Of a stretch of DNA of 64,000 nucleotides, positions 1 through 64,000 are shown one piece after another. Under the pieces are notes generated by a model. That model ran no database searches, was not told where the DNA came from, and saw only the letters and a list, made by a program, of their open reading frames with translations. This stretch comes from Kaistella faecalis (GTDB lineage: Bacteria; Bacteroidota; Bacteroidia; Flavobacteriales; Weeksellaceae): positions 558,001-622,000 of the forward strand of contig NZ_CP078067.1 of the NCBI RefSeq assembly GCF_019195395.1, read 5' to 3'. The position numbers and the translations under genes were made by a program. Every line of letters starts with the position of its first letter. The stretch's first letter is position 1.

Positions 1-3000
1 ATTTATAGTGCGATGCCGCCGAGTTTTGAAAATCATGGTCAACGAATCCGACTTGTAGATCAGGTTATTGAAACTAAATTTGGAAACTGTATTGACATTA
101 CCCTTCTGTTCGCAGCATGTCTTGAAGCAAGCGATCTAAACCCCATCGTCATTATTACAAAAGGGCACGCTTTTGTAGGAGTCTGGCTTGAAGATAAGCG
201 TTTCGAGTCGATGATCAATTTTGATCAGGCAGCGATCGCCAAGAGAATTGCGCAAGGAATCAGGGAGATTATAATAATTGAAACTACCACTCTCTGTAAA
301 GGAAGCAACATACCGTTCAGCAAAGCGATCGCAGAAGCTGAAGTGCAATTACTGAACGAGGCGGATTTTGTTCTTTCCCTCGATATTAAAAATACAAGAT
401 CTAATGGCGTGGTGCCTTTATCAATATCACCGATTAATTCGGGATTAAAGAATAATATTCCATCTGTGGGCGGTATGGCCGACATTGTTTTAGATGACGA
501 ATACGATCTTGGTGAAACCTACGACAATCTTGAACTTACCGATTTCACCAATCTTACCAAACAGAAAATATGGGAGAGGAAACTGCTGGATTTATCATTG
601 CGGAATAATCTGCTCAATTTACGTTTTACCAAGAGCATGCTTCAGATTGTTGATCTAAAAATTAACCTGCTTGAGGATACTTTCGCCGAAGGCAAGGCAT
701 ACACCATACAGCCGGATAATAATCAGCCGGTTACGCGAAAATATAACAACTATCTGCCACCTATACACAGTTCCTCTGATTTATTTAAACTTGCAAACGA
801 TGAGTTCAAATATAATCGCCTGCTTACGACCTACCATAATGATGATTTAGACGCTATTTTAACGAACCTTTTCCGTACCTCCAAACTTGCCGAAGAAGAA
901 AACGGAAAAAGTACTTTATATCTGGGTCTCGGTCTACTGAAGTGGTTTGAACCCAGAAATAGAAACGTCCCGCGTTTTGCGCCCATCTTGCTTATTCCTG
1001 TGGAACTGTTCAGAAAATCAGTCACTTCGAAATATACTTTGAGAAGCCGCGAAGAAGAAACCATGATTAACATCACGTTAATCGAGTATTTGAAGCAGGA
1101 ATACAATCTGAATCTGCATGCGTTGCAAACGCTGCCAATGGACGATTTAGGTGTAGATGTCCCTAGGGTTCTAGCTATGATCCGCAGCGCAGTGCTTAAT
1201 TTGGAAGGTTGGGACGTATTGGAGCAGATTGTTTTAGGTACTTTTTCATTTAATAAACTCATCTTATGGCAGGATATTTCCAAATATGCTGAGGAAATTC
1301 AAAAAAGCCCTATCGTAAAAAGTCTGATTGACGGTAAGTTATCCAATACTTTGGAAAGTGTAGAGGCGGACTATCTTGAGTTGGAAAATCTGGCTTCGGC
1401 GGCATTAACTTTGCCCATTCCAGCGGACAATTCCCAGTTAAATGCGGTACTGAATGCCAATCAGAACAAAACATTCATTCTTCATGGTCCGCCGGGAACG
1501 GGAAAATCACAGACCATTACCAATATTATTGCAGACGCACTAGCCAACAATAAAAAAGTATTGTTTGTGGCAGCAAAAAAAGCGGCATTAGATGTCGTAC
1601 ACAAGCGATTGGAAAATATTGGACTGGCACCTTTCTGCTTAGAATTGCACTCTAATAAATCTAAGAAGTCAGATGTATTAAAACAGTTCGAAGAGGTCCT
1701 AGCGGTACCTAAGTATCAGCTGAACAAAAATTTTTTACAGGAAGCGACACGGCTAGACGAACGTAAAAATGAAATAAACAAATACGTCACTCAGTTACAT
1801 CATAAAAATTCAATAGGTTGGAGCTTATATGATTCCATTTCGTTTTTGGAAAGTAATACAGTTTCCTACTTTGACGGAGAAAAAGTACATATTGATTTTA
1901 AAAATCTAACAATTTCAAAATGGAATACCTGGAACGATTGGATTGTGCCCTTCAGTTCTATTGGTGTGAAAACCGGTGCGCCCTCTACTCATCCGTTACG
2001 TCTAGTGAAAATAGACAGCCATCAGTTCGACCATCAGAATAATCTTTCGAAAGCGATTGAGAACTACCGCTCGACTTATGAGAAAGCCCAGGATTTATTT
2101 AATAAGTATCAAATTGACAGTAATCAGTACAAGGCCTTTTCATCGGTTTTTAGCTTTATTAAAGAAAACCAAATTCATCCAGCGCTTTTTGAGTTCTATT
2201 TCGACAAAGAAAAACAGCAGGATCTGAACCAATGGGTTGAATTTAATGCTAAAATGCAAAGTCTGGAATCTGCCATTACAGTAAAATTCAGCGAGAATAT
2301 TCTGGGAATGGATGTCGCTCCCTTACGAATAACCTGGAACCAATACAGACATGCGTGGTTTTTGCCAAAATGGATCAATCAGCGAAAAGTAAAGAAGCAG
2401 TTGCAGGGTTATGCCAATTCAAAAATAGAATCCGAAGAAATTATTGATCAACTATTTAGCCGGCTGGAAGAGTATCAGACTGTAAAGGGTAAGCTTTCTG
2501 AAAATAAGTTTAATGTTTACAGCAGTTTGCGCGCACATTATTTCCTGAATGATAATCTGGACACTAAACATCTCCAAACGTCTCTGCGCCACGTGGAACA
2601 ACTGGATATAAGTCTTAAACAGTCTTTGGTTGAAAGCCCGGAGGAATGGATGAAAGGGAACTTTATAAATCTGAATATAACACAGGAAATTGAGCAGATC
2701 ACAGCGGACGCAAACCTGCTGGAAAATACGGAAGAGCATCTTAAAAATTATCTGTCAGAAATTCCGAATCTGGAGAAGCTTTCGGACATAAAAGTCAATC
2801 TTCATCAGTTGGAAAACTGGATTAATTACAATATTTACAGCACGAAAGCACAGGAAATAGATCTTAAATGGTTTGTTGATTTGTTAGAGGAAGGAAAAGT
2901 AAATCCTAATAATATCCAGTTTGATTTTAATAAAATACTGCACTTCAATCATTTCATCCAAACTACTTACAACTCTGAAGTTTTAACAGGTTTTGATATC

Positions 3001-5139
3001 AATATTTACGAATCGTTAATTCAGCAGTATAAAAAGCTCCACAAAGAGTTCGTAGATATTTCCAAAAATAAGTTAATTGTAAAATTAAGTTCAAATATTC
3101 CAAATTTCAGTCAGGATGCTGCTCAAAGCTCGGAAATTGGATTTTTACAGAAAGCAATTAGGAGCAGAGGTAGAGGTGTTTCTATCAGGAGGCTTTTTGA
3201 TCAGATTCCAGCTTTAATTCCACGACTAAAACCGTGCATGCTCATGAGTCCGATTTCAGTCGCGCAATATTTTGACGTGGACAGCGAGCATTTTGATCTG
3301 GTCATCTTTGATGAAGCGTCTCAATTGCCAACATCAGAAGCAATAAGTGCTTTAGCAAGAGCAAAGCAGGCGATAATTGTCGGAGATCCAAAACAGATGC
3401 CCCCAACCAGTTTCTTTTCTTCTTCGAAGGTGGATGAAGATAATTTAGAAATGGAGGACTTGGAAAGTATTTTAGAGGATTGTCTGGCTTTATCGATCCC
3501 GTCTAATTATTTGCTAAGACATTATCGCAGCAAGCACGAGAGTTTAATATCCTTCAGTAATAAAAACTTTTATGACAGTAAGTTGTTAACGTTCCCTTCT
3601 CCTGATGATTTAAATCAGAAGGTGACGTTTGAATTTGTAGAAGGATTTTATGACAAGGGGAAAACAAGAACAAACAAGAATGAAGCTTTTGCAATTATTA
3701 ATTATATTAAAAAACACTTGTCCTTAGGTATCAGAAAGTCGCTAGGTGTTGTAACTTTTAGTCAGACCCAACAGACTTTAATTGAAGATTTATTGCAGAA
3801 ATTGTTTCAGGAGAATCCGCAGTTGGAAGAGTTCGCGATGAATACAGAAGAGCCCATTTTTATTAAAAATCTTGAAAATGTGCAGGGCGATGAACGGGAT
3901 TTCATTCTGTTTTCAATTGGATATGGTCCTGACGAGGAAAATAAAATATCGATGAACTTTGGTCCATTGAATCGGGACGGAGGATGGAGAAGATTAAATG
4001 TGGCGGTTACAAGAGCGCGGTATGAAATGAAAGTGTTTTCTTCGCTGAAGAGTGACCAGATAGACCTGAACCGGACAAAATCTGAAGGGGTGAAAGGTCT
4101 AAAAGACTTTCTACATTTTGCAGAAAAAGGCAACTTTTCCCTGCGTTTGCCTGCGGAAAATACAGATAAAATTTCTCTCACTGAATCTATTGCAAAACAT
4201 CTGGAAAGCAAAGGTCTGAAAGTGAGCAGAAATATCGGTACCTCAGATTATAAAGTAGATTTGGGGATTGTACATCCCGAGAATGAAAATGAGTATGTGC
4301 TGGGGATATTGGTCGATAGTGAAAACTACTATAATATACATACCACAAACGACCGGGAACTATTGGCACCCAATGTATTAGCAGGCCTAGATTGGAATTT
4401 ATATCGAATTTGGACGTTGGATTGGCTGAAAAATAAAGATAAGATCATTGCGCAGGTAGAGGAAAAAGTGGAGCATTATAAAAATTTGCCTAAAGAGGAA
4501 AAAACAGTTGAACCAGTTTTACCAACGGACGCACTTAGATCGCAAAATCCTTTACTCGAAATCGAAAGCATCGGTTTCAATAAAGCTATGATTCCTTACG
4601 AAAGTGCGGTTATAGAATTTGCAGCATCCGCGAATTCAGAGAGCATATACTTTTTGGAGAACCGAACTTTACTTATTGATCAATTCACCAAAATAATTTC
4701 AGTCGAAGCTCCGATCAGCAAAAATTACTTATTCAGAAAAGTTCTTAAATTATGGAATACTGCAAGAGCTGGTACTAAACTCAATGGGTATCTCACACAA
4801 ATAGTTGAGAGCATACCGGCAGTTTCGAAAAATGAAACACACCAGGTTTTCTATTGGAATGAAATGGTCAACCCGGAAAATCTTCATCAGTACCGAGATA
4901 ACTCTGTTGAAAAAAGATCAATAGAAGACATTTCTCAGGAAGAAATCATGTTGGTGGTCATGGAAATTCTGGAAATGAATTTAAGTTTAGGTAAGGAGGA
5001 CCTGGTAAGAATTACGTCAAAAACATTGGGTTTTATGAAGGTTGGAAATCAAATTGCCCAAATTATAAGTGCTGCGATTAATATATTACTTGAGACGGGG
5101 AATGTAAATATAAAAGATGGCCGTGTAAATGTAGTTTAA
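1..5139 (+). CDS. DUF4011/SF1 helicase/Vsr-like nuclease large protein (5' truncated)
   Basis: The frame is open to the window edge, so the N-terminus is missing; 1708 residues follow the first Met (position 13), used for numbering here. Residues ~10-65 look like a transglutaminase-type Cys-His region (C26 in GNCIDIT, H52 in GHAFVGVW). A DUF4011-like segment follows (~185-400). The helicase core has Walker A GPPGTGKS (~492-499), a long coiled insert, Walker B VIFDEASQLP (~1097), GDPKQMPPT (~1123) and AVTRAR (~1331), as in SF1/UPF1-like enzymes. Residues ~1385-1475 resemble the Vsr-like MTES_1575 endonuclease fold (VDLGIV then LVDSENY and YRIWTLDW). The C-terminus resembles DUF3320. This domain order is known from phage-defence candidates (DUF4011-helicase-Vsr). 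Defence is inferred. A terminator follows. Confidence 0.85.
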   Translation: MYSAMPPSFENHGQRIRLVDQVIETKFGNCIDITLLFAACLEASDLNPIVIITKGHAFVGVWLEDKRFESMINFDQAAIAKRIAQGIREIIIIETTTLCKGSNIPFSKAIAEAEVQLLNEADFVLSLDIKNTRSNGVVPLSISPINSGLKNNIPSVGGMADIVLDDEYDLGETYDNLELTDFTNLTKQKIWERKLLDLSLRNNLLNLRFTKSMLQIVDLKINLLEDTFAEGKAYTIQPDNNQPVTRKYNNYLPPIHSSSDLFKLANDEFKYNRLLTTYHNDDLDAILTNLFRTSKLAEEENGKSTLYLGLGLLKWFEPRNRNVPRFAPILLIPVELFRKSVTSKYTLRSREEETMINITLIEYLKQEYNLNLHALQTLPMDDLGVDVPRVLAMIRSAVLNLEGWDVLEQIVLGTFSFNKLILWQDISKYAEEIQKSPIVKSLIDGKLSNTLESVEADYLELENLASAALTLPIPADNSQLNAVLNANQNKTFILHGPPGTGKSQTITNIIADALANNKKVLFVAAKKAALDVVHKRLENIGLAPFCLELHSNKSKKSDVLKQFEEVLAVPKYQLNKNFLQEATRLDERKNEINKYVTQLHHKNSIGWSLYDSISFLESNTVSYFDGEKVHIDFKNLTISKWNTWNDWIVPFSSIGVKTGAPSTHPLRLVKIDSHQFDHQNNLSKAIENYRSTYEKAQDLFNKYQIDSNQYKAFSSVFSFIKENQIHPALFEFYFDKEKQQDLNQWVEFNAKMQSLESAITVKFSENILGMDVAPLRITWNQYRHAWFLPKWINQRKVKKQLQGYANSKIESEEIIDQLFSRLEEYQTVKGKLSENKFNVYSSLRAHYFLNDNLDTKHLQTSLRHVEQLDISLKQSLVESPEEWMKGNFINLNITQEIEQITADANLLENTEEHLKNYLSEIPNLEKLSDIKVNLHQLENWINYNIYSTKAQEIDLKWFVDLLEEGKVNPNNIQFDFNKILHFNHFIQTTYNSEVLTGFDINIYESLIQQYKKLHKEFVDISKNKLIVKLSSNIPNFSQDAAQSSEIGFLQKAIRSRGRGVSIRRLFDQIPALIPRLKPCMLMSPISVAQYFDVDSEHFDLVIFDEASQLPTSEAISALARAKQAIIVGDPKQMPPTSFFSSSKVDEDNLEMEDLESILEDCLALSIPSNYLLRHYRSKHESLISFSNKNFYDSKLLTFPSPDDLNQKVTFEFVEGFYDKGKTRTNKNEAFAIINYIKKHLSLGIRKSLGVVTFSQTQQTLIEDLLQKLFQENPQLEEFAMNTEEPIFIKNLENVQGDERDFILFSIGYGPDEENKISMNFGPLNRDGGWRRLNVAVTRARYEMKVFSSLKSDQIDLNRTKSEGVKGLKDFLHFAEKGNFSLRLPAENTDKISLTESIAKHLESKGLKVSRNIGTSDYKVDLGIVHPENENEYVLGILVDSENYYNIHTTNDRELLAPNVLAGLDWNLYRIWTLDWLKNKDKIIAQVEEKVEHYKNLPKEEKTVEPVLPTDALRSQNPLLEIESIGFNKAMIPYESAVIEFAASANSESIYFLENRTLLIDQFTKIISVEAPISKNYLFRKVLKLWNTARAGTKLNGYLTQIVESIPAVSKNETHQVFYWNEMVNPENLHQYRDNSVEKRSIEDISQEEIMLVVMEILEMNLSLGKEDLVRITSKTLGFMKVGNQIAQIISAAINILLETGNVNIKDGRVNVV

Positions 5140-5242
5140 TTTTAAACTATAATTTTGGGTTGAATTACCCAAACAAACCCAGGGAAATCTTTCTTTTATC
5201 GGACTTGCATATTTTGAATTGAGTATTAAAATCAAAAAATTA

Positions 5243-5270
5243 GAAATCCCGAGAGCGTTCTCGGGATTTC
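5243..5270. terminator. Bidirectional hairpin terminator between convergent genes
   Basis: A perfect 12-bp stem (5243-5254 with 5259-5270) closes a 4-nt GCGT loop. It lies between the helicase gene on the plus strand and the XRE regulator on the minus strand. A/T-rich flanks on both sides allow it to serve both transcripts. Confidence 0.85.
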
Positions 5271-5285
5271 TATTTATATAATATT

Positions 5286-5693
5286 TTATTTATCTTGAAT
5301 CAATTTCTCCATCAATTTAATCTGCTCATCCTTTGATTTTATTAATTGAGCATTCAAACGCTTAATCTCTTCAAGAGCCTCAATCCACTTTTCTATTGGA
5401 TTAACATTGAAAGTAGGATAGTAATTATATCCGTTCGACTGGTCATTAAACGTATTCGATATAATATTCACCGCCTGTTCCTCATCAAAATTCTGAAAAG
5501 CTTCTACGGGGATTTTCAGTACTTCAGAAATCTTTTTCAACAGAGGATCTTCAATGACATCCTTTTGCTCCAGCAGCGAGATTTTCTTTTGATTCCAGTC
5601 CTCACCGAGGTCAAAGGCTAATGCCTCCTGCTTGATGCCCAGCATTTCTCTGAAGCGTTTCACGTTGCGTCCCTGATGTATTTTCTGTTCCAT
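5286..5693 (-). CDS. XRE-family transcriptional regulator with C-terminal coiled coil
   Basis: 135 aa. Residues ~8-65 form an XRE/Cro-type helix-turn-helix (NVKRFREMLGIKQEALAFDL, then KKISLLEQKD and LLKKISEVLKIPVEAF). The C-terminal ~35 residues are a heptad-like, Lys/Glu-rich helix that probably mediates oligomerisation. The gene is convergent with the upstream helicase and separated from it by a shared terminator. Small XRE proteins of this layout are common in Bacteroidota, often near accessory loci; the target is unknown. A TATCTTTA box upstream of the ATG is a plausible -7 element. Confidence 0.85.
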   Translation of the reverse strand: MEQKIHQGRNVKRFREMLGIKQEALAFDLGEDWNQKKISLLEQKDVIEDPLLKKISEVLKIPVEAFQNFDEEQAVNIISNTFNDQSNGYNYYPTFNVNPIEKWIEALEEIKRLNAQLIKSKDEQIKLMEKLIQDK

Positions 5694-5778
5694 GCGTATT
5701 GTTTTTCTGAGCCCTAAAGATACGGCGATCCGTTGAAAAGTAAAGTTAAAAAAATTGAGGTAAAAATCCTAATGCCGT

Positions 5779-5812
5779 GGATATATTATCCCTTTTCAGA
5801 ATAGTATAGCTC
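5779..5812 (+). promoter_or_regulatory. Upstream element, copy 1 (shared with 6394-6428)
   Basis: This 34-nt stretch, containing TATCCC, TTTTCA and ATAGCTC blocks, matches 6394-6428 at about 28 of 34 aligned positions with a single 1-nt gap. Each copy lies ~45 nt upstream of the start codon of an accessory gene. That position suits an activator or -33 region site. Joint regulation of the two transcription units is inferred. Confidence 0.5.
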
Positions 5813-5854
5813 TTCATCATTCTTCAACTTCGTACCAAATTAAAGATTAAAGTG

Positions 5855-6390
5855 ATGAAAAGAAAAAAATAGATTTTGAAGCCAGATTTTGGGCTTCGTA
5901 TTCAGGGACTTGCTCATTGAGAGTATTTGATGACTTGTTTACAAGCGGTACATTAAGTGAAACCAAAGACCGGTTATTTGAACTCATGCATTTTACAATG
6001 AGGCCACAAGTCTTTTTACAGCGTGATCCTTCACTGGTTCTGCATTTTTATGTTTCCCTCAAATCATTTTTACGTGCGGCTTATGTGCTGACGTCAGGAT
6101 CGAAAAAATGGAAATTGAGTGAACCTCCTCAATATGTTTCTCACGTCATGCAGGGTTCGTTATTCGACGACGAGTACACTGATCCGTTTTTGGTATTTAC
6201 GAGAGCCTTTAGGGATTTTTCTCTCCAGGAATTCGAGGATTTTCTTACGGAGGTTACTTATTTTTCTCTGGGTCCGTATAGCGATCATCCACAGGGGAAT
6301 GTTATTTCTCCGTTTTTACATCTTCAGAAAATGCTTGATGCGGCCCAACTCATCCGCGAACGGGGTATTGAAAAGATAAAATATCCATAA
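5855..6390 (+). CDS. Hypothetical protein; start apparently displaced by a poly-A frameshift
   Basis: The family is not recognised. The reading frame is open from 5851 to 6390, but it has no ATG near its 5' end; the first usual start is a TTG at 5917 (157 aa). Protein-like sequence (KIDFEARFWASYSGTCSL) continues upstream of that TTG. An ATG at 5855 behind an A/G-rich leader is in another frame and stops after five codons at TAG. One extra A in the A7 run at 5863-5869 would join it to the long frame. So this is a homopolymer indel, a sequencing error, or an unusual TTG start. The product is soluble-looking, aromatic-rich, with no signal peptide or membrane segment. Its upstream region resembles that of the 6473 operon. 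Confidence 0.55.
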
Positions 6391-6393
6391 TCA

Positions 6394-6428
6394 GGAATAT
6401 AATATCCCTCTTCAAACTTGAATAGCTC
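6394..6428 (+). promoter_or_regulatory. Upstream element, copy 2 (shared with 5779-5812)
   Basis: This 35-nt stretch carries the same TATCCC, TTCA and AATAGCTC blocks as copy 1. It sits ~45 nt before the ATG at 6473. AAATTTG at 6442-6448, between element and gene, is a weak -7 candidate. See the finding on shared control. Confidence 0.5.
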
Positions 6429-6472
6429 CTGTACCTTAAAGAAATTTGTGTCCTAACCTTTAAAAATACAAA

Positions 6473-7288
6473 ATGATGGAAACGAAACAGAAAATCAGCA
6501 TTCCTTTACCGCATGAGGTCATCAGAAATCAGATCTCTCAAGCCCTTCATGAATTTTCAGTGCTTCAGCTGCATGTGTTAAAGCCTGAAAACACTTCATC
6601 AATAGAAGTACTGATCCTGATGAAAGACCCTAAAGAGGCAGAAACCCTGCGCGCCAGAAAATGGATAGCCAAAGCTGCAGCTGCTCAGGTCAGTATCCAT
6701 ATTGCTTATCACCATAAAGCAGAATTTCAGTTGAAATGCGGCAATCCTTTCTATCAGTATTACGCTGATCCCTCAGCAATGGTCTGGATGAATGAGGAAG
6801 TTGGTGTACCGCTGAAAACGCACCCCACAAAGAAAGCGTTTAAGAAAAAGCTGAATGTTTTTAAGGAGAAGTTTTACCATGACCATGACCTCCTGATGAC
6901 AGAAGCCAATAAATTTCACGCCGGCCAGAGGTATGCAGCGGCCTTTCAGAATTACCTGACCTTATTTGAGCATCATGTGGAATACCTGGAAAACTTATAC
7001 ATGGGCTGTAATTTCTTTGACAGAAACCTTCACACAAGACTTACACAGCTGATCCGCTATATTCCGGAAATTCAGAAAGTTTTTGTGATGAAAAATGAAC
7101 ATACTTTTTACCTGATCAGCAAAATGGAGGAATCAGTAAGTGAAGCGGAAGGCGGTGGCGAATCTGATATTTATTCAGAGCTTTCTAGTGCGGTAAAATC
7201 AGCAGAAGCACAGCTGTATAAGATGGTTGCTGATAAATTCTCGCAATTCACCCATGTGATTCGCTTCAAAAAAAGTCACCACAAATAA
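6473..7288 (+). CDS. Unknown protein, possible degenerate nucleotidyltransferase + HEPN-like helical domain (A)
   Basis: 271 aa. Residues ~10-100 read like an alpha/beta domain (LQLHVLK then SIEVLILMKD) in the layout of MNT-type nucleotidyltransferases, but the GS and DxD catalytic motifs are absent. Residues ~130-265 are all-helical, with an amphipathic stretch (AAFQNYLTLFEHHVEYLENL) recalling HEPN/TPR-like bundles. No signal peptide or membrane segment is present. The start (ATG 6473, or 6476) follows a leader ending TTTAAAAATACAAA. The stop codon overlaps the ATG of the next gene by one base (TAATG), so the two are translationally coupled and probably interact. The domain assignment is tentative and made by eye. 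Confidence 0.6.
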   Translation: MMETKQKISIPLPHEVIRNQISQALHEFSVLQLHVLKPENTSSIEVLILMKDPKEAETLRARKWIAKAAAAQVSIHIAYHHKAEFQLKCGNPFYQYYADPSAMVWMNEEVGVPLKTHPTKKAFKKKLNVFKEKFYHDHDLLMTEANKFHAGQRYAAAFQNYLTLFEHHVEYLENLYMGCNFFDRNLHTRLTQLIRYIPEIQKVFVMKNEHTFYLISKMEESVSEAEGGGESDIYSELSSAVKSAEAQLYKMVADKFSQFTHVIRFKKSHHK

Positions 7289-8109
7289 TGAACTGTTATG
7301 CGAAAGATACCGAAGTTAAAGATCATCATTTTGAGAATGTATTAAAAACCATTATCACAAAACTTGCACCGGAAGAAATTTACTTATTTCAAACAAAAGA
7401 AATATGTTCTCCAAACCCTGAAGAAAAGCAATGCATCTATTATCTGCTGGTCATTGGTGACGGAATTGGAAACAGTGCCATTGAGGATATTCAGCACTCA
7501 GTATCGGACACGTCGAATGGCAGGACAAATGTTGTGATATTGGGTCACAGCAGAATATACCTTCAGAATCATCTGAGTAAACATCAACAGCTGATGAAGC
7601 GGATCATCACCGATGAAAATAAAGTGTATCAGTCCAATGATTTCCACCCAGCCATTCATTGGCAGGATTCTGTATGGGCCAGTGATTGGGAATTTAACAT
7701 GCAGTATCGTACCGTGAAAGACTTTGTAGAACAGTACTTTAATCTTCGGGATCACCTGCAGCATGATAATCATTGCGGACTTGTACAGTTGTTTTCAAAC
7801 AGCATCATGCGCCTGTTACGCATTTACATTAATGCTGCGTTTCCCTATTATATGCCACACTACTTAAACGCATACAGTATATGGAAACTTTGTGTTTACG
7901 CAGATCCGTCTCTGGAAAAAACTGAATTTTTATTTGAAAAACTTTCCACTGATTTTTATAAATTAATAGATCACTATATTAAATATTCAGACAGCAGGGG
8001 AAGGTCATCAGCGGAAGAATTAATTATTATGGATGAAATCCTGAACGTTCTGACCAAAAAATTAGATCATCTGATTAAAGAGAAAAATCTTATTCTTCAA
8101 GCCGACTAA
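7288..8109 (+). CDS. Unknown protein, possible degenerate nucleotidyltransferase + HEPN-like helical domain (B)
   Basis: 273 aa, nearly the same length as the upstream gene and with the same apparent layout. An N-terminal alpha/beta half (EEIYLFQTK, then CIYYLLVIGDG) lacks nucleotidyltransferase catalytic residues. The helical C-terminal half contains MRLLRIYINAAFPYYMPHYL, which resembles the long-helix region of HEPN proteins. No clear RxxxxH catalytic signature was seen. The ATG overlaps the previous stop codon. The two proteins may be divergent paralogues forming a heteromer; this is inferred from layout, not from a clear alignment. A terminator hairpin follows directly. Confidence 0.6.
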   Translation: MNCYAKDTEVKDHHFENVLKTIITKLAPEEIYLFQTKEICSPNPEEKQCIYYLLVIGDGIGNSAIEDIQHSVSDTSNGRTNVVILGHSRIYLQNHLSKHQQLMKRIITDENKVYQSNDFHPAIHWQDSVWASDWEFNMQYRTVKDFVEQYFNLRDHLQHDNHCGLVQLFSNSIMRLLRIYINAAFPYYMPHYLNAYSIWKLCVYADPSLEKTEFLFEKLSTDFYKLIDHYIKYSDSRGRSSAEELIIMDEILNVLTKKLDHLIKEKNLILQAD

Positions 8110-8122
8110 AAATACAGACAGG

Positions 8123-8150
8123 AATCCCCCAGTGCAGGATTGGGGATTTT
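8123..8150 (+). terminator. Hairpin terminator after the 6473-8109 operon
   Basis: A 7-bp stem (AATCCCC at 8123-8129 with GGGGATT at 8142-8148) closes a 12-nt loop and runs into TTTT. It lies 14 nt after the stop codon. Confidence 0.65.
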
Positions 8151-8229
8151 GTCCAAAATCACTAAAATTATTCATAATATACCTTTACGGGTTTAAATCT
8201 TTACTATTTAACCTATTTATACCCAATGA

Positions 8230-8437
8230 GGAGTTTTATAAACACTTTTTCAAATGGAATTGATTAAGAAGCGGTTGATCATTTTTTATCAATCTGTATA
8301 GTTATTTTATTGCCTTGCAACTGAGTTACAGCAGCATCTCGCATTTATCGGCGCAGTTTAAAAAAATAACGGGTTTAACGCCTTCTTTCTATAAAAAACT
8401 GGGACAAAAAAGGAAAGCAAATCTTGAAGATATTTAG
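8230..8437 (+). pseudogene. Remnant of an AraC-family regulator (C-terminal HTH only)
   Basis: The gap 8110-8642 has no intact gene, but the frame 8279-8437 encodes QLSYSSISHLSAQFKKITG followed by LTPSFYKKL and ends at TAG. This is the second helix-turn-helix and tail of an AraC/XylS regulator. Just upstream, in a different frame, MELIKKRLI (from ~8253) looks like the preceding helix. The piece is therefore at least twice disrupted and lacks the rest of the protein. It may once have regulated the neighbouring loci. No start codon or promoter remains. Confidence 0.6.
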
Positions 8438-8593
8438 AGGAAAAAACTTTTAATCATGTTCCCGAAATTCATTAAAGTGTGAAATTTATAAATTTATATT
8501 TTTTATATGCAAAAATTATTAAAAATGTTGTAATAAATAATTATTAGTGAAATAAAATAAATAAACGTTGGTGTTATTTGCAATTTATTGAAT

Positions 8594-8601
8594 TACATTT
8601 G
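8594..8601 (+). promoter_or_regulatory. -7 box (TACATTTG) for the ice-binding protein gene
   Basis: TACATTTG fits the Bacteroidota -7 consensus TAnnTTTG and lies 42 nt upstream of the ATG. A TTTG at 8577-8580 is too close (13-nt spacer) to be a normal -33 box. Confidence 0.5.
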
Positions 8602-8642
8602 CCGGACTGAACTAAATAAGGATTCAGTTTAATTTCAATCAC

Positions 8643-10241
8643 ATGAAAAAACTTTTATTATTGGCAGCCTCTGCCGCAATAATGGTGACGGGCAACATCA
8701 GTGCTCAAGCACCTGTTCTGGGAACATCTTCAAATTTTGCACTCTTTTCCTCTAATGGTGCGGTAACGAACACCGGAATGTCGATCATCACCGGCAATGT
8801 AGGAACCAACAACGGATCTGCTACCAATTTCGGAAATGTTAATGGCGTAATGCACGATGCAGACGGCACCACCGCTATTGCTGCTGCTGATCTTATTATT
8901 GCGTACAATCAACTGAATGCTGCAGTTCCGAATTATTTTCCTGCAGCTTTATTAGGAAACGGTCAGACTTTAACCGCTGGAACCTATTCCATCGGTCAGA
9001 CCGCTTCTTTAAACAACACGCTGACTTTGGATGGCGGCGGAAATTCTAACTCGGTATTTATTTTCCAGATCGGCGGCGCTTTTTCTTCCAGCGCAAACGC
9101 ACAGGTTTTGCTGACGAACGGCGCTACGGCCTGTAATGTCTTCTGGAAAATTGAAGGTCTTGTAGATTTAGCCACCAACACTGCGATGAAAGGAACGATC
9201 GTTGCCAATAACGCAGCAATTATTTTGAGTACAGGAGTAACCCTGGAAGGTAGAGCTCTTTCTACTACGGGTGCAGTAACGGTTGATGGCATCACCATGG
9301 CTAAACCTTTAGGATGCGGCACGCCGGTTCTTACGGGACCATTGCAGCCCACTTTAAATTCAGTTGCCTGTTATACCGTATTTTCAGGAAACGGAGCGGT
9401 GACCAATACCGGAGTGTCATTTATCACCGGTGATGTAGGTACCAATGTGGGCCTTACCACAGGTTTTCAGGCTGAGAATGTTACAGGTACCATTCATGCT
9501 AACCCCGATGTTTCTACTGCCATTTGTGCAGCAGATCTAAACAATGTCTACACTTATTTAAACACGCTTCCGACCGATATCGAACTGCTTTATCCAGCAG
9601 CTTTCGGAAATGATCTCGTACTTACGCCCCATACCTATATTATGAATGCTGCTACCGTTTTGAACGGTACTGTATATCTTAATGCGCAGGGGAATGCAGA
9701 TGCTGTTTTTGTGATCAAAATTAACGGAGCATTATCTACGAGTACTTATGCAAAAGTAGTTTTGCAGAATGGTGCGCAGGCTAAAAACGTTTTCTGGAAA
9801 GTGGACGGAGCTATCAATCTGAATGATTATGCCGATTTTAAAGGAACGGTTATCGGAAACAACGGTGCAGTAATCATCAACACCGGCGTTAAAATCGAAG
9901 GCAGAGTGCTTAGCACAAGTGGTGGAATCAGTACGTTTGGTATTGAAGCTGTAATGACTCCCGGTTGTCTCGCTCTAAGTACCGCTTCTGCAGATTTCGG
10001 AAAGCAGGGTGCGAAGTTTTATCCTAACCCGTTTTCTTCTGTATTGAATGTTTCCATTGATGAAGTAAAAGGCGGTGCGAATCTTGTGATCTACAATGCT
10101 GCGGGTTCTAAAGTAGCGGAAAAAACACTGTCCAACAAGACTACATCAATCCCGATGACACTTCCGGCCGGCGTATATTTTTACCAACTGAAAGGTAAAA
10201 ACGGAGCTCAGCAAAGTGGAAAATTGATTGCAAAACCTTAA
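8643..10241 (+). CDS. Secreted ice-binding-like protein, two DUF3494 domains, T9SS sorting signal
   Basis: 532 aa. An N-terminal signal peptide (MKKLLLLAASAAIMVTG..., cleavage near AQA, residue ~23) precedes two tandem DUF3494 domains (~24-222 and ~230-437). Each begins with a FxxFSxNGAVTNTG-type strand and contains FWKI/FWKV, G-T-I/V-(I/V)-x-N-N and EGR(A/V)LST motifs typical of ice-binding beta-solenoids. Residues ~459-532 (FYPNPFSS ... GVYFYQL) form a type A T9SS sorting domain, so the protein is predicted to be exported and held at or released from the surface. Such proteins bind ice or inhibit recrystallisation in cold-adapted bacteria; some homologues act in adhesion. Two tandem domains are less common than one. 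It is a single-gene unit between a -7 box and a terminator. Confidence 0.92.
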   Translation: MKKLLLLAASAAIMVTGNISAQAPVLGTSSNFALFSSNGAVTNTGMSIITGNVGTNNGSATNFGNVNGVMHDADGTTAIAAADLIIAYNQLNAAVPNYFPAALLGNGQTLTAGTYSIGQTASLNNTLTLDGGGNSNSVFIFQIGGAFSSSANAQVLLTNGATACNVFWKIEGLVDLATNTAMKGTIVANNAAIILSTGVTLEGRALSTTGAVTVDGITMAKPLGCGTPVLTGPLQPTLNSVACYTVFSGNGAVTNTGVSFITGDVGTNVGLTTGFQAENVTGTIHANPDVSTAICAADLNNVYTYLNTLPTDIELLYPAAFGNDLVLTPHTYIMNAATVLNGTVYLNAQGNADAVFVIKINGALSTSTYAKVVLQNGAQAKNVFWKVDGAINLNDYADFKGTVIGNNGAVIINTGVKIEGRVLSTSGGISTFGIEAVMTPGCLALSTASADFGKQGAKFYPNPFSSVLNVSIDEVKGGANLVIYNAAGSKVAEKTLSNKTTSIPMTLPAGVYFYQLKGKNGAQQSGKLIAKP

Positions 10242-10259
10242 TAAAAATGTTATTTCACG

Positions 10260-10290
10260 AACTCTGCCATTAGGCAGAGTTTTTTTTTAC
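10260..10290 (+). terminator. Hairpin terminator after the ice-binding protein gene
   Basis: A 9-bp stem (10260-10268 with 10273-10281) with a 4-nt loop is followed by a run of nine T. It starts 18 nt after the stop codon. Confidence 0.9.
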
Positions 10291-10660
10291 ATTTTTTTAG
10301 TTTTTCTTAGTAGTGAATCGCAGCAATTTTGTTATTCTTTTAAAAGTCTTTGACTTTTTTGTGATCATATATTCCAATTTTCACCTTAAACTAGTTCTTA
10401 AGACATAACTATCTTTAAGGCTGTTGTTTTACAACTCTATATGTAATCTTTATTCCAATGCATTTTCGGATGAAAATCGTTATTAGAAATTTTCTGATCG
10501 CTATTCATGATCTTTTTTAAAAGTGCTGAGATTGATAGATGTTTTCTTGAATCCATAATCCGGTAGTGTAAATAATAGTGAACTTTAAATTTCGCTGACA
10601 CCTCTTTTCTTTAGTTTTATGAGCATTTTTTAGTTGCACTGCATCGTAGTAGATCGCCCT
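10291..10660. other. Non-coding stretch without recognisable genes
   Basis: About 370 bp of A/T-rich DNA between the ice-binding protein terminator and the first REP-like repeat. No frame shows protein-like composition or a convincing start. The whole gene-free interval runs to 11304; the repeats in it are listed separately. Confidence 0.6.
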
Positions 10661-10692
10661 GCTACCGCACGATTGTATCGTGTGGTCATAAA
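10661..10692. repeat. REP-like palindromic repeat, copy 1
   Basis: This 32-bp unit is identical to 10813-10844. Its core CACGAT-TGT-ATCGTG (10669-10683) is a perfect 6-bp palindrome with a 3-nt loop. It ends in GTGGTCATAAA. The form fits repetitive extragenic palindromes. Confidence 0.8.
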
Positions 10693-10812
10693 GTAATAAA
10701 AAAGCCAGCTTTTACGGGTTGGACTTTGCCGCTATACCAAAAGGCGAATAAACGAATAACACCTCTACCTTAATCTTCCAAAACAGGTGCCTGCCGGACA
10801 ACTTCACTCCCC

Positions 10813-10869
10813 GCTACCGCACGATTGTATCGTGTGGTCATAAACCAGATCTCGCGGATTTGCAATCCG
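10813..10869. repeat. REP-like palindromic repeat, copy 2, with adjacent second hairpin
   Basis: The first 32 bp repeat copy 1 exactly. Directly after it, CGGATT-TGC-AATCCG (10855-10869) forms a second hairpin. Paired hairpins of this kind are typical of REP/BIME-type elements. Confidence 0.75.
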
Positions 10870-11014
10870 TGCCCTAGCATCGGAATATCATGTCGAACCA
10901 TTCGATAGGTCTTTCTACACAGATCGAAAATCTTCAGTATTCTCCACATCAGTTCCGAATCCCACAACTCAGGAACTCAAAAACTCCAAAACTCAACAAC
11001 TAAAATCTCCTGCT

Positions 11015-11038
11015 GCGCGAAGTGTCCTCACTTCGTGC
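11015..11038. repeat. REP-like hairpin
   Basis: A 10-bp stem with one G-T pair (11015-11024 with 11029-11038) closes a TCCT loop. The GAAGTGTCC block also occurs near 15011, linking it to the REP-like element at 15022. The rest of 11039-11304 shows nothing recognisable. Confidence 0.55.
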
Positions 11039-11304
11039 CTTTGTTGGCCAAGTGTATCACTCTGCCCTCTCCCACTCGGACACTAAAATCGATAAGAATG
11101 ATCAGACTCCTTTTGCCCCCTTTTGATTGCCTTTCCCCATCAAAATCTTTTGTCACTTTTGTGGTTAAATCACTTCATTGTCCACTGGGTAAAGAGTCTT
11201 CGTTTGATCTTCCACTGGCTCCACCTCCCTGAATACGCAATGGGTCGCATCTTCTCAAAACAGGAAAACGCAGGAACACCACCGCTTAAAAACTCCGCGT
11301 CCTA

Positions 11305-12228
11305 CTACACTCCCCTCCCATACTGCTGGGCCGCCGCACGCAGGTCACGCTCAATCTCAGCTCTCAAAGTTGGTGGCGACAAAACTTCTACGCGCTGACC
11401 ATGAGACAAAATTTCCTGTCTGAAATCATAAGTCGGCACAAGATAATAAGAGAATAAAGTTCTTCCGTTTTCTTCCTTTACAACCCGTTGTGAATGATGA
11501 AGGGGAAGCGATTTGATATAATTTCCCTGCTCCCGGTCAAAAGACAAAATAATATCTGACGGCTTTTCTCCATTAGGTGCGATAATGCCAAAGCTTTGAC
11601 TAAACGCAGTCCGCGGATCAAACTGCTCCTTTTTAAAACTGCTGTTTTTAATTTCAAAATCCGAAATGCGGTCTAATGCAAAAGTTTTGATAAACAGATT
11701 TTCAGATTTGAATTCATTAGCCAGAAGGTACCATCGGTGGTGAAATTCTTTCAGCGCATAAGGTTCAACGACACGCTCAGATTTATCACTCGTCCAGTAT
11801 TTTTCATAAGTAAAGCTGATCACTTTTGAGTTCTGTATCGCGTGAATAATTCCGTTCAGCAGGTTTAAGCCCCGGGATTTCCTGGGTTCAAAGATCATAA
11901 TGTCAGAATTGCTTTTGGCTTCACGGTAGGCTTCAACCAACAGCAGATTGTCAAATACGGATTCCTCAGCGTTGGTAAGTTCTTCTTCAGCGATATAATA
12001 CACATCCCGGGAGCGCCGGTAAGAAATTTGAATGCCTGCTACTTTCAAAATAGCTTTTTTATCCCGCTGAAAAGTACGTTCTGTGAATTTCAGTTCACCG
12101 AGGTCCTTTTCTTCAAATTTTCTTTCCAGGTAAGCCTTTGTCTCCCGATAACTTGCCCCTTTATCTTTTCTTCCTCTTAAATATTCCTGAATATACTGCA
12201 TACGCAGCATCTGTTCTTCTTTTGCCAT
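11305..12228 (-). CDS. WYL-domain transcriptional regulator
   Basis: 307 aa. The N-terminal ~80 residues form a winged-HTH-like region. The WYL domain spans ~125-230 and contains the name-giving motif in HHRWYLLANE (W166-Y167-L168), followed by FALDRISDFEI. The C-terminal extension (PTYDFRQEILSHGQRVEVLSP) is the usual WCX region. WYL proteins sense ligands, often nucleic-acid derivatives, and regulate defence or DNA-repair genes; the target here is unknown. The gene lies 12 bp downstream of a gene disrupted by a stop codon on the same strand and was probably co-transcribed with it. Confidence 0.92.
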   Translation of the reverse strand: MAKEEQMLRMQYIQEYLRGRKDKGASYRETKAYLERKFEEKDLGELKFTERTFQRDKKAILKVAGIQISYRRSRDVYYIAEEELTNAEESVFDNLLLVEAYREAKSNSDIMIFEPRKSRGLNLLNGIIHAIQNSKVISFTYEKYWTSDKSERVVEPYALKEFHHRWYLLANEFKSENLFIKTFALDRISDFEIKNSSFKKEQFDPRTAFSQSFGIIAPNGEKPSDIILSFDREQGNYIKSLPLHHSQRVVKEENGRTLFSYYLVPTYDFRQEILSHGQRVEVLSPPTLRAEIERDLRAAAQQYGRGV

Positions 12229-12240
12229 AATATTTCCTTT

Positions 12241-12714
12241 TTATATTTTTTGCGTAAAAAACTGATAACTGGCTTCTATAGTAATCCAGACATCATCAAT
12301 AGCCAAAATATCTTCTAGCCTAAAATCAGTATGAAACATCAGACAGTGCATAAGATAACCGAAATGAAGGTCTTTCAGTTCTCCTGTAGTCATCCATTGC
12401 CATTCGTTCCAGTTGGTATTGAAAAATTCGTCATCAAGATGTGTCATCATATAACCTATTTCAGATCCTGTGATAAAAGGATCACCAACTTCTACACCCT
12501 TTGTCCATCAGAAATTTTCATTATAACTGAAAACATTTGCAGTAACATCTAATTCAAAATCATCAATAATGCATTGATTCTTAAGAGTTAACATTTCCAG
12601 CGTAAGTTTTAATAAATAATTTCGTACTCTGATTTCCTCAGTGCGAATTTTGTCATTGATCTCACAAAACTTCTTTTTATCTTTTTTGGAAATGCTGCTC
12701 ATTAGTTCTATCAA
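12241..12714 (-). pseudogene. Hypothetical gene interrupted by one in-frame TGA
   Basis: One reading frame runs from ATG 12714 to the stop at 12241, broken only by a TGA at 12508-12510. The upstream part encodes 68 residues (MIELMSSISKKDKKKF...). After the TGA the frame continues WTKGVEVGDPF and then MMTHLDDEFF to the end, about 157 codons in all. Removing the single stop restores a continuous protein with similar composition on both sides, so a recent nonsense mutation or sequencing error is the simplest reading. Two separate small proteins (68 and 69 aa) are less likely. The family is not recognised. It precedes the WYL regulator gene. Confidence 0.6.
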
Positions 12715-12773
12715 ATATTACTAAGCAAATATAAACTACTTGAACGACACAATAGGTCGCTTTAGTAGCATAT

Positions 12774-12929
12774 ATGGAACGCAATACGGAAACCGAAGAA
12801 ATCAGCGGTATGCTCTCAGTTTTTCTTTTAAGTCAACACAGTTTTCTTTATCATCTTATCCTTATTATTTGCGGAGTTCTAAATTATTGCTACTGGAAGA
12901 AAAGAGAAATTACATCATCAATTAGTTGA
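12774..12929 (+). CDS. Possible 51-aa single-pass membrane peptide
   Basis: ATG 12774 opens a 51-aa frame: a charged N-terminus (MERNTETEEISGM), a hydrophobic stretch that could cross the membrane (FLYHLILIICGVLNYCYW) and a basic tail (KKREI). The stop TGA is immediately followed by the ATG of the next frame (12930). No clear promoter or ribosome site was found, and short hydrophobic frames occur by chance, so confidence is low. Confidence 0.25.
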   Translation: MERNTETEEISGMLSVFLLSQHSFLYHLILIICGVLNYCYWKKREITSSIS

Positions 12930-13511
12930 ATGACTTCCTTTGTCCGTAATCGTTCTTTACTTTACAAAATGGAAGAATTTAAAATTGAACATGCTGATAA
13001 TGAAATAATGTATTACAAAAGATTGGGTCGGCAGATTTTTGATGACGTTTTTCTGTTAGAAGCCGGTACACAGTTTATTTTAATCAACCAGTTTTTTCAG
13101 CTCTTGACACATAAGTCTTACGATGAAGTTAAGCCGGCCTTTAAGAACCATTTTTGGGGAAAGACCAGAGACAGATGGTATTTATATGATCTGGAAAGCC
13201 ATACAACTACACATATCCACTTTTCAGTGGTTAATACCTTTGTAATGAGCTATGCAAATGTAAGTTTTGATGGCATTTCCTATGGTTTCATTAACCGCAG
13301 TTGCGAAATGATAATTCCTCCTAAATATGGCCCTGGTTCTTATTTGGGAGCAAATTATTTTTTAGTTTCTAAAGGAAATGAGTTTGGCGTCATCGATATC
13401 CATGATCACATAATCATACCTTTTGTGGTCGGAACGCCCCCCACTTTTACGCAGGTCATAAACCATGTTCTTAATAACAGAAAGCCATTGAAAGAATGGC
13501 TTCAGTTATAG
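12930..13511 (+). CDS. WG-repeat-like protein of unknown function
   Basis: 193 aa from ATG 12930; an internal ATG at 12969 (MEEFKIEHAD) gives 180 aa and may be the real start, since the first 13 residues are unusually basic. The C-terminal half contains two WG/KWG-like units: YGFINRSCEMIIPPKYG and FGVIDIHDHIIIPF. These fit the pattern G-(F/V)-I-(N/D)-x6-IIPP. No signal peptide is seen. WG-repeat proteins are common in Bacteroidota and mostly uncharacterised. It lies alone between divergent and convergent neighbours. Confidence 0.65.
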   Translation: MTSFVRNRSLLYKMEEFKIEHADNEIMYYKRLGRQIFDDVFLLEAGTQFILINQFFQLLTHKSYDEVKPAFKNHFWGKTRDRWYLYDLESHTTTHIHFSVVNTFVMSYANVSFDGISYGFINRSCEMIIPPKYGPGSYLGANYFLVSKGNEFGVIDIHDHIIIPFVVGTPPTFTQVINHVLNNRKPLKEWLQL

Positions 13512-13600
13512 CGGAAATCCACCAATTAGGAATATCATGTACACCTTCGAGAGGTTTTCCATTTACGATGTTGGAGAAGAATAACAGATGTGAATTTTAT

Positions 13601-14317
13601 TTAAATTTTATTTCTATATTTTGAATTCCAAAGAAGAACATTCTGACTTATTGAATCACAGTATACAGAGTCCTTAATCGTGTATTGACCTGGATGATAC
13701 GCCTCAAAAATAATTAGATCTTCATTGTAATAAATACGGTTTCTCGCTGTGTTTGAAATCGATCTCATATTATCATAAGCTTCTCCATATATTTCTTCGA
13801 AAATATTGTCTAGAATATCAAACGTTCCTCCGCAAATGATAACATTTGGTTCAAAAAGAGCAATCTGTCTTTTTAATATGTCGTTTTCAGAACTGTATTT
13901 TTTAACTTCATTATAATTTGCTTTGGCACCTCCAGGAAGTTTTTTTGCATTAATATATGCAATGTTTTTGATTATTTCAGTTATTTCGTACTCCTCCCTA
14001 ATATCTGGCGTGTTTTTCCAGTTAGTTTGGTTAAAAATTCCATACAGAGTATAAATGATCGGTATGAAAGTATTCCCCCATCCCGTTTCATCTTCTAATT
14101 TGCTTCTTAAGTTATTTAGTACATCAATCATACTCCAAGCATGATTATCTCCTTCACTATTAACTTCCTTGTTAATCCATAATATTTTAATATCACTCTT
14201 AAAGTACCTATCAATATCAACTATACCATCAGTAATTGGTGTGCAGTTAATCCCTTCTAGGTTTCCAATCTCTGTTATTAAATTTTCATGTTCCTTCCTT
14301 AAATTTTCAACATCCAT
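13601..14317 (-). CDS. Unknown protein, possibly uracil-DNA-glycosylase-like fold
   Basis: 238 aa. The motifs KILWINKEVNS near the N-terminus, FEPNVIICGGTFD in the middle and EAYHPGQ near the C-terminus fall in the order seen in the uracil-DNA glycosylase superfamily (product motif, central strand, HPS-type loop). The match is partial and made by eye. No signal peptide or membrane segment is present. A -7 box (TACTTTTG) lies at 14332-14339, so it has its own promoter although another gene ends 36 bp upstream on the same strand. Confidence 0.55.
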   Translation of the reverse strand: MDVENLRKEHENLITEIGNLEGINCTPITDGIVDIDRYFKSDIKILWINKEVNSEGDNHAWSMIDVLNNLRSKLEDETGWGNTFIPIIYTLYGIFNQTNWKNTPDIREEYEITEIIKNIAYINAKKLPGGAKANYNEVKKYSSENDILKRQIALFEPNVIICGGTFDILDNIFEEIYGEAYDNMRSISNTARNRIYYNEDLIIFEAYHPGQYTIKDSVYCDSISQNVLLWNSKYRNKI

Positions 14318-14331
14318 GTCTTTGTTTTTTT

Positions 14332-14339
14332 CAAAAGTA
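14332..14339 (-). promoter_or_regulatory. -7 box (TACTTTTG) upstream of the 14317 gene
   Basis: On the minus strand this octamer matches TAnnTTTG and lies 14 nt before the ATG at 14317. A TTTA at about the -33 position (17-nt spacer) is a weak partner. Confidence 0.45.
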
Positions 14340-14353
14340 CTTGTTTTTTTTGA

Positions 14354-14932
14354 TCAGTAAATTATGATCTCAAATTTATTTTTGACAGAAGAGTTTAATA
14401 ATTCCATAAGTTTATAATCAGAGCAGTTTTGCAAAATACTGCTGTAAATATCCATTACCATTCTTATAGTTGTTTCAATGGAACTTTCTTTATTCTTCTC
14501 GTTAATTACTATTCTATCAATAACCTTATCCCGGAAAAATTGATTACTGTCTTGGTCAAGATGAATCCTGTAAACAGTTTCATATTTCAGAAGATCTTCA
14601 AAGATGTGGTTGACCTCTACAGTTATCATATTTCGCTGGTGCAGTTCATCAATAACTACAGCTAAGAAAATAAAATGAAGAATGATTGGTTGCTCCTCCT
14701 GAACCACTCTGTAAACACCGCTCCTTTCCTCGAGAATAAGTGGGCCACAAAGGGTACACTCGTCAGCACTCTGCTTCGCAGCATGAATTAAGTTGTTAGT
14801 AAATCGTTCCGCTACGGAGAGAACATTATTTTCGCATCCCTTCCAACCTTTCGAATTCAAACATTCAGCCCTGAGGTAAATTTGCTTATCCTTCATCACC
14901 TCCCGTAATGTCATTTTTTTTGATGTTTTCAT
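14354..14932 (-). CDS. Hypothetical protein
   Basis: 192 aa from the ATG at 14932 (MKTSKKMTLREVMKDKQ). The frame extends to 14971, but a -7 box lies inside that extension (14947-14954), which favours the shorter start. Four cysteines in two pairs (AECLNSKGWKGC and ECTLCGP) could bind a metal. The remainder is soluble and mostly helical, with a C-terminal FEIIIY. The family is not recognised. The next gene on this strand starts 36 bp downstream. Confidence 0.55.
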   Translation of the reverse strand: MKTSKKMTLREVMKDKQIYLRAECLNSKGWKGCENNVLSVAERFTNNLIHAAKQSADECTLCGPLILEERSGVYRVVQEEQPIILHFIFLAVVIDELHQRNMITVEVNHIFEDLLKYETVYRIHLDQDSNQFFRDKVIDRIVINEKNKESSIETTIRMVMDIYSSILQNCSDYKLMELLNSSVKNKFEIIIY

Positions 14933-14946
14933 GATAGATATTTCAT

Positions 14947-14954
14947 CAAAAGTA
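14947..14954 (-). promoter_or_regulatory. -7 box (TACTTTTG) upstream of the 14932 gene
   Basis: Minus-strand TACTTTTG matches TAnnTTTG and lies 14 nt upstream of the chosen ATG. It has the same sequence and the same distance to the ATG as the box at 14332. Confidence 0.45.
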
Positions 14955-15021
14955 AAAAAGTCAAAAGTCAAAAGATGTCCGTGTGAGAATAATTGAATAC
15001 CTCGCTGCTAGAAGTGTCCCG

Positions 15022-15074
15022 GCAGCCGCACGAAATGCAAATTCGACGAAGTCAATCCTTTCGCGTGGCATAAA
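15022..15074. repeat. REP-like element, divergent copy
   Basis: The left arm GCAGCCGCACGAAA and right arm TTTCGCGTGGCATAAA form an imperfect stem. Both ends resemble the 10661 and 10813 copies (GCTACCGCACGA and GTGGTCATAAA) with a different stem and a longer loop. It abuts the stop codon of the next gene and may act as its terminator. Confidence 0.5.
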
Positions 15075-15788
15075 TTAAATATTGATTCGCCGAAACCAGC
15101 ACCTCCCCGAATACCCCACTACCACTGCCGTCTTTCCGCGCAGCAGGAAACCATCTGCATCATAAAACCGGATCAGCGCAAATTTCAGATAATGCGCTTG
15201 CACAGACTCAAATCCCTCCTCCTCAGCAATAAAAAACTCAGTACACGGAAGCGAAACCTCAAAAACAAAATCCTGAAACTCCAGCGGATCCTGCCCCTCA
15301 TCAGGATCAATAAACCGTAGCGTAACCACCGCTTTCGTACTACGTGCAGGAATACGGTCAAAAAACAGTGTCCGCTTTTCATAATCATAGCGGCATCGTT
15401 TTCCGTCACCAGTGTTCCATACAAAATCGTCAAGGATTTTCCCGCTTTCAGCATGCTGCAGCCCAAGTTGCACCGTCCGCTCCCCCTTGGAAGATACGGG
15501 ATCCAGCTTCATAAGGTCGTGAAGCATCTTCGCCACTCTCCCATGAAGAATCGGATCACGGAAATCCTTTACAAAAGGCTGGAGAGCCCGCCGCAGTTTT
15601 GCACCAAATTTTGAACAGCGCCCGAATTCAGAGGCGTTTTTTCTTACATTCACATATTTTTCATCTTTCAGGATCTTTTCTCCGTCAAACCCACCCGGTT
15701 TCCGCACGATAATTTTGCCGTTCATTTTATAAAACGAAAGCCCATCCATCTTTCCCTTAAATTTAAGAATACCTATAAGCTCTGCCAT
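15075..15788 (-). CDS. Hypothetical protein of a Chryseobacterium-type family
   Basis: 237 aa from ATG 15788 (MAELIGILKFKGKMDGLSFY). The frame reaches back to 15851, but a -7 box (15813-15820) lies inside that extension, so the MAEL start is preferred. The N-terminus continues KMNGKIIVRKPGG, a pattern I associate with a family of uncharacterised flavobacterial proteins. The middle is basic and helical; the C-terminal half is beta-rich and ends GYSGRCWFRRINI. No signal peptide is present, and the function is unknown. Confidence 0.7.
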   Translation of the reverse strand: MAELIGILKFKGKMDGLSFYKMNGKIIVRKPGGFDGEKILKDEKYVNVRKNASEFGRCSKFGAKLRRALQPFVKDFRDPILHGRVAKMLHDLMKLDPVSSKGERTVQLGLQHAESGKILDDFVWNTGDGKRCRYDYEKRTLFFDRIPARSTKAVVTLRFIDPDEGQDPLEFQDFVFEVSLPCTEFFIAEEEGFESVQAHYLKFALIRFYDADGFLLRGKTAVVVGYSGRCWFRRINI

Positions 15789-15812
15789 ATTATTGATAAT
15801 TTTAGTGATACT

Positions 15813-15820
15813 CAAAGATA
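15813..15820 (-). promoter_or_regulatory. -7 box (TATCTTTG) upstream of the 15788 gene
   Basis: Minus-strand TATCTTTG is a full match to TAnnTTTG, 24 nt from the ATG. No TTTG is seen at -33; instead an 11-bp tandem repeat begins there. Confidence 0.6.
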
Positions 15821-15835
15821 ATAAATATATTATAT

Positions 15836-15875
15836 AGTATGGATACAGCATGAATACAGTATGGATATAGTATGC
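15836..15875. repeat. 11-bp tandem repeat upstream of a promoter
   Basis: Units AGTATGGATAC, AGCATGAATAC, AGTATGGATAT and a partial AGTATGC follow each other with an exact 11-bp period. Relative to the -7 box on the minus strand they cover roughly -30 to -70. The period is close to one helical turn. Confidence 0.75.
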
Positions 15876-16152
15876 TTAAGGGTACGTCTCCCTTAACCGT
15901 TCCAGGCGCTTATTTAAGGATAAAGGCCGTGCCTGGGAAGTTCAGTAAAAAGCTTTAGAATGCAGTATAAACCGGGAAAAGATGTTTGCCGGATAAATTT
16001 CTAAGAAAATGGCTTAGCTTCGGTCGATAAAAATTCATGAAGAAAAGAAACATACCGACCTCCGGTCTATTGCAGGAAAAGTTTTCCTGAAGAATGAGTC
16101 CTATACGTCCACTACTTACCCCGCAGGAATTTTCTGTTCAGGGCACAAAAAA
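15876..16152. other. Non-coding stretch with two small inverted repeats
   Basis: Part of a ~330-bp interval without a gene. It contains TTAAGGG/CCCTTAA (15876-15896) and CCAGGC/GCCTGG (15902-15936). An open frame near 16030-16140 lacks a start codon and is probably chance. Nothing else was recognised. Confidence 0.5.
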
Positions 16153-16180
16153 AAATTCCGCAACGGGTGTTGCGGAATTT
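16153..16180 (-). terminator. Terminator of the tRNA gene
   Basis: A perfect 12-bp stem (16153-16164 with 16169-16180) and a 4-nt loop are followed on the minus strand by a long T run. It lies directly 3' of the tRNA. Confidence 0.9.
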
Positions 16181-16184
16181 CAAG

Positions 16185-16258
16185 TGGCCCAGCTTGGGCT
16201 CGAACCAAGGACTTGCTGATTATGAGTCAGCTACTCTAACCAGCTGAGTTACAAGGCC
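16185..16258 (-). tRNA. tRNA with CAU anticodon (elongator Met or Ile2)
   Basis: The minus strand folds as a full cloverleaf: acceptor GGCCTTG/CTGGGCC, D stem ACTC/GAGT, anticodon stem GCTGA/TCAGC with loop CTCATAA, T stem CTTGG/CCAAG and TTCGAGC loop, discriminator A. The acceptor has a G-T wobble and one T-T mismatch. CCA is not encoded. The GGCC acceptor start also occurs in lysidine-modified tRNA-Ile2(CAU), so Met versus Ile2 cannot be decided by eye. Confidence 0.9.
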
Positions 16259-16332
16259 AGAAAACAAAAGGAGATAAACCCTCTGTTTTGCGAGTTGCAA
16301 ATGTAAATATTTTTTTGAAATTTCAAAAGCTT

Positions 16333-16731
16333 TTATCCCTTTTCCTGGCATAATTCTACCAAAACTCCGTTGGTGGATTTAGGATGAAGAAAGACCACCA
16401 GTTTATTGTCGGCCCCATCTTTTGGCTCTTCAGAAATAAATATGAAGCCTTCTTTCTTCAGTCTTTCAATTTCTGCATAGATATTTTCAACACCGAATGC
16501 GATGTGGTGAACGCCTTCGCCTTTTTTGTCCAGAAACCTGGCGATCGGACTTTCAGGATTGGTTGCTTCAAGAAGTTCGATCTTACTGTCTCCCACTTCA
16601 TAAAAAGAAGTCGTAACTCCTTCCCTTTCCACAGATTCCTGTTTATAGCTGTGTTTTCCTAACAGGCGTGCAAAAAGATGATCGGAGGTTTCTAAGGATT
16701 TTATGGCGATGCCGATATGTTCGATTTTCAT
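16333..16731 (-). CDS. mce: Methylmalonyl-CoA epimerase
   Basis: 132 aa from MKIEHIGIAI (ATG 16731); the longer frame to 16851 runs through low-complexity GGATGATG repeats and is rejected. This is a glyoxalase/VOC-fold protein with the metal-binding pattern of the family: H5 in EHIGIA, the HHIAFGVEN block and a C-terminal VELCQE. It interconverts R- and S-methylmalonyl-CoA in the propionyl-CoA/succinyl-CoA pathway. It is a single gene, convergent with none, and divergent from rbfA. Confidence 0.93.
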   Translation of the reverse strand: MKIEHIGIAIKSLETSDHLFARLLGKHSYKQESVEREGVTTSFYEVGDSKIELLEATNPESPIARFLDKKGEGVHHIAFGVENIYAEIERLKKEGFIFISEEPKDGADNKLVVFLHPKSTNGVLVELCQEKG

Positions 16732-16739
16732 AGGGTTGG

Positions 16740-16815
16740 GTGTTTGATGAAGGATGATGGGGGTTAGGTGTTGGATGATTGACCTTGGCTGGGATGATGA
16801 ATGATGGGAATTAAT
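16740..16815. repeat. Low-complexity GGATGATG-type repeat tract
   Basis: Imperfect reiterations of GGATGATG, GGTGTTGGATGATTG and TGATGAATGATGGG fill the spacer upstream of mce. A similar GGATGTTGGATGA tract closes the window (63985-64000), upstream of mazG. Confidence 0.5.
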
Positions 16816-16887
16816 ACGTTTTTTAAACATCCCGCATCCCTCACCCGGCATTCCTCAAATCTCAAACAAAAATAGTAAATTTGCCGC

Positions 16888-17250
16888 ATGAACGAAAGCA
16901 ACAGACAAAGAAAAGTAGCCCAGATTATACAGGAAGATTTTGCAGAATACTTCCGCAAACAGGCCAAGGAAAGCAAACAGACCTTTTTGGTGACTGTTTC
17001 TGATGTGAAAGTAACCGCCGATTTAAGCATTGCTAAGATTTACCTGAGTATTTTCCCTGCCGAATTCCGCACACAGATCATGAAGGAAATTAACGAAAAT
17101 AAGGCGCAGTACCGCAACTTCATGGGCCAGAAAATGGGTAAGCAGGTAAGAATTATCCCGGAAATCAATTTCTATCTTGACACGACTCTCGATGATGTTG
17201 AGAAAATTGAAAAAGAACTGAAAGGCGAAGGCGATAATCCTATCCTTTAA
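16888..17250 (+). CDS. rbfA: 30S ribosome-binding factor A
   Basis: 120 aa, normal length for RbfA. The N-terminal block (RQRKVAQIIQEDFAEYF), central VSDVKVTADLSIAKIYLSIF and C-terminal YLDTTLDDVEKIE are characteristic. It acts in late maturation of the 30S subunit at the 16S 5' end. A TAAATTTG box at 16876-16883 lies only 4 nt before the ATG, so the mRNA may be leaderless or nearly so. The next gene begins 25 bp downstream, giving a probable two-gene operon. Confidence 0.95.
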   Translation: MNESNRQRKVAQIIQEDFAEYFRKQAKESKQTFLVTVSDVKVTADLSIAKIYLSIFPAEFRTQIMKEINENKAQYRNFMGQKMGKQVRIIPEINFYLDTTLDDVEKIEKELKGEGDNPIL

Positions 17251-17275
17251 GCGAAATCCGATAAAATTCTTCTTC

Positions 17276-18487
17276 TTGAGAACCACTCCACTCTACATAG
17301 CGACAAGGTATCTGCTGGCTAAAAAAGGCAGCACAGCGGTAACATTTATTACCTGGCTGGCGGCGCTTGCCATGATGGTTGCTGTAACGGCAATGTTCAT
17401 CATTATTTCCGTATTTTCAGGACTGGAGGATCTTAATCGTGATCTTATCGCGAATCTTCACGCAGATATTACCCTGAAAAGCAAAGAAGGAAAAACCCTG
17501 CCTGCCATTGATAATGCTGCAAAAATCCTTGCATCGGACACCGAAATTGCGCATTTCTCAAAAGTTATTGAGGAGCGCGTGTACATTAATTTCCGCGAAA
17601 ACGGGGATATCGCAACTCTGCGTGGTGTAGATTCAGCTTATGTACTCGTAAATCCGATTGACAAGAATATTTTCTACGGCAGCTACCCGAGTTTTAAATA
17701 TTCCAATGAGGTTTTAATCGAAAACAAACTCGATAACCGCCTGGCCATTCCCGTAGGTGAAAGTTCGGAATTCGCAAGTCTGATGATGCCCAAACCCGGC
17801 ACAGGAATCATCAGCAAAGAAGAAGATATCTTTAACAAGAGGGAAATATTTGTCTCCGGAGTTTTTCCGGGTAATGATCAACTCGACAATACCGTTATTT
17901 CTCCGATTGAGCTTACAAGAGAGCTGCTTGATCTGCCAAAAAAATCTGCTTACCAGATTGTCATTAAACTGAAAAACCCCGAAAACACCAACACTGTAAA
18001 AGCTGACTTACAGGAAAAACTGGGCAGCAAATACGAGGTTAAAACCAAGGCTGAGGAAAATGCAGCCTTCTGGAAAATGATCAATACAGAGAAACTTTTC
18101 ATTTACCTCATCTTCAGTCTCGTGATTTTCATTACCACCTTTAATCTTGCTGGAGCGATCATTATTCTGCAGCTCGACAAAAAAGAGCAGGCCAAGTCAC
18201 TTATTTCTCTGGGCATGAACCTCAATTCACTTAGAAACATTTATTTCTATACGGGGTTGCTTATCGTAATCTTCGGTATTGTGAGCGGACTTCTTCTGGG
18301 AACTGCCATCAGCTATTTCCAGATTTCAACAGGATTCTTCAAGGCCGGTGCAGGTACAGAGCTTGCTTTTCCGGTACGGATCCGTCTCGTCAACTATCTT
18401 ATTGTTGCCGCTACCGCCGCGGTTTTCGGCTTTCTGGTTTCCTGGTTTTTTTCAAAGATTAACAAATCGTATTTTACTGTTAAATAA
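17276..18487 (+). CDS. LolC/LolE-type ABC transporter permease (FtsX family)
   Basis: 403 aa from a TTG start (17276), giving MRTTPLYIATRYLLAKKGS; no ATG is available near the conserved N-terminus. The layout is one TM segment (~20-48), a large periplasmic MacB-like domain (~50-270), then three TM segments (~275-305, 322-348, 370-395) forming an FtsX domain. Family members extract lipoproteins or move substrates at the inner membrane. The partner ATPase is not in the window. It is co-oriented with rbfA, as often seen in Flavobacteriia. Confidence 0.88.
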   Translation: MRTTPLYIATRYLLAKKGSTAVTFITWLAALAMMVAVTAMFIIISVFSGLEDLNRDLIANLHADITLKSKEGKTLPAIDNAAKILASDTEIAHFSKVIEERVYINFRENGDIATLRGVDSAYVLVNPIDKNIFYGSYPSFKYSNEVLIENKLDNRLAIPVGESSEFASLMMPKPGTGIISKEEDIFNKREIFVSGVFPGNDQLDNTVISPIELTRELLDLPKKSAYQIVIKLKNPENTNTVKADLQEKLGSKYEVKTKAEENAAFWKMINTEKLFIYLIFSLVIFITTFNLAGAIIILQLDKKEQAKSLISLGMNLNSLRNIYFYTGLLIVIFGIVSGLLLGTAISYFQISTGFFKAGAGTELAFPVRIRLVNYLIVAATAAVFGFLVSWFFSKINKSYFTVK

Positions 18488-18510
18488 GATTTTACAGTCA
18501 CAATTTTATC

Positions 18511-18518
18511 TATCTTTG
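18511..18518 (+). promoter_or_regulatory. -7 box (TATCTTTG) for the first endonuclease I gene
   Basis: A full match to TAnnTTTG, 24 nt before the ATG at 18543. The -33 region has only TTTTAC. Confidence 0.6.
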
Positions 18519-18542
18519 CTGCCTTAATTTTTAAATCAATTC

Positions 18543-19640
18543 ATGAAAAACTCTATCACTTTATTCATTACGCTGCTAATGTTTAGTTTCGGCAAGGCAC
18601 AGATCCCATCCGGATATTACAATGCAGCCGCAGGCTTATCCGGATATTCACTGAAAACCAAACTTAAGGAGATTGTAAGTAACGGGCATCAGGACAAGGG
18701 ATACGCAGGACTTTGGGATGCATACAAAATTGGTGATTTAGACAAATTCTACGAAAACGATAACACCATTCTCGATATTTATTCAGAAAAACCAGCAGGT
18801 CCCGATGCGTACAACTACACCCCGGCAGTTAACCAATGCGGAGGCACTACTCCTGCATCAGAAGGAGGTTGTTATAACAGAGAACATTTATTCCCGCAGG
18901 GTTTTTTTGACGAAGTTAACCAGGGATTTCCGATGAAAAACGATTATCTCCACGTGATGCCGACTGATAATGTAGTGAACGGCAAGCGGAATAATTATCC
19001 TTTCGGTACAGTAGGTAGCGCTACCTGGACTTCAACCAACGGTTCTAAGCTTGGGGTAAGTAATTTTCCCGGATTTCTTGGAATTGTTTTTGAGCCGATT
19101 GATGAGTTTAAAGGTGATGTAGCCAGAAGTTTGCTCTATTTTATCACAAGATATGAAGACCAACTGCAAAATTTTGATTATAATGATGTAAACAATCCGC
19201 AGGATGGCAGTAAAAACCGCGGCTTTGACCAATGGTACATCAATCTGCTGATGTTGTGGCATAAAAATGATCCCGTTTCACCAAAGGAAACCGCAAGAAA
19301 CAATTACGCGTACGTTTATCAGAAGAACAGAAATCCTTATATTGATCATCCTGAGTATGTAGCGATGATCTGGACATCAACTTTGAGTACAGGTGAAAAT
19401 ACAGTGGCAAAAAACGATTTAAAAATCTCCCAGAACCCGGTTCGAAACGGTGAACTTGTAGTCAGCGGCGAAAACATCGGTAAAATTGGATCTGCGCAAA
19501 TCATTTCAGTAACCGGACAAGTGGTGCAGACCGTTTCTGAACCTTTTAAAAATTCGGATAGAATCGTGTTGAAAAATACAGCCAAAGGAGTGTATTTCCT
19601 TAAAACTGCTGAGCAGACTTTAAAGTTTATTTTGGAATAA
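18543..19640 (+). CDS. Secreted endonuclease I family nuclease with T9SS sorting domain (1)
   Basis: 365 aa. A signal peptide (~1-19, SFGKAQ) is followed by an endonuclease I (PF04231-type) domain (~20-270) with the catalytic region CYNREHLFPQGFF, the HVMPTDNVVNG block and NNYPFG. Residues ~290-365 (ISQNPVRNGELVV ... GVYFLKTA) form a T9SS type A sorting domain. It should degrade extracellular DNA or RNA for nutrients or biofilm turnover. It is followed by a terminator and by a longer paralogue on the same strand. Confidence 0.92.
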   Translation: MKNSITLFITLLMFSFGKAQIPSGYYNAAAGLSGYSLKTKLKEIVSNGHQDKGYAGLWDAYKIGDLDKFYENDNTILDIYSEKPAGPDAYNYTPAVNQCGGTTPASEGGCYNREHLFPQGFFDEVNQGFPMKNDYLHVMPTDNVVNGKRNNYPFGTVGSATWTSTNGSKLGVSNFPGFLGIVFEPIDEFKGDVARSLLYFITRYEDQLQNFDYNDVNNPQDGSKNRGFDQWYINLLMLWHKNDPVSPKETARNNYAYVYQKNRNPYIDHPEYVAMIWTSTLSTGENTVAKNDLKISQNPVRNGELVVSGENIGKIGSAQIISVTGQVVQTVSEPFKNSDRIVLKNTAKGVYFLKTAEQTLKFILE

Positions 19641-19665
19641 ATAATTCCATAAAATCCTATATTTT

Positions 19666-19693
19666 AAAAACCGGCAGCTGTTGCCGGTTTTTT
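19666..19693 (+). terminator. Hairpin terminator after endonuclease I gene 1
   Basis: An 11-bp stem (19666-19676 with 19682-19692) closes a 5-nt loop; the stem's T side runs on as a T tract. Confidence 0.85.
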
Positions 19694-19823
19694 ATTTTGT
19701 AATCTCCCGTATTAAAAATGGAAAGAAAACGTGTATTGACGGGATGAGATACTGTGGATAACAATCGTGTCTTGGGAGGCGATTATTTAGTAACTTTACC
19801 CTCCAATTTTTATTTTTAATCTC

Positions 19824-21866
19824 ATGAAAAAATTTACCACTTTATTACTGGGCTTCATGTTCTCTATAGCATTGGCGCAAGCTCCCGCAAATTATTACAA
19901 CGGGACCGAAGGGCTAACCGGGGCTGCCCTCAAAACAAAGCTCAGCCAGATTATTACTGCAGGGCATAAAGATAACGGCTACGACGGACTTTATAACGGA
20001 TATCCTACTACAGATTCGGATCACTATTATGAAAACGACGGTACCGTTCTCGATATATACTCTGAAAACCCAACCGGAACAGATCCTTATACCTACAGAC
20101 ACGGAATCAAAAAATGCGGCAATTACAGTGTAGAAGGCGACTGCTACAACCGCGAACATGTTATTCCGCAAAGTTTCTTCAACGAACAGTCGCCCATGCG
20201 CGGCGATATTCATTTCGTAAGACCAACTGACGGAAAGGTGAACGGAATGCGAAGTAACTACCCTTTCGGGGCTGTCAACAGTCCCTCATTTACGTCAAAA
20301 AATGGAACCAAAGTGGGACCGAGCAGTTCACCGGGATATGGCGGAACCGTTGCTGAACCTATTGATGAATTCAAAGGGGATATCGCACGTATGGTATTTT
20401 ATTTCGTAACCCGATATGAGAGCAGACTCTCTTCTTTCTCTACCGGAAATATGCTTGGCGGATCTGCATATCCGGGCTTACAGGCTTGGGAAAGAGATGT
20501 ACTGCTGACATGGTCTGTTCAGGATCCTGTTTCACCCACAGAAATTGAGCGTAATAACGCATCATATATTTTCCAGAAAAACAGAAACCCGTTTATCGAC
20601 CGTCCCGATTGGGTTCAGCTGATCTGGGGAACACAAACAGTAGATAACCAGGCACCTTCCGCTCCTACTAATTTAGCGGTAGTTTCTACTACCACAGCGT
20701 CTGCCAACCTCAGCTGGACCGCTTCGACCGATAATATTGGTGTTGCTTATTATAAAATCTTTGTGAACGGTGTTTTCCACAGTAACTCAAACGCCACCAC
20801 CGCAACCGTTTCCGGACTTGCCCAGGGTACTACGTATGCGTTCTATGTAATAGCAGTGGATGGTGCAAATAATGCATCAGTGCAAAGTAATACCGCCACA
20901 GGAACAACACAGATTGACACCCAGGCACCTACTGCTCCGTTAAATTTGTCGGTAACCTCTGTAGGAACCAATAATATTGCCGTACAGTGGACTGCCGCGA
21001 CTGATAATGTAGGGGTAGCATCTTACGACATTTATGTTAATGGCGAATTACAGGGTTCCACCAATTCTACTTCAACAAATATTGCCAACTTAAGCCCCGT
21101 AACCACATATTCGATTTATGTTGTGGCAAAAGATGCTGCAGGAAACATTTCTCCACAAAGCAACACGGTAACCGCTACTACTTCTGCAGTAGGTGCGAAC
21201 TGCGGTAATGAAAACTTCGAAACAATCCCGGCAAGTTCTTCGAACTATTCCACCTATAACTGGACAAGCAACGGAATTTCGTGGACCTCTGAAGACTCCA
21301 GAACCGACCAGACAATCAACGGAAGAGCGATTACAATCCGTGACGGATTTCTTACCGCTTTATCCGTTCCAAACGGAATCGGTGATCTAAAAGTTACAAC
21401 GCATCTCAAATATTCAGGCTCTGCGGGAACTTTAAAAATCTTTGTTAATGGGGTAGATACAGGAAAAACGGTGCCTTACAGTGCTACTGTAACTACTACA
21501 ACCGTAACCGGCATTAATATCTCCGATACCGTAGAGATTACCCTTCAAAATTCAAGCACCAGCAACAGAGTGGCAATTGATGATTTAAGCTGGACATGCT
21601 ACACGCTTGCTGCTGTTAACGAAAGTGCTGTAAATAAAAATTCGATCAGCATATATCCAAATCCAGTGAAAAATGGAGAATTAAATGTGAGCGGTAAAAA
21701 CCTGTCTGCTGTTAAGACCGTTCAGATTTTCGATTTCACAGGCAAACTTGTTCAGAGTATTGCTCAGCCTTTTAAAAACTCCGGTAAAATCACTTTAAAG
21801 AATTTACCGAAAGGCGTTTATATCCTGAAAGCAGATAACAGCACTGCTAAATTTATTGTGGAATAA
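19824..21866 (+). CDS. Secreted endonuclease I with two FN3 domains and T9SS sorting domain (2)
   Basis: 680 aa. After the signal peptide (~1-18, IALAQ) comes an endonuclease I domain (~20-270; CYNREHVIPQSFF, HFVRPTDGKVNG, SNYPFG). Two fibronectin type III repeats start near residues 274 (QAPSAPTNLAV) and 365 (QAPTAPLNLSV). A beta-rich region follows (~456-605), then a T9SS type A sorting domain (~612-680; YPNPVKNGEL ... GVYILKAD). It is clearly a paralogue of the preceding gene with an insertion of binding modules. A TAACTTTA box at 19791 may be its -7 element, and it has its own terminator. Confidence 0.93.
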   Translation: MKKFTTLLLGFMFSIALAQAPANYYNGTEGLTGAALKTKLSQIITAGHKDNGYDGLYNGYPTTDSDHYYENDGTVLDIYSENPTGTDPYTYRHGIKKCGNYSVEGDCYNREHVIPQSFFNEQSPMRGDIHFVRPTDGKVNGMRSNYPFGAVNSPSFTSKNGTKVGPSSSPGYGGTVAEPIDEFKGDIARMVFYFVTRYESRLSSFSTGNMLGGSAYPGLQAWERDVLLTWSVQDPVSPTEIERNNASYIFQKNRNPFIDRPDWVQLIWGTQTVDNQAPSAPTNLAVVSTTTASANLSWTASTDNIGVAYYKIFVNGVFHSNSNATTATVSGLAQGTTYAFYVIAVDGANNASVQSNTATGTTQIDTQAPTAPLNLSVTSVGTNNIAVQWTAATDNVGVASYDIYVNGELQGSTNSTSTNIANLSPVTTYSIYVVAKDAAGNISPQSNTVTATTSAVGANCGNENFETIPASSSNYSTYNWTSNGISWTSEDSRTDQTINGRAITIRDGFLTALSVPNGIGDLKVTTHLKYSGSAGTLKIFVNGVDTGKTVPYSATVTTTTVTGINISDTVEITLQNSSTSNRVAIDDLSWTCYTLAAVNESAVNKNSISIYPNPVKNGELNVSGKNLSAVKTVQIFDFTGKLVQSIAQPFKNSGKITLKNLPKGVYILKADNSTAKFIVE

Positions 21867-21887
21867 TTTCACACTCCATTATAAGAT

Positions 21888-21912
21888 AGCCGGAGGATTT
21901 CTCCGGCTTTTT
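21888..21912 (+). terminator. Hairpin terminator after endonuclease I gene 2
   Basis: An 8-bp stem (AGCCGGAG with CTCCGGCT, 21888-21895 and 21901-21908) closes a GATTT loop and is followed by T6. Confidence 0.9.
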
Positions 21913-21979
21913 TATTACCTGCCCCCTTTCACAGTAACAATTCGGAACAAAAAAATACTAATCCATAAAAATTTAAAAA

Positions 21980-22762
21980 ATGAACAACCACGAAATCGAC
22001 TACAAAATTCACGGCGAAGAAATGCAGTGTGTAGAGATAGAACTCGATCCTCAGGAAAGCGTAATCTCGGAACCGGGAAGTTTTATGATGATGACCGAAG
22101 GAATCAATATGGAAACCCTCTTTGGCGACGGGACCGAAAAAGGATTGATGGGAAAACTTTTTTCTGCCGGAAAAAGAATGCTTACCGGCGAAAACCTTTT
22201 CATGACGGTTTTCACTAACGTTTCTAACCAGAAAAGACAGGTGAATTTTGCGGCACCTTATTCAGGTAAAATCATTCCCCTTGATCTTTCTGAACTGGGC
22301 GGAAAAGTCATCTGCCAGAAAGACAGTTTTCTTTGTGCTGCGAAGGGCGTTGCTGTAGGGATTGAACTTCAGAAAAAACTCGGAACCGGACTTTTTGGTG
22401 GCGAAGGCTTCATCATGCAGAAGTTGGAAGGCGACGGAATGACTTTCGTTCACAGTGGAGGACACGTGATCGAGAAAGATCTTCAACCCGGCGAGATCTT
22501 AAAAATCGATACAGGCTGTATTGTCGCGTTCACCAAAGATGTGCAATATGATATTCAGTTCGTAGGCGGAATTAAGAATTCCATTTTCGGTGGAGAAGGT
22601 CTGTTTTTTGCGCAGCTCCGAGGTCCTGGTAAAGTGTGGATTCAAACCCTTCCCATTGCCAGACTTGCCAGCCGTATTCTGCAGTTTGGCACCACCAAAA
22701 AAGGAGAACAGGGCAGCATCCTCGGCGGCTTGGGAAATCTTCTTGACGGCGACGGTTTATAG
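21980..22762 (+). CDS. AIM24/TIGR00266 family protein
   Basis: 260 aa. Glycine-rich beta-strand repeats with the family hallmarks VISEPGSFMMMTEGI, GENLFMTVFTN, KDSFLCAAKGV, LEGDGMTFVHSGG and IFGGEGLFFAQLRGPG. The family is widespread, with a double-stranded beta-helix related to tryptophan RNA-binding attenuator-like folds; its function in bacteria is not settled. No signal peptide is present. It is monocistronic between two terminators. Confidence 0.9.
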   Translation: MNNHEIDYKIHGEEMQCVEIELDPQESVISEPGSFMMMTEGINMETLFGDGTEKGLMGKLFSAGKRMLTGENLFMTVFTNVSNQKRQVNFAAPYSGKIIPLDLSELGGKVICQKDSFLCAAKGVAVGIELQKKLGTGLFGGEGFIMQKLEGDGMTFVHSGGHVIEKDLQPGEILKIDTGCIVAFTKDVQYDIQFVGGIKNSIFGGEGLFFAQLRGPGKVWIQTLPIARLASRILQFGTTKKGEQGSILGGLGNLLDGDGL

Positions 22763-22781
22763 AAACCATAAGAAATACTTC

Positions 22782-22815
22782 AAGGCAGTGTTGAACCCTC
22801 AACGCTGCTTTTTTG
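22782..22815 (+). terminator. Hairpin terminator after the AIM24-family gene
   Basis: A 13-position stem with two G-T pairs (22782-22794 with 22799-22811 approximately) and a short loop, followed by T5. The rest of the gap to 23030 holds only a small 7-bp inverted repeat (GCAGCCA/TGGCTGC, 22880-22907). Confidence 0.75.
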
Positions 22816-23030
22816 TTAATCAATATCATCAAAATGTCTTACTTAAGAATTACTGTGAATTTTTAAACCCTTCTAATTTGCAGCCAATGAGGCAATCTTC
22901 TGGCTGCTGAAGGGAACATTTCAGTTGTTTTACAGTGGACATTTAAAATACCTAATATCCTGTTGATCTGCTTTTTAAGAAATATTTAATACATAAAAAA
23001 ATTTCATCAACCCAAAAATTGTCTAACTTC

Positions 23031-24521
23031 ATGAAAGCATTTATGACAGCTACAGTTCGGGATATGGAAAAAAAACTTAATAACCAGGGCAACGACAGAA
23101 TTCTAACAGGATTTATCCTTGCAGTCCTCACGTTTTGGCTGTTTGCCAATTCAATGATGAATATTGGCCCTGTCATGGGTAAAGAATTGAGTTTACCATC
23201 GAATACCATAAATATTGCGGTATCCCTTGCAGCCTTATTTTCAGGGATTTTCGTGGTTGTTTTAGGAGGCTTGGCTGACCATATCGGCAGGGCAAAAATT
23301 CTTCGCACCGGACTTTACTTAAGCATCGCCGGATCTCTTCTGATTGCTGTAACCCCATCCGGAAAAGCAGCAGAACCTCTTTTACTGGCTGGTCGAGCTT
23401 TGCAGGGGCTTTCAGCTGCTTGCATTATGCCTACGAGTTTAGGTTTAGTTAAAATTCTGTGGGCAGGCTCTGCGCAGCAACGCGCTATCAGTTTTTGGAG
23501 CATGGGAACTTTTGGCGGCTCCGGCCTTTCAGCACTCTTTGCGGGAATTATCGCCACAAACTTAGGTTGGCGCTGGATTTTTGTTTTTTCAGTTCTGGTT
23601 GCTGCTTTATCACTTTATCTTTTAAAGAACTTGCCGGAAAGCAAAAAACAATCTTCCGGTAAATACATACCCGATTGGATCGGCATTGCAATTTTTCTGA
23701 TTTCAATGGTTTGTCTTGAACTTTTTATCACCAAAGGTGGTATTCTGGGGTGGCTCAGCTTAAATTCTGTACTGCTTTTTGCGGGCGCCATCATTTCCTT
23801 TGCAACATTTTACATCTATGAAACCCGTGCAGACAAACATTTTTTTGATTTCAGCTTATTTAAAAACAGAGTCTTTTCAGGAGCTATTATCTGTAATTTT
23901 CTAATGAATGCTGCTGCCGGAATCATCATTGTCGCCCTAACATTAATGCAGACCGCGGCAAATTACAGTGCCCAGCAGGCTGGTATGCTCACCTTAGGAT
24001 ATGCGGTTTCCGTCATAATGTTGATGAGAACCGGCGAACGGCTGATGAGAAAAATCGGCGCCAGAAAACCGATGGTCTGGGGCTCACTGATTGTTGCCAT
24101 TGCTACCGTTCTTTTAATGCAGACCTACGTAATGGCCGCAACCTACAGAGTTTTGGCATTGATAGCCTTTACTTTATTCGGAACCGGATTAGCACTCTTC
24201 GCGACGCCAGCCACTACGGCAGCACTATCGAATTTACCGGCCGAACAGTCAGGTGCGGGAGCAGGAATTTTTAAAATGGCTTCTTCACTTGGTGCCGGAT
24301 TTGGGATTGCCATTGCGGCGGGAATCTTCACCGCTGCTTCCAAAACCATTGAGGTTCAGGATTGGCTCTCTTCTCTTTTTTCGGGAAGACAGGACAATAT
24401 CAATTTCCGCCTCGCCGCCATGCCGGCATTGGCTTCGGTTCTGCTGTTTGCCTTACTTTCGGCCATCACGGCAGGATTTAAAATTCCAAAAGACGGCGGA
24501 AAATTAACTAACAATAAATAA
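23031..24521 (+). CDS. MFS drug transporter, DHA2 family (1)
   Basis: 496 aa from ATG 23031; an upstream TTG (23019) or internal ATGs (23043, 23064) are alternatives. About 14 hydrophobic segments, a motif A variant GGLADHIGRAKI between TM2 and TM3, and GRALQGLSAACIMPTSLGLV (motif C-like region). This fits EmrB/QacA proton-driven exporters. The protein is closely related to the product of the next gene. The stop and the next ATG are 2 nt apart. Confidence 0.9.
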   Translation: MKAFMTATVRDMEKKLNNQGNDRILTGFILAVLTFWLFANSMMNIGPVMGKELSLPSNTINIAVSLAALFSGIFVVVLGGLADHIGRAKILRTGLYLSIAGSLLIAVTPSGKAAEPLLLAGRALQGLSAACIMPTSLGLVKILWAGSAQQRAISFWSMGTFGGSGLSALFAGIIATNLGWRWIFVFSVLVAALSLYLLKNLPESKKQSSGKYIPDWIGIAIFLISMVCLELFITKGGILGWLSLNSVLLFAGAIISFATFYIYETRADKHFFDFSLFKNRVFSGAIICNFLMNAAAGIIIVALTLMQTAANYSAQQAGMLTLGYAVSVIMLMRTGERLMRKIGARKPMVWGSLIVAIATVLLMQTYVMAATYRVLALIAFTLFGTGLALFATPATTAALSNLPAEQSGAGAGIFKMASSLGAGFGIAIAAGIFTAASKTIEVQDWLSSLFSGRQDNINFRLAAMPALASVLLFALLSAITAGFKIPKDGGKLTNNK

Positions 24522-24523
24522 AA

Positions 24524-26002
24524 ATGAATGGTATGCAAAATTCAACAGCACAGCAATCTTACCGGGGTAACGACCGTTTGCTTTACGGGATTATCCTGGG
24601 GGTTTTAGCTTTCTGGCTATTCGCACAAACTACCCTTAACATTAATGTAGGAATGGCAAAGGATCTCGGGATGGAGCAAAACATGATGAATATCGCAGTA
24701 TCAATTACTTCGTTGTTCTCCGGGATCTTCATTGTGGTTTTAGGAGGTTTGGCTGACAGAATCGGCCGGGTAAAAATGATACAGATCGGTTTTATTTTCA
24801 GTATCATCGGTTCTGCTTTAGTGGCTGTAACGCCCAGCGGTGCATTGGCAACTCCGGTTTTAATGACAGGTAGAATCTTTCAGGGACTTTCGGGAGCTGC
24901 ACTCATGCCTGCAAGCTTAGCTCTGGTAAAAGCTTATTGGGACGGCGCCGCGAGGCAGCGGGCGGTGAGTCTCTGGTCCATCGGTTCATGGGGAGGTTCA
25001 GGATTCTGTGCGCTTTTCGGTGGTTTGGTAGCCTCTAATTTGGGATGGAGATATATTTTCTGGACAACTGTGGTGATATCCATCATCGGTTTTCTGATGG
25101 TAAAGGGAACTCCTGAAAGCAAAGGCGAAACCAAGGGTGATTATAAATTTGACCTTGCCGGGGTGATTACATTTATGCTTTCCATTATCGGACTGCAGAT
25201 TCTACTGAGTAAAGGAAGTTCTTTTGGCTGGACCAGCGGAATATCATTAGGACTATTTGCCGCATTTATGATTTTTGGATTCATTTTCTATAAACTGGAA
25301 TCGAAAAACAGCAGTGCATTTGTCGATTTTAAACTCTTCAAAAACTCTACTTACACCGGAGCAACAATTTCAAATTTCCTTTTGAATGCGACCGCCGGTA
25401 TCCTCATCGTTTCTCTTTCATTAGTTCAGTTGGGCGCAGGTTTAACTTCACAGGAATCCGGATTATTGACATTGGGCTACGCGATCGCCATCGTTTCCTT
25501 TATTCGTGTAGGTGAAAAACTGCTTCAGAAATTCGGGGCCAGAAAACCAATGATTTGGGGTTCGTTAATTGTCGGGCTCTCCATAATTCTTCTGATGCAA
25601 ACCCAGGTGATGACAGACACTTATAAAATTCTCGCGATGGTATCCTATACGTTATTTGGTTTGGGACTGGCATTTTATGCCACGCCGTCAACTGATGCAG
25701 CACTCTCTAACCTTCCGGAGGATCAGGCGGGAGCCGGAGCTGGAATCTACAAAATGGCTTCTTCTCTGGGAGCGGCATTGGGTGTCGCAGTTTCCGCAGC
25801 AATTTTCACCGCGCTGAGCGGCACGACAGGTTCTTTTGAGTGGATGGACGGTTTGATCAGTTTTGTCGGAAGACAGGATAATCTTGCATTGCGGCAGGGT
25901 GCAATGATCGCGCTGGGTGTGAATTTATTAATGGTTGTGCTGGCAATCATTTCGATCGTGCTTACCGTTCCGGATTATAAAAAACCGGCGCCGCAGCATT
26001 GA
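24524..26002 (+). CDS. MFS drug transporter, DHA2 family (2)
   Basis: 492 aa. It has the same layout as its upstream neighbour: GGLADRIGRVKM, GRIFQGLSGAALMPASLALV, a shared ARKPMIWGSLIVG block, and LSNLPEDQAGAGAGIYKMAS near the C-terminus. The 2-nt spacing indicates an operon and a tandem duplication. The substrate is unknown; the following amidohydrolase gene starts 43 bp downstream and may handle the same or a related compound. Confidence 0.9.
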   Translation: MNGMQNSTAQQSYRGNDRLLYGIILGVLAFWLFAQTTLNINVGMAKDLGMEQNMMNIAVSITSLFSGIFIVVLGGLADRIGRVKMIQIGFIFSIIGSALVAVTPSGALATPVLMTGRIFQGLSGAALMPASLALVKAYWDGAARQRAVSLWSIGSWGGSGFCALFGGLVASNLGWRYIFWTTVVISIIGFLMVKGTPESKGETKGDYKFDLAGVITFMLSIIGLQILLSKGSSFGWTSGISLGLFAAFMIFGFIFYKLESKNSSAFVDFKLFKNSTYTGATISNFLLNATAGILIVSLSLVQLGAGLTSQESGLLTLGYAIAIVSFIRVGEKLLQKFGARKPMIWGSLIVGLSIILLMQTQVMTDTYKILAMVSYTLFGLGLAFYATPSTDAALSNLPEDQAGAGAGIYKMASSLGAALGVAVSAAIFTALSGTTGSFEWMDGLISFVGRQDNLALRQGAMIALGVNLLMVVLAIISIVLTVPDYKKPAPQH

Positions 26003-26045
26003 CAGTTATTTACGTTTAATCGTTAAACTTTTAAAATCTTACAAA

Positions 26046-27209
26046 ATGAGTACAGCAGTTTTAGAAAAAATAAAATCAGGAAAAGACACTTTAACATCGT
26101 GGATGAATCATATGCATAAAACGCCTGAATTAGCCATGAAAGAAACCGGCACCGCCAAATTTATTGCAGAAAGACTGCGTGAAATTGGCGGCTGGGAAAT
26201 CGTGGAAGGAGTAGGCAAAACCGGAATCGTAGCCTCCATGAAAGTGGGTGACAGCGAAAAATCCATCGGTTTACGGGCAGATTTTGATGCATTGCCTATT
26301 GAAGAAGATAATAATTTGCCTTACAAAAGTACGGTCCCCGGGAACGCGCACCTTTGCGGACATGACGGACATACAACAATGCTTCTTGGTGCAGCAAAAT
26401 ATTTAGCGGAAACTAAAAATTTCAATGGGACAGTACGCCTATTCTTTCAGCCCGGTGAAGAAACCATGGAAGGGGCTCCCGCGATGATTGCAGACGGCCT
26501 TTTCGAGAGATTTCCCGTTGATTCAGTTTTTGGAATGCACAATATGCCCGGGCTTGAACTGGGCAAATTCTACTTCAACAGCGGTAAATTCATGGCCGCG
26601 GTGGACAACTGGGAAATTGAAATTACCGGAAAAGGAAGCCACGGCTCCATGCCGGAACTGGGAATCGACCCGATAGTCTGCGGATCGGCGCTTGTGATGG
26701 CACTTCAGACTATTGTTTCCAGAAATCTTTCTCCGTGGCACAGTTCAGTGGTGAATGTGGGCGCATTCCAATCCGGAATCGCCGGAAATGCTGTTCCCCA
26801 AAAAGCCATACTGAGATTAAGCATCCGAAACATGGATCCGGATGACAGAACGATGGTTTTGGACAAAGTGCGCAAAATTACAAAGGCACAGGCTGAAACT
26901 TTTAACTGTCAGGTGGAAATCCGGGAAGGAATTCCGGGAACCGTCCTGGTAAATGCTGATGAAGAAACCCATTGGGCAGCCAACGTTGCAAAGGAAACTT
27001 TCGGTGAAGAAAATGTTTTTACCGATGCACATCCATATATGGGAAGTGAGGATTTCGCTTTCATGCTTGAAAAAAAGAAAGGTAATTACTGCATGGTAGG
27101 AAACGGCGACACCTTTATGGTTCATCACCCTCAATATGTCTTCAACCAAGAATTATTACCTGTTGGAGCGAGATATTGGGTAGCTTTGGTTGAAAATTAC
27201 CTTAAATAA
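26046..27209 (+). CDS. M20-family amidohydrolase (aminoacylase/hippurate hydrolase type)
   Basis: 387 aa from ATG 26046 (MSTAVLEKI); the frame extends upstream into the MFS gene and that part is rejected. Metal-binding motifs are present: LRADFDALPI, HLCGHDGHTTML, FFQPGEETMEGA and the C-terminal HPYMGSEDFAFML. A dimerisation lid lies at ~180-300. The family removes acyl groups from N-acyl amino acids. It is the third gene of the MFS operon and ends at a weak terminator. Confidence 0.92.
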   Translation: MSTAVLEKIKSGKDTLTSWMNHMHKTPELAMKETGTAKFIAERLREIGGWEIVEGVGKTGIVASMKVGDSEKSIGLRADFDALPIEEDNNLPYKSTVPGNAHLCGHDGHTTMLLGAAKYLAETKNFNGTVRLFFQPGEETMEGAPAMIADGLFERFPVDSVFGMHNMPGLELGKFYFNSGKFMAAVDNWEIEITGKGSHGSMPELGIDPIVCGSALVMALQTIVSRNLSPWHSSVVNVGAFQSGIAGNAVPQKAILRLSIRNMDPDDRTMVLDKVRKITKAQAETFNCQVEIREGIPGTVLVNADEETHWAANVAKETFGEENVFTDAHPYMGSEDFAFMLEKKKGNYCMVGNGDTFMVHHPQYVFNQELLPVGARYWVALVENYLK

Positions 27210-27234
27210 ACCCTCAGATTTTTAAAATAAAATC

Positions 27235-27263
27235 AATGGCCGGAAATCATCCTGCCATTTTTC
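27235..27263 (+). terminator. Probable terminator after the amidohydrolase gene
   Basis: AATGGC (27235-27240) pairs with GCCATT (27254-27259), with two more pairs beyond a mismatch, and T5 follows. Confidence 0.55.
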
Positions 27264-27402
27264 GTATTTGAATTTTGCTATAATCCGGTACTGTTTATTT
27301 TCGTAAATTAGTGTCAGTAAAATCATACTCCACTGATAATGAATATGCAACATTCATAAATTGCATTAAAACACTTATTTCAGTACTGATAAAACTGCAG
27401 CC

Positions 27403-28263
27403 ATGAAGAAGAAACAACGCCATCTTCTGATCACCAAATCTTCCGGCCAGAAAGTCCCCTTCAATGTCGGAAAACTTAAAAATTCTCTGCAGCGGGCAGG
27501 TGCAAGTAATTTTCAGGCTGAGGAAATCATCGGTGAGGTGATTGCGATGCTGGTTGAAGGCATGTCGACTTCTAAAATCCATAAAGTAGCTTTGCGTTTG
27601 CTGAAAGGATATTCGCGGCCTATGGCAGCAAGATACAAACTGAAACAGGCGCTCCTGGAACTGGGTCCTTCAGGATTTCCCTTTGAACAGTATATTGCGG
27701 AACTTCTGAAATTTCAGGGCTATACAACCGAGAACGGAATTTTTCTAAAGGGACATTGCGTTACTCATGAAATTGATGTGATTGCAGAAAAAGATAAAAA
27801 GATAATGATTGAATGCAAATTCCATAACCGGCCCGGATATGTTTGCGACATCAAAATCCCACTGTATATCCGCTCCAGATTTGTTGATGTAGCGACATCC
27901 AAAAACATCGCAACAGGAATTACTGAAAAATTTGATCAGGGATGGATCATTACAAATACGCGGTTTTCCGAAGATGCCACAATTTACGCAAAGTGCATGA
28001 ATATGCAGTTGGTAAGCTGGGATTATCCGAGTAACAATGCCCTTAAAGACTGGATAGACTACTCCGGACTTCACCCTGTTACTTCCCTCACCACGCTTAC
28101 GCAAAAAGAAAAACAGGACCTGCTTGCGGAAAAAGTGGTGCTCTGTAAAAACCTCATTAATAACCATAAAGCTCTGGAGCAAATTGGAGTAAAGTCTCCA
28201 CGTCTCCAAAAAGTGGAGGCTGAATGCAAGGCGCTCTGTGAGCCTTATCCTGAAAAGCAATAA
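27403..28263 (+). CDS. ATP-cone + Mrr-type restriction endonuclease-like protein
   Basis: 286 aa. Residues ~8-95 form an ATP-cone, the nucleotide-sensing module of NrdR and ribonucleotide reductases (KSSGQKVPFNVGKLKNSLQR then MSTSKIHKVALRLL). Residues ~95-215 form a PD-(D/E)xK nuclease of the Mrr type: FEQYIAELL, D125 in HEIDVIAE, E137-C-K139 in MIECKFHN. A ~65-residue helical tail follows. Nucleotide-controlled cleavage of DNA or RNA is plausible but inferred. The next two genes (beta-CASP nuclease, P-loop ATPase) follow at 16- and 15-bp spacing. Confidence 0.85.
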   Translation: MKKKQRHLLITKSSGQKVPFNVGKLKNSLQRAGASNFQAEEIIGEVIAMLVEGMSTSKIHKVALRLLKGYSRPMAARYKLKQALLELGPSGFPFEQYIAELLKFQGYTTENGIFLKGHCVTHEIDVIAEKDKKIMIECKFHNRPGYVCDIKIPLYIRSRFVDVATSKNIATGITEKFDQGWIITNTRFSEDATIYAKCMNMQLVSWDYPSNNALKDWIDYSGLHPVTSLTTLTQKEKQDLLAEKVVLCKNLINNHKALEQIGVKSPRLQKVEAECKALCEPYPEKQ

Positions 28264-28279
28264 CTGAAAAACACGAATC

Positions 28280-29656
28280 ATGAATACCATCAACATCAAA
28301 TTTCTGGGAGCAGCGGGAACAGTGACCGGATCAAAACATCTTATTTCGGCTTACGGAAAAAACATCCTAGTAGACTGCGGACTTTTTCAAGGACTAAAAG
28401 AACTGCGGCTTATGAACTGGGAACCGCTGGAGTTTCCTGCCAGTGAAATCGATATGGTACTCCTTACCCACGGACATCTGGACCACACCGGTTATTTACC
28501 ACGGTTAGTAAAAGCTGGATTTTCAGGTCAGATTATCGGGACATCTCCTACCCTTCAAATCACCGAAATCATATTAAAAGACAGCGCAAAAATTCAGGAA
28601 GAAGATACCAACAGAGCGAATAGGTTCAGGTATTCAAAACACCATCCTGCACTGCCTTTATATAATCTTGATGACGTGAAGGAAACTTTGCCTTTATTCA
28701 AATCGAAACCGCTGAACGAATGGCAAAGCATCCACGAAAATATCCGCTACCGCTTCAGATATAACGGTCACATTATTGGTGCCACATTTATTGAACTTGA
28801 AATTGGCGATAAAACGCTGGTTTTCTCTGGTGATGTCGGCAGAGAAATCGATCCTTTGCTCTTTCCGCCTGAAAAGCCTGAGAAAGCAGACCTCCTTTTC
28901 ATTGAAGCCACATACGGAAACCGAACACACCCTGAAGATCCTGTGAGTGATGACCTGGAAAAACTCATCAACAGCTGTACCGACAGAAACGGTACCATCA
29001 TCATTCCAAGTTTTTCCGTGGAACGTACGCAGTTGCTCATGTACCTCTTTTGGCAGCTTAAAAAAAGGGGGAAAATGGCTAAAATCCCTATTTATATGGA
29101 CAGCCCCATGAGCAGAAACGTTCTGGAAGTTTTCCATCAGAACAGAGAGTGGCACAGGCTTTCTTATGACGATTATGATGAAATGTGTGATGAAATAAAA
29201 TTTATCAACACCGTAAATGAGACACTAGCTTTGGCAAAAGATTCACGTCCTAAAATCATCATCGCCGGAAGCGGAATGGCAGCTGGCGGACGGGTACTTA
29301 CCTATCTGGCAAAATATTTAGGCGATCCAAATGCAACGATTATGATGGCCGGATTTCAGGCAGAAGGCACCCGTGGAAGAGCTTTACTGGAAGGCGCAAA
29401 GGAAATAAAACTTTACGGAAAATACTTTACTGTACGTGCAAATATTGAAAACATTGAAGGTTTATCTGGCCATGCCGACCAAAACGGATTAATTGACTGG
29501 ATGCGAAAACTTACACAGCAGCCGGAAAAAATTTTCATCGTTCATGCTGAAAAAGAAGCTGCGGAAGGACTTCAGCAAAAAATTAAAGAAGTTTATCATT
29601 GGGATTCTGAAATCCCGAGACTTAACGACCAGGTGGAAATCCCTGTAAATGCGTAA
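28280..29656 (+). CDS. Metallo-beta-lactamase/beta-CASP RNA-processing exonuclease family protein
   Basis: 458 aa. Motif 2 HGHLDH (H64, H66, D68, H69) lies in LLTHGHLDHTGYLPRL. The beta-CASP region carries SFSVERTQLLMYLFW, IPIYMDSPMS and SGMAAGGRVLTYL, with a C-terminal LSGHADQNGLIDWM. It resembles CPSF73/YSH1-type bacterial ribonucleases. The product probably cleaves or trims RNA and is cytosolic. It is the middle gene of a three-gene unit. Confidence 0.93.
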   Translation: MNTINIKFLGAAGTVTGSKHLISAYGKNILVDCGLFQGLKELRLMNWEPLEFPASEIDMVLLTHGHLDHTGYLPRLVKAGFSGQIIGTSPTLQITEIILKDSAKIQEEDTNRANRFRYSKHHPALPLYNLDDVKETLPLFKSKPLNEWQSIHENIRYRFRYNGHIIGATFIELEIGDKTLVFSGDVGREIDPLLFPPEKPEKADLLFIEATYGNRTHPEDPVSDDLEKLINSCTDRNGTIIIPSFSVERTQLLMYLFWQLKKRGKMAKIPIYMDSPMSRNVLEVFHQNREWHRLSYDDYDEMCDEIKFINTVNETLALAKDSRPKIIIAGSGMAAGGRVLTYLAKYLGDPNATIMMAGFQAEGTRGRALLEGAKEIKLYGKYFTVRANIENIEGLSGHADQNGLIDWMRKLTQQPEKIFIVHAEKEAAEGLQQKIKEVYHWDSEIPRLNDQVEIPVNA

Positions 29657-29671
29657 AATTATTCGCTGATC

Positions 29672-30211
29672 ATGAAGCCTGAAAAAATTTCTACTCGATG
29701 GAACGTCATTACCGGTGGTCCCTGCACAGGCAAAACGACCGTTGTCAACATTCTGGCTCAACGAGGCTACAAAACTACCATTGAGTATGCAAGGCATTAT
29801 ATTGATCTGCAAAAAATTCAGGGGCGCACTGTTGAAGAAATCCGGAAGAATAAGAAAGAGTTTCAGCTCAGTGTACTCAACATGCAGATTGCGGAAGAAA
29901 ATTCCCTTGACCCGAATGAAACAGCTTATCTGGACCGTGCGTTGCCCGACGCCATGGCTTACCATCAGTTTCTGGGATTGGAACTTGATGAATTTCTCAT
30001 TCAGCAATGCCATAAATACCGTTATCACAGGGTTTTTATTCTGGACCGCCTGCCCTTAACCAACGATTATGCACGGCTGGAAGATGAATCTGAACAGCTC
30101 CGGATTCACAATCTTATCATTGAAGTTTATAAAAGTCTAGGCATTCCGCTCATTCACGTTCCTGTTTTGCCACCAGAAGAAAGGGTAGATTTTATTCTGA
30201 AAAATACTTAA
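29672..30211 (+). CDS. Small P-loop ATPase (AAA_28-like)
   Basis: 179 aa. Walker A is GGPCTGKTT (15-23). The TIEYARHYI, AYLDRALPDAMAY and RVFILDRLPL blocks fit the AAA_28/NadR-kinase-like family of small ATPases or kinases. The protein lacks other domains. It follows the beta-CASP gene by 15 bp and probably belongs to the same transcript; its substrate is unknown. Confidence 0.85.
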   Translation: MKPEKISTRWNVITGGPCTGKTTVVNILAQRGYKTTIEYARHYIDLQKIQGRTVEEIRKNKKEFQLSVLNMQIAEENSLDPNETAYLDRALPDAMAYHQFLGLELDEFLIQQCHKYRYHRVFILDRLPLTNDYARLEDESEQLRIHNLIIEVYKSLGIPLIHVPVLPPEERVDFILKNT

Positions 30212-30318
30212 ATAATTGAAGAAGAGATAAACCTGAGTTTACAAAAAAAGATATAACTCATACATAAAATCATTACTGAAATAGCAATTCTTCAATGCGC
30301 TTTCATTATTTTTGAAGC

Positions 30319-31047
30319 ATGGAAGAGCAAAAAAAGTTTGGAATCATTGGGCGGAACATTTCCTACTCTTTTTCCAAGAAATATTTCGAAGATAAATTTC
30401 AGCGGCTGATGCTAAAGAATCATTTTTACGACGTTTACGATTTACCGAATCTTTCGGAAGTCGAAAACATTTTGAAAAAGGAAAATCTCCTGGGATTGAA
30501 CGTCACCGTTCCCTTCAAAGAAAAAATACTTCCCTATCTGGACGAACTCAGTGAGGAGGCGGAAAAAACAGGTGCGGTGAACTGTATTCTCATTAAAGAT
30601 GATATTAAAAAAGGCTTCAATACTGATGTTTTCGGTTTCGAAAAAACCCTGCTGCTTCACAGGAAAAGTTTTCATGATTCTGCTTTGGTTCTGGGAAACG
30701 GCGGTGCTGCAAAAGCCGTACAATATGTGCTTAAAAAAAATGACATTCCGTTCCAGACTGTTTCCAGAAAGGGCGAATTGAATTTCGGAAATTTAACTGC
30801 CAAAACTGTTTCACAAAACACGCTCATCATCCAGTGCACGTCTGTCGGGACTTTTCCAAATGTTGATGACTGCCTGGATTTTCCGTTTGAAGGAATCACT
30901 GATCACCATCTTGTTATTGACCTGATTTACAATCCCAATTACACCTCTTTCATTAAAAAAGCTGCAGAAAAAGGAGCTAAAACGGTTAACGGTTTCTATA
31001 TGCTTGAGCAGCAGGCAGAAAAAAACTGGGAAATTTGGAACTTTTAA
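30319..31047 (+). CDS. aroE: Shikimate dehydrogenase
   Basis: 242 aa, on the short side of the family. Shikimate-binding SYSFSKKYF near the N-terminus, VTVPFKEKILPYLDEL (catalytic Lys), TGAVNCI, and the NADP-binding LGNGGAAKAVQYVL. It reduces 3-dehydroshikimate to shikimate in aromatic amino acid synthesis. It is probably a separate unit from the upstream ATPase (107-bp gap) and is followed by a DUF349 gene. Confidence 0.95.
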   Translation: MEEQKKFGIIGRNISYSFSKKYFEDKFQRLMLKNHFYDVYDLPNLSEVENILKKENLLGLNVTVPFKEKILPYLDELSEEAEKTGAVNCILIKDDIKKGFNTDVFGFEKTLLLHRKSFHDSALVLGNGGAAKAVQYVLKKNDIPFQTVSRKGELNFGNLTAKTVSQNTLIIQCTSVGTFPNVDDCLDFPFEGITDHHLVIDLIYNPNYTSFIKKAAEKGAKTVNGFYMLEQQAEKNWEIWNF

Positions 31048-31133
31048 AAAAAATAAGTTAATTTAGTGCTCTGTTTAACGACAAAGTTCAGGTACTACCC
31101 GTTTTGCAGCCCAATTCTAATAACAAGTTTGCT

Positions 31134-33125
31134 ATGATCACAGAAGATTCAGTCTCTGACAACAATGAGAAAAAACCGCTTCATGAAGAGGTTTCCCAGG
31201 AACACAATTCCGATAACGCTAACCCAACCAGCGCAGTAACTCCTGCAGAACCTGCTACGGAAGAAACTGCAACCGAAAACACTGTAGAGCCTGCAGAGGA
31301 TACTTTACAGGAAAAACCTGAACATCAGGCGGATGTAGATACCTTACAATCTGTTGAAAACGCTCCTGAGGAGAAAGTACTTTCTGAAATTGATCCCCAA
31401 AAAGCTGATGATGGCGAACCTCACGAAGATCATGAGGAAGCAGCGTTGGAATCTGTGGCGCATTTAACCTTACCTGAAATCCTCAAAGAAATGGAAGCCA
31501 TCATCAATAAAGAAGATGCAGGTGCTCATTACAGGGCTTTCAATCATTTGAAAGAACAGGCTAATCATTTCATTCACGACGAAACAGAAGACCAGAAAAA
31601 CGAATTTGTTTCAGCAGGAAATCCGGAAGAAAGTTTCAGTTTTCACCATCCTGCACAGGCAAAACTTTCAGGTTTGCTCAATATCTTCCGCGAAAAAAAC
31701 AATGAGTACACCAGAAAACAGGAAGAAAACCATTCTAAGAATCTGGAAGAAAGACAGCAGATTATAGAAAAACTTAAAAATCTATATTCCAATACAGAGG
31801 CAGGCACCAATCTCTTTAAAGCCATCCGTGAGATTAAAGAAGCGTGGAAAAATGCTGGTCAGGTGGCCAAATCTGAATTCAAACTGCTCAACAACAATTA
31901 CTTTCATCATCTGAATCAGTTTTATCAGATGCTGGATATGAATAAAGAGTATATGGAGCAGGAATTTGCCCATAACCTCGAGAAACGACAGCATATTATT
32001 GAACGCGCCAAACAGTTGGAAACTGAACCGGCGGTGCAGAAAGCACTGAACGAACTGCAGTATCTGCACAAACTCTGGAAAGAAGAAGCTGAACCGGTTG
32101 CTGAAGAATTCCGTGAAAAAACCTGGGAAGAATTCAAAGAAATTTCAAATAAAATTCATGACAGAAAATCTGAACTTTCGGCTCAGATTGACGAAGAACA
32201 GACGCTGAATCTGGAGAAAAAAAATAAAATCATCGAGGAAATTAAGAAACTCGCAACTCCGGAAAAAGATCCTAACCATAGTTACTGGCAGAATTCAATC
32301 AAAAAGATTGAGGAATTGAGAAGTGAGTTTCTCAAATTAGGCAGCGTACCACGAAAAGTATCGAACCAAAACTGGAACGATTTCAAACATCATCTTAGAA
32401 ATTTCAACACAGTAAAGAACGAATTCTATAAAGGTCTCAAAAGTTCTCAGCATACCAATCTGGAGGAAAAGCTTAAACTCATCCAAACTGCAAAAGACAA
32501 CAGCCTTTCGGAAGACTGGGAAACCACGGTTCCTCTGTTCAAAAAACTTCAGGATGACTGGAAGAAAATCGGTCACGTTCCGCGCAGTATGACCAATAAA
32601 GTTTGGGATGAATTCCGTGAAGCCTGCAACGCGTTTTTCAATAATTACAGAGAGAAAAACAATGCAGTAAACGATAACTGGAAAGAAAACTACAAGAATA
32701 AAAAACAGCTCCTGGAAGAACTGAAAGAAATTTCTGATGAAGAAGGAAGTGTGGAAAAAATTGAAAGCATAAAAACGAGCTGGAATAATATCGGAAAAGT
32801 TCCGCGCGAAAAATTATCCATCAACACGGAGTTCAACAAAACCCTGAGAGAAAAGCTGAAGCTCAACAAAATTCATGAATATGACCTGAAAGAAGAAGGT
32901 CTTTCTGAAAACCAACTCACCGATAAAGCCAGAAAAATCAAAAACCAGATTGCTGATCTGGAGGCGGAAATCGTCAAAATGGAAAATAACCTGAGTTTTT
33001 TCAGCAATTCTACCCGCGAAAATCCTTTACTTAAGGATACTTTCGACAGGATTGATGAGAAAAAATCTCAGCTGGAAGCAATGAAGCAGAGTCTCCACAA
33101 AATACTCTCCGGCGAAAACCAATAA
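31134..33125 (+). CDS. DUF349 domain protein, large coiled-coil
   Basis: 663 aa from ATG 31134 (MITEDSVSDNN); an in-frame TTG at 31104 is less likely. The first ~110 residues are acidic and low complexity (Glu/Pro/Thr-rich). The rest consists of repeated ~70-residue DUF349 helical units marked by W-K-x-(I/A)-G-x-V motifs (EAWKNAGQVAKSE, DDWKKIGHVPRSM, TSWNNIGKVPREK). Cytosolic; function unsettled in the family. It lies between aroE and a small secreted protein gene. Confidence 0.9.
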   Translation: MITEDSVSDNNEKKPLHEEVSQEHNSDNANPTSAVTPAEPATEETATENTVEPAEDTLQEKPEHQADVDTLQSVENAPEEKVLSEIDPQKADDGEPHEDHEEAALESVAHLTLPEILKEMEAIINKEDAGAHYRAFNHLKEQANHFIHDETEDQKNEFVSAGNPEESFSFHHPAQAKLSGLLNIFREKNNEYTRKQEENHSKNLEERQQIIEKLKNLYSNTEAGTNLFKAIREIKEAWKNAGQVAKSEFKLLNNNYFHHLNQFYQMLDMNKEYMEQEFAHNLEKRQHIIERAKQLETEPAVQKALNELQYLHKLWKEEAEPVAEEFREKTWEEFKEISNKIHDRKSELSAQIDEEQTLNLEKKNKIIEEIKKLATPEKDPNHSYWQNSIKKIEELRSEFLKLGSVPRKVSNQNWNDFKHHLRNFNTVKNEFYKGLKSSQHTNLEEKLKLIQTAKDNSLSEDWETTVPLFKKLQDDWKKIGHVPRSMTNKVWDEFREACNAFFNNYREKNNAVNDNWKENYKNKKQLLEELKEISDEEGSVEKIESIKTSWNNIGKVPREKLSINTEFNKTLREKLKLNKIHEYDLKEEGLSENQLTDKARKIKNQIADLEAEIVKMENNLSFFSNSTRENPLLKDTFDRIDEKKSQLEAMKQSLHKILSGENQ

Positions 33126-33131
33126 TCAAAC

Positions 33132-33731
33132 ATGTTTAAAAAGATAATTTTAGCACTGTTCATCAGCTCCGTAACGCTTGCGAATGCACAGGAAGCCGAA
33201 ACCAGCATTCTTTCATTTTCGAATCCGCTCGAATATGACGGGACCGAATTTTATCTTATCCAATCGAAGCAACGTTCCAAAACACTTTTTCAGGAACAGT
33301 ATATCCCGAAAGATGAGAATCTGCAGGATTTCACACAACTTTTGGATTTTTCCTTTTTCAATAAAGAAATCGAAATGGAACTGGCGGTAAGACAAAAAGT
33401 AGAATCTGTACAGCAAAGAGAAAAGAAAGACAAGTTTGCCAAAGTAAATGTGACCGAAAGTCCGGACGGTAAAGAATTCGTTGTTGATTATTTTATCTCG
33501 GAATCTCCCGAAACCGGCGAGCCGTATATGGAATATAATATTTACCGTTTCAAAAATATGGAGAATGGCGGGCAGAAAAGTTTTCTTATCATGTCTTACG
33601 CGAAAAGAATGTATGGTGATCTGAAATCGGCAGCAAAAGCTCTGGCAAAACAACGCGACCATTTAATGGCGACGATGATCGAATATAAAGTCCCGGAAAT
33701 AAAAGTTGCCGCAAGTGCTCCCGGAAAATAG
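33132..33731 (+). CDS. Secreted protein of unknown function
   Basis: 199 aa. A signal peptide (MFKKIILALFISSVTLANAQ, cleavage after residue ~19) precedes a soluble domain of unknown family with VTESPDGKEFVVDYFISESP and KSFLIMSYAKRMYGDL. No lipobox or sorting domain is present, so it is probably periplasmic. It starts 6 nt after the DUF349 gene and is probably co-transcribed with it. A terminator follows. Confidence 0.7.
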   Translation: MFKKIILALFISSVTLANAQEAETSILSFSNPLEYDGTEFYLIQSKQRSKTLFQEQYIPKDENLQDFTQLLDFSFFNKEIEMELAVRQKVESVQQREKKDKFAKVNVTESPDGKEFVVDYFISESPETGEPYMEYNIYRFKNMENGGQKSFLIMSYAKRMYGDLKSAAKALAKQRDHLMATMIEYKVPEIKVAASAPGK

Positions 33732-33750
33732 AATAAAGACGTTTAAATAC

Positions 33751-33780
33751 AAAACACCCGGCAAGAGTTGGGTGTTTTTT
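33751..33780 (+). terminator. Hairpin terminator after the 33132 gene
   Basis: A 9-bp stem (AAAACACCC with GGGTGTTTT) closes a 10-nt loop and runs into a T tract. Confidence 0.85.
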
Positions 33781-33802
33781 AATTACAATACTTCAGCAGA
33801 AA

Positions 33803-34825
33803 ATGAATCACGAAACCTATATCAAACGCTGTATCGAACTCGCGTTGAAAGCCCGGGGAAACACTTACCCGAATCCGCTGGTGGGAAGCGTAATTGTGCA
33901 CAACGGTGAAATCATAGGTGAAGGATTTCACGAGAAAGCAGGAGAAAACCACGCGGAAATTAATGCAATTAATTCTGTGACAAACAAAGAATTATTACAG
34001 GAATCCACCATTTATGTGTCTCTGGAACCCTGTTCCCATTTTGGTAAAACGCCGCCATGTGCCAATAAAATCATTGAGACCGGATTCAAAAAAGTAGTGA
34101 TCGGAACGCTGGATTCTCATGAAAAAGTGAACGGCAAAGGCAAAAAGATGATTGAAGATGCCGGAATTGAAGTCGTGTCAGGGGTTTTAGAAAAAGAATG
34201 TCAGGAACTCAACAGGCGTTTCTTCATTTTTCATCAGAAGAGAAGACCGTTCATTATTCTGAAATGGGCAGCATCCGGGGACGGTTTTCTGGATAAAGAT
34301 TTTAAACCAACCCAAATCGGCAACGCTTTAACCAAGCAGTTTGTCCACCAGCTCAGAAGCGGGGAACATGCAATTTTAGTAGGAACCAACACGGCTGTGA
34401 CAGACAATCCAAGCCTTACAACACGTGAGATCGCAGGCAGAAATCCTGTTAGAATTCTCATAGATTTTGATCTGCGAGTTCCGGGAAATTTTAATATTTA
34501 CAATGACGAAGCTGAAACTCTTGTCTTTAATTCTCTGAAAGATAAGGAAGAAAAAAATATCAGGTTGATCAGGATTAAAAAGGAACACTTTCTCGAAAAT
34601 CTGATGGAGAAACTTTACGAAAATCAAATACAGTCTCTGATTGTTGAAGGCGGAAGTTTTACCCTTCAGCAGTTTATTGATGCTGAATTGTGGGATGAGG
34701 CAATTATTATTAAAAATGAAAACATGAAGTTATCAAACGGAACAAAAGCGCCGAAATTCCAGAACGGAAATTTTGAAACAAAAATTTTCAGAGATAATAT
34801 TATTGAATTTCACAAAAATCTGTAA
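33803..34825 (+). CDS. ribD: Bifunctional pyrimidine deaminase/reductase of riboflavin synthesis
   Basis: 340 aa. The N-terminal deaminase domain has HAEINAI and PCSHFGKTPPC zinc motifs; the C-terminal reductase domain carries LKWAASGDGFL, VGTNTAVTDNPSLTTR and VEGGSFTLQQF. It catalyses two consecutive steps from the first GTP-derived pyrimidine to the ribityl pyrimidine. The stop is 2 nt before the next gene. No FMN riboswitch was seen upstream. Confidence 0.96.
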   Translation: MNHETYIKRCIELALKARGNTYPNPLVGSVIVHNGEIIGEGFHEKAGENHAEINAINSVTNKELLQESTIYVSLEPCSHFGKTPPCANKIIETGFKKVVIGTLDSHEKVNGKGKKMIEDAGIEVVSGVLEKECQELNRRFFIFHQKRRPFIILKWAASGDGFLDKDFKPTQIGNALTKQFVHQLRSGEHAILVGTNTAVTDNPSLTTREIAGRNPVRILIDFDLRVPGNFNIYNDEAETLVFNSLKDKEEKNIRLIRIKKEHFLENLMEKLYENQIQSLIVEGGSFTLQQFIDAELWDEAIIIKNENMKLSNGTKAPKFQNGNFETKIFRDNIIEFHKNL

Positions 34826-34827
34826 AC

Positions 34828-35430
34828 TTGGAATTTTCTTTCAATACCATAAAATCGCCTGTAGAAAACATTCTTCTAAAGGAAAAAGGAAGCAAATTTA
34901 TTGGATTTACTTTTCCGGTAAACGATGAAACCGAACTGAAAAAAAGTTTAGAAAAGATACGGGAAGAACATCCGAAAGCCACGCATCACTGCTACGCATT
35001 CCGGCTCGGAATGAAAGGCGAAAATTACAGAGCCAATGACGACGGAGAACCTTCCGGCAGCGCCGGTCTGCCGATATACAATCAGTTGTTGGCTCATGAC
35101 ATCACAAATGTTCTGGTGATTGTGGTGAGATATTACGGCGGCACCAAACTGGGTGTTTCTGGGTTAGTAAAAGCCTACAAAGAATCAGCAAAAATCACGC
35201 TTGAAGAAGCTGAAATGATCACCAAAGAACTGGAATCTGATATTGAAATTGCTTTCAGTTTCAGTCAGCAGAACCAAATCTTTACTTTACTCAATAAATT
35301 CGACGGCAGAATTCAGGACTTTTTGTCCGATGAACAATGTGTCATCAAAGCAAAGATTAAAACCTCCCAAAAAGAAAACATCTCGGAACAACTGTCCGAG
35401 ATGCAAAATATATCGTTTAAATTTACTTAG
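34828..35430 (+). CDS. YigZ/IMPACT family protein
   Basis: 200 aa from TTG 34828 (MEFSFNTIKSPVENILL); the TTG is needed to keep the conserved N-terminus. The hallmarks are KEKGSKFIGF, HHCYAFRLG, ANDDGEPSGSAGLPI and VVRYYGGTKLGVSGLV. The family is linked to translation regulation and stress but has no firm bacterial function. It is 2 nt after ribD and ends 1 nt from the convergent metallopeptidase gene, with no terminator between. Confidence 0.92.
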   Translation: MEFSFNTIKSPVENILLKEKGSKFIGFTFPVNDETELKKSLEKIREEHPKATHHCYAFRLGMKGENYRANDDGEPSGSAGLPIYNQLLAHDITNVLVIVVRYYGGTKLGVSGLVKAYKESAKITLEEAEMITKELESDIEIAFSFSQQNQIFTLLNKFDGRIQDFLSDEQCVIKAKIKTSQKENISEQLSEMQNISFKFT

Positions 35431-35431
35431 A

Positions 35432-36139
35432 TTAATCTCTTCTTCCCATCAGCATCGAAGCCCAGTAAAGAAGCTGTGCCAATGATCCGAGTGCCGCAAC
35501 CAGATAAGTTCTTGCCGCCCAGGTTAAGGAATCTTTTACTCCTACAAATTCTTCAGACGTTACCGTTCCGGTATCTTTAAGCCATTTCATTGCTCTGTTA
35601 CTTGCATCGTACTCTACCGGTAAAGTTACAAAAGCAAAAAGCGTGGTAAGCGCAAACATAGCTACACCAATTGCCAATACGGTGGTATTTCCGTTCGGAT
35701 TATCAATGGTCTGAGTCGCACTCATCAACACAATGCCGGCAATCAATACAAACTGCATAAGATTTGAACTTATACTTACCAGCGGAACCAGTTTAGAACG
35801 AAGCTGAAGCATAGAATAACCTACAGCGTGCTGCACAGCGTGGCCACATTCGTGAGCCGCTACTGCCGCTGCTGCCGCATTTCTCTGCATGTATACCCCT
35901 TCCGAAAGATTTACCGTTTTATTCGCCGGATTATAATGATCTGTAAGCTGTCCCGGTACTGATATTACCTGTACATCATGAATTCCGTTGTCTCTCAGCA
36001 TCTTTTCGGCCACTTCCTTTCCGGACATTCCGTTTCTTAAATGAACCTGCGAATAGTGTTCGAATTTAGATTTCAGTCTTGCTGAAACCAGCCAACTTAC
36101 AAGCATCGAAAGCCCAATAATTACATAATAACCTGTCAT
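35432..36139 (-). CDS. Membrane zinc metallopeptidase (YugP/Zn_peptidase_2 family)
   Basis: 235 aa. HEXXH is seen in AAHECGHAVQHA (~105-115), with an upstream NLSEGVY block. TM segments lie near the N-terminus (~3-18), at ~125-145, ~155-175 and near the C-terminus. Family members are neutral inner-membrane zinc proteases of unknown substrate. It is convergent with the YigZ gene and divergent from the GNAT-like gene. Confidence 0.9.
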   Translation of the reverse strand: MTGYYVIIGLSMLVSWLVSARLKSKFEHYSQVHLRNGMSGKEVAEKMLRDNGIHDVQVISVPGQLTDHYNPANKTVNLSEGVYMQRNAAAAAVAAHECGHAVQHAVGYSMLQLRSKLVPLVSISSNLMQFVLIAGIVLMSATQTIDNPNGNTTVLAIGVAMFALTTLFAFVTLPVEYDASNRAMKWLKDTGTVTSEEFVGVKDSLTWAARTYLVAALGSLAQLLYWASMLMGRRD

Positions 36140-36220
36140 TTTTAATTTTATTTATCTCTGTTTAAACCGTATTTGAAAAGTAAAAAACGTGCCAAAGTTT
36201 TTATATTTGTTTTAATCATT

Positions 36221-36228
36221 TATCTTTG
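36221..36228 (+). promoter_or_regulatory. -7 box (TATCTTTG) upstream of the GNAT-like gene
   Basis: A full TAnnTTTG match, 19 nt before ATG 36248. A TTTG at 36206 is only 11 nt upstream, too close for a standard -33 box. The box lies inside the longer open frame, which supports the 36248 start. Confidence 0.55.
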
Positions 36229-36247
36229 TTTTTTCAAACAAATAAAG

Positions 36248-37375
36248 ATGCCTGCAACCGTAATAAATGAAGTAAGAACAGCTCAGGAATTAAAAAAGTT
36301 CATCAGTTTCCCGATGGAACTTTACAAAAATAACAAAAATTACGTCCCCCCCTTACTCAACGATGAAAAAAACATCTGGAATCCTGCCGAAAATCCAGCG
36401 TTAGACTATTCTGAAGCCAGGCAGTTTCTTGCCGAAAAAAACGGAAAAGTGGTAGGCAGAATTGCGGTGATGATTAACCGGAAAGAAGAAAAAGAACTCG
36501 GTATCAGCAAGGTGCGTTTCGGTTGGCTGGATTTTATCGATGATGCTGAAGTCTCCAAACTTCTCATTGATACTGCCATCAATTTCGCCAAAGAAAAAGG
36601 CATAAAAAAAATCGAAGGCCCGATGGGTTTCACAAATCTGGACAAATCCGGAATGCTGACGATGGGTTTCGATAAAATTGCCACCATGATTGGTCTTTAC
36701 AATTTTGAGTATTATCCAAAGCACATGGAGAAACTGGGTTTGGTAAAGGAAAAAGAATGGGTGGAATTTGAAATGAATTTTCCGACTGTATTGCCGGAAA
36801 AAGTAGACAAATTCAGCACGCTGATTGCGCAGAAATATAAACTTAATGTCATAGACTTTAAGAACAAAAAGCAAATACTGCCTCTGGTAGAACCGATGTT
36901 CAAACTCCTGGACCAGACTTACAACTCACTCTCTACCTACACTCCGATTTCCGAAGAGCAGATAAAAACCTACCGCGAAAAATATTTCCCTTTCATCGAT
37001 AAGAATTATGTGATCTGTGTGGAAGACGAAAATCATGATCTCGTGGCTTTTGCCATTACCATGCCCTCCTATTCTAAGGCTTTACAAAAATCCAGGGGAA
37101 AACTATTGCCATTCGGATGGTGGCATTTTCTGCAGGCGGGCAAGAAAAACGACCGTGCCAATTTCTATCTCATCGGCATCCATCCGGAGTACCAGCGCCG
37201 CGGTGTTACCGCCATTATTTTTAAGGAAATCTTTTTGCGCTTCAACAAAATGGGAATCAAGTTTGCGGAAACCAACCCGGAACTCGAGGAAAACAAAAGC
37301 GTGCAGGTGCTCTGGCAGGATTACAACCCCGTGAATCACAAAAGAAGAAGAACATATTCTTTGGAAATTGAGTAA
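36248..37375 (+). CDS. GNAT-superfamily acetyltransferase-like protein
   Basis: 375 aa from MPATVINEVRT (36248). The upstream frame extension contains the promoter box. Two GNAT-like lobes are suggested: an N-terminal part with GKVVGRIAVMINRKE and KIEGPMGFTNLDKSG, and a C-terminal part with LIGIHPEYQRRGVTAIIFKEI, which fits acetyl-CoA-binding motif A. Homologues in Bacteroidota are annotated as GNAT or hypothetical. The substrate is unknown. Confidence 0.8.
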   Translation: MPATVINEVRTAQELKKFISFPMELYKNNKNYVPPLLNDEKNIWNPAENPALDYSEARQFLAEKNGKVVGRIAVMINRKEEKELGISKVRFGWLDFIDDAEVSKLLIDTAINFAKEKGIKKIEGPMGFTNLDKSGMLTMGFDKIATMIGLYNFEYYPKHMEKLGLVKEKEWVEFEMNFPTVLPEKVDKFSTLIAQKYKLNVIDFKNKKQILPLVEPMFKLLDQTYNSLSTYTPISEEQIKTYREKYFPFIDKNYVICVEDENHDLVAFAITMPSYSKALQKSRGKLLPFGWWHFLQAGKKNDRANFYLIGIHPEYQRRGVTAIIFKEIFLRFNKMGIKFAETNPELEENKSVQVLWQDYNPVNHKRRRTYSLEIE

Positions 37376-37408
37376 ATCACATCAAAGATTCATATTTCAA
37401 CTATTTTT

Positions 37409-37597
37409 ATGAAAAAACAACTTTACGTCTACCTGGTTCTGATTCTGGCATTTATTGTCTACAATCAGTTTTTTCAGGTGCAGGACGAACGCACGAACAG
37501 CCTGATTAACATCCTTTTCGCAAGCTTTCTTTTTTTATACATTGGGTACATTGCTTATGTCGTGTTAAAACGTCTTAAAAAAAGCAGTAAAAAGTAG
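37409..37597 (+). CDS. Small two-TM membrane protein
   Basis: 62 aa: MKKQLYVYLVLILAFIVYNQ is a first TM segment, NILFASFLFLYIGYIAYVVL a second, and the tail is basic (KRLKKSSKK). It lies 33 bp after the GNAT-like gene and upstream of the nuo operon promoter. The family is not recognised. Confidence 0.65.
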   Translation: MKKQLYVYLVLILAFIVYNQFFQVQDERTNSLINILFASFLFLYIGYIAYVVLKRLKKSSKK

Positions 37598-37672
37598 TTT
37601 ACATAGGCAAAAGATTATAATGATATATTTCAGATTTAAAGGTTTTTATTTTTTCCATAATACATAATTCCT

Positions 37673-37680
37673 TAAATTTG
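37673..37680 (+). promoter_or_regulatory. -7 box (TAAATTTG) of the nuo operon
   Basis: TAAATTTG matches TAnnTTTG, 23 nt before the nuoA ATG. The -33 region is T-rich without a clear TTTG. Confidence 0.55.
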
Positions 37681-37703
37681 CTGATTCAGAAAACAATGTA
37701 GGC

Positions 37704-38075
37704 ATGAATATTCCAGAAAACTATCTACCCATTATCATTCAGTTCGCTGTTGGTTTTGGTTTCGTATTACTGTGTATTTTAGGAACCCATTTTTTAGGAC
37801 CTAAACAGAAAGCAACTTCTACCAAAAAAAATGAAAGTTTTGAGTGCGGTATTGACGTTGAAGGCAATGCCCGTACACCTTTTTCCGTAAAATATTTTCT
37901 TACCGCTGTTCTGTTTGTACTTTTCGATATCGAAATAGTATTCTTCTATCCGTATGCGGTAAACATCCGCGAATTTGGGGTTGAAGGATTTTTTGCGGTA
38001 CTTACCTTTATTTCCGTGTTTTTCGTGGCATTTATCTATGTCTGGAAGCGCGGCGCACTCGATTGGGATAAGTAA
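37704..38075 (+). CDS. nuoA: NADH-quinone oxidoreductase subunit A
   Basis: 123 aa with three TM segments and the NuoA signatures KKNESFECGIDVEG and VKYFLTAVLFVLFDIEIVF. It is a membrane subunit next to the quinone channel. First gene of the 14-subunit operon, behind a -7 box. Confidence 0.97.
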   Translation: MNIPENYLPIIIQFAVGFGFVLLCILGTHFLGPKQKATSTKKNESFECGIDVEGNARTPFSVKYFLTAVLFVLFDIEIVFFYPYAVNIREFGVEGFFAVLTFISVFFVAFIYVWKRGALDWDK

Positions 38076-38113
38076 GCCTTTTCGTATTTAATTAACACTT
38101 AAAGAAAACAAAA

Positions 38114-38671
38114 ATGTCAGATAACAAACCAATAATAAGAATGGATGCTGAACCACCTGAAGGTTTTGAGGGCGAAGGATTTTTCGCTACCAAACTCAGC
38201 AGTGTGATCGGCATGGCACGTAAATTTTCGCTGTGGCCGCTACCTTTTGCAACTTCATGTTGTGGTATTGAGTTTATGGCCGTACTGAACCCAACCTACG
38301 ACGCATCACGTTTCGGAATGGAAAGAAACTCTTTCTCTCCAAGACAGGCAGATATGCTCATGGTTTGCGGAACCATCTCTAAAAAATTAGGTCCTGTCCT
38401 TAAGCAGGTTTATACCCAAATGGCAGAGCCAAAATGGGTTATTGCCGTAGGCGCCTGTGCATCAAGCGGCGGTATTTTCGATACCTACTCTGTACTTCAG
38501 GGAATTGATAAAATCATTCCTGTAGATGTATATGTTCCCGGCTGTCCGCCAAGACCGGAACAGATTATTGAAGGCGTTATGCAGGTTCAGGCTCTTTGCG
38601 AAGGCGAAAGTATCAGAAGAAGAGATCTGCCTGAATATAAAAATTTACTAGAATCCTACGGTATAAATTAA
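38114..38671 (+). CDS. nuoB: NADH-quinone oxidoreductase subunit B
   Basis: 185 aa. The N2 [4Fe-4S] ligands are C49-C50 in [11 protein letters not shown], the cysteine in VGACASSGG and the one in PGCPPRPEQ. NuoB carries the last cluster before quinone. It lies 38 bp after nuoA; nuoC follows within a few nucleotides. Confidence 0.98.
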
Positions 38672-38677
38672 TTGGAA

Positions 38678-39172
38678 ATGACAAACGAATTTGTTTTAGA
38701 AGCAATTACAAGAGAATTTCCGGATTCAGTAATCTCACATTCCGAGCCGTACGATTTTCTTACTCTAGAAATCAAAAAAGAAGACATCAAAAAGGTAATT
38801 CATTACCTGCGTGATTCTTCTCTTGAAATACAATTCCTTACCGATATCTGCGGTATCCACTATCCCGAAAATCCTGAAAAAGAAATCGGCGTCATCTACC
38901 ATCTTCATAATTTGATGACGAACTTCAGAATCCGCCTAAAAGTATTTATGCCGAAGGAAAATGCTGAAGTAGATTCTATGACAGACCTCTACGCCGGTGC
39001 AAACTGGATGGAAAGAGAAACTTTCGAATTCTACGGGGTTAAATTTAAAGGTCATCCGGATCTTCGTGTAATCCTGAATATGGAAGATATCGATTATCAT
39101 CCGATGCTGAAGGAATACCGACTCGAAGACGGTACCAGAACAGATAAAGATGATAAAATGTTCGGAAGATAA
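38678..39172 (+). CDS. nuoC: NADH-quinone oxidoreductase subunit C
   Basis: 164 aa from ATG 38678 (MTNEFVLEAITREF); a TTG two codons upstream is an alternative. The 30-kDa subunit hallmarks are TDICGIHYPE, ERETFEFYGVKFKGHPDLR and YHPMLKEYRL. NuoC is separate here, not fused to NuoD as in enterobacteria. Confidence 0.97.
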   Translation: MTNEFVLEAITREFPDSVISHSEPYDFLTLEIKKEDIKKVIHYLRDSSLEIQFLTDICGIHYPENPEKEIGVIYHLHNLMTNFRIRLKVFMPKENAEVDSMTDLYAGANWMERETFEFYGVKFKGHPDLRVILNMEDIDYHPMLKEYRLEDGTRTDKDDKMFGR

Positions 39173-39193
39173 TCTTATATCAACGGAAAAATT

Positions 39194-40417
39194 ATGAAAG
39201 ACAACGCGCTATCAAATATACTCAGCCAAAACGATTCAAAAGAAAATATCGACGGGCAGCTGTATACGCTTAACCTTGGGCCTACTCACCCCGCGACTCA
39301 CGGTATTTTCCAGAATGTGCTTACCATGGATGGGGAAAGAATTCTGCATTCAGAACAAACGATTGGTTACATTCACCGTGCTTTCGAAAAGATTTCTGAA
39401 AGAAGAAACTTTGCACAGATCACGACCCTTACCGACAGGATGAACTACTGCTCTGCCCCGATTAATAACATCGGTTGGCACATGACCGTTGAAAAACTCA
39501 TCGGCTGCGAAGTTCCCAAACGTGTAGATTACATGAGGATTATCATGATGGAAATGGCGAGAATTGCTGACCACATGGTATGTAACGGAGTAATTGCGAT
39601 GGATGCCGGTGCTATTACAGGCTTAACTTATCTCTTCCAGGAAAGAGAAAAAATATATGAAATGTATGAGCAGATTTGTGGCGCCCGAATGACCACAAAT
39701 ATGGGACGGATCGGAGGTTTCGAAAGAGATTTCAGTCCGAAATTCCATGAAATGCTTCAGACATGGTTAAAGAAATTCCCTAAAATCTGGGGTGAATTCT
39801 GTGCTTTGAACGAGAGAAACAGAATTTTTATGGACAGAACGATCAAGGCCGGCCCTATCTCTGCAGAACGTGCGCTGAGCTATGGATTTACAGGTCCTAA
39901 CCTTCGTGCAGCGGGTGTTGATTACGACGTTCGTGTTGCCAGTCCATATTCGTCTTATGAAGATTTCGATTTCATCATTCCTGTAGGAACCGCCGGTGAT
40001 ACGTATGACCGTTTCATGGTTCGCCAGCAGGAAGTTTGGGAAAGTTTGAAAATCATTGAACAAGCCTATAAAAATCTTCCGGAAGGACCATTCCATGCGG
40101 ATGTTCCGGAATTTTACCTTCCTGAAAAAGCTGATGTTTACAATAAAATGGAAGCCCTCATCTACCACTTCAAAATTGTGATGGGCGAAACCGAAGTTCC
40201 GAAAGGCGAAGTTTACCACGCGGTAGAAGGCGGTAACGGTGAATTAGGTTTCTATTTGGTAAGCGATGGCGGCAGGTCTCCTTACCGACTGCACTTCAGA
40301 AGACCTTGCTTTATTTACTATCAGGCTTATCCGGAAATGATCAAAGGCGGAATGATTTCCGACGCGATTGTTACCATGTGTAGTATGAACGTAATCGCAG
40401 GGGAACTCGACGCTTAA
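39194..40417 (+). CDS. nuoD: NADH-quinone oxidoreductase subunit D
   Basis: 407 aa. 49-kDa subunit with LGPTHPATHGIF, the quinone-site His/Tyr region (IGYIHRAFEK, RMNYCSAP) and a C-terminal DGGRSPYRLHFRRPCF. A ~100-bp spacer with an imperfect inverted repeat (TGTAC ... GTACA, 40481-40500) precedes nuoE. Confidence 0.98.
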   Translation: MKDNALSNILSQNDSKENIDGQLYTLNLGPTHPATHGIFQNVLTMDGERILHSEQTIGYIHRAFEKISERRNFAQITTLTDRMNYCSAPINNIGWHMTVEKLIGCEVPKRVDYMRIIMMEMARIADHMVCNGVIAMDAGAITGLTYLFQEREKIYEMYEQICGARMTTNMGRIGGFERDFSPKFHEMLQTWLKKFPKIWGEFCALNERNRIFMDRTIKAGPISAERALSYGFTGPNLRAAGVDYDVRVASPYSSYEDFDFIIPVGTAGDTYDRFMVRQQEVWESLKIIEQAYKNLPEGPFHADVPEFYLPEKADVYNKMEALIYHFKIVMGETEVPKGEVYHAVEGGNGELGFYLVSDGGRSPYRLHFRRPCFIYYQAYPEMIKGGMISDAIVTMCSMNVIAGELDA

Positions 40418-40517
40418 AACTGTAAAAAGGTACGATGTTTAACGCAGCGTACTTGATAAATAAATAGATAATAAATACACTGTACGTGGTACAATGTACA
40501 TTTTACAACAAAATAAA

Positions 40518-41027
40518 ATGAGCGAAACTATTGCTTTTAAACCAGAATCCTTAGAACAGGTTCATAAAATTATCGCAAGATATCCTGAAGGGAAGCAAAA
40601 ATCTGCCCTTATTCCCGTGCTGCATATTGCACAGAAAGAATTTGGAGGCTGGCTTGATGTTCCTGTAATGGATTACGTTGCGCAGATCTTAAACATTAAA
40701 CCGATTGAAGTGTATGAGGTTGCCACCTTCTACACCATGTTCAACATGAAACCTGTCGGTAAATATGTACTGGAAGTTTGCCAAACCGGACCGTGTATGC
40801 TGAACGGAAGCGACGGGATTTTAAGTCACATCCGCGAAACGCTGAACATTAAAAACGGAGAAACTACTGCCGACGGACTTTTCACGCTGAAACCGGCGGA
40901 ATGTCTTGGCGCTTGCGGCTACGCACCGATGATGCAGCTTGGCAAATTTTATCATGAACATTTAACAAAAGAAAAAGTAGATGAAATCCTGGAACTTTGC
41001 AGACAGGGAGCCATTGCTTTGGATTAA
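40518..41027 (+). CDS. nuoE: NADH-quinone oxidoreductase subunit E
   Basis: 169 aa from ATG 40518 (MSETIAFKPESL); an ATG 8 codons upstream lies within a repeat-like spacer and is rejected. The thioredoxin-like [2Fe-2S] N1a site is C88/C93 (CQTGPC) and C129/C133 (CLGAC). Part of the NADH-oxidising arm with NuoF. Confidence 0.96.
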   Translation: MSETIAFKPESLEQVHKIIARYPEGKQKSALIPVLHIAQKEFGGWLDVPVMDYVAQILNIKPIEVYEVATFYTMFNMKPVGKYVLEVCQTGPCMLNGSDGILSHIRETLNIKNGETTADGLFTLKPAECLGACGYAPMMQLGKFYHEHLTKEKVDEILELCRQGAIALD

Positions 41028-41039
41028 TTTTAATAGAAA

Positions 41040-42395
41040 ATGAGTAAAAAACTTTTACTTAAAGACGCGCATGTTGAAGGAATCCGTTTTTACGATGTTT
41101 ACCGTAAACAAGGCGGTTACGAAGCGGTAGAAAAAGCCCTGAAAATGTCGACGGACGAGATTATTGAAGAAGTGAAAACTTCAGGTCTTCGTGGTCGTGG
41201 CGGTGCCGGTTTCCCAACAGGAATGAAATGGAGCTTTCTGGCAAAACCAGAAGGAGTCCCAAGATATTTGGTCGTGAATGCTGATGAATCCGAACCGGGA
41301 ACGTTCAAAGACCGTTATTTAATGGAATTCATTCCCCATCTTCTGATTGAAGGAATGATTATTTCTTCTTACGCATTGGGCGCAAATACTTCTTATATCT
41401 ACATCCGTGGCGAATATTCATGGATTCCTGATATTTTGGAAGAAGCCATTGAAGAAGCAAAAAAAGCAGGCTTTTTAGGTAAAAATATTTTGGGCAGCGG
41501 TTACGATCTCGAAATCTACGTTCACCGTGGCGCCGGAGCTTATATCTGTGGTGAAGAAACTGCACTTCTGGAATCTCTGGAAGGCAAAAGAGGAAATCCA
41601 CGTCTGAAACCGCCTTTCCCGGCTGTAAAAGGACTTTGGGAATCACCAACCGTAGTTAATAATGTTGAAACGATCGCAGCAGTTGTTCCGATCATCAATA
41701 TTACCGGAGCGGAATATGCTAAAATCGGCGTAGGCCGTTCTACGGGAACAAAACTGATTTCTGCCTGCGGAAACATTAACAAACCTGGTGTTTACGAAAT
41801 CGACATGACGATTACCGTTGAGGAATTCATTTATTCTGATGAATATTGTGGCGGAATTCCGAACGGTAAAAAACTGAAAGCCTGTATTCCTGGCGGAAGT
41901 TCCGTACCAATCGTTCCTGCTAATTTATTGCTGAAAACGATTAACGGAGAGCCAAGATACATGAACTACGAATCATTGGCTGATGGTGGTTTTGCAACCG
42001 GAACCATGATGGGTTCAGGAGGATTTATCGTTCTGGATGAAGACCAGTGCGTAGTGAAACATACCATGAGTTTAGCACATTTCTATGCTCACGAAAGCTG
42101 CGGCCAGTGTACTCCTTGCCGCGAAGGTACACCGTGGATGTATAAAATTCTGAAAAAAATAGATTCCGGAAACGGAACTTTAGCTGATATCGATTTGCTT
42201 TGGGATGTTCAGAGAAAAATCGAAGGAAATACGATTTGTCCGCTTGGCGATGCCGCTGCGTGGCCGGTTGCAGCAGCAATCCGTCATTTCCGCGACGAGT
42301 TCGAGTGGCATATTGATAACCCGGAAGCTTTAACAAGAAATTACGGATTGGCAAATTATGCAGACCCAATCCCTGTAGCTGCGAAAGCAGAGTAA
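41040..42395 (+). CDS. nuoF: NADH-quinone oxidoreductase subunit F
   Basis: 451 aa. The FMN/NADH site has RGRGGAGFPTGMKW and GAGAYICGEETALL; N3 cluster ligands lie in ESCGQCTPCREG (~353-360) and the distal Cys of TICPLGD. NuoF oxidises NADH. Its stop codon is 1 nt before an unexpected outer-membrane protein gene. Confidence 0.98.
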   Translation: MSKKLLLKDAHVEGIRFYDVYRKQGGYEAVEKALKMSTDEIIEEVKTSGLRGRGGAGFPTGMKWSFLAKPEGVPRYLVVNADESEPGTFKDRYLMEFIPHLLIEGMIISSYALGANTSYIYIRGEYSWIPDILEEAIEEAKKAGFLGKNILGSGYDLEIYVHRGAGAYICGEETALLESLEGKRGNPRLKPPFPAVKGLWESPTVVNNVETIAAVVPIINITGAEYAKIGVGRSTGTKLISACGNINKPGVYEIDMTITVEEFIYSDEYCGGIPNGKKLKACIPGGSSVPIVPANLLLKTINGEPRYMNYESLADGGFATGTMMGSGGFIVLDEDQCVVKHTMSLAHFYAHESCGQCTPCREGTPWMYKILKKIDSGNGTLADIDLLWDVQRKIEGNTICPLGDAAAWPVAAAIRHFRDEFEWHIDNPEALTRNYGLANYADPIPVAAKAE

Positions 42396-42396
42396 G

Positions 42397-43257
42397 ATGA
42401 AGAAGATCTTTAAAATTTTTGCATTCCTGTTTTTAGGACTGAATTTCAGTGTTGCACAGCAGACAGATTCAACGCAGGCGATATCCGATGACTTCGACTT
42501 CAGTATTAAACCGATGTCAAAGAAAGGGCAGGTGTTTATTTTCTGGGGCTGGAACAGAGCAGGATTTACCAATTCTGATATTCATTTTGAAGGAAACGGT
42601 TACAATTTCACGCTCGAGAATGTAGTGGCACACGACAGACCGAGTGATGTAAGTTGGGCTTATGTAGATCCAGGACAGATGTCGACGCCGCAGTTTAATT
42701 TCCGGTTAGGATATTTCATCAAGGATAATTTGGCGCTCGTAGTGGGAACAGATCACATGAAATATGTGATGGATCAGGAACAGACGGTGCGATTCATAGG
42801 AAATATTTCCGATCCGGTGTATGCAGCGATGGTTCAGAACGGTGAAGTTGATCTTAGGGATTCAAATTTCCTGACCTTTGAACATACCGACGGGCTGAAC
42901 TATGTAAATGCAGGTTTAGAAAAATACAAACCGTTACTGAGCAGAGAGAAAATAGATATCATGTGGAGCTACGGCGCCGGAGCAGGAGTTCTTTTCCCGA
43001 AAAGTAATATAAAACTTTTTGGTAACGAAAGAAGCGACCGTTTTCATGTTGCAGGTTTCGGTCTCGATGCAAGAGCAAATATTAACGTAATCCTGTGGAA
43101 ACACTGGATGGCAAGAATAGAAGGAAAAGTAGGATATATCAATATGCCCGATATAAAAACTACTTTAAACAATAAACCCGATAAGGCGTCGCAGGATTTC
43201 TTTTTCGGACAGGTAAATTTCGGGATCGGATATACCTTCGATACCCACAAAATTTAA
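42397..43257 (+). CDS. Predicted outer-membrane beta-barrel protein inside the nuo operon
   Basis: 286 aa. A signal peptide (MKKIFKIFAFLFLGLNFSVAQ, cleavage ~20) is followed by alternating amphipathic strands (FIFWGWNRAGF, FNFRLGYFIKDNLALVVG, MARIEGKVGYI) and a C-terminal strand FGQVNFGIGYTF, as in small beta-barrels. The gene starts 1 nt after nuoF and ends 26 bp before nuoG, on the same strand, so it must be co-transcribed. No known complex I subunit has this form. Codon usage looks like its neighbours. The role is unknown. Confidence 0.85.
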   Translation: MKKIFKIFAFLFLGLNFSVAQQTDSTQAISDDFDFSIKPMSKKGQVFIFWGWNRAGFTNSDIHFEGNGYNFTLENVVAHDRPSDVSWAYVDPGQMSTPQFNFRLGYFIKDNLALVVGTDHMKYVMDQEQTVRFIGNISDPVYAAMVQNGEVDLRDSNFLTFEHTDGLNYVNAGLEKYKPLLSREKIDIMWSYGAGAGVLFPKSNIKLFGNERSDRFHVAGFGLDARANINVILWKHWMARIEGKVGYINMPDIKTTLNNKPDKASQDFFFGQVNFGIGYTFDTHKI

Positions 43258-43283
43258 TTAATTCATTTTTGAATTCATCTATA

Positions 43284-44285
43284 ATGAGCGAAGAAATTAA
43301 AAAATTTAAGATCACGATCGACGGACAGACCACTGAGGTCTTGCCCGGAACTTCTATTCTTGAAGCAGCCAGACAAATCGGCGGTAAATCTGTACCCCCG
43401 GCAATGTGTTATTATAAACCCCTGGAATCAAGCGGCGGAAGATGCAGAACGTGTTTGGTTGAAGTATCGAAAGGTTCTGATGCAGATTCCCGACCGATGC
43501 CAAAATTGGTAGCAAGCTGCAGAACCGGCGTGATGGACGGTATGGAAGTGAAAAACCTTACCTCAGAAAAAACCCAGGAAGCCCGCAAAGCTGTTACTGA
43601 ATTTCTTTTGGTAAATCACCCGTTGGATTGCCCGGTTTGTGACCAGGCCGGCGAATGCCACCTTCAGGATTTAGGCTATGAACACGGTGTGGAAGCGACC
43701 AGAACAGAATTTGAAAGAAGAACTTTCGAACCAGAAGATATCGGTCCCTACATCAAACTTCATATGAACAGATGTATTTTGTGTGCACGATGCGTTTTGG
43801 TAGCCAATCAGCTGACCGAAAAACGCGAACACGGAATACTATTCAGAGGAGAACATGCTGAAATTTCAACGAATCTGAATAAAGCTCTGGACAATGATTT
43901 TATCGGAAACGTAATTGACGTTTGTCCGGTAGGAGCTTTAACCGACAGAACCGCACGTTTTGCCAGCAGAGTTTGGTTTACAAAACCGGTGAATGCTAGT
44001 TGTAAATGCGCAAAATGTTCCGGGAAAGCAGTTCTGTGGATGAAAGGCGAAGAAATCATCAGAGTTACAGCCAGAAAAGACCAGTACGACGAAGTTCAGG
44101 AATGGATCTGCAACGAGTGCCGTTTCGAAAAGAAAAATCTAAGCGACTGGACGATCGAAGGACCGAGACATATCGACAGACATTCGGTGATCTCGCTGAA
44201 CCACTACGAAAAACCTAAAAACATGATTAATCTTTTGAACAATCCGGATGCAAAAGAAATCAGTGAAAAAGACGAAATAATTTAA
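43284..44285 (+). CDS. nuoG: NADH-quinone oxidoreductase subunit G, short form
   Basis: 333 aa from ATG 43284 (MSEEIKKFKI); an in-frame TTG at 43269 is less likely. [2Fe-2S] ligands C42, C54, C57, C79; His/Cys cluster H112, C116, C119, C125; C164, C167, C170 and C214 for the following [4Fe-4S]. A further Cys set (C239, C241, C244, C275, C278) begins the molybdopterin-oxidoreductase-like region, which then stops. Full-length NuoG is 700-900 aa; the short form is normal in Flavobacteriia. Confidence 0.95.
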   Translation: MSEEIKKFKITIDGQTTEVLPGTSILEAARQIGGKSVPPAMCYYKPLESSGGRCRTCLVEVSKGSDADSRPMPKLVASCRTGVMDGMEVKNLTSEKTQEARKAVTEFLLVNHPLDCPVCDQAGECHLQDLGYEHGVEATRTEFERRTFEPEDIGPYIKLHMNRCILCARCVLVANQLTEKREHGILFRGEHAEISTNLNKALDNDFIGNVIDVCPVGALTDRTARFASRVWFTKPVNASCKCAKCSGKAVLWMKGEEIIRVTARKDQYDEVQEWICNECRFEKKNLSDWTIEGPRHIDRHSVISLNHYEKPKNMINLLNNPDAKEISEKDEII

Positions 44286-44350
44286 TTTGATAATGAGTGA
44301 ATTTAAATTTTGATTCAGAATCGATCTTTAAATCTCAAATGATATAACTT

Positions 44351-45412
44351 ATGGAATTAATTACCTTTAAAATCATTTTAGTTCTGGTGCTTTTTGCAGT
44401 TTCCATGGCTGTTGCAGCCTACTCCACCTGGGGCGAACGAAAAGTGGCGGCAGCATTACAGGACAGAATCGGGCCAAACAGAGCTGGACCTTTCGGAATA
44501 TTGCAGCCGCTGGCTGATGGTGGTAAACTCTTCTTCAAAGAAGGATTTGTACCCCAGAATGCCGATAAATTCCTTTTCTATTTAGGACCTGGGATCACCA
44601 TGTTCGTATCCCTGATTACGGGAGCGGTAATCCCGTGGGGAAAATCGCTGAACATTGGCGGAACTTCTTTTGATGTTCAGGTAGCCAATATCGATGTTGG
44701 TGTTCTTTATCTTATCGGTATGGTTTCCATCGGAGTTTACGGAATGATGATCGGAGGTTGGGCATCCAACAACAAATATTCACTTATTGGTGCCATCCGT
44801 GCTTCATCTCAGATGATTTCTTATGAATTGGCGATGGGTCTTTCTCTTCTTGCGATTATTTTAATGGCCGGAAGTCTGGATCTTCATTACATCACCTCTT
44901 CACAGGGAACCGGAAAGATCTGGGGCTTTATCCCTGCTGACGGAATGAACTGGAACATCTTCTATCAGCCATTTGCATTTATTATCTTCTTTGTCGCTGC
45001 TCTGGCAGAGACCAACCGTCACCCTTTCGATTTGCCTGAATGTGAATCTGAGCTCGTAAACGGGTATATGACTGAATACTCATCGATGAACTTCGGGCAG
45101 TATATGTTCGGGGAATATGTGAATATGTTTATTTCGAATGCATTGATCGCTACCCTGTTCTTCGGAGGTTTCAACTACCCGGGAATTAACTGGGTTTCTG
45201 AAAACTGGGGCGAGAATATCGCAGGAATTTTAAGTATTGCAGCCATGCTGTTTAAAGTGATTATCGGAATTTTAATCTTTATGTGGATCCGCTGGACGAT
45301 CCCAAGATTCAGATACGACCAGCTGATGCATTTGGGCTGGAAAACTTTAATTCCGTTAGCCTTGGTTAACCTTGTGATCACCGCTGCTGTAATTACTTTT
45401 TTTAGCCTATAA
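44351..45412 (+). CDS. nuoH: NADH-quinone oxidoreductase subunit H
   Basis: 353 aa, about eight TM segments. The hallmarks are ERKVAAALQDRIGPNRAGP and AETNRHPFDLPECESELV, which line the quinone chamber. It connects the hydrophilic arm to the proton-pumping arm. Confidence 0.98.
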   Translation: MELITFKIILVLVLFAVSMAVAAYSTWGERKVAAALQDRIGPNRAGPFGILQPLADGGKLFFKEGFVPQNADKFLFYLGPGITMFVSLITGAVIPWGKSLNIGGTSFDVQVANIDVGVLYLIGMVSIGVYGMMIGGWASNNKYSLIGAIRASSQMISYELAMGLSLLAIILMAGSLDLHYITSSQGTGKIWGFIPADGMNWNIFYQPFAFIIFFVAALAETNRHPFDLPECESELVNGYMTEYSSMNFGQYMFGEYVNMFISNALIATLFFGGFNYPGINWVSENWGENIAGILSIAAMLFKVIIGILIFMWIRWTIPRFRYDQLMHLGWKTLIPLALVNLVITAAVITFFSL

Positions 45413-45465
45413 ATCGTAAAAGTTGTCATGCTGAAGCTTAAGGCCGAAGCGAAAACAAAATCAAT

Positions 45466-46014
45466 ATGAAACTGACAAACAGATCTAAAGTAGTCTCGAA
45501 TAAAGAGATGACCTTTATGGAAAGAATATACCTCCCGGAAATTATGAAGGGAATGGCGATTACTCTGAAGCACGCTTTGGCTGGACCGAAGGGCAAAGTT
45601 TATTCTTACCCCGAAGTAGAAAAACCAAGAGCAAAAGTCTGGCGTGGTTTACATGTACTGAAACGTGACGAAGAAGGACGCGAAAGATGTACTGCATGCG
45701 GACTTTGTGCCGTTGCCTGTCCTGCAGAAGCCATAACCATGACCGCCGCTGAAAGAACCAAAGAAGAAAAGGATCTTTACCGTGAAGAAAAATATGCAGC
45801 GGTGTACGAAATCAATATGCTGCGTTGTATTTTCTGCGGAATGTGCGAAGAAGCCTGCCCGAAATCTGCAGTTTACCTTACAGACCGTTTGGTAGATGTA
45901 GAAACCAACCGCGGAAGTTTTGTGTACGGAAAAGATAAACTGGTTGAAAAAATCAATGAGAGAATTGATATCACTGCCAGACAGAGCGAATTACAAAAAA
46001 AATCGGTAAAATAA
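45466..46014 (+). CDS. nuoI: NADH-quinone oxidoreductase subunit I
   Basis: 182 aa. Two ferredoxin-type 4Fe-4S motifs: CTACGLCAVACP (C75-C85) and CIFCGMCEEACP (C121-C131), clusters N6a and N6b. An internal ATG at 45508 would also give a complete domain. The stop codon is directly followed by the nuoJ ATG. Confidence 0.97.
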   Translation: MKLTNRSKVVSNKEMTFMERIYLPEIMKGMAITLKHALAGPKGKVYSYPEVEKPRAKVWRGLHVLKRDEEGRERCTACGLCAVACPAEAITMTAAERTKEEKDLYREEKYAAVYEINMLRCIFCGMCEEACPKSAVYLTDRLVDVETNRGSFVYGKDKLVEKINERIDITARQSELQKKSVK

Positions 46015-46509
46015 ATGGAACAGATCATCTTTTTCTTTGTGGCATTTCTTGCCATTATAAGTGCAGCCTATTTTGTGTTTGCCCGAAACCCGCTCTACTC
46101 CATTCTTTCGCTGATTGTTACTTTCTTTTCAATCGCTGCGATGTATGTTCTGCTTAATGCACAATTCCTTGGAATCGTTCAGGTCATCGTATACGCAGGA
46201 GCAATTATGGTTCTTTTCCTTTACATCTTAATGATGCTTAACCTGAATAAAGGCGACGAAAGTAAAAAGCAGAATATCACCAAGTTTATCGGTGTTTTTG
46301 CAGCAGGAATACTTTTGATAGGTATTCTCGGCGCTTTCAAAGGACTGAACGCAACCACTTTCGGTGGCGACGCAGACTCATCTATCGGGTTGACCAAAAA
46401 CCTCGGAAGATTATTGTTTAACGAATATGTATTGCCTTTCGAACTGGCTTCCATCCTTATTCTTGCGGGAATCGTGGGTGCTGTACTGATCGGTAAAAAA
46501 GATTTATAG
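46015..46509 (+). CDS. nuoJ: NADH-quinone oxidoreductase subunit J
   Basis: 164 aa, five TM segments; FLGIVQVIVYAGAIMVLFLY is the family signature. No gap to nuoI and 4 nt to nuoK, so translation is likely coupled. Confidence 0.97.
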   Translation: MEQIIFFFVAFLAIISAAYFVFARNPLYSILSLIVTFFSIAAMYVLLNAQFLGIVQVIVYAGAIMVLFLYILMMLNLNKGDESKKQNITKFIGVFAAGILLIGILGAFKGLNATTFGGDADSSIGLTKNLGRLLFNEYVLPFELASILILAGIVGAVLIGKKDL

Positions 46510-46513
46510 TATT

Positions 46514-46843
46514 ATGGGAGAAATAAATTCATTTATACAGACCGTACCCCTCGAGTATTTTATTATTCTGAGTTCGGTGCTGTTCTGTCTGGGAGTTTTG
46601 GGAGTTTTAATCCGCAAGAACGCCATCATTATTTTGGGATGTGTTGAATTGATGCTGAATTCTGTAAATCTTCTGCTGGCTGCATTTTCAAGCTATAAAG
46701 GCGACGGTAACGGACAGATCCTGGTATTTTTTATCATGGTGGTTGCCGCGGCAGAAGTTGCCATCGGATTAGCGATTATCGCAATGATGTATCGTAACAC
46801 GAAATCGGTAGACATCAGTATTTTTAATAAATTAAGAGGATAA
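46514..46843 (+). CDS. nuoK: NADH-quinone oxidoreductase subunit K
   Basis: 109 aa, three TM segments with the conserved membrane glutamates in GCVELMLNSVNLLL and AAAEVAIGLAI. Antiporter-linked membrane subunit, 6 nt before nuoL. Confidence 0.97.
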   Translation: MGEINSFIQTVPLEYFIILSSVLFCLGVLGVLIRKNAIIILGCVELMLNSVNLLLAAFSSYKGDGNGQILVFFIMVVAAAEVAIGLAIIAMMYRNTKSVDISIFNKLRG

Positions 46844-46849
46844 TATAGG

Positions 46850-48745
46850 ATGGAAAATTTAGTTTACGCAATTATACTTTTACCCTTATTCGGATTTCTG
46901 ATCAACGGTCTTTTCGGGAAAAGTCTGCCGAAAATGGTGGTAGGGAGTATCGCAACGCTGGTGGTTTTTGCCTCTTTCTGTATTGCTGTCAGTTTATTTT
47001 TAAATTTTGATGCTGAGTCGCAGCCGGTTATTGTCCGGGCTTTCGAATGGTTTAGGGTTAACGGAATTCAGGTGAATTTCAGTTTCCAGATCGATCAGTT
47101 ATCATTAATGATGATTATGATCGTTACCGGAATCGGATCGCTGATTCACCTCTACTCGATTGGTTACATGAGCCACGACAAAGGTTTCTATAAATTTTTC
47201 GCTTACCTGAATTTATTCATCTTCTCGATGTTGCTTTTGGTTATGGGAAGTAATTATCTTATCCTCTTCATCGGCTGGGAAGGTGTTGGTTTATGTTCTT
47301 ATTTACTCATTGGTTTCTGGTATACTAACAAGGAATATGGTGCAGCGGCAAGAAAGGCTTTCATCATGAACAGAATTGGTGACCTTGGAATGATTATCGG
47401 GATCTTAATGATCGCCTATCAGACCAACGCTGTTGATTTCCTTTCTGTAGCACAGAATTCTTCAAAATTTGAATTAGATTCACCTGTAATCATCTTTATT
47501 ACGGCAAGTTTATTCATCGGAGCTATGGGAAAATCAGCGCAGGTTCCTTTATTTACCTGGCTTCCGGATGCGATGGCGGGCCCTACACCGGTTTCAGCGT
47601 TAATCCACGCCGCAACCATGGTAACTGCAGGTATTTATTTGGTAGTAAGATCCAATTTCCTTTTTTCGCTTGCACCTACAACCATGGACGGAATCCTTTT
47701 CATCGGGCTTCTTACCGCTTTGGTTGCAGCATTTATCGGTCTCAGACAAAATGATATTAAAAAAGTTTTAGCCTACTCCACTGTTTCGCAATTAGGATTT
47801 ATGTTCGTTGCACTTGGAGTTGGCGCTTATACTACCGCAATGTTCCACTTAATGACGCATGCTTTCTTTAAAGCTTTGCTGTTCTTAGGTTCAGGTTCCG
47901 TAATCCATGCGATGAGCGGCGAACAGGACATGAGATTCATGGGCGGTTTAAAGAAAAAAATTCCAATTACGCACATTACTTTCCTTATCGGGACACTGGC
48001 TATTTCAGGATTCCCGTTCCTTTCAGGGATGATTTCAAAAGATGAAATCCTTGTAAGTGTATATGGCAAAAGTCCGGCACTTTGGGTAATTCTGTTCTTA
48101 GTTGCGACATTGACGGCGATTTATATGTTCAGAGCGTATTATCTGACTTTCCACGGCGAGTTCAGAGGAACTGAAGAACAGAAACATCACGTGCATGAAA
48201 GTCCGTCTAACATGACGATTCCTTTGATCGTTCTGGCTGTATTAACGGTAGTTGGCGGTTTCATCAATCTTCCGCACTTCATCGGGCATGGCGAATATGC
48301 AAAACTTGGCCAATGGCTTCAGTCCATTTATGTTTACGATCTCGAGCTTCCGGAAGTGAATTTCGCAACAGAAATGATCCTTCTTGCATTAACTGTTCTG
48401 ATGTTCTTTACCGTTTGGTTTGTTGTGAAAAACATTTACGTCAACAAGAAAAAAATGGCATTGCCAGATGAAAAATATACCGGCTGGGAAAGACTTTCTA
48501 ACAGAAAACTCTTCCTGGATGAACTGAATAATGCAACCTTCGTGAGGTTTATTGAAGGTTTAGGTGTTGGTGGAAATATGTTCGATAAAGGCGTGCTGAA
48601 CCGTTTTGTAGATTTCATCGGAAGCGGCGCTGAAGATTCAGGAAGAGCAGCAAAAAAACTCCAGAACGGAAACGTGGAGAATTACGTGCTCATTATGTCT
48701 CTGGCTATCGGAATTATTTTAATTGTTAACTTTATATTACAATAG
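46850..48745 (+). CDS. nuoL: NADH-quinone oxidoreductase subunit L
   Basis: 631 aa, about 16 hydrophobic segments. Antiporter-like channel signatures FIGWEGVGLCSYLLIGFW, LPDAMAGPTPVSALIHAATM and AYSTVSQLGFM. The C-terminal lateral helix region is present. Distal proton pump, 3 nt before nuoM. Confidence 0.98.
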   Translation: MENLVYAIILLPLFGFLINGLFGKSLPKMVVGSIATLVVFASFCIAVSLFLNFDAESQPVIVRAFEWFRVNGIQVNFSFQIDQLSLMMIMIVTGIGSLIHLYSIGYMSHDKGFYKFFAYLNLFIFSMLLLVMGSNYLILFIGWEGVGLCSYLLIGFWYTNKEYGAAARKAFIMNRIGDLGMIIGILMIAYQTNAVDFLSVAQNSSKFELDSPVIIFITASLFIGAMGKSAQVPLFTWLPDAMAGPTPVSALIHAATMVTAGIYLVVRSNFLFSLAPTTMDGILFIGLLTALVAAFIGLRQNDIKKVLAYSTVSQLGFMFVALGVGAYTTAMFHLMTHAFFKALLFLGSGSVIHAMSGEQDMRFMGGLKKKIPITHITFLIGTLAISGFPFLSGMISKDEILVSVYGKSPALWVILFLVATLTAIYMFRAYYLTFHGEFRGTEEQKHHVHESPSNMTIPLIVLAVLTVVGGFINLPHFIGHGEYAKLGQWLQSIYVYDLELPEVNFATEMILLALTVLMFFTVWFVVKNIYVNKKKMALPDEKYTGWERLSNRKLFLDELNNATFVRFIEGLGVGGNMFDKGVLNRFVDFIGSGAEDSGRAAKKLQNGNVENYVLIMSLAIGIILIVNFILQ

Positions 48746-48748
48746 TAA

Positions 48749-50242
48749 ATGTCGTATCTATTATTAACATTGTTACTATTACCTCTCGTAGGTTCTGCAG
48801 TGGTGTTCGCGTGGAAAAACCCCGCAAGTAAGTTTTTGGCATTGGGATTTGCATTTGCACAGATGTTTCTCTCATTTTATATGCTTGCAAATTTCGATCA
48901 CACCGTTACGGTGGACGGAGTGCTGCAGTATGAGATCAATTACCCATGGTCACAGTTTATCAAGAGTAACCTGCACTTTGGGATTGATGGGATGAGCATG
49001 CTGCTGTTGCTGCTGACCAATATTTTAACGCCAATCATCATTCTGTCTTCCTTCAATGAAAAACCTGGTTACAGAAACACCTTCTACGGACTTATTCTTT
49101 TGATGCAGTTCGGTCTGATTGGTGTTTTCACTTCGCTTGACGGACTTTTGTTCTATATTTTCTGGGAAGTAACTTTAATCCCAATTTGGTTGATCGCGGG
49201 AATCTGGGGTCAGGAAAACAAAAAAATCGCATTTACGACCAAGTTCTTCGTTTATACTTTCGTTGGATCACTGTTCATGCTGATCGGTTTGATTTATGTC
49301 TACACCCATTCCGCATCTTTTGCGCTTACCGACCTTTACAATGCCAACCTGAACGCATCTGAGCAGACCGTCATTTTCTGGTTCATCTTCTTTGCTTTTG
49401 CGGTGAAGTTACCGATATTTCCTTTCCATTCCTGGCAGCCGGATACTTATACCTATTCTCCGACACAAGGATCTATGCTTCTTTCGGGAATCATGCTGAA
49501 AATGGCTGTGTACGGACTTTTAAGATATCTGTTACCAATCACACCAGATCCTATCCTTGGAATTTCGGGACAGATTGTTTTGGTTCTCGCAATCATCGGA
49601 ATTGTGCACGGAGCCTTAATTGCTATCATTCAGAACGATTCAAAACGCCTGATCGCTTATTCATCATTATCCCACGTAGGTTTAATGGTGGCGGGAATTA
49701 TGGCTTCAGCAATTCTTACCGTAAATGGCACTTTAATGATTGAAGGCGGCGAAGGAGCGCTGGTACAGGCTTTCGCTCACGGAATTAATGTTGTGGGGCT
49801 GTTTTACTGTGCAGACATTCTTTATAAAAGATTCAAAACAAGAGATATCCGGCAAATGGGTGGATTAGCAAAAGCTGCTCCGAAGTTTGCCGTCCTATTC
49901 ATTATCATTATTCTTGGATCGGTAGGACTTCCGTTGACCAACGGATTTATCGGTGAATTCATTCTGATAAAATCTATTTTCGATTACAGCAAACTCGCGG
50001 CAATATTCGCAGGGCTCACGTTGATTTTCTCTGCGGTTTATCTTTTAAGATTCTACGGAAAAGCAATGTTCGGCGAAGGTGATGACCGCGTTTTAGCTTC
50101 AGCTGAAGATCTTTCAGGAGTTGAATTTTCTGTGCTGACAAGTTTGGCAGTTTTTGTAATTGTTTTGGGAGTATTTCCGCAGCCGATTATTGAAATGGTC
50201 AACAGCTCGCTGAAGTTTATCTTCTCATCGATGATGAACTAA
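48749..50242 (+). CDS. nuoM: NADH-quinone oxidoreductase subunit M
   Basis: 497 aa, 14 TM-like segments. FYIFWEVTLIPIWLIAGIWG and KLPIFPFHSWQPDTYTYSPT plus AYSSLSHVGLM are NuoM hallmarks. A 75-bp spacer with AAATCTCAAATCTAAA repeats precedes nuoN. Confidence 0.98.
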   Translation: MSYLLLTLLLLPLVGSAVVFAWKNPASKFLALGFAFAQMFLSFYMLANFDHTVTVDGVLQYEINYPWSQFIKSNLHFGIDGMSMLLLLLTNILTPIIILSSFNEKPGYRNTFYGLILLMQFGLIGVFTSLDGLLFYIFWEVTLIPIWLIAGIWGQENKKIAFTTKFFVYTFVGSLFMLIGLIYVYTHSASFALTDLYNANLNASEQTVIFWFIFFAFAVKLPIFPFHSWQPDTYTYSPTQGSMLLSGIMLKMAVYGLLRYLLPITPDPILGISGQIVLVLAIIGIVHGALIAIIQNDSKRLIAYSSLSHVGLMVAGIMASAILTVNGTLMIEGGEGALVQAFAHGINVVGLFYCADILYKRFKTRDIRQMGGLAKAAPKFAVLFIIIILGSVGLPLTNGFIGEFILIKSIFDYSKLAAIFAGLTLIFSAVYLLRFYGKAMFGEGDDRVLASAEDLSGVEFSVLTSLAVFVIVLGVFPQPIIEMVNSSLKFIFSSMMN

Positions 50243-50317
50243 AAAAAGAATTTTAAAAAATTAAATAGAGAGAAAGGAACCTCAGATCTCGAATTTCAAA
50301 TCTCAAATCTAAACTAA

Positions 50318-51697
50318 ATGAGCGTTTTAATCATCATATTCCTAACCGCAATCGCAGCATTATTTGCAGGGGTTTTTGAAAAAGGAAAATTTTCAAGATA
50401 CATCAGTATTATTGGGCTTCTGGTTGCATTTTATGTGAGTTTTTTACCAGAAGCAGAATTCTTTAACCAATACAAACACATGTTCGAATATACCGTGAAC
50501 GCGGCATTATTCACCAAGATTGCGATTGTCATCACGATTCTGCTTTTCTTTCTGGGAGGTTTTTCGTTCAGCAATCACCGCAGCCACCAATCAGAGTTAT
50601 ATGCGCTGATGCTTTTCTCGCTTTGTGGCGGGGTTGTACTCTTCGGATTCCAGAATTTGGTAACCTTATTTTTAGGAGTTGAAATTCTTTCTATTCCGCT
50701 GTATGTATTGGCTGGAAGTAATAAAACCGATTTACGATCTAACGAGGCTTCCATCAAATATTTCCTGATGGGTGCTTTTGCAACAGGATTCTTACTTTTC
50801 GGAATCGCATTGGTTTACGGTAGCGCGGGAACTTTCGATCTTTACAAAATCCATGAGTTCTCCATGGAAAACTCTAAGGATTTCATGTTTGCAGCAGGAG
50901 CGGTTTTAATGTTGGTTGCGCTTGCTTTTAAAGTATCTATGGCACCTTTCCACATGTGGAGCCCGGATGTTTACCAAGGTTCGCCTTCACTCATCACCGC
51001 ATTTATGATGTCGGTAGTGAAAATATCCGCTTTCTTCGCTTTCTTTAAAGTCATGACAATCGGATTCCAGGGAATCACAGGAGAATGGATCAATATTCTT
51101 GGCGTTCTGATCATCATCACACTTTTCTTAGCCAACGTAATGGGCCTTGCACAAAGCAATGCGAAAAGAATGCTTGCCTACTCTTCTGTATCACACGTAG
51201 GCTATCTTGCTCTAATTTTCTTCGGATTAAATAATCTTTCTGCATACAATCTTGCTTTTTACCTGTTCGCGTATTCACTGGCAACTGTTGGAGTGATGAT
51301 GTGTCTGATCTGGGTTGAAAAGCTGAAGCGCGAAACATCGTACAACGCTTTTAAAGGATTAGCACAATCTGAACCCATTATCGCAGTAGCGGCAGCGGTA
51401 GGTATGCTTTCTATGGCGGGAATTCCGTTGACAGCAGGTTTCATGGGGAAATTCTCCATCTTCGCGCAGGCGATTGAAACAACACCGTTCCTGGTTTTGG
51501 TTGCAGTATTGGGTTCAGCAATATCGATCGCTTATTATTTAAGATTAATTATGGTCATGTTCTTCCCGAAAGAAAGCAGTTTTAATACTTCTGAGCGGGT
51601 TCCGCTGACCTATAATATTGTTGCAGTATTTATTATTATTGCACTTTTAGCGCTTGGAATCTTCCCCGATCTGTTTGCGAGACAATTTGGTTTATAG
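50318..51697 (+). CDS. nuoN: NADH-quinone oxidoreductase subunit N
   Basis: 459 aa, about 14 TM segments, with LFLGVEILSIPLYVLAG, FKVSMAPFHMWSPDVYQGSP and AYSSVSHVGYLAL. Last nuo gene, followed by a strong terminator. Confidence 0.98.
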   Translation: MSVLIIIFLTAIAALFAGVFEKGKFSRYISIIGLLVAFYVSFLPEAEFFNQYKHMFEYTVNAALFTKIAIVITILLFFLGGFSFSNHRSHQSELYALMLFSLCGGVVLFGFQNLVTLFLGVEILSIPLYVLAGSNKTDLRSNEASIKYFLMGAFATGFLLFGIALVYGSAGTFDLYKIHEFSMENSKDFMFAAGAVLMLVALAFKVSMAPFHMWSPDVYQGSPSLITAFMMSVVKISAFFAFFKVMTIGFQGITGEWINILGVLIIITLFLANVMGLAQSNAKRMLAYSSVSHVGYLALIFFGLNNLSAYNLAFYLFAYSLATVGVMMCLIWVEKLKRETSYNAFKGLAQSEPIIAVAAAVGMLSMAGIPLTAGFMGKFSIFAQAIETTPFLVLVAVLGSAISIAYYLRLIMVMFFPKESSFNTSERVPLTYNIVAVFIIIALLALGIFPDLFARQFGL

Positions 51698-51719
51698 CAA
51701 TTTATAAAAAATAATATTC

Positions 51720-51751
51720 AAACGCAATTCTAAGGGGTTGCGTTTTTTTTT
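51720..51751 (+). terminator. Terminator of the nuo operon
   Basis: AAACGCAA (51720-51727) pairs with TTGCGTTT (51738-51745) around a 10-nt loop, followed by T8-T9. Confidence 0.88.
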
Positions 51752-51765
51752 GATTAAAAAATGAG

Positions 51766-51783
51766 TTTAATCATTTGATTAAA
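51766..51783. promoter_or_regulatory. Perfect palindrome, candidate TetR operator
   Basis: TTTAATCA-TT-TGATTAAA is an 8+8-bp perfect inverted repeat. It overlaps the -33 box (TTTG, 51774-51777) of the tetR promoter, the usual place for an autoregulatory operator. Binding is inferred. Confidence 0.65.
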
Positions 51784-51806
51784 TCAAAAATTTAATTCTA
51801 TCTTTG
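51774..51806 (+). promoter_or_regulatory. Bacteroidota-type promoter of the tetR efflux operon
   Basis: A TTTG -33 box (51774-51777) and TATCTTTG -7 box (51799-51806) are separated by 21 nt, a textbook TTTG-N19-23-TAnnTTTG match. The ATG is 16 nt after the -7 box. This is the clearest promoter in the window. Confidence 0.8.
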
Positions 51807-51822
51807 TACAAATAATTTTATA

Positions 51823-52422
51823 ATGTATCCGAAAAAAGATATTTCGACCGAAGAAAAAATACTTATTTCAGCCTCTAAAGTTTTTACCGAAAAAGGCTTT
51901 TCAGGAACGCGGACGCGGGATATCGCAGAAGAAGCAGGAATTAATCTGGCGCTGCTGAATTACTATTTCCGAAGCAAGGAAAAACTTTTCGAACAGGTGA
52001 TGAAAGTAAAAATAGTTCTCCTCTTCGGAAAAATAATTCCCATTATCACCAATGAAAAATCCACCCTCGAAGAAAAAATTGACCTGGCGAGCGAAAAATA
52101 TTTCGAAATTCTGTCTAAAAATCCCAATCTCCCTCTTTTTATTCTCAGCGAAATTCAGAAAAAACCGTCCAATATTACCGCGCTTATTCCCGTGGACAAA
52201 GTTCTTAAAACTTCAGTATTGCTAAGACAGATCGAAGAGAAAAAACCGGGACTAAATGCTTTTCATTTCATTGTTAATTTTCTTAGTATGACGGCATTTC
52301 CCTTTATCGCAAAACCAATTTTGAAGAATTTCAACATCCTGAATGATGAGGAATTTCAGCAGTTCGTGGAAGAAAGAAAAACTTTAGTACCGGTTTGGAT
52401 CAAAATGATTCTGAACAGTTAA
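51823..52422 (+). CDS. TetR-family transcriptional regulator
   Basis: 199 aa. The N-terminal HTH (~12-58) reads ASKVFTEKGFSGTRTRDIAE then INLALLNYYFRSKEKLFEQV, a standard TetR DNA-binding domain. The C-terminal helical ligand domain is divergent, as usual. First gene of an efflux operon; the palindrome at its promoter suggests autorepression relieved by a transported compound. The next gene starts 32 bp downstream. Confidence 0.95.
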   Translation: MYPKKDISTEEKILISASKVFTEKGFSGTRTRDIAEEAGINLALLNYYFRSKEKLFEQVMKVKIVLLFGKIIPIITNEKSTLEEKIDLASEKYFEILSKNPNLPLFILSEIQKKPSNITALIPVDKVLKTSVLLRQIEEKKPGLNAFHFIVNFLSMTAFPFIAKPILKNFNILNDEEFQQFVEERKTLVPVWIKMILNS

Positions 52423-52454
52423 TGATCCCTGACTTTTCATTTAAAATCAACAGA

Positions 52455-53714
52455 ATGAAAATTTTAAAATCCCTGATAACACTAACGTTCCTGCTGAATC
52501 TTTCTCTGAATGCCCAGCAAACAATTACTTTGGACGAATGTCAGCAACTCGCCAAAGCGAACTATCCGCTCATCAAAAGAAGCCCCCTCATCGAAAAAAC
52601 CAGAGATTATACGGTGGAGAATGCATCCAAAGGCTGGCTCCCGCACATCAATGTGACCGGTCAGGCGACCTATCAGAATGAAGTTACGCAACTGCCGATC
52701 AACATTCCAAATATGTCGGTGGAACCGCTGAGCAAAGACCAGTACAAAATCTACGCAGATATTCAACAGACGGTTTACGACGGCGGTATGATTTCCAACC
52801 AAAAGAAAATAGCTCAGATTCAGTCAGAAACAGAAGTCCAGAAAAATGAAGTGGAACTCAACAAACTGGAAGAAAGAATAAATCAAATTTACTTCGGAAT
52901 TCTGCAAAGTCAGGAACAGCTGCAGCAAACTGATTTAACGAAAAACGACCTTGAAAATGGTTTGAAAAAAGCGGAAGCCCAGTTTCAGTACGGCACCATT
53001 CTGAGAAGTCAGGTTGATGTTTTGAAAGCACAAATCATCAGCCTCGAACAGCGAAAGATTGAACTTCAGTCGTTGCGGAAAAACTTCATCAACATGCTTG
53101 CGGTTTTCATCAAAAAAAATATTGATGAACAGACTGTATTCCAAAAACCGGAAAAGCTTTTACTTACTGAAGCAAACAATCGTGCTGAACTCCGTGTTTT
53201 TGATCTGCAGCAAAAGATTCTGGAAACACAAAAAGAAATCATTGAGTCTAAAAACCTACCCAAACTGGGAGCGTTTTTTCAGGGAGGCTATGGCAAACCC
53301 GGTTTCAATATGCTCAGAAATGAATTTGATCTCTTCTATATTGGCGGAATCCGGCTTCAGATTCCCATCACCGGATTTTATACAAAGAAAAACGAACTCT
53401 CGTTGCTTGATAACCAACAACAGGATCTTGAAATACAAAGAGAAAACTTCCTGTTTAATCAGAATTTTTCCAACATTCAGAACAACGGGGATTTAGAGAA
53501 ACTTCAGAAACTGATAGATAAAGACAACGAACTGATCGCGCTGCGTCAAAGCATTAAAAAAGCCAGTCTTGCCCAACTTGAAAACGGCGTGATTACCACC
53601 AGCGATTACCTGCGCGAAGTAAATGCAGAGGAACAGGCAAGGATAGAAAAGATCCTTCACGAAACGCAGTATCTCTTAACACAGTACAATCTGAAAGCAC
53701 AACTGAGTCAATAA
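52455..53714 (+). CDS. TolC-family outer-membrane efflux protein
   Basis: 419 aa from ATG 52455 (MKILKSLITLTFLLNLSLNAQ, signal peptide ~1-20). Two outer-membrane efflux repeats with long helices (QQTVYDGGMISNQKKIAQIQ; KKAEAQFQYGTILRSQVDVL; SLAQLENGVITTSDYLREV). It forms the exit duct for the ABC pump encoded downstream. Confidence 0.93.
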   Translation: MKILKSLITLTFLLNLSLNAQQTITLDECQQLAKANYPLIKRSPLIEKTRDYTVENASKGWLPHINVTGQATYQNEVTQLPINIPNMSVEPLSKDQYKIYADIQQTVYDGGMISNQKKIAQIQSETEVQKNEVELNKLEERINQIYFGILQSQEQLQQTDLTKNDLENGLKKAEAQFQYGTILRSQVDVLKAQIISLEQRKIELQSLRKNFINMLAVFIKKNIDEQTVFQKPEKLLLTEANNRAELRVFDLQQKILETQKEIIESKNLPKLGAFFQGGYGKPGFNMLRNEFDLFYIGGIRLQIPITGFYTKKNELSLLDNQQQDLEIQRENFLFNQNFSNIQNNGDLEKLQKLIDKDNELIALRQSIKKASLAQLENGVITTSDYLREVNAEEQARIEKILHETQYLLTQYNLKAQLSQ

Positions 53715-53741
53715 AAATTATTTAAACCGAAATCTCCTCCG

Positions 53742-54716
53742 ATGAAAAAATATTTTCTATTTGCAGCCGTTCTTGCCCTTTTTTCCTGCAAAAATTCAGA
53801 TCAGGATTACGATGCTTCAGGAACTTTCGAAGCTGATGAAATCATGGTTACCGCCAAAGCCAATGGAACTATTCTTCGACTCGATGTCGAAGAAGGCCAA
53901 GAACTGGCGATCCATGAAAAAGTGGGTGAAATTGATCCCAAAAACTTAGAACTTCAGAAAGAGCAGGTTATCGCTAGCATTGAAGCCCTTGACCAAAAGA
54001 CCAATTCGCCAGTTCCGCAGATTCAGGTCCTTCAGACTCAGGTTTCCGCACAGTCTGCGACTATTTCCGTGTTACAGGAACAGCTTGATAATGCAGTAAG
54101 AGAACGAAACAGAACAGCAAATTTAGTTGCCAAAGATGCCGCCACCAGAAAACAGCTCGATGATGCCAACGGACAGGTTAAAGTCCTTCAAAAACAAATC
54201 TCAGCAGCTCAAAGTCAGCTCAATATCCTTCAGCAGCAAATCTCAACCGCAAAAGACAATGTATCGATACAGAACCGGGCTGTTTTAAGTGAAAGAAAAC
54301 CTACGCTGAAAAAAGTGGAACAGATTGACGAGCTGCTAAAAAACAATACCATTGAAAGCCCAATTGCCGGAATGGTTTTGACAAAATACATGAATGAAGG
54401 CGAATTTGCCATAACCGGAAAACCTGTCTTTAAAATGGCGGGCTTAGATCTGATGATTTTAAAAACGTTTATCACCGGAGATCAGTTACCGCAGGTGAAA
54501 ACTGGGCAAACGGTAAAAGTTTATATCGATCAGGGAGACAGTAAAACCAAAGAGTTTCCGGGAACCATTTACTGGATCAGCTCCAAAGCCGAGTTCACTC
54601 CAAAAACCATACAGACGAAAAACGAAAGAGCGAATCTGGTTTATGCGACGAAAATTCACGTAAAAAATGACGGTTTCCTGAAAATCGGAATGTATGGCGA
54701 TGTGAAGTTTAAATAA
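53742..54716 (+). CDS. HlyD-family periplasmic adaptor lipoprotein (YbhG-like)
   Basis: 324 aa. Lipobox LALFSC with C16, then a biotinyl/lipoyl-like strand region (ANGTILRLDVEEGQEL), a long Gln-rich coiled-coil hairpin (~75-200), and the beta-barrel part (TIESPIAGMVLTKYMNEGEF). It links the inner-membrane ABC permeases to the TolC-type channel. 27 bp after the channel gene. Confidence 0.92.
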   Translation: MKKYFLFAAVLALFSCKNSDQDYDASGTFEADEIMVTAKANGTILRLDVEEGQELAIHEKVGEIDPKNLELQKEQVIASIEALDQKTNSPVPQIQVLQTQVSAQSATISVLQEQLDNAVRERNRTANLVAKDAATRKQLDDANGQVKVLQKQISAAQSQLNILQQQISTAKDNVSIQNRAVLSERKPTLKKVEQIDELLKNNTIESPIAGMVLTKYMNEGEFAITGKPVFKMAGLDLMILKTFITGDQLPQVKTGQTVKVYIDQGDSKTKEFPGTIYWISSKAEFTPKTIQTKNERANLVYATKIHVKNDGFLKIGMYGDVKFK

Positions 54717-54827
54717 GTTGAAAATGGACAGTTGAAAGTTGAACGTGAAGTTCGAAATAAGATTTCTGATCCCAACAATTCAAATGTCAATCCTCAACTG
54801 TCAACCGTCAACTCTCAACTAACAAAA
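54717..54827. repeat. Inverted GTTGAAA/TCAACT repeat spacer
   Basis: AGTTGAAA-type units (54717-54746) face TCAACTGTCAACCGTCAACT-type units (~54794-54822). The arms can pair into a long imperfect hairpin inside the operon, just before the ABC gene. This also explains why the frame upstream of 54828 is open without being coding. Confidence 0.6.
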
Positions 54828-55751
54828 ATGAAATCCATCCAGGTCAATAATCTCAGTAAAACCTACGGAAAAGGAAAAGCAAAAATCCTGGCGGTGGATG
54901 ATGTGAGCTTTGAGGTCAGTCATGGTGAAATTTTCGGACTGATTGGTCCGGACGGCGCGGGGAAAACTTCTATTTTCAGAATGCTGACTACACTACTTCT
55001 GCCCGATTCCGGTTCGGCTTCGGTTGAAAATTTTGATATGGTGAAAGAGTATAAAAAAATCAGACAGATCCTTGGTTATATGCCCGGAAAATTCTCGCTC
55101 TATCAGGATTTGACCGTTGAAGAAAACTTAAATTTTTTCGCGAGTGTTTTTAACACAACTATTGAAGAAAATTATGATTTAATCAAAGATATTTATATTC
55201 AGATCGAACCTTTCAAAGACCGTAAAGCCGGCGCCTTATCGGGCGGAATGAAGCAAAAGCTTGCACTGTGCTGCGCCTTAATTCACCAGCCGAAGATTTT
55301 ATTTCTGGACGAACCCACCACTGGAGTCGATCCCGTTTCAAGGAAAGAATTCTGGGAAATGCTCCGCCGGCTCAAAAAAAAGGGCATCACAATGGTCGTT
55401 GCCACGCCGTATATGGATGAAGCGGCGCTTTGCGACCAGATCGCGCTCATTCAGCACGGCAAAATACTTTCCATCGACAGCCCTGAAAATATCAGCAGTA
55501 CTTTTCCGGATCTGCTGTTCGAGGTGAAAGCCGGCAGAACTTCTGCAGTTCTGCGTGCGCTGGAAAATTACAGTCAGAAAAAAAATGTGTACGCCTATGG
55601 GGAATTTGTGCATCTGACCATTGACCCAAATGAAAATTTCAGCAGCTCAGCAGTTCAGGAATATTTAAAAAGTGCTGGCTTCAGCAATATTGAAATCAAT
55701 CCTGTAAAAGCCAGCATTGAGGACAGTTTCATCCGCTTATTATCCCATTAA
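54828..55751 (+). CDS. ABC transporter ATP-binding protein (first, YbhF N-half-like)
   Basis: 307 aa from ATG 54828 (MKSIQVNNLSKTYG); the upstream extension to 54732 is repeat DNA. Walker A GPDGAGKT with the unusual Asp typical of YbhF-type subunits, Q-loop region YMPGKFSLYQDLT, signature LSGGMKQKLAL, Walker B ILFLDEPTTGVDP. A C-terminal ~80-residue extension follows. 1 nt separates it from the second ATPase. Confidence 0.94.
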   Translation: MKSIQVNNLSKTYGKGKAKILAVDDVSFEVSHGEIFGLIGPDGAGKTSIFRMLTTLLLPDSGSASVENFDMVKEYKKIRQILGYMPGKFSLYQDLTVEENLNFFASVFNTTIEENYDLIKDIYIQIEPFKDRKAGALSGGMKQKLALCCALIHQPKILFLDEPTTGVDPVSRKEFWEMLRRLKKKGITMVVATPYMDEAALCDQIALIQHGKILSIDSPENISSTFPDLLFEVKAGRTSAVLRALENYSQKKNVYAYGEFVHLTIDPNENFSSSAVQEYLKSAGFSNIEINPVKASIEDSFIRLLSH

Positions 55752-55752
55752 A

Positions 55753-56505
55753 ATGAATTCTGAAAATCCAAATACCGCAATTAAAGCTGAAAACATCACG
55801 AAGGTTTTCGGAGATTTCACTGCCGTGGACCACGTCAGTTTTGAGGTGAAGAAAGGCGAAATATTCGGTTTCCTGGGCGCAAACGGTGCCGGTAAAACGA
55901 CAGCGATGCGGATGTTCTGCGGACTTTCGGTTCCCAGTTCAGGAACAGCAACGGTCGCAGGTTTTGATGTGTATAAGGAAACGGAAAAAATCAAGAAAAG
56001 CATTGGTTATATGAGCCAGAAATTTTCTCTGTACGGCAACTTAACCGTGAAAGAAAATTTGGAATTCTTCGGCGGCATCTACGGAATTCCACGAAAAACA
56101 CTCAAGGAAAAAAGCACAGAACTCCTGCGAAAACTGGATTTGGAATTAGAAAAAAACAAACTGGTTTCGGAACTCCCTTTGGGGTGGAAACAGAAACTCG
56201 CCTTCTCCGTCGCCATCTTTCATGATCCGCAGATTGTGTTTTTAGATGAACCTACGGGCGGCGTAGATCCTGTAACGCGGCGGCAGTTCTGGAACATGAT
56301 TTACGAAGCTTCGGACCGCGGAATTACGGTTTTTGTGACGACGCATTATATGGATGAAGCCGAATACTGCGACCGCGTTTCTATTATGGTGGACGGAAAA
56401 ATTGCGGCTTTGGATACGCCCGCTAATCTGAAAAAACACTTCAGCTCAAAAAATATGGATGAAGTTTTTTATGAACTTGCCCGAGGCGCAAAACGCTCTG
56501 AATAA
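55753..56505 (+). CDS. ABC transporter ATP-binding protein (second, YbhF C-half-like)
   Basis: 250 aa from ATG 55753. Walker A GANGAGKTT, Q-loop YMSQKFSLYGNLT, Walker B IVFLDEPTGGVDP. The signature is degenerate, LPLGWKQKLAF in place of LSGGQ, as in the second half of YbhF-type pumps. In E. coli YbhF both halves are one protein; here they are two adjacent genes. Confidence 0.94.
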   Translation: MNSENPNTAIKAENITKVFGDFTAVDHVSFEVKKGEIFGFLGANGAGKTTAMRMFCGLSVPSSGTATVAGFDVYKETEKIKKSIGYMSQKFSLYGNLTVKENLEFFGGIYGIPRKTLKEKSTELLRKLDLELEKNKLVSELPLGWKQKLAFSVAIFHDPQIVFLDEPTGGVDPVTRRQFWNMIYEASDRGITVFVTTHYMDEAEYCDRVSIMVDGKIAALDTPANLKKHFSSKNMDEVFYELARGAKRSE

Positions 56506-56514
56506 CAACGAAAA

Positions 56515-57615
56515 ATGAAACAGCTCATCACTTTTGTCCGAAAAGAATTCTTACACGTGCTGCGTGATAAAAGGACTTTGCTCATTCTTTTCGGAATGCC
56601 TGTGGTGCAGATCCTGCTTTTTGGCTTTGCTTTAAGCACTGAAGTTAAAAACACCAAAATCGCGGTTTTGAATCAGGACAAGACGCAAGCCTCGGCTGAC
56701 CTCATTTCTAAAATTGACGCCAACCAATACTTTGATTTTGAGCGGAATCTGAAATCCATTCACGAAGCGGAGGAGGCTTTCAAAAGCGGAAAAATAAAAA
56801 TGATCCTCGTTATTCCTGCGGATTTTTCCCACAACATCGTCACCGGTAAAAAAGCACAACTCCAGCTTATTACCGACGGAGCCGACCTCAACTTAGCCAA
56901 TCAGATCTATAATTTCATGTCGAACATTATTGCGGATTATTATGGACAGCAAACCCTAAAGCCACGTCTGGGCATTCAGCCGGAAATCCGCATGCTCTAC
57001 AATCCACAACTGAAAGGCGCTCCCAATTTTGTTCCGGGGGTGATGGCGTTTATTCTGCTCATCATCTGTGTTCTGATGACCGCGATCGCAATAGTGCGGG
57101 AAAAAGAAACCGGCACCATGGAAGTACTTTTGGTTTCGCCCATGAAACCTTACGTCATTATCCTTGCCAAGGCAATTCCGTACTTCATTCTATCGGTAAT
57201 CATCCTAATTTCTATCCTGATATTAAGTGTTTCTGTACTCGATTTACCGATCAGAGGAAATGTGTTTTTACTTTTTGCGATCAGCATTATTTTCATCATC
57301 ACGAATCTTTTAATAGGAATCGTAATTTCAATTCTGACGGATACCCAACAAACCGCCATGCTGATTTCGCTGATCGGAACCATGCTGCCCACACTCATGC
57401 TAAGCGGTTTCATGTTCCCGGTGGAAAATATGCCGGTTCCCTTACAAATGGTCGGCAACGTGATTCCTGCGAAATGGTATTACGAAATTGTAAAAAATAT
57501 CATGATCAAAGGAACCGGACTGGAAGTGATCTGGAAACACATATTGGTACTTCTGGGAATGATGTGCGTGCTTTTCATCATCGCCGTGAAGAAATTTAAA
57601 ATACGTTTAGAATGA
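56515..57615 (+). CDS. ABC-2 type permease (YbhS-like)
   Basis: 366 aa. One N-terminal TM (~22-40), a large extracytoplasmic domain (~45-170) and five TM segments in the second half, with the conserved AIVREKETGTMEVLLVSPMKP and MLSGFMFPVENMP. It is 9 nt after the second ATPase and pairs with the permease gene at 57775. Confidence 0.92.
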   Translation: MKQLITFVRKEFLHVLRDKRTLLILFGMPVVQILLFGFALSTEVKNTKIAVLNQDKTQASADLISKIDANQYFDFERNLKSIHEAEEAFKSGKIKMILVIPADFSHNIVTGKKAQLQLITDGADLNLANQIYNFMSNIIADYYGQQTLKPRLGIQPEIRMLYNPQLKGAPNFVPGVMAFILLIICVLMTAIAIVREKETGTMEVLLVSPMKPYVIILAKAIPYFILSVIILISILILSVSVLDLPIRGNVFLLFAISIIFIITNLLIGIVISILTDTQQTAMLISLIGTMLPTLMLSGFMFPVENMPVPLQMVGNVIPAKWYYEIVKNIMIKGTGLEVIWKHILVLLGMMCVLFIIAVKKFKIRLE

Positions 57616-57620
57616 TCAGG

Positions 57621-57715
57621 GCAGCTTTTTCCGCCTTCCGCTCCCGCTTTTTTAATTGGTGGCTTCGGCTCCGCTCAGTCCCCAATTAAAAAGAGCTCCG
57701 CTCAAGTCGGGCTGC
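57621..57715. repeat. 95-bp palindromic intergenic element between the two permease genes
   Basis: It is bounded by GCAGC and GCTGC and contains an 11-bp inverted repeat (TTTTTAATTGG, 57649-57659, with CCAATTAAAAA, 57682-57692). GCTCCCG/CTCCGCTC-rich arms surround it. G/C content is higher than the flanks. It looks like a dispersed MITE or REP-like element of flavobacterial genomes. Confidence 0.65.
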
Positions 57716-57774
57716 AGGTTTCGGCCTCTAATAAAAGACTCTGCTAAAAATGAAAATCCACCGTTAAAAACAAA

Positions 57775-58899
57775 ATGTTCAGAACCTTATCCATATTAAT
57801 CAAGAAAGAATTCCTGCAGATTTTCAGGAACAGATCCATTCTGGCAATTATCTTTGTGATGCCTGTCGTACAGCTGGTTGTACTTCCACTCGCGGCCAAT
57901 TACGAAATTAAAGACATTAAAATGGCAGTAGTGGATCATGACAACTCAACTTTTTCGCGCGAACTCCTTCGCAAAATTACCGCTTCAGGATATTTTAAAA
58001 TAACGTCCTACAGTGAAAATTATCGGAAAGCTTATGAAGAAGTGGAGAAAGACCGCGCAGACCTTATCCTTGAAATCCCCAATAATTTTGAAAAAGATCT
58101 GGTGAGAGAAAACAGCCAGAAAGTGCTGATCGCCATTAACGCCATCAACGGAACCAAAGCCGGACTTTCCGCCAGTTATCTTGCCCAGATTCTGCAGGAT
58201 TATAATGAACAGGTTCAGCTGAAAATGAGTCCGGAACTCGAAAGCACGAAGAACAGCTCCGGTCTGGAAATTATTCCGAAGTTTTGGTTCAACGAAGGCT
58301 ACAATTACCGGCTTTCCCTGGTGCCGGGAATTCTGGCATTTCTGGTGACTTTGATCGGTGGATATTTAACCGCCTTAAACATTGTATCTGAGAAAGAAAC
58401 CGGTACGATCGAACAGATCAACGTTTCGCCGATCAGAAAAACAGATTTTATTCTCGGGAAACTCATTCCGTTCTGGATTCTGGCGATGACCGCCTTCAGC
58501 ATTGGACTTCTGGTTACGGTTTTTGTGTACGGCATTCAGATGCAGGGAAGTCTGCTGCTGCTGTATGCCTTCATCTCGGTTTACCTCATCACGATTCTTG
58601 GAATGGGACTTTTAGTTTCGGTATACAGTGAGACGCAGCAGCAGGCGATGTTTGTGGTCTTCTTCTTTATGATGATTTTTGTGCTAATGAGCGGACTTTT
58701 CACGCCAACAGAAAGCATGACCGACTGGGCAAAATATATCGCCTACCTGAATCCGGTAACTTACGGCGTTGACGGCATCCGGTTGATTATCCTGAAGAAC
58801 AGCGGCTTCACTGATCTATTGCCGCACTTTACCTTTGTAACGGTTTTGGGAACTGTAGTAATCACGTGGGCCATTTTGCGATACCGGAAAACGAATTAA
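57775..58899 (+). CDS. ABC-2 type permease (YbhR-like)
   Basis: 374 aa. The same layout as the previous permease: N-terminal TM (~22-40), extracytoplasmic domain, then five TM segments; NIVSEKETGTIEQINVSPIRK and LMSGLFTPTESMTDWAKYI are conserved positions. It is separated from its partner by a 95-bp palindromic element but remains in the operon direction. Confidence 0.92.
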   Translation: MFRTLSILIKKEFLQIFRNRSILAIIFVMPVVQLVVLPLAANYEIKDIKMAVVDHDNSTFSRELLRKITASGYFKITSYSENYRKAYEEVEKDRADLILEIPNNFEKDLVRENSQKVLIAINAINGTKAGLSASYLAQILQDYNEQVQLKMSPELESTKNSSGLEIIPKFWFNEGYNYRLSLVPGILAFLVTLIGGYLTALNIVSEKETGTIEQINVSPIRKTDFILGKLIPFWILAMTAFSIGLLVTVFVYGIQMQGSLLLLYAFISVYLITILGMGLLVSVYSETQQQAMFVVFFFMMIFVLMSGLFTPTESMTDWAKYIAYLNPVTYGVDGIRLIILKNSGFTDLLPHFTFVTVLGTVVITWAILRYRKTN

Positions 58900-58986
58900 A
58901 AAAATATCAACATTATCCAAACCAGTACTTTAGTATTCCGCTGTAGGAACAAATCCAAATAAAATCATTAACTTTAAAAAACAACC

Positions 58987-59358
58987 ATGATACGAAAGCT
59001 AATCCTTGTTTTTTTAGTCCTCTTCGGACTTTTAACGCTGTTCATGAGCAGTTCCGTCCTTTTCGACTGGTTCGGAATCAGAGCCAAAGAGGGCAATTTT
59101 GTGCCTTTTATTGTCTGGGCCAACTGGCTGTGTGGTTTTCTTTATTTAACTGCTGCCTACGCCATTTTAAAAAGCAAAACCTCGTCAAAAATCCCATTGA
59201 TCAGCGCACTTGTCATTTTGATTATCGCTTACATCGGGCTCTTCATCCATATCAATCAGGGCGGCTTATATGAAAACAAAACGATGGGAGCAATGGCTTT
59301 CAGAATCGCCGTTACCACTTTACTTCTTTTAGCAACCATAAAATTTATAAAAAAATGA
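58987..59358 (+). CDS. Small four-TM membrane protein
   Basis: 123 aa: TM segments at ~5-25, ~42-60, ~72-90 and ~104-120 (FRIAVTTLLLLATI). No catalytic motif was recognised. Its last four bases overlap the ATG of the lipoprotein gene (ATGA), so they are translationally coupled. Confidence 0.75.
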   Translation: MIRKLILVFLVLFGLLTLFMSSSVLFDWFGIRAKEGNFVPFIVWANWLCGFLYLTAAYAILKSKTSSKIPLISALVILIIAYIGLFIHINQGGLYENKTMGAMAFRIAVTTLLLLATIKFIKK

Positions 59359-59849
59359 AAAGAATTCTTTTATCAGCCATCTTCGGTCTGGCAATTTTAA
59401 CCGCTTGTGAAAAAAAACAGCATAATACCGTAGAAACCACCGAAACAACTGCACAAAATGACCATGCTGAGCATGCCGAGGCAGCCAATTCTACAAATGC
59501 CGATGAACATGCCGACGTTTCTGCAAATCTGGAACTTGACAACGGCAAAAAATGGAAAACCAATCCCGAGATGCTTCCTTTCATTCAGGAGCAGGAAAAA
59601 CTGATTAAAGCATATGATTCCGATACCGGTGATTACAAAAAACTGGCGGCCGACCTTAATTCAGCCAATGAAAAGCTCATTAAAAGCTGCACAATGACGG
59701 GTAAACCGCATGACGTACTTCACGTTTGGCTTACTGATCATATGAAAAATATTGATCTTCTTGGTAAAGCTGTCAACAAGGAAGAAGCTGACCATATTAG
59801 CGATGCCCTGGAAGATTCAATGGAGACTTATCACCAGTATTTTAACTAG
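59355..59849 (+). CDS. His-rich lipoprotein of unknown function
   Basis: 164 aa. Lipobox AILTAC with C18, then a low-complexity linker rich in His, Glu, Ala and Thr (DHAEHAEAANSTNADEHAD), then a helical domain with SCTMTGKPHDVLHVWLTDHM. The His/Met/Cys content hints at metal binding, but this is inferred. It overlaps the upstream membrane protein gene by 4 bp. Confidence 0.75.
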   Translation: MKRILLSAIFGLAILTACEKKQHNTVETTETTAQNDHAEHAEAANSTNADEHADVSANLELDNGKKWKTNPEMLPFIQEQEKLIKAYDSDTGDYKKLAADLNSANEKLIKSCTMTGKPHDVLHVWLTDHMKNIDLLGKAVNKEEADHISDALEDSMETYHQYFN

Positions 59850-59871
59850 AACTAAACCTCTACCTAATACC

Positions 59872-59899
59872 AAACCTTCGGAAATTTCTGGAGGTTTTT
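59872..59899 (+). terminator. Probable terminator after the lipoprotein gene
   Basis: AAACCTTC pairs with GGAGGTTT (one mismatch) around a 10-nt loop, followed by T5. Confidence 0.65.
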
Positions 59900-59940
59900 G
59901 CATTTCATAAGTTTTCCAATTGAAAATATCGATAGTGTCG

Positions 59941-59962
59941 AATTGTGATTATCGTAACAATT
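59941..59962. promoter_or_regulatory. Crp/Fnr-like palindrome upstream of the aldehyde dehydrogenase gene
   Basis: AATTGT-N10-ACAATT is a perfect 6+6 inverted repeat; extended, TTGTGA-TTATCG-TAACAA has one mismatch to a symmetric Crp/Fnr site. It lies 70-90 nt before the ATG, suitable for activation. Confidence 0.5.
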
Positions 59963-60031
59963 AACAGAATTTGGCTTTTTAATACTCAAAGTATTTGGTA
60001 ATTTTAAAAACAATTATTAAATATATTTACA

Positions 60032-61540
60032 ATGAGTTCAAAAGTTTATGACAGAGTACAGCTGAAAGAAAAGTACGACAACTACATTAACGGTACATGG
60101 ACACCCCCTGCGAGCGGGAAATATTTTGACGTGATTACGCCTTTAGACGGAACCGTAATGAGCCAGGCCGCCCATTCAAATGAAGAAGATTTGGAACTGG
60201 CAGTTAACGCGGCTGAAAAAGCTTTTGCAAGCTGGGGTAAAACATCCGTAACTGAAAGAAGCATCATCCTGAATAAAATAGCCGACCGCATGGAAGCAAA
60301 CCTGGAAAAGATTGCAGTGGTGGAAACCATGGACAATGGAAAACCAGTTCGGGAAACCTTAAACGCCGATATTCCCCTGGCTATCGACCATTTCAGATAT
60401 TTTGCAGGTGTAATCCGTGCAGAGGAAGGTTCGCTGATGGAGCTTGACAATAACACCGTTTCATTGATCGTTAATGAGCCTTTGGGCGTCATCGCACAGA
60501 TTATCCCGTGGAACTTCCCAATCCTGATGGCAGTATGGAAAATCGCTCCGGCCTTAGCCGCCGGAAACTGTGTCGTTCTGAAACCTGCAGAAAATACACC
60601 AATTTCAATCCTCGTGCTTATGGAGATCATCGGCGACCTGCTGCCGCCTGGTGTATTGAACATCGTAAACGGTTTTGGCGGCGAACTGGGGCATGCACTC
60701 GTTACCAATAAAAAAGTGGCAAAGGCGGCGTTTACTGGTTCTACAGCAACGGGAAGAATGGTCATGCAGTATGCAACCGAAAACATTATTCCGGTAACCC
60801 TGGAACTGGGCGGGAAATCACCAAACGTGTTCTTCGAATCCGTGATGGATGAAGATGATTCATTTTTCGACAAGGCACTCGAAGGAGCGGTTCTGTTTGC
60901 GTTGAATCAGGGGGAAATCTGCACCTGTCCGTCCAGGTTACTGATTCAGGAAAGTATTTACGATAAGTTTATAGAAAGAGTTGTTGAAAGAGTTAAAGCC
61001 ATTAAAGCCGGCAACCCGCTGGATACTTCCACGATGATTGGTGCACAGGCCTCAAAAATACAGTATGATAAAATCCTCAATTATATTAATCTCGGTAAGG
61101 AAGAAGGTTGCGAGGTACTTTCCGGAGGCGATGCCAACAAACTTGAGGGAAATTTGGAGAACGGTTATTACGTTCAGCCTACCCTGCTGAAAGGTCATAA
61201 CAAGATGAGGGTCTTTCAGGAAGAGATTTTCGGACCTGTTCTGGCGGTAACTACGTTTAAAGACGAAGCCGAAGCTATTGCAATTGCGAACGATACCATG
61301 TATGGTTTGGGTGCAGGTGTATGGACGCGCGACGCACATCAGCTGTATCAGGTTCCGAGAGCCATTCAGGCAGGTCGAGTTTGGGTAAACCAATATCATT
61401 CTTATCCTGCAGGTGCTCCGTTTGGAGGGTACAAGCAGTCCGGTATTGGAAGGGAAAACCATAAAATGATGCTCGATCATTACCGTCAGACCAAAAATAT
61501 GCTTATTTCATACAGCAAAGAAAAATTAGGATTCTTCTAA
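60032..61540 (+). CDS. Aldehyde dehydrogenase (AldB/ExaC type)
   Basis: 502 aa. Catalytic Cys297 in NQGEICTCPSRLL, catalytic Glu in TLELGGKSPN, NAD-binding FTGSTATGRM, IIPWNFPILMAVWK and the C-terminal PFGGYKQSGIGRENH. It oxidises acetaldehyde or related aldehydes with NAD(P). A DUF779 gene follows 72 bp downstream, beyond a terminator; the pairing is common in bacteria. Confidence 0.95.
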   Translation: MSSKVYDRVQLKEKYDNYINGTWTPPASGKYFDVITPLDGTVMSQAAHSNEEDLELAVNAAEKAFASWGKTSVTERSIILNKIADRMEANLEKIAVVETMDNGKPVRETLNADIPLAIDHFRYFAGVIRAEEGSLMELDNNTVSLIVNEPLGVIAQIIPWNFPILMAVWKIAPALAAGNCVVLKPAENTPISILVLMEIIGDLLPPGVLNIVNGFGGELGHALVTNKKVAKAAFTGSTATGRMVMQYATENIIPVTLELGGKSPNVFFESVMDEDDSFFDKALEGAVLFALNQGEICTCPSRLLIQESIYDKFIERVVERVKAIKAGNPLDTSTMIGAQASKIQYDKILNYINLGKEEGCEVLSGGDANKLEGNLENGYYVQPTLLKGHNKMRVFQEEIFGPVLAVTTFKDEAEAIAIANDTMYGLGAGVWTRDAHQLYQVPRAIQAGRVWVNQYHSYPAGAPFGGYKQSGIGRENHKMMLDHYRQTKNMLISYSKEKLGFF

Positions 61541-61545
61541 TTGAA

Positions 61546-61582
61546 AAAGGCGGATTTGCATAATAAATCCGCCTTTCTTTTC
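61546..61582 (+). terminator. Hairpin terminator after the aldehyde dehydrogenase gene
   Basis: A 12-bp perfect stem (61546-61557 with 61565-61576), a 7-nt loop and a T-rich tail (TTTCTTTT). Confidence 0.85.
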
Positions 61583-61612
61583 ATTTAATATCCATCATTA
61601 ACAGATTCCAAA

Positions 61613-62032
61613 ATGAAAAAAATATCAAGATTTTCCGCTACTCCCAAAGCACTGGAGCTTGTAAGTCAACTTTCCGAAGAATTTGGCGAGTTGATGTTTT
61701 ACCAGGCCGGTGGATGCTGCGAAGGTACACAGCCACAGTGTTTCCGAAAAGGTCATTTTTATCCGCGCACGAAAGATGTGAGCATTGGAAAAGTGTCAGG
61801 CTTTCATTTTTGGGTCGATCATGATCTTTTTGAATACTGGAAATACAGCCATTTCGAACTTGATGTGCTGGACGGATTCGGTGCAGGCGGTTTTTCCCTG
61901 GAAACAGCGAAAAGCAAAACCTTCAAAATCAATTACCGACTTTTCAGTCAGCAGGAACTCGATAATTTGGAAGAAACGCTGCTCTACCATGAGTATATGA
62001 TTCAGGAAAAGGAAAAGGGGCAAGGCATTTAA
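61613..62032 (+). CDS. DUF779 family protein
   Basis: 139 aa, the usual family length. Conserved Cys-rich YQAGGCCEGTQPQCF and GFHFWVDHDLFEYWKYSHFELDVLDG with GFSLETAKSKTFKINYRLF. The cysteines and histidines could bind a metal. The family is typically found beside aldehyde dehydrogenase genes, as here; the biochemical role is not established. Confidence 0.92.
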   Translation: MKKISRFSATPKALELVSQLSEEFGELMFYQAGGCCEGTQPQCFRKGHFYPRTKDVSIGKVSGFHFWVDHDLFEYWKYSHFELDVLDGFGAGGFSLETAKSKTFKINYRLFSQQELDNLEETLLYHEYMIQEKEKGQGI

Positions 62033-62149
62033 CCTGAAAAGAGTTGACTTGGCAATTTCTTGAGCCTTATTCCATTGGAAAGTCTGTTCATCGCATAACT
62101 GTAATAATTTCAATCTTTAACTATTTTATAATCCTCTAAATATTTTATT

Positions 62150-63103
62150 ATGGCAACAAAATTTACTTTTTACAAAAAACCAAATTACGTGCGAAAAGTG
62201 CCTTCGTACCGACTTTTGAGCAAACGGATTTTTTCTGCGATCATAGGGTTAATGATGATGGCCGCTTACACGGGCACCAAAGCACAAACGGCGCTAGTGG
62301 TACCCGACAGTAATGAGGGAAGTGCATTCATTGGGCCCTATGGCAATGCTGCAAGACAGTTACAGATGATTATCGACGATACCCTGCTAAGCTCGCTCGT
62401 TGGAAAAAACCTTACTTCCATTTCATTCAGGCTTCCAGCAAGCACCTCTGCGAGTTGGCCGCCAAACAGTCTCACGATGTCTGCCTTTGATATTTATCTT
62501 AGTGAGGGTGTAGAACCTGCGGAGCGGCAGCTTAATTTTGCAGCCAATGTGGTGGGCACCCAAACTCAGGTACGCTCGGGAGGCTTACAGATTCCTGCAG
62601 GCGCGTTAACAGTTGGTTCAAATCCAAACGACTTCAGTTTTAAAATTACTTTTACAAGTGCGTGGCAATATAATGGTGGTAATCTTCTGATTGAAGTTCG
62701 CCACAGCGGAACCGGGATCTCTTCAAGAAGTGTTCAGGCAGCTTCTACAAGCGCAGCGGGTTACGGAACTTTATATTCGGCGCTCTGGCAATCCACAGGT
62801 GACGTTTTACAGGGAAACTTTACACAGGTTGAAATTACCGCCGATGGTCCTTTAGGTGCGAATTCCGTTAAAGTCGGTGCAGGTACAAATGTTTATCCTA
62901 ATCCGGTGAAAGATACGCTTTTTATTAAATCAGAAAATCAGTTTAATTCTTATTCGGTTTACAATATGGCCGGACAAATGGTTGGTTCAGATAAAATCTT
63001 TGGAAAGGCGGTTGATCTTTCACATCTTCAGATAGGTTCTTATGTACTGAAACTGACTGATAAGGATGGGAATACCAAATCTGTAAGAATTATTAAACAA
63101 TAA
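62150..63103 (+). CDS. Secreted protein with T9SS sorting domain
   Basis: 317 aa. An unusually long basic N-terminus (~25 residues) precedes the hydrophobic signal segment FSAIIGLMMMAAYTGTKAQ (cleavage ~46). An in-frame later start was not seen. The middle is beta-rich, of unknown family, with repeated Ser/Thr/Gly stretches. Residues ~245-317 (VYPNPVKDTLFI ... GSYVLKLTD) form a T9SS type A sorting domain. Exported or surface-attached; function unknown. A terminator follows. Confidence 0.85.
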   Translation: MATKFTFYKKPNYVRKVPSYRLLSKRIFSAIIGLMMMAAYTGTKAQTALVVPDSNEGSAFIGPYGNAARQLQMIIDDTLLSSLVGKNLTSISFRLPASTSASWPPNSLTMSAFDIYLSEGVEPAERQLNFAANVVGTQTQVRSGGLQIPAGALTVGSNPNDFSFKITFTSAWQYNGGNLLIEVRHSGTGISSRSVQAASTSAAGYGTLYSALWQSTGDVLQGNFTQVEITADGPLGANSVKVGAGTNVYPNPVKDTLFIKSENQFNSYSVYNMAGQMVGSDKIFGKAVDLSHLQIGSYVLKLTDKDGNTKSVRIIKQ

Positions 63104-63150
63104 GGTTAATTAAAGGAAGCAGCTACAGACCGAATCTTTGATTGCTTATT

Positions 63151-63182
63151 AAAAAAGACACTTCTCAGGGAGTGTCTTTTTT
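63151..63182. terminator. Bidirectional terminator between convergent genes
   Basis: A 12-bp perfect stem (63151-63162 with 63171-63182) with A6 and T6 ends, suitable for both the T9SS cargo gene and mazG. Confidence 0.9.
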
Positions 63183-63204
63183 TCAAAATACGTGTTGTGA
63201 CCAA

Positions 63205-63975
63205 TTATTTCAGAAGTATTTTCGCTTCTTCCCAAAGTTCATCCATCTGTTCGAGAGACAATTCTTCCAACTTTAAATCTTTAGCCAAAGCTAACTTCTC
63301 CATTTTCTGAAAACGGGAAATAAACTTGATATTGGTTCTTTCCAAGGCTGAGTCGGGATTAATACCTGAAAGTCTGGCATAATTGATGAGCGAGAAAAAC
63401 ACATCGCCCAGTTCCTGTTCTTTTTTATCTCTATCAGTCTCAGCATGAAATTCTGCGAGTTCTTCCTCCACTTTTTTCCAGGCATCTTCGGCACTGGCAA
63501 ATTCGAAACCGATTCCTTTTACTTTGTCCTGAATGCGGTAGGCTTTCACCATGCTCGGTGTTCCCTTGGTCACGCCGGAAAGCACTGATCTGTTGCCTTC
63601 CTTCAGTTTGAGTTTTTCCCAGTTCTGCTTTACTTCTTCTTCATCCTGAACCTCAACATCGCCATAAATATGCGGATGGCGGAAAATCAGTTTTTCATTC
63701 AGCGAATTAATAACGTCAGCGATATCAAAACTCCCCTTTTCTGAGCCAATCTTTGCATAAAAAACCAGATGCAGCAATACATCGCCGAGCTCTTTCTTAA
63801 TCTCAGGCAAATCTTCCTGCAGCAAAGCATCGGATAGTTCGTAGACTTCTTCCAGTGTCAAATGGCGAAGACTCTGCAAATCCTGTTTTCTGTCCCACGG
63901 ACATTTTTCGCGGAGATCATCCATAATGTCTAAAAGTCGGGAAAAGGCTTCGAGTTTCTGTTCTTTGGTGTTCAT
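63205..63975 (-). CDS. mazG: Nucleoside triphosphate pyrophosphohydrolase MazG
   Basis: 256 aa, the full two-domain length. Domain 1 has LREKCPWDRKQDLQSL, TLEEVYELSDAL and the metal motif IKKELGDVLLHLVFYA; domain 2 has KKVEEELAEF and KEQELGDVFFSLINYARL. It hydrolyses NTPs to NMP and PPi, removing damaged nucleotides. Upstream of the ATG lies a GGATGTTGGATGA repeat tract reaching the window edge. Confidence 0.95.
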   Translation of the reverse strand: MNTKEQKLEAFSRLLDIMDDLREKCPWDRKQDLQSLRHLTLEEVYELSDALLQEDLPEIKKELGDVLLHLVFYAKIGSEKGSFDIADVINSLNEKLIFRHPHIYGDVEVQDEEEVKQNWEKLKLKEGNRSVLSGVTKGTPSMVKAYRIQDKVKGIGFEFASAEDAWKKVEEELAEFHAETDRDKKEQELGDVFFSLINYARLSGINPDSALERTNIKFISRFQKMEKLALAKDLKLEELSLEQMDELWEEAKILLK

Positions 63976-64000
63976 GTGAGGAATGTTGGATGTTGGATGA

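Follow-up and report, generated by a model that had tools for sequence, protein, structure and literature searches.

The locus studied here raises the question of whether two adjacent open reading frames (ORFs) of almost equal length are two partner genes, and what kind of protein they encode. They lie in the genome of a Kaistella strain (2.66 Mb, one contig), within a stretch of 64,000 nucleotides that we refer to as the window (Table 1). The original prediction was a coupled pair of genes beside a defence-type helicase, each encoding an alpha/beta half without nucleotidyltransferase (NT) motifs followed by HEPN-like helices.

Table 1. Features of the module locus and its surroundings, in positions of the window.
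Feature	Position	Strand	Basis
ProA-type DUF4011 helicase with MTES_1575 nuclease domain	13..5139	+	NCBIfam
F1, divergent XRE-type helix-turn-helix (HTH) protein, 135 aa	5286..5693	-	PF01381 HTH_3, E 0.0022, below cut-off
Dyad GGATATATTATCC between F1 and F2, candidate F1 operator	5779..5791		strict-dyad enrichment
F2, helical protein, about 175 aa	5851..6390	+	comparison with L003:4990-5514
GGAATATAATATCC, a similar dyad ahead of the broken gene	6394..6407		
First fragment, unit 1 (predicted degenerate NT + HEPN-like helical domain)	6473..7288	+	271 aa
Frame-break site, A-run one base shorter than in K. soli	7268..7274	+	DNA alignment
Second fragment, unit 2 (predicted degenerate NT domain + HEPN-like domain)	7288..8109	+	273 aa
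Frame-broken relic of a divergent second family copy (unit 2 region)	10413..10640	-	profile E 3.5e-6 at 10413-10592

Origin of the Two Open Reading Frames

Both ORFs are present exactly as claimed and have one base in common (TAATG). The counterpart in K. soli, which belongs to the same genus, is one ORF of 544 aa (L003:8001-9635). In the DNA alignment, the window has one base fewer (TTCAAAAAAAGTC versus TTCAATAAAAAGTC in K. soli), so that the frame runs into a TAA immediately before the ATG. The final codons and the TAA stop of the first fragment arise from this frame break, while K. soli has an internal Met codon where the second fragment has its ATG, the TAATG being a by-product. The first fragment shares 85% identity with residues 2-267 of the K. 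soli protein, and the second shares 87% with its C-terminal half. Compared with K. soli, the first ORF has a dN/dS of 0.23 and the second one of 0.20, which indicates that both are protein-coding; the two halves of the K. soli gene compared with that of genome G105 give 0.28 and 0.22. Selection on both halves is thus unrelaxed, and the break is either recent or an error. Almost certainly, a single-base frame shift has split one gene into the two ORFs, and the reading as two genes has to be corrected to one broken gene.

Beyond K. soli, about 30 other copies in Flavobacteriales are likewise single ORFs of about 500-560 aa and never a pair, an outcome that the original prediction had itself named in advance as evidence against a pair. 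The proposed heteromer of two partner proteins is likewise unsupported: the relatives make one two-unit chain, the frame of which is broken in the window. The near-equal lengths of the two ORFs follow from the tandem arrangement of two homologous units.

Distribution and Integrity of the Family

Each half has matches in 29 of 200 genomes of the taxonomic family, nearly all of them the same genomes for both halves, and most of the matches lie in a single open frame about 500-560 aa long. Profile searches across the order and the phylum added Flavobacterium to the carriers and yielded zero matches outside Flavobacteriales at E <= 1e-4. Searches for relatives among phages, plasmids, and IMG/VR found none, and sequence-only searches of Pfam, NCBIfam, PDB, and PADLOC gave no match for the family. 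Judged from these reading frames, the intact family is one chain of about 545 aa with two tandem units. At loci L090-L092, L098, L099, L136, and L137, the double-unit gene appears as two divergent tandem copies, i.e., four units.

Breaks are present in nine of about 46 copies, at varying places (the window and genomes G043, G053, G100, G140, G159, G160, G163, and G189). Apart from the window, none of the broken copies is split between the units.

Domain Nature of the Units

The predicted layout of each half was supported by profile-profile comparison (HHalign). Unit 2 matches true single-chain NT-HEPN proteins collinearly over 247 columns (93%, P 2-4e-7). It also matches a set of single-unit degenerate proteins of about 290 aa (98%, P about 1e-14), which in turn match the true NT-HEPN proteins (99.9%, P about 1e-34). 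These single-unit proteins are present in Flavobacterium and Sphingobacteriia, group names that come from kinship labels and genome reading. Two of the single-unit relatives exceed the cut-off of the Pfam HEPN model PF05168 (E 4.5e-11 and 2.9e-9), which 0 of 30 members of the double-unit family pass at its gathering cut-off, and one PF05168-matching protein retrieves the Flavobacterium single units as well as true NT-HEPN proteins (E 1.1e-15). Unit 1 matches a combined NT-HEPN profile over 254 columns (89%, P 2e-6); the reversed control reached 0.2%, and the best of 20 shuffles scored 19.0 versus 49.7 for the real sequence. For unit 2 against the true NT-HEPN proteins, as for unit 1 against the combined profile, reversed and shuffled controls failed to score. 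Taken alone, unit 1 is marginal (P 0.0016 to 0.07), and it reaches no significance in HHalign against unit 2 or against the true NT-HEPN proteins alone. We rejected a head-to-head comparison of the two units as proof, since it was insignificant and its reversed control scored alike; the claim for unit 1 rests on the combined profile.

The expectation that both parts are inactive in form also found support. The catalytic SDxD is found in 10/10 true NT-HEPN proteins, in 0/30 sequences of unit 1, 0/30 of unit 2, and 0/10 single-unit relatives. The HEPN RNase motif Rx4-6H is unconserved: in alignment A2, no R that is invariant or nearly so has an H 5-7 residues further on, and the pattern occurs in the family as scattered matches only.

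AlphaFold models of the halves, built from a two-row alignment (K. soli and the window), reached pLDDT values of 51.5 and 44.8, and Foldseek found no match to these low-confidence models at E <= 0.001. Resemblances to OsmC and ribosomal protein S3 were disbelieved, the confidence of the underlying models being too low.

From the profile evidence, strong for unit 2 and weaker but controlled for unit 1, each unit in all probability combines a degenerate nucleotidyltransferase-like domain with a HEPN-like helical domain behind it. That the likeness is superficial and the proteins are unrelated alpha/beta-helical proteins would agree with the empty sequence-only searches of Pfam, NCBIfam, and PDB and with the lack of an informative Foldseek match. 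We regard this as highly improbable, because the profile matches are full-length, collinear, and controlled, and because the single-unit intermediates match the Pfam HEPN model directly.

Companion Genes and Candidate Operators

Across 47 loci, F1 accompanies the double-unit gene in 37, F2 in 27, and a third gene, F3, in 15. The usual layout is a divergent F1, followed by F2, F3, and the double-unit gene. The spacing from F3 to the double-unit gene is -4 to +4 in most loci (a 4-base overlap or near contact), which is operon-like. In three loci of Sphingobacteriia (L178, L188, and L192), one chain carries a degenerate NT-HEPN unit as well as an F2-like domain (P about 1e-18), which supports a functional link between F2 and the unit. 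A place 74% identical to F2 is present in the window's own genome. F2 itself was considered as RteC and as HEPN-like, and both assignments were dropped, there being no Pfam match to the former and no profile match to the latter. Judging by secondary profile alignments (P about 3e-4 to 9e-4), the F2 family appears to be built from a pair of related helical repeats.

Different genera have short words of the F1-F2 intergenic region in common, far more than shuffled sequences do. Module loci (726 kb) contain the strict dyad GGATAnnnTATCC 10 times and control regions (480 kb) 0 times, and several of its occurrences in module loci lie upstream of isolated gene copies. The enrichment is confined to the strict dyad; a wider GGAwA-type motif is not enriched over controls. 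Dyads of the GGATAnnnTATCC type are candidate operators, which we link to F1 by inference.

Defence Neighbourhood

The neighbouring helicase is indeed of a defence type: it matches the NCBIfam model of anti-phage ProA with 1846 bits versus a cut-off of 1500, and the gene extends upstream past the window to 1901 aa in total. On the other side of the module, the product of a gene at 11305-12228 (-) resembles a WYL-type transcription regulator and has no NCBIfam match.

Control regions were taken largely from the same genomes (12 kb versus mostly 16 kb for the module regions, with mechanical gene calls), and on this basis HsdR/HsdM (type I restriction) is found in 11/49 module regions versus 0/40 controls (P 0.0009), or in 9/45 with similar loci removed (P 0.003), while the nearest neighbours match 228 PADLOC models versus 30 in controls, numbers that count overlapping models rather than proteins. 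Individual neighbours include Gabija GajA and GajB, PDC-S68, PifA-like and Avs4-like proteins, and a reverse transcriptase. They differ in kind, orientation, and distance from locus to locus, so that the module shares islands with these systems, while membership in any one of them would be conjecture.

State of the Module in the Window Genome

Further lesions surround the broken gene. In F2, a one-base deletion near 5859, in an A-rich stretch, puts the start codon out of frame, and the longest remaining ORF is 5917-6390 (TTG). The relic downstream resembles the tandem paralogue in L098. Upstream of the window, a gene for a PHP-domain ATPase (L101:4090-7140), which adjoins ProA in the same island, carries a premature in-frame stop. 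Most likely, the module in this genome is decaying, and the full protein is probably no longer made.

The frame break could instead be a sequencing or assembly error, the intact 544-aa protein really being made, and both its position in an A-run and the unrelaxed dN/dS on either side (0.23 and 0.20) would suit such an error. We consider this rather unlikely. Long ORFs of the window contain 31 homopolymer runs of similar length (nearly all A/T, 7-8 bases), a comparison biased by the choice of these ORFs for being open, and the lesions in F2, in the downstream relic, and in the upstream ATPase gene fit a decaying island. A functional split, in which a two-subunit form works because its halves are translationally coupled at TAATG or because slippage on the A7 run restores the frame, is less probable still. 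TAATG offers a favourable geometry for re-initiation, both halves remain conserved, and the break is placed exactly between the units. Against this, no second homologue is divided at the same place, the ATG is merely an inherited internal Met codon, and A7 is unconserved, K. soli having AATAAAAA and G105 AAAAAA, both in frame.

Proposed Role of the Intact Module

The explanation that best covers the whole, and which we favor with some reserve, is a broken gene for a double degenerate NT-HEPN protein that would serve as a catalytically dead binding subunit under HTH control. A HEPN/MNT ancestor would have been domesticated, with both enzymes lost. The double-unit protein may bind a nucleotide, RNA, or a partner protein within a complex of F2, F3, and the double-unit protein, and F1 may control the module promoter at GGATAnnnTATCC-like sites. 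In defence islands, the double-unit module might act as an accessory sensor or regulator, a role that we infer from sequence and put forward tentatively. It is more tentative to view the operon of HTH protein, F2, F3, and double NT-HEPN protein as a module of Flavobacteriales and Sphingobacteriia that would be new to description and would work in defence or in the manner of a toxin-antitoxin system. In this view, a HEPN/MNT pair would have been fused, then disarmed, and then duplicated, and the product would now be a sensor or scaffold for the F2 and F3 proteins.

The intact module could also be an active toxin-antitoxin or abortive infection system, in which the double-unit protein or F2/F3 would be the toxic component and antitoxin and repressor would be the HTH protein or a partner. 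Such a system would be in keeping with the HTH and operon architecture, the location in defence islands, the HEPN ancestry, the resemblance of F1 to HTH_VI, and the frequency of broken genes (nine of about 46 copies). We think it unlikely, since neither unit conserves the HEPN RNase motif, the NT motif is gone, and HEPN domains in fusions usually lack activity (PMC3710099).

A previously unnamed family without Pfam, NCBIfam, or PADLOC match can be placed as a probable doubly degenerate NT-HEPN derivative in a conserved context beside defence genes. If the module works in defence, its HEPN/MNT ancestor would have lost both enzymes and kept the binding function alone. The module can be tested directly, since relatives such as K. 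soli have intact copies of it.

Comparison With Known Systems

In PADLOC, the double-unit protein and F2 have no match, and F3 has only one to AbiEi (E 0.0096). F1 matches the model of the HTH protein of type VI retrons (HTH_VI; E 2.4e-7 for the K. soli homologue), and an unsystematic look at the surroundings showed a reverse-transcriptase match nearby at only one locus.

The HepT-MntA (HEPN/MNT, type VII) toxin-antitoxin system consists of two genes and combines an active adenylyltransferase with an RNase (PMC7641770, PMC11586414). The two domain types are common to HepT-MntA and the present family. In place of adjacent MNT and HEPN genes, the intact form of the family is a single ORF, with both domains in each unit; both look inactive, the MNT catalytic motif GSx(n)DxD being absent from the units and the HEPN RNase motif Rx4-6H unconserved, and an HTH gene and F2/F3 come in addition.

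Closer in architecture are the single-chain NT-HEPN proteins of Bacteroidota (L179/L165, L186/L167, L180, and L191), which look active. The profiles place an NT-like alpha/beta domain before a HEPN-like helical domain in both, with the same domain order, a unit of about 285 aa, and a collinear full-length match. The single-chain proteins retain the motif GS...SDYD, whereas the family described here lacks it and has two tandem units.

Published analysis describes the HEPN domains of MNT fusions as domesticated and usually devoid of RNase residues (PMC3710099). The HEPN domains fused to nucleotidyltransferases in GlnD/GlnE and in aminoglycoside nucleotidyltransferases are likewise without RNase residues (PMC3710099). 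In these enzymes, the HEPN domain is the binding or regulatory part and the nucleotidyltransferase is still active, whereas in the present family the NT activity appears to have been lost too.

What the first reader, a model, noticed from the sequence alone, without database searches (positions are those of the whole stretch)
27403..30211. ATP-cone/Mrr nuclease, beta-CASP ribonuclease and small ATPase in one unit
An ATP-cone senses ATP/dATP; fused to an Mrr-type nuclease with intact D125 and E137-x-K139 it would make cleavage depend on nucleotide levels. It is followed at 16 and 15 bp by a beta-CASP MBL ribonuclease and a P-loop ATPase. A nucleotide-gated nucleic-acid processing or defence module is a reasonable guess; I know of no described role for this trio.
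Basis: partly seen in the sequence, partly recalled or inferred. Interest (0 to 1): 0.6.

Follow-up and report, generated by a model that had tools for sequence, protein, structure and literature searches.

The report
Nucleotide-sensing RNA-recycling stress gene trio
Three adjacent bacterial genes encode a nuclease with an ATP-sensing domain, an RNA-degrading enzyme and a small nucleotide-kinase-like protein; relatives sit in islands of low-oxygen, metal-stress and emergency-fermentation genes, so the trio probably recycles RNA when energy runs short rather than fighting phages.

Summary
At 27403-30211 lie an ATP-cone/Mrr nuclease with intact D125/E137/K139, a TTHA0252-type beta-CASP ribonuclease and a P-loop protein, with gaps of 16 and 15 bp. 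The third protein is better called nucleotide-kinase-like (AAA_28; nearest folds NadR, thymidylate kinase) than an ATPase. The conserved core is the first two genes: all 32 Bacteroidota beta-CASP genes at least 49% identical to this one lie beside an ATP-cone/Mrr gene; none of the 18 next-best do. The third gene is optional. In two otherwise matching islands it occupies the slot that elsewhere holds a phosphorylase plus a PRPP synthetase. Recurring neighbours are P-type metal ATPases, universal stress proteins, Hsp20, Crp/Fnr regulators, glycolysis enzymes and D-2-hydroxyacid dehydrogenase. In Bradyrhizobium a similarly annotated MBL/PRPP-synthetase/phosphorylase operon is published as microoxia-induced and FixK2-dependent. 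No defence signature was found. Most likely this is a horizontally spread, dispensable module in which adenylate sensing controls nucleic-acid breakdown and nucleotide salvage under energy or low-oxygen stress. Anatomy and linkage are shown; gating, substrates and induction here are inferred. Novelty: new variant of a known but mechanistically uncharacterised system.

The parts
27275..27303 (+). candidate Bacteroidota-type promoter (TTG-N18-TATTTTCG), about 100 bp upstream of gene 1
   Evidence: Pattern match, but 2 matches in the window against 2.3 expected by chance: weak, supported by position only
27403..28263 (+). gene 1: ATP-cone/Mrr-type nuclease, 286 aa
   Evidence: Pfam; 70 homologues with invariant D125, E137, K139; AlphaFold pLDDT 93; PDB 1y88 AF1548 E 3.7e-32
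27427..27621 (+). ATP-cone domain of gene 1 (residues 9-73)
   Evidence: Pfam; fold matches NrdR and RNR ATP-cones, rmsd about 1.4-2.5 A over 72-94 residues; K12 invariant, T56 93%
27673..28017 (+). Mrr_cat PD-(D/E)XK nuclease domain of gene 1 (residues 91-205)
   Evidence: Pfam; D125, E137, K139 and E95 invariant
28075..28233 (+). AF1548-like C-terminal domain of gene 1 (residues 225-277)
   Evidence: Pfam below cut-off for the window protein (21.9 vs 23.9 bits) but 22 of 36 homologues match at E<=0.01; structure alignment to 1y88 covers residues 88-282
28280..29656 (+). gene 2: beta-CASP metallo-beta-lactamase ribonuclease of TTHA0252 type, 458 aa
   Evidence: Pfam; PDB 2dkf TTHA0252 E 8.1e-69; HxHxDH and other metal-site residues conserved in 21 relatives
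29027..29386 (+). Beta-Casp domain of gene 2
   Evidence: Pfam PF10996, 113.8 bits
29429..29617 (+). RMMBL RNA-specificity domain of gene 2
   Evidence: Pfam PF07521, 69.3 bits
29672..30211 (+). gene 3: AAA_28 P-loop nucleotide-kinase-like protein, 179 aa
   Evidence: Pfam PF13521; model pLDDT 82; best folds NadR, thymidylate kinase, deoxyadenosine kinase
29714..29740 (+). Walker A motif GGPCTGKTT of gene 3 (residues 15-23)
   Evidence: GGP.TGKT invariant in 11 linked homologues

Best explanation
The trio is a compact, horizontally spread RNA/nucleotide-scavenging module for energy or low-oxygen stress. The ATP-cone of protein 1 senses the adenine-nucleotide state and switches its Mrr-type nuclease. 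Protein 1 and the 5'-3' beta-CASP RNase (protein 2) break nucleic acid, most likely RNA, into nucleotides. Protein 3, a nucleoside/nucleotide-kinase-like P-loop protein, captures or routes the products. It takes the place of the phosphorylase and PRPP-synthetase pair that, in fuller versions of the island, could turn nucleotide ribose into phosphoribose for phosphoketolase, glycolysis and fermentation. Shown: domain anatomy, intact active sites, linkage of genes 1+2, stress/fermentation gene context of relatives, and slot exchange between gene 3 and phosphorylase+PRPP synthetase. Published for a similarly annotated proteobacterial operon: induction by microoxia. Inferred: nucleotide gating, RNA as substrate, kinase activity, and induction in this organism.
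For: Invariant nuclease residues and ATP-cone K12; ATP-cone fold. Nearest solved relative of protein 2 is TTHA0252, a 5'-3' exoRNase affecting global mRNA (PMC4229858). All 32 MBLs at >=49% identity sit beside gene 1, against 0 of the 18 next-best. Gene 3 at >=58% identity occurs only in linked positions (3 of 3); all others are <=36%. Twin islands L074 and L076 share GAPDH, aldolase, PFK, 2-hydroxyacid dehydrogenase, USP, gene 1, gene 2 and P-type ATPase, with phosphorylase+PRPP synthetase in one and gene 3 in the other. P1B ATPase 24/67 vs 1/40 and USP 14/67 vs 1/40 in neighbourhoods vs control regions. Pontibacter and Criblamydia plasmids carry genes 1+2+phosphorylase+PRPP synthetase; Criblamydia adds phosphoketolase and acetate kinase. 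Bradyrhizobium bll3117-3116-3115 and phosphoketolase/acetate kinase are microoxia/FixK2-controlled. An ATP-cone is also fused to a glucoamylase-family enzyme close downstream of gene-1 homologues, suggesting a wider ATP-cone switch on polymer breakdown.
Against: No biochemical data for any member of the ATP-cone/Mrr family were found. Two nucleotide-contact positions of the E. coli NrdA ATP-cone (R10, E15; own knowledge) are not conserved, so binding could be weak or lost. 22 of 54 gene-1 homologues have no adjacent gene 2, so gene 1 can act without it. The window's own genome lacks the phosphorylase and a dedicated PRPP synthetase, and the window trio itself has no stress-gene neighbours. No Fnr-type box upstream. 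Mrr-type nucleases usually cut DNA, so protein 1 may not act on RNA.
Confidence: 0.5

Rival explanations
1. Anti-phage defence: an infection-induced change of nucleotide pools releases the ATP-cone brake, and the nuclease plus RNase destroy phage or host nucleic acid, by analogy with Can2/Card1 sensor-nuclease effectors.
For: Sensor + PD-(D/E)XK architecture; Can2, Card1 and Cdn1 are among the structural neighbours of the nuclease domain. Patchy distribution, 49/296 genomes, and a deletion scar in a sister genome.
Against: No PADLOC hit below E 0.001; no defence genes among recurring neighbours, which are metabolic and stress genes; the similarly annotated proteobacterial operon is oxygen-regulated. 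The Can2/Card1 similarity is shared by many PD-(D/E)XK folds.
Confidence: 0.12
2. Regulated mRNA processing or turnover: proteins 1 and 2 form an RNA-decay complex tuned to nucleotide supply, altering gene expression rather than harvesting nucleotides.
For: TTHA0252 disruption changes over 200 transcripts in Thermus. In eight Flavobacterium-type loci PNPase lies a few genes upstream.
Against: Too patchy and dispensable for a core decay machine (5 of 36 genomes of the genus carry the trio at this site and 4 more carry another version elsewhere); does not explain the phosphorylase/PRPP-synthetase partners.
Confidence: 0.2
3. DNA repair or DNA salvage: protein 1 cuts damaged or foreign DNA when dATP/ATP is unbalanced; the neighbours reflect general stress.
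For: Mrr_cat and EndoMS-like structural neighbours act on DNA; ATP-cones classically read dATP/ATP in ribonucleotide reductase (PMC4390871).
Against: The tightly linked partner belongs to an RNA-degrading beta-CASP subfamily, and the exchangeable partners handle nucleosides/nucleotides.
Confidence: 0.1

Closest known systems
Microoxia/FixK2-regulated MBL - PRPP synthetase - thymidine phosphorylase-family operon (Bradyrhizobium bll3117-bll3115) and the Burkholderia low-oxygen-activated (lxa) locus
   Same: Proteobacterial plasmid homologues of gene 2 at 41-46% identity lie with the same kinds of partner (P-type ATPases, USPs, Fnr, phosphoketolase); published microoxic induction and MBL protein raised in lxa
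   Different: The proteobacterial loci read here have no ATP-cone/Mrr gene; the window has no phosphorylase or dedicated PRPP synthetase and carries an AAA_28 gene instead
AF1548 (PDB 1y88), Archaeoglobus protein of unknown function
   Same: Nuclease and C-terminal domains of protein 1: 34-35% identity, Z 21.9 over 182 residues
   Different: The solved chain (184-199 residues) aligns only to residues 88-282 of protein 1, so it has no ATP-cone
TTHA0252, beta-CASP RNase of Thermus thermophilus
   Same: Nearly whole-length match of protein 2, E 8e-69
   Different: Not reported as part of an ATP-cone nuclease operon in the passages read
Can2/Card1/Cdn1 CRISPR ancillary nucleases
   Same: Nucleotide sensor domain plus PD-(D/E)XK nuclease
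   Different: Their sensor is a CARF domain for cyclic oligoadenylate (own knowledge), not an ATP-cone; similarity is confined to the nuclease fold
NadR ribosylnicotinamide-kinase domain / thymidylate kinase
   Same: Fold of protein 3, TM 0.73 to NadR
   Different: Only 19% identity; substrate unknown

Membership tests
ATP-cone (PF03477) | domain above curated cut-off, with ATP-cone fold | tested here: met
   32.2 vs 25.8 bits; 36 of 36 homologues match at E<=0.01; fold match to NrdR and RNR
ATP-cone (PF03477) | nucleotide-contact residues conserved | tested here: inconclusive
   K9 and T55 equivalents (K12, T56) conserved, R10 and E15 not, H59 is H60 here but Tyr in most homologues (E. coli residue roles from own knowledge)
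Mrr-type PD-(D/E)XK nuclease | D...ExK catalytic triad | tested here: met
   D125, E137, K139 invariant in 70 homologues
Mrr-type PD-(D/E)XK nuclease | N-terminal winged-helix DNA-recognition domain of E. coli Mrr | tested here: not met
   The N-terminus is an ATP-cone; so a nuclease-domain relative, not an Mrr restriction enzyme
TTHA0252-type beta-CASP RNase | MBL + Beta-Casp + RMMBL domains and HxHxDH metal site | tested here: met
Type VII CRISPR Cas14 | NCBIfam NF045584 equivalog cut-off and 612-residue length | tested here: not met
   384 bits vs cut-off 800; 458 aa, no C-terminal extension
FixK2/lxa-type MBL-PRPP synthetase-phosphorylase operon | homologous MBL gene | tested here: met
   41-46% identity, 97-100% coverage to proteobacterial plasmid MBLs with these neighbours; bll3115 itself could not be aligned
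FixK2/lxa-type MBL-PRPP synthetase-phosphorylase operon | phosphorylase and dedicated PRPP-synthetase partners | tested here: not met
   Own genome: only a 24% partial hit and one 26%-identical PRPP-synthetase homologue far away
FixK2/lxa-type MBL-PRPP synthetase-phosphorylase operon | induction by low oxygen | not testable with these tools
   No expression data for this organism; no Fnr-type box found upstream
AMP phosphorylase (TIGR03327), for the partner gene elsewhere | equivalog cut-off 535 bits | tested here: not met
   480 and 475 bits; falls in thymidine phosphorylase subfamily NF003338
Known anti-phage defence systems (PADLOC) | match to a system's protein models | tested here: not met
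   No hit for protein 1; best E 0.0029 and 0.0051 for proteins 2 and 3
NadR/nucleotide kinase-like AAA_28 | Walker A and kinase-type P-loop fold | tested here: met
   catalytic activity untested

The most novel reading that the evidence does not exclude
An undescribed class of adenylate-gated nucleases: an ATP-cone, known so far mainly from ribonucleotide reductase and NrdR, acts as an energy-charge switch on nucleic-acid (and, through the glucoamylase fusion, polysaccharide) breakdown, so that bacteria consume their own polymers for fuel when respiration fails.
Probability: 0.3. Interest if true: 0.8.

Novelty: new variant of a known kind. Interest (0 to 1): 0.55.

Why it matters
Low-oxygen and metal-stress islands repeatedly carry an MBL RNase with nucleotide-salvage enzymes, with no purpose explained in the papers found here. 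The ATP-cone/Mrr protein offers a concrete and simple biochemical test: does nuclease activity follow ATP/dATP/AMP? If so, controlled self-digestion of RNA becomes a testable bacterial energy-stress strategy, and the ATP-cone gains a function outside deoxynucleotide synthesis.

Tried and rejected
Defence: PADLOC, phages and viral contigs gave nothing supportive; faecal contigs labelled phage do hold beta-CASP genes, but these records are unannotated and gave no match to gene 1. Type VII CRISPR Cas14: rejected on score and length. Fnr-type box upstream: 0 exact in 69 loci, 20 with one mismatch against 11.5 in shuffles; window best is 2 mismatches. Promoter/terminator scans uninformative. Profile search of the ATP-cone alone against PDB was led by designed helical repeats, with RNR only at E 0.004. 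The search for related loci with the single protein found only one close relative. Literature searches for a described ATP-cone/Mrr protein found none; the original lxa paper is not held.

Full report
OBSERVATION. Pfam confirms ATP-cone + Mrr_cat, Lactamase_B + Beta-Casp + RMMBL, and AAA_28. The host is a Chryseobacterium-type bacterium: the nearest named record is Chryseobacterium sp. HSC-36S06, whose 1004323-base contig has the same length as the contig of G027, a genome of the window's genus.

PROTEIN 1. Across 70 homologues D125, E137, K139, E95, H122, E123 and the ATP-cone K12 are invariant. An AlphaFold model with 35 sequences has mean pLDDT 93. Its N-terminal part matches ATP-cones of NrdR and ribonucleotide reductase (rmsd about 1.4-2.5 A, Z about 8-9.5), and residues 88-282 match AF1548 (1y88, Z 21.9, 34% identity), a solved protein of unknown function without an ATP-cone; weaker neighbours are EndoMS, Card1, Can2, Cdn1. 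Aligned to E. coli NrdA, K9 and T55 are kept while R10 and E15 are not; the roles of those residues are from my own knowledge. So nucleotide binding is plausible but not assured.

PROTEINS 2 AND 3. Protein 2 is closest to TTHA0252 (E 8e-69), a 5'-3' exoRNase whose loss changes many mRNAs (PMC4229858). It is not Cas14 (384 vs 800 bits). Protein 3 has a Walker A motif and a model (pLDDT 82) nearest to NadR and to thymidylate and deoxyadenosine kinases, so 'nucleotide-kinase-like' replaces 'ATPase'.

CONSERVATION. Protein 1 relatives occur in 16/60 near relatives and 49/296 Bacteroidota genomes. Of 54 gene-1 places, 32 have gene 2 beside them. All 32 MBLs at >=49% identity to protein 2 are adjacent to gene 1, against 0 of the 18 next-best. 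This defines a dedicated MBL subfamily. Genes 1 and 2 nearly always lie within tens of bp or overlap (median 3 bp in 43 pairs, starts chosen mechanically). Gene 3 is found in 10/67 loci, and AAA_28 proteins with >=58% identity occur only there. The unit spreads as a block: within the genus one version is 76-91% identical to the window in all three proteins and another only about 45-61%, while a genome of another family has 62% and 70% identity for proteins 1 and 2. It is dispensable: the trio lies before aroE in 5 of 36 genomes of the genus, 4 more have another version elsewhere. In a sister genome (G035, L195 6728-6937) only a 70-codon piece of gene 3, by position its C-terminal part, remains between the M20 peptidase gene and aroE, a deletion scar.

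CONTEXT. Compared with 40 control regions of the same genomes, neighbourhoods hold P1B metal ATPases (24/67 vs 1/40), universal stress proteins (14/67 vs 1/40), Hsp20 (7 vs 0), Crp/Fnr (16 vs 3) and GAPDH (10 vs 0). These queries were drawn from the test loci and the loci are related by descent, so the P values are only indicative. Pontibacter and Criblamydia plasmids carry gene 1 - gene 2 - thymidine phosphorylase family - PRPP synthetase, Criblamydia with phosphoketolase, glucan phosphorylase and acetate kinase. In L074 and L076 the islands match nearly gene for gene (GAPDH, aldolase, PFK, 2-hydroxyacid dehydrogenase, USP, gene 1, gene 2 ... P-type ATPase), but phosphorylase+PRPP synthetase in L074 are replaced by gene 3 in L076. 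Proteobacterial plasmids have the MBL with phosphorylase, PRPP synthetase, phosphoketolase, P-type ATPases, USPs or Fnr, without gene 1 in the loci read. The phosphorylase scores below the AMP-phosphorylase cut-off, so its substrate is open.

LITERATURE. In Bradyrhizobium diazoefficiens, MBL (bll3115), PRPP synthetase (bll3116) and thymidine phosphorylase family (bll3117) are listed among proteins/genes changed under microoxia (PMC6515984). bll3115 and bll3117 fall 30.6- and 6.6-fold in a fixK2 deletion, with a FixK2 box before bll3117, and phosphoketolase and acetate kinase behave alike (PMC9104804). I could not align bll3115 itself; the equivalence rests on annotation, gene order and plasmid homologues. 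The lxa locus of B. cenocepacia encodes a 51-kDa MBL protein next to a Zn-alcohol dehydrogenase, raised in late infection isolates (PMC6127331); B. pyrrocinia shows a similar arrangement (MBL, Zn-alcohol dehydrogenase, three USPs, Fnr) around a 41% homologue of protein 2.

MECHANISM. Best reading: an adenylate-gated nuclease, an RNase and a nucleotide-kinase-like protein recycle nucleic acid under energy or oxygen stress. The pathway RNA -> NMP -> phosphoribose -> phosphoketolase/fermentation is inferred from gene content of fuller islands, not from this genome, which has no such phosphorylase and only a distant PRPP-synthetase homologue elsewhere. The ATP-cone fused to a glucoamylase-family enzyme less than 400 bp downstream of gene-1 homologues (L065, L066, L069) supports a wider ATP-cone role in polymer breakdown. 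Defence, RNA-regulation and DNA-repair rivals are listed with their tests.

VERDICT. Observation confirmed, interpretation partly supported; new variant of a known, mechanistically unexplained kind; interest 0.55.

Noticed in passing
L065:9351-10886, L066:1241-2776, L069:9317-10852: An ATP-cone domain fused to a putative glucoamylase (PF10091), a short distance downstream of the ATP-cone/Mrr gene; I know of no description of this fusion.
   Followed up: partly
L195:6728-6937: Sister genome G035 keeps only a 70-codon fragment of gene 3 (84% identical) between the M20 peptidase gene and aroE: scar of a deletion that removed the rest of the trio.
   Followed up: yes
L073, L079, L085, L097-L101 and others (22 places): ATP-cone/Mrr genes without the MBL partner, some with ferredoxin/CDGSH-like, glutaredoxin-like or S2P-CBS genes nearby; a second context of the family not explained here.
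   Followed up: partly
L102, L104, L106-L108, L111, L112, L114: In a Flavobacterium-like group genes 1+2 lie at one fixed place a few genes from PNPase, next to a TonB-type receptor and a small heavy-metal-associated-type protein.
   Followed up: no
window 23019-26002: Two tandem paralogous MFS transporter genes upstream of the M20 peptidase gene; in sister genomes they are present or absent together with it.
   Followed up: no
phage collection hits H63-H73: Unannotated faecal 'Bacteriophage sp.' contigs encode beta-CASP RNases, one at 44% identity to protein 2; possibly bacterial contamination.
   Followed up: no
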